Positions 1 through 5,334 of a stretch of 5,334 nucleotides of DNA are shown here, piece after piece. Location: assembly GCA_002718095.1 (NCBI GenBank), contig PBDP01000008.1, forward strand, positions 84,466 through 89,799. The letters run 5' to 3'. Origin of the DNA: Chloroflexota bacterium. Its GTDB lineage: Bacteria > Chloroflexota > Dehalococcoidia > Lucifugimonadales > UBA826. Under the pieces are notes generated by a model, which ran no database searches, was not told the DNA's origin, and saw nothing but the letters and a program-made list of their open reading frames with translations. Every line of letters starts with the position of its first letter. Within the stretch, counting starts at the first letter, position 1. Made by a program: the position numbers and the translations under genes.

Positions 1-120
1 CCTCAAAAAATACGTGATTGGTGTTATGATTTAGTTGCAAAAAATAGATATTCTTTATTCGGTAAAATGGACCATTGCAGAACCATATCACTAGAAGAAA
101 GAGGTAGAATTTTGGAGTAA
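1..120 (+). CDS. DCC/DUF393 family thiol-disulfide oxidoreductase-like protein, C-terminal fragment
   Basis: Reading frame 1 is open from the window edge to a TAA at 118-120 and gives the last 39 residues of a protein whose start lies outside the window. The visible part contains VAKNRYSLFGK followed by a Cys-Arg. This matches the C-terminal signature I know for the DCC (DUF393) family, roughly 'VArNRYrwFGr...C', followed by a short charged tail. The family is named for an N-terminal DxxCxxC-type motif and is predicted to be thioredoxin-like; that motif would lie outside the window, so redox activity cannot be checked here. The stop codon is 2 bases before the cvpA-like start, and the ribosome-binding site of that gene lies inside the last codons of this one. 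This suggests co-transcription and translational coupling. The assignment rests on a short motif only. Confidence 0.72.
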   Translation, partial: PQKIRDWCYDLVAKNRYSLFGKMDHCRTISLEERGRILE

Positions 121-122
121 AT

Positions 123-731
123 ATGAATATTTTTGACTGGTTTATTCTAATCGTAGTATCAATTTCAACTTTTTATGGAATAAGATATGGATTAATTAAA
201 GCAATATTCTCTATGTTAGGAATCATCGTAGGATGGCTTTTGGCAGGACAACTATCTGGGTTAATAGGAGGATATTTATCAGGTACCATAACTAATGAAT
301 CAGTAACAACTGTTATTGCGTATGCAATTATCTTGATTTTATCTTTATGGATTTCAAGCTATGCATATAAAGTTTTGATGCCCGTTTTAACAATAAGCAC
401 ATTAGGAATGTCTAGTCTAATCAATAAACTAGGCGGAGCTTTATTAGGTCTAGCAATAGGCATCACAATATCTGGAGTGTGTCTAACAGGGGTGGCTAGG
501 GTTGCCTATGCTTTAGACTTAGATAAAGTAGAAAACCCTTCAGAATCATTATTGCTAGATTTTAATAATTCCCTAGCAGGTCTAGAAACTAATTTAACCA
601 ATTCTCAATTCGCCCCCACAGTTTTAAAAATATTTGAGAATCTTCCCGGCACACTTCCAAACGAATTCGAGGGAGCTATAGAATTGTTTAAAGCGGGGGT
701 TGAATATAATGACCTTCTAAACTCTCGGTAA
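123..731 (+). CDS. CvpA family inner-membrane protein
   Basis: This 202-residue protein opens with NIFDWFILIVV and a Gly-Ile-Arg-x-Gly element near residues 19-23, the usual beginning of the CvpA (colicin V production) family: an N-x-x-D motif, a first helix, then G-x-x-x-G. Four hydrophobic segments are visible at about 4-20, 25-50, 62-90 and 103-127, with LGGALLGL at 103-110 matching the family's conserved segment before the last helix. Residues after about 130 are hydrophilic and form a tail that makes the protein longer than E. coli CvpA (about 162 residues). The family is needed for colicin V export in E. coli and is linked to envelope stress tolerance; its molecular activity is unsettled. 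The start is well supported, with GGAG at 114-117 five bases upstream of the ATG. There is no purF neighbour here, unlike in E. coli. Confidence 0.85.
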   Translation: MNIFDWFILIVVSISTFYGIRYGLIKAIFSMLGIIVGWLLAGQLSGLIGGYLSGTITNESVTTVIAYAIILILSLWISSYAYKVLMPVLTISTLGMSSLINKLGGALLGLAIGITISGVCLTGVARVAYALDLDKVENPSESLLLDFNNSLAGLETNLTNSQFAPTVLKIFENLPGTLPNEFEGAIELFKAGVEYNDLLNSR

Positions 732-747
732 ATACGGACCTATATTT

Positions 748-1611
748 ATGGAAAATTTATTGGGAGGGATTGAAGCTGGAGGTACTCACTTTGTATGTGC
801 AGTCGGCAATTCTCCTGAAAATATAAAAGACCAAACCTCTTTTCTAACTACGACTCCCCGTAAAACTATGGAAACTGTAATAAATTTCTTCAGACCACAC
901 AAAAACATTACAGGTATTGGTATAGGTTCATTTGGTCCGGTAGATTTAGACAAAAATTCTTCAACATATGGAATGATTACAACAACCCCAAAAAAAGATT
1001 GGCGTAATGTAAATATTTTAGAAATAACCAAATCCAGCTTAGATATACCAGTAAATATAGATACAGATGTCAATGCAGCACTTTTAGCAGAACACAAATG
1101 GGGAAATGCAAAAAATAAAGATAATGTCATATACATTACTGTTGGGACCGGTATAGGAGGTGGCGCCATATTAAATGGCAAATTAATTCACGGACTAAGT
1201 CATCCTGAAATGGGACATATGAAAATCCCTAGAAACAGTAACGATAATTTCGAAGGTGTTTGTGAATATCACAGAGACTGCTTGGAGGGATTAGCTTCTG
1301 GAAAAGCCATAGAAAAAAGATTGAAAGAAAACATCACCAATCATGATAAAACTATTTGGGAATTTGAATCTCAATATTTAGGCATAGCGATATCGAATTT
1401 AATACTAAGCATGTCCCCTCAAAGAATTGTGTTAGGTGGGGGTGTTTTAAATCATGAAGGGCTTATAGATGACGTGAGAATACAAACTCTTAAGTCTTTA
1501 AATAATTATGTTTATATGGACGAAATAATAAGTGACATAGATAGTTACATACTTCCTCCGTATTTAGGAGATAATGCTGGAGTATTGGGCGCAATATTAT
1601 TAGCAAAATAA
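748..1611 (+). CDS. ROK family sugar kinase, fructokinase-type
   Basis: This 287-residue protein is a cytoplasmic ATP-dependent hexokinase of the ROK family, with all main motifs in order. The N-terminal phosphate-binding loop GGIEAGGT is at 6-13 and has Glu where many ROK proteins have Asp, as in the fructokinases of the YdhR/GmuE and Mak group. DTDVNAAL at 105-112 contains the predicted catalytic base Asp107. The second phosphate loop TVGTGIGGG is at 131-139. E-M-G-H at 154-157 supplies zinc ligand His157, and CEYHRDC at 172-178 supplies the other likely ligands Cys172, His175 and Cys178. EGLASGKAIEKR follows, and a GGGV loop is at 230-233. These features favour phosphorylation of fructose (or mannose) to the 6-phosphate, but the exact sugar is inferred. 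Residue 14 is His where related fructokinases usually have Lys. The gene begins 16 bases after the CvpA stop and has only a weak ribosome-binding site (ACGGA, about 734-738). No sugar transporter or regulator is adjacent. Confidence 0.9.
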   Translation: MENLLGGIEAGGTHFVCAVGNSPENIKDQTSFLTTTPRKTMETVINFFRPHKNITGIGIGSFGPVDLDKNSSTYGMITTTPKKDWRNVNILEITKSSLDIPVNIDTDVNAALLAEHKWGNAKNKDNVIYITVGTGIGGGAILNGKLIHGLSHPEMGHMKIPRNSNDNFEGVCEYHRDCLEGLASGKAIEKRLKENITNHDKTIWEFESQYLGIAISNLILSMSPQRIVLGGGVLNHEGLIDDVRIQTLKSLNNYVYMDEIISDIDSYILPPYLGDNAGVLGAILLAK

Positions 1612-1660
1612 CGCAAGATAAATGATTACCTTTAGTTCAAATAGGAAGATTAATTACTAA

Positions 1661-2221
1661 ATGATGAATAGCATACCTACTCTTTTGACATTTTCTAGAT
1701 TTATCATCGCCATAATAACATCAGGGCTATTGTTTCTAAGTTCAGGTTACGCTGTTCTAATTGCTCTTATTTTATTCGTATTAGCATCTTTAAGCGATGC
1801 TTTGGATGGAGCTCTTGCTAGGCGACGAAATATTCAGTCAAAGTTTGGAGCATTTTTAGACCCTATAGCAGATAAATTTTTGGTTTTCTTAGTACTAATA
1901 TCTCTGGTTTACCATAGAGAATCAAATATTTTGTTCATTCTAACTATTTTAATTATTTCTAGAGAGATTTTTATTATTTCTTTACGGGAATGGATAGCGA
2001 CATCCTCTAAAGATAAATTATTAGCAGTATCTTCATTTGGGAAAGCAAAAACAATTATTCAAATGACAGGCATTAGTTTGGTGATTGCTGCTCCTATAGT
2101 AAATATGTCTTACTACTATGAGTTCAGTATATTAATTCTAATGATTGGAACAACCTTAGGATTTTATTCTGCTATTAAATATTTTAAAGAATCTATTTCA
2201 TATATTAAAGGTTCCGTTTAG
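1661..2221 (+). CDS. pgsA: CDP-diacylglycerol--glycerol-3-phosphate 3-phosphatidyltransferase
   Basis: This 186-residue integral membrane enzyme makes phosphatidylglycerol phosphate from CDP-diacylglycerol and glycerol 3-phosphate, the committed step to phosphatidylglycerol and cardiolipin. The CDP-alcohol phosphotransferase signature D-x2-D-G-x2-A-R-x8-G-x3-D-x3-D is complete: Asp46, Asp49, Gly50, Ala53, Arg54, Gly63, Asp67 and Asp71. Several stretches follow E. coli PgsA closely, including IPTLLT near the start, FGAFLDPIADK at 62-72, SREIFIISLREW at 100-111 and FGKAKTIIQM at 126-135, which separates it from phosphatidylserine synthase or cardiolipin synthase relatives. Hydrophobic helices fill most of the rest. 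The ATG at 1661 gives the same N-terminal length as the E. coli enzyme. AGGAAG at 1643-1648 is a possible ribosome-binding site but lies 12 bases away, and a second ATG follows directly at 1664. It is the last gene of the left cluster; no uvrC is next to it. Confidence 0.93.
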   Translation: MMNSIPTLLTFSRFIIAIITSGLLFLSSGYAVLIALILFVLASLSDALDGALARRRNIQSKFGAFLDPIADKFLVFLVLISLVYHRESNILFILTILIISREIFIISLREWIATSSKDKLLAVSSFGKAKTIIQMTGISLVIAAPIVNMSYYYEFSILILMIGTTLGFYSAIKYFKESISYIKGSV

Positions 2222-2248
2222 AGTCTGAAATCGACATCACTGTTAAGT

Positions 2249-2277
2249 TTGCGTTAATCACAAGATAGTGACATACT
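2249..2277 (+). promoter_or_regulatory. Possible sigma70-type promoter for the repeat-containing lipoprotein
   Basis: TTGCGT (2249-2254) and CATACT (2272-2277) are separated by 17 bases, matching the -35 and -10 consensus at 3 and 4 of 6 positions. It lies in the 63-base gap after pgsA. Transcription would begin about 7 bases after 2277, almost at the ATG at 2285, and no Shine-Dalgarno sequence is seen in front of that ATG. The call is weak, and the gene may instead be read from the upstream operon. Confidence 0.25.
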
Positions 2278-2284
2278 AACGGCC

Positions 2285-3445
2285 ATGAGAAAGTACGTTG
2301 TTATTCTGACATTCCTATTACTAGCCTTAGGGTGTAACAGTGATGCAGAAACCGTCGTACCAGTCACTAGCACTGCTCCTTCACCGACGATCACTGAACA
2401 AACCCCTCTGCCACCGGGACAACAAAAATTACCTCCTCTGCCCGGTGAGCCCCCTATACAACCAGGACAACAGAATTTACCTCCTTTACCTGGTGAGCCT
2501 CCTATGCAACCAGGACAACAAAATTTACCTCCTCTACCTGGTGAGCCTCCTATACAACCAGGACAAGTGATGCAACCTGGACAACTAATTCAACCGTCGG
2601 ATCCTGTTTGGGACGGGCCAACTATTTGCATTAGTCATGGTGTCTTTTACCAACCTCCTGCCTTCGGTGTGGCTATCGGACAACCGATCGCTGATCCGAC
2701 AGCCACCATTCTTGATGACGGACGTATTCGTCTTTACGCCTTTGCTCAAGAAATCGGAATTGTCAGCGCCGTGTCCGACAACGGCCGAGTATTTTCTGAA
2801 GAGTCAGGGGTACGGATTCCGGGCACTGAGGCGGGACAGCCGCGAGTTTGGCGTCTTCCAGACGGACGATGGAGGATGTATGTAAGCAAGGTCAAGGAGA
2901 TTGCCTCATTTACCAGCGACGACGGTCTCAATTTCATCAAAGATCCAGGCGTTCGTTTGACGGCTCAAGCCGCCGGTTTACCGGCCATCAGTAGCCCGTC
3001 TATCGTCGAGGTCGAGCCAGGACTATGGCGGATGTATTATTCTACTTTGGCAGTTCCAGGTACGGGACCGGGAGGGAAACGTTCCGGCAGCGCTACCTCT
3101 ACTGACCTCCTTGAATGGAAAGTGGACCCCGGATGGCGTCTGGGAGAAGGTGCTACATATCTCACGGAATCGGCTGAGCACCCATTCCCAGTGGTTGCAC
3201 CTGATGGATCAGTTTCGCTGTTCTATGGCAAGTTCCAAGCTTCGCAAGGTAGTGCCCCTGATGGTCTCTGGCGCGCTACATCAGTCGACGGTTTAACTTT
3301 TACTGATGAAGCTTATACTGGTCTCTACTTCGGGAACGACCCCGAAGTGCTCATGTTGCCGAACGGTGAAAGAATTATTTACTACGGAGACTTTGACCCC
3401 GCGATTGGAGGGCAATTGCTTTCAGGGACTTGTACTGAATGGTAA
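2285..3445 (+). CDS. Predicted lipoprotein with proline-rich repeats and a beta-propeller-like domain
   Basis: This 386-residue protein starts with a short signal peptide (MRKYVVILTFLLLALGC) whose probable lipidated residue is Cys17. The lipobox A-L-G-C is slightly unusual, with Leu at -2 rather than -3. Residues 18-43 are Ser/Thr/Pro-rich. Residues 44-91 are three 16-residue repeats of the form PGQQNLPPLPGEPPIQ, then two short PGQ-x-x-Q units, forming a likely extended stalk. Residues 109-386 look like a propeller of about five blades. Recurrent elements are 'DG-x-x-R-x-Y' (DDGRIRLY 144-151, DGRWRMY 193-199, GLWRMYY 246-252) and 'S-x-DG-x-x-F' (SDNGRVF 164-170, SDDGLNF 211-217, SVDGLTF 333-339), some followed by GVR. 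This recalls GH43/GH32-like and sialidase-like folds, but no catalytic triad could be confirmed. Cys115 and Cys383 sit at the two ends of the domain and could close the ring. The propeller part is markedly GC-richer than its neighbours (38/60 at 2821-2880 against 10/60 at 1921-1980), suggesting acquisition by transfer. The function is unknown. Confidence 0.85.
   Translation: MRKYVVILTFLLLALGCNSDAETVVPVTSTAPSPTITEQTPLPPGQQKLPPLPGEPPIQPGQQNLPPLPGEPPMQPGQQNLPPLPGEPPIQPGQVMQPGQLIQPSDPVWDGPTICISHGVFYQPPAFGVAIGQPIADPTATILDDGRIRLYAFAQEIGIVSAVSDNGRVFSEESGVRIPGTEAGQPRVWRLPDGRWRMYVSKVKEIASFTSDDGLNFIKDPGVRLTAQAAGLPAISSPSIVEVEPGLWRMYYSTLAVPGTGPGGKRSGSATSTDLLEWKVDPGWRLGEGATYLTESAEHPFPVVAPDGSVSLFYGKFQASQGSAPDGLWRATSVDGLTFTDEAYTGLYFGNDPEVLMLPNGERIIYYGDFDPAIGGQLLSGTCTEW
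2414..2593 (+). repeat. Three 48-bp in-frame tandem repeats plus two 18-bp partial units
   Basis: Full units lie at 2414-2461, 2462-2509 and 2510-2557. Each encodes 16 residues, differing mainly at a Lys/Asn and at an Ile/Met position. Two shortened 18-base units follow at 2558-2575 and 2576-2593, encoding PGQVMQ and PGQLIQ. The second and third full units are nearly identical at the DNA level, which indicates recent duplication. The unit is a multiple of three, so copy-number change would lengthen or shorten the stalk without a frameshift. Confidence 0.95.
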
Positions 3446-3450
3446 GCAAT

Positions 3451-3487
3451 GTGGACCGGGTGGGCTAGAACTCACGACCGTCCGATT
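3451..3487 (-). pseudogene. tRNA-Lys 3'-half remnant (candidate displaced attachment site)
   Basis: These 37 bases align with 5234-5271, the 3' half of the intact tRNA-Lys gene, in the same orientation. There is one missing base (opposite A5246) and one substitution (A3467 for C5251). The copied part runs from the 3' end of the acceptor stem through the T arm and variable loop to the 3' strand of the anticodon stem, and stops at the anticodon loop. The missing base and the change disturb the T arm, and the CCA end is not preserved, so it cannot be a working tRNA. It begins 5 bases after the stop codon of the upstream lipoprotein gene. A break within the anticodon region is typical of integrase-mediated recombination at tRNA genes; a decayed tRNA duplication is the alternative. 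Confidence 0.85.
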
Positions 3488-3518
3488 TTTGAATAATATT
3501 TATTTTTGCTTATTATCT

Positions 3519-3524
3519 TATAAT
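3519..3524 (+). promoter_or_regulatory. Consensus -10 box (TATAAT) before the second lipoprotein gene
   Basis: A perfect TATAAT lies about 70 bases upstream of the preferred ATG at 3595. No good -35 hexamer lies 16-18 bases upstream of it; TTGAAT at 3489-3494 is too far at 24 bases. The surrounding DNA is very AT-rich, so a chance match is possible. If used, the transcript starts near 3531, after the alternative ATG at 3523, which supports the internal start. Confidence 0.35.
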
Positions 3525-3594
3525 GACACATAATATATTCTTATTATCAAATAAATATTATCCGATTTTATTTAAAAGGTTATATCGTTTTCTG

Positions 3595-5178
3595 ATGTCA
3601 AAATTTTTTGTTTTTACATTTCTTCTGTTTATTATTTCTTGTTCTAGTACAAATAGTGAGCAAGTTGAAAATCATAAAATAATCCAAATTGACCCCATTG
3701 AAACCATAGACACAGTTCAAATCGATTCGATCGAAAACATAGGCATAGTTCAAACACAAAATGAAGAAAAATTATCCGAAAGAAATGTAAATGTAGAATG
3801 TATTTTGCATGAAAATAAAAATACAATATCTTGTAAAGCTAAGTCATATTCACAAAATGCAGTGTTAAAGTGGTCATCAAACGTAACTTCTAAAACTATG
3901 TCTGGAACTTCAAATTTTAATTTTCAAATTGAAACCCCAAACCCTAGAGCTGTTATAACGTTAGAAGTATGTCAAGGTGATACTTGCGACAAAACCACAT
4001 CTGAAATAGATATGTCTTTTATAGAGTTTACGAAAAAATCACCTGATCAAATTTCAGATACTAATAAAAATACACTCCTGAGAGACTCATTTTTTAATGA
4101 ATACGAATGTGCAAATAATAGTAAAAATAATTTTTCAAAATTTTATCCCATAAGATTAATCGAGGAGATTGAACCTATGGGTAAACTTAATGCTGGTAGT
4201 GGGCATGTTACTCCAACCGACCATCTATACATAAAAAGAAATCCAGATGCAATATCAGAAGACAATAAGTATTTTATCCTCTCACCTTCATCAGGACATA
4301 TTGTTCGCATCACAAGGCAAGAAAACGATCAATATTTATATGGTGAATACAGTGGACAAGAAAATGATTATTCTGTTGTTCCTGATCATCGTATATTAAT
4401 AATGCATTCATGTAATCTTATGACAGTATTTATTCATTTAGGTGAATTGCATCCAACAATAATTGAGCGTACCGGCAAAATAAATCTAGGTGATAGTTGG
4501 TCTGCATCTGATCTAAATTCAGCCATAAAATTAAATACAGGTGATCCTATAGCCAGATTTGGAGACAATATTCTTGACTGGAGTGTTCACGACAGTAATA
4601 TGATACTTGATGGATTTTTAAATCCTGAACGATATCGACAAGCAGAGCCATGGAAAATCCATACTGTAGATCCTTTTCAATACTTCAACTCTGATGACAA
4701 AGAATTATTACTTAGCAAAGTTAAGAGAATTAAAGAACCGTTATCCGGTAAAATAGATTATGATATTGAAGGAAAGATTATTGGAAATTGGTTTCTAGAA
4801 GGAACTGATTATTTAGATGAAAATAAATTAGAAAGTGATTACTGGGCAGGCCATTTAGCTATTGGATATCATCATATATATCCAGATCATCAAATATTAT
4901 CAGTTGGTCGTAATATTGGTATTGATGAAAATATATATAATAAAGCTTGGGGTGTATTCCGATTAGAAGGACCAGATATTGCAACAATTGGAAAAGTTTC
5001 TAATGAAATAGAATATAAAATGTATTCTGATTCTGGGAATATTCTAGGAGATGACTTATTAGGTAGGTTACTAATAAGTCATTTAGGAAACAGATCACTT
5101 CAAGTAGAAGTCTTTAGTGTGAACTCAAATAATAACGTATTAAAATTCACAGACAATTCTAAAATATACATAAGATAA
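3595..5178 (+). CDS. Predicted lipoprotein with Ig-like region and M23-like (duplicated hybrid motif) domain
   Basis: The frame is open from an ATG at 3523, but the ATG at 3595 is preferred. It places a classic lipoprotein signal peptide (MSKFFVFTFLLFIISC, Cys16 after I-I-S) at the N-terminus, whereas the longer form adds 24 residues in front of it. AAAAGG at 3574-3579 is a distant ribosome-binding site. The 527-residue product has a linker with two 11-residue repeats (31-52). A region at about 65-140 then has four cysteines (69, 80, 126, 131) and alternating strands, like an Ig/PKD fold. A domain at about 185-360 follows, with GSGHVTPTDHLYIK (201-214), PSSGHIVRI (231-239), HSCNLMTVFIHLGEL (271-285) and NTGDPIARFG (314-323). 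This order resembles an M23-type barrel, but the paired H-x-H catalytic motif is not seen, so peptidase activity is doubtful. The C-terminal part carries GKIDYDIEGKIIGNWF (385-400). The gene is AT-rich like the left cluster. The role is unknown; an outer-membrane-anchored binding or envelope function is inferred. Confidence 0.82.
   Translation: MSKFFVFTFLLFIISCSSTNSEQVENHKIIQIDPIETIDTVQIDSIENIGIVQTQNEEKLSERNVNVECILHENKNTISCKAKSYSQNAVLKWSSNVTSKTMSGTSNFNFQIETPNPRAVITLEVCQGDTCDKTTSEIDMSFIEFTKKSPDQISDTNKNTLLRDSFFNEYECANNSKNNFSKFYPIRLIEEIEPMGKLNAGSGHVTPTDHLYIKRNPDAISEDNKYFILSPSSGHIVRITRQENDQYLYGEYSGQENDYSVVPDHRILIMHSCNLMTVFIHLGELHPTIIERTGKINLGDSWSASDLNSAIKLNTGDPIARFGDNILDWSVHDSNMILDGFLNPERYRQAEPWKIHTVDPFQYFNSDDKELLLSKVKRIKEPLSGKIDYDIEGKIIGNWFLEGTDYLDENKLESDYWAGHLAIGYHHIYPDHQILSVGRNIGIDENIYNKAWGVFRLEGPDIATIGKVSNEIEYKMYSDSGNILGDDLLGRLLISHLGNRSLQVEVFSVNSNNNVLKFTDNSKIYIR
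3685..3750 (+). repeat. Two diverged 33-bp tandem repeats in the lipoprotein linker
   Basis: Units at 3685-3717 and 3718-3750 both begin CAAAT and end AGTT, and encode QIDPIETIDTV and QIDSIENIGIV. They directly follow the lipidated N-terminus and probably form the tether between membrane and domains. The DNA copies have diverged more than the 48-bp repeats in the neighbouring lipoprotein gene, so this duplication looks older. Confidence 0.8.
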
Positions 5179-5206
5179 TCACCACTAGTGTTCAAAAAGA
5201 TTACTA

Positions 5207-5329
5207 TTTAGCTACGATATGGACAAATTTGTGGTGGACCGGGTGAGGCTCGAACTCACGACCGTCCGATTAAGAGTCGGATGCTCTACCAACTGAGCTA
5301 CCGGTCCGAAATGCTGATTTTAGCTACGA
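5207..5329. repeat. 11-bp direct repeat flanking the tRNA gene
   Basis: TTTAGCTACGA occurs at 5207-5217 and again at 5319-5329, 112 bases apart, bracketing the tRNA-Lys gene. In this AT-rich DNA a repeat with four G/C positions this close is unlikely, though not impossible, by chance. It may be a spacer duplicated with a tRNA unit, or part of a recombination footprint. Its function is unknown. Confidence 0.5.
5232..5307 (-). tRNA. tRNA-Lys, anticodon CTT, with encoded CCA
   Basis: The minus strand folds into a complete 76-base cloverleaf. The acceptor stem GGACCGG pairs perfectly with CCGGTCC, and the D stem is GCTC/GAGC with loop AGTTGGTA. The anticodon stem TCCGA/TCGGA encloses loop CTCTTAA, giving anticodon CTT at 5272-5274, which reads the Lys codon AAG. 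The variable loop has five bases, and the T stem GTGAG/CTCAC encloses TTCGAGC. The discriminator is A, and CCA is encoded at 5232-5234. The gene converges on the lipoprotein gene that ends at 5178, with 53 bases between them and no clear hairpin-plus-T-run terminator on either strand. A 10-base palindrome (ACAAATTTGT, 5223-5232) touches the 3' end. Its 3' half is duplicated at 3451-3487, which marks this gene as a likely integration site. Confidence 0.97.
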
Positions 5330-5334
5330 AATCT

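Follow-up and report, generated by a model that had tools for sequence, protein, structure and literature searches.

Cis-mobilizable elements (CIMEs), which have been described as decayed ICEs or IMEs (PMC5704250), carry neither integration nor transfer genes, keep both attL and attR, and are found in tandem with other elements at the end of target genes such as those encoding tRNAs. A tandem layout bounded by a repeat of the 3' end of an RNA gene also characterises the ssrA islands of Dehalococcoides, 15 of which are without an integration module (PMC3146451); their recombinase is of the serine (Ccr-like) type, their target is the tmRNA gene and their repeats are 20 bp long. In the additive flexible island of Ca. 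Methylopumilus, located at tRNA-Lys(ctt), the end of the tRNA-Lys gene is repeated again and again, with accessory genes between the copies, the size given in the part of the paper drawn upon here ranging from 330 bp and one gene upwards (PMC10872708). Tycheposons are likewise cargo elements at tRNA genes of aquatic bacteria, with a tyrosine recombinase and a size of 4-200 kb in the portions of the published descriptions considered (PMC10872708, PMC11389934), while CALINs share the logic of short cassettes moved by an integrase encoded elsewhere, by means of attC sites and integron integrases (PMC11389934). Finally, Islander (PMC4383910) looks for an intact tRNA gene with a same-orientation 3' fragment downstream of it, and requires an integrase inside or overlapping the island and a length of 2-200 kb.

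The locus considered here lies in the final 5334 bases of contig C8 of the host genome (G000; 1.44 Mb in 10 contigs, low in GC and incomplete at 94.6%); this whole stretch is called the window below, and the relatives compared with it were sampled as one incomplete genome per species. A segment of 1.74 kb within the window (element A) is likely to be what decay has left of a small element that targeted a tRNA gene, carried one lipoprotein gene and had no integrase of its own, and is best read as a decayed member of a class of one- or two-gene cassettes present at several tRNA genes of the family. These cassettes differ from CIMEs in being phage-derived, in holding one or two genes and in carrying an element-specific pair of words at both ends; from the ssrA islands in their tyrosine-integrase type arms and in the use of several tRNA genes; from Tycheposons, as far as the portions consulted describe them, in their size (1.4-1.7 kb) and the absence of a recombinase; and from CALINs in that the attachment site consists of a tRNA core and arm words. 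The Methylopumilus island belongs to unrelated bacteria, and neither arm words nor a helper phage are described in the part of that paper considered. Within the part of the literature covered, and with no claim to priority, three features appear to be new: how small the elements are, the derivation of their ends from phages, and words that match at the two ends and are specific to each element.

ARAGORN finds a single intact tRNA in the window, a tRNA-Lys(CTT) at 5232-5307 on the minus strand, and Rfam concurs (73.5 bits); this gene would be the restored attachment site. A displaced 3' part of the same tRNA, the putative attL remnant, is present on the minus strand at 3451-3487: its local alignment with 5234-5271 gives 36 identities over 38 columns in the same orientation, the differences being one substitution (C to A, at the conserved G57 of the T-loop) and one single-base gap, and the score of 64 compares with a maximum of 25 in 300 dinucleotide shuffles. 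The direct repeat pointed out in the first-pass annotation, with its one indel and one substitution, is thus confirmed, as is its assignment to the 3' half of tRNA-Lys(CTT). The fragment starts shortly after the anticodon and stops close to the 3' end, with a 1-base deletion, and ARAGORN detects no tRNA at 3451; since the substitution affects a conserved T-loop G and the CCA is lost, this copy is considered the decaying one. It is located 3' of tRNA-Lys, the layout left by integration at the 3' end of a tRNA gene, and no further tRNA-Lys fragment was found within the window. An old tandem duplication of tRNA-Lys, whose second copy decayed to the 3' half beside a lipoprotein gene that is an ordinary neighbour, has been weighed against integration; a diverged fragment whose right side shows no relationship to the element arms is what a duplication would allow, but the identity is high as far as one edge and then stops, and no 5' half was found anywhere. 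Taken with the gene distribution, the left flank and the sister elements described below, these features make a duplication quite improbable.

The segment between the two tRNA copies (3488-5231) measures 1744 bp, in line with the interval of about 1.8 kb estimated earlier, and is present in single copy in the genome. ORF and domain analysis assigns it one gene and no recombinase: the sole long ORF between the copies runs from 3523 to 5178, its ATG at 3598 being followed by a lipobox, and the cargo gene (3598-5178, plus strand) encodes a lipoprotein of 526 aa belonging to no known family, so that the lipoprotein is, as first claimed, the only gene bracketed by the repeats. An AlphaFold model of this protein was set aside (mean pLDDT 36). 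Homologues were recovered from four of the 59 other genomes searched, all four among the 44 genomes of the order outside the family and none among the 15 of the same family; in the genomes where they occur no bracketing by tRNA fragments or matched words is visible, and the protein finds no match in viral contigs. The first-pass annotation had named conservation of the lipoprotein gene across the clade, beside a decaying second tRNA-Lys, as what would indicate duplication; its absence from the whole same-family sample, and its presence in four more distant genomes, run counter to that reading.

When the segment is set beside the published definitions, it shares with CIMEs the absence of integration and transfer genes, its only ORF being that of the lipoprotein, and with the Islander scheme the intact tRNA and the same-orientation 3' fragment downstream of it; Islander would nevertheless reject it, because no integrase lies inside or overlaps it and the distance between the copies is too short. 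It also has no tyrosine recombinase and falls below the 4-200 kb given for Tycheposons in the portions of those papers considered. Integrase-less one-gene elements shorter than 2 kb would be missed because the published tRNA-island filters exclude them.

The left flank of element A retains the tRNA-proximal part of an arm (5175-5231), which aligns with the left arm of the attP of a viral contig (L091) and with an element end on host contig C5 over 57-58 positions, scoring 49-52 against a shuffle maximum of 26-27; such a phage attP-like flank would not be expected from a duplication of the tRNA. This arm contains the conserved motif TTTAGCTACGA (TCGTAGCTAAA on the other strand) at 5207-5220, which recurs at 5319-5332, in the phage arms and in the arms of a relative (G007), and no arm word is found inside it. 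On the 5' side of the tRNA, positions 5308-5334 open the right arm of another, second element, whose continuation on contig C10 includes two copies of the word CGGCCA and, from a phage integrase gene, the 3' tail. No tandem word pair could be recognised in the window, where the best four-word score is 29/36 and is reached by 19 of 60 shuffles; the three intact elements score 36/36, a value which none of 60 shuffles attains. A vestige of the right arm, sought in 3488-3640 against six right arms of the family, did not rise above shuffles, and the inverted 15-mers at 3507-3521 and 5170-5184, tried as arm words, were rejected because true words stand in direct orientation on both arms. Element A hence combines the tRNA 3'-half repeat, a single gene and the lack of an integrase, all typical of the class, with core repeats and an inner left arm that are kept and a right side that is unrecognisable; because the identical tandem word on the two arms is missing, this copy is filed as a decayed relative and not as an intact member.

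An exact search of viral contigs with the motif GCTGATTTTAGCTACGAAAT returned two records, L090 and L091, the same two being returned by a second motif from the element ends. Both encode a tyrosine integrase of 458 aa directly adjoining a tRNA-Trp-like attP with the same arms; the genes of L090 also include one for a terminase small subunit and one that is repressor-like, and among those of L091 is an excisionase-like gene. In L092, a third record, a related integrase adjoins a tRNA-like attP whose arms are the same, and the integrases of L120 and L121 are more distant. The similarity of L091 to the C5 element end extends over 437 bp at 90% and stops at the integrase stop codon; with the window it covers 161 bp at 74% (5175-5332). 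Neither a tRNA-Lys-type attP for this host nor the left-arm subtype of the window was found in the viral contigs; in named genome contigs, a pattern search for the arm motif gave no match and a scan with the integrase alignment confirmed no relative. The attP of L092 (2668-2746) looks chimeric, its 5' half being tRNA-Arg(CCT)-like and its 3' half tRNA-Trp-like, while the 5' halves of the attP of L090 and L091 resemble tRNA-Lys instead; such chimeric halves suggest past switches of the target tRNA.

Intact sister elements are found both in the host and in its relatives. In the host, an integrase-less element of 1.5 kb at tRNA-Trp (G000 C10:1-1531) shows the word TTAGTCCA at both ends and carries two genes, for a membrane protein of 152 aa and a lipoprotein of 182 aa. 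The search of the relatives recovered one tRNA-Lys locus with a perfect copy of the tRNA 3' end, in G007, a genome of the same family as the host and of another genus: the last 50 bases of the tRNA-Lys(CTT) at C12:12129-12204 are repeated at 10687-10736 with 50/50 identity, and the 1392 bp between the repeats contain two ORFs, one of 149 aa for a lipoprotein and one of 114 aa, no integrase, and the word GGACACATT at both ends; in doubled form (GGACACATTTTGGACACATTT) the word occurs at 10860 and 12051 and nowhere else in the G007 genome. At the same tRNA-Lys locus of a sister species (G002), an identical tRNA fragment is followed by a different word, AAGTAGGCAAA, and by different sequence. The presence of different cargo between the same repeats, which had been anticipated as support for integration, is therefore observed in the family at the G007 and G002 tRNA-Lys, if not for the species of the window itself. 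On contig C8 of G007, an integrase-less element of 1.65 kb at tRNA-Glu(TTC), bounded by a 3' fragment of that tRNA, has the word TTTTGCCGTG at both ends and, as its only gene, one for a lipoprotein with a staphylococcal-nuclease domain, and is adjoined by a third, older-looking unit with degenerate words. The recurrence of the same 3'-half geometry, with segments of 1.4-1.7 kb, at the tRNA-Lys and tRNA-Glu of G007 is again not accounted for by duplication, and the reading of the locus as a tRNA-targeted integration is supported at the level of the class by the two tRNA-Lys elements, the tRNA-Trp element and the tRNA-Glu element.

These sister elements also bear on the possibility that the segment remains from a larger prophage or island that belonged to the same family of phages, was never small, and lost its integrase and most of its genes. 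Gene tails do persist at neighbouring ends, since the 3' tail of the excisionase gene is retained at host element ends on C5 and C10 and that of the integrase gene at the C10 end, and the arms are missing in the window copy; the existence of intact sisters of 1.39, 1.5 and 1.65 kb indicates instead a recurring small form with intact ends, and such a history is considered rather unlikely. Of the two options left by the first-pass annotation, a minimal island mobilised in trans or a remnant, each thus captures a part: an integrase-less minimal class exists, and the copy in the window, which lacks the paired words of the intact copies, is a remnant; mobilisation in trans is a proposal for the class as a whole, to which we return below.

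As to the words, each phage arm bears a tandem word with a period of 10-11, identical on both arms of the same phage (TATATCCA in L090, AGGCCA in L091, CCCACACTTT in L092 and TCTCCCA in L120), and the intact cassettes bear a tandem word of 9-11 bp near both ends, which is the same within an element and different between elements. Over seven elements, the true left-right pairing of the words is the best of 5040 permutations, for words that were identified post hoc, after seeing the data, and detected separately on each arm. In the integrases (genes at L090:4447-5820, L091:342-1715, L092:1131-2540 and L120:5001-6377), the N-terminal 85 residues and the remainder have distinct histories: the L090 and L091 products share 98% identity beyond residues 1-85 and 69% within them, and those of L092 and L120 share 37% beyond these residues and 82% within them, the arm words differing within each couple. 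The N-terminal domain has thus moved on its own, apart from the catalytic part. It is established that such N-terminal domains of tyrosine recombinases bind arm sites (PMC8138268), and the words may accordingly be the arm-type sites bound by these domains.

In the host assembly, the last 99 bases of C8, that is most of tRNA-Lys and 27 bp beyond it, are exactly the end of C10, the overlap of the two contigs being of exactly 99 bp; both flanks of tRNA-Lys recur beside tRNA-Trp or tRNA-Trp-like sequences (C10:1503-1607, C10:1-25, C5:450962-451119 and C7:7-151), 89 bp are common to C5 and C10 at the C5 end, in the rsmI region, and attachment sites of the element family contain four of the 20 host contig ends. 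Because the assembly breaks fall in attachment sites, these contig ends and the C8/C10 overlap suggest that alternative arrangements coexist in the sampled population. Two SnoaL-like genes, 92% identical, lie beside two different attachment sites (L047:18704-19195 and L048:6259-6729), both of which lead to rsmI, one locus being present in the assembly in alternative arrangements. Only two tyrosine recombinases, of the XerC/XerD type, were found in the host assembly. A large serine recombinase with Ccr-like similarity (L047:2003-3403), whose N-terminal part gives no resolvase domain hit, adjoins the RNase P RNA gene (1617-1962); Ccr-like integrases also serve the Dehalococcoides islands.

On C5, a left arm and a right arm are joined directly at the word ATACCCA, common to both (L048:4652-4747, corresponding to G000 C5:449651-449746), with the tRNA core missing between the arms, a scar joining two cassettes. 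Repeats of this kind may therefore recombine, and the lipoprotein gene of the window could in principle have entered by homologous recombination between tRNA-flanking repeats, with no integrase involved; given that the homology at the window site is short (24-37 bp) and that the edges of the segment fall at the tRNA 3' half, as left by site-specific recombination, this route is regarded as very improbable. At the edge of another element, a zinc-ribbon segment resembling one encoded in the C5 cassettes is in frame with a peptide-binding SBP_bac_5 protein (L049:301-2523), a chimeric gene apparently made by the array.

To the left of the tRNA fragment, a foreign-looking lipoprotein gene (2285-3445, plus strand) ends 5 bp before it. 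Its GC content of 51.6% is to be compared with 34.5 +/- 2.8 for the genome (mean and s.d. over 315 windows of 1.1 kb); it contains a proline-rich repeat of 48 bp in three copies, and none of 196 genomes of the order has a relative that matches it over the full length. Such a neighbour suggests that the hotspot holds more than one accessory gene. Further left, the pgsA gene at 1661-2221 is a second, divergent copy, the other being at C1:35521; its close relative (63%) is in a genome of a different family (G043), same-family genomes matching it weakly, and the neighbourhood of that relative has no other gene in common with the window, and therefore provides no empty site for comparison.

In an intact member of the class, the two ends are those of the integration region of a temperate phage, arranged outward from the tRNA as the tRNA 3' half (the core), the conserved tRNA-proximal arm and the tandem word of 9-11 bp on each arm. 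In the likely mechanism, a phage or a related element would supply the tyrosine integrase in trans; its catalytic part would cut in the tRNA and its N-terminal arm-binding domain would read the word, and a helper would therefore move only the cassettes bearing its own word. Integration would swap the tRNA 3' half for that of the cassette, leaving the old one as a displaced fragment. In these terms, what the window keeps of such an event is the displaced fragment, the tRNA in its restored form and the inner part of the left arm; because no word pair remains, this copy has probably lost its mobility and is stranded. The general picture of a phage-integrase cassette system, whose members spread among tRNA genes with end words acting as addresses read by the interchangeable N-terminal domain of the helper integrase, is put forward as a tentative proposal, somewhat short of an even chance.

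Should the words act as addresses, one could predict from sequence which phage helps a given cassette, by looking for the integrase N-terminal domain that matches its word, and the movement of integrase-less islands in uncultured bacteria would become testable at the bench. The joint exchange of domain and word would change which helper moves which cassette, and would prevent the excision of adjacent cassettes at the same tRNA as one unit. Such a system, if real, would explain the turnover of single lipoprotein and membrane-protein genes at the tRNA genes of small genomes.
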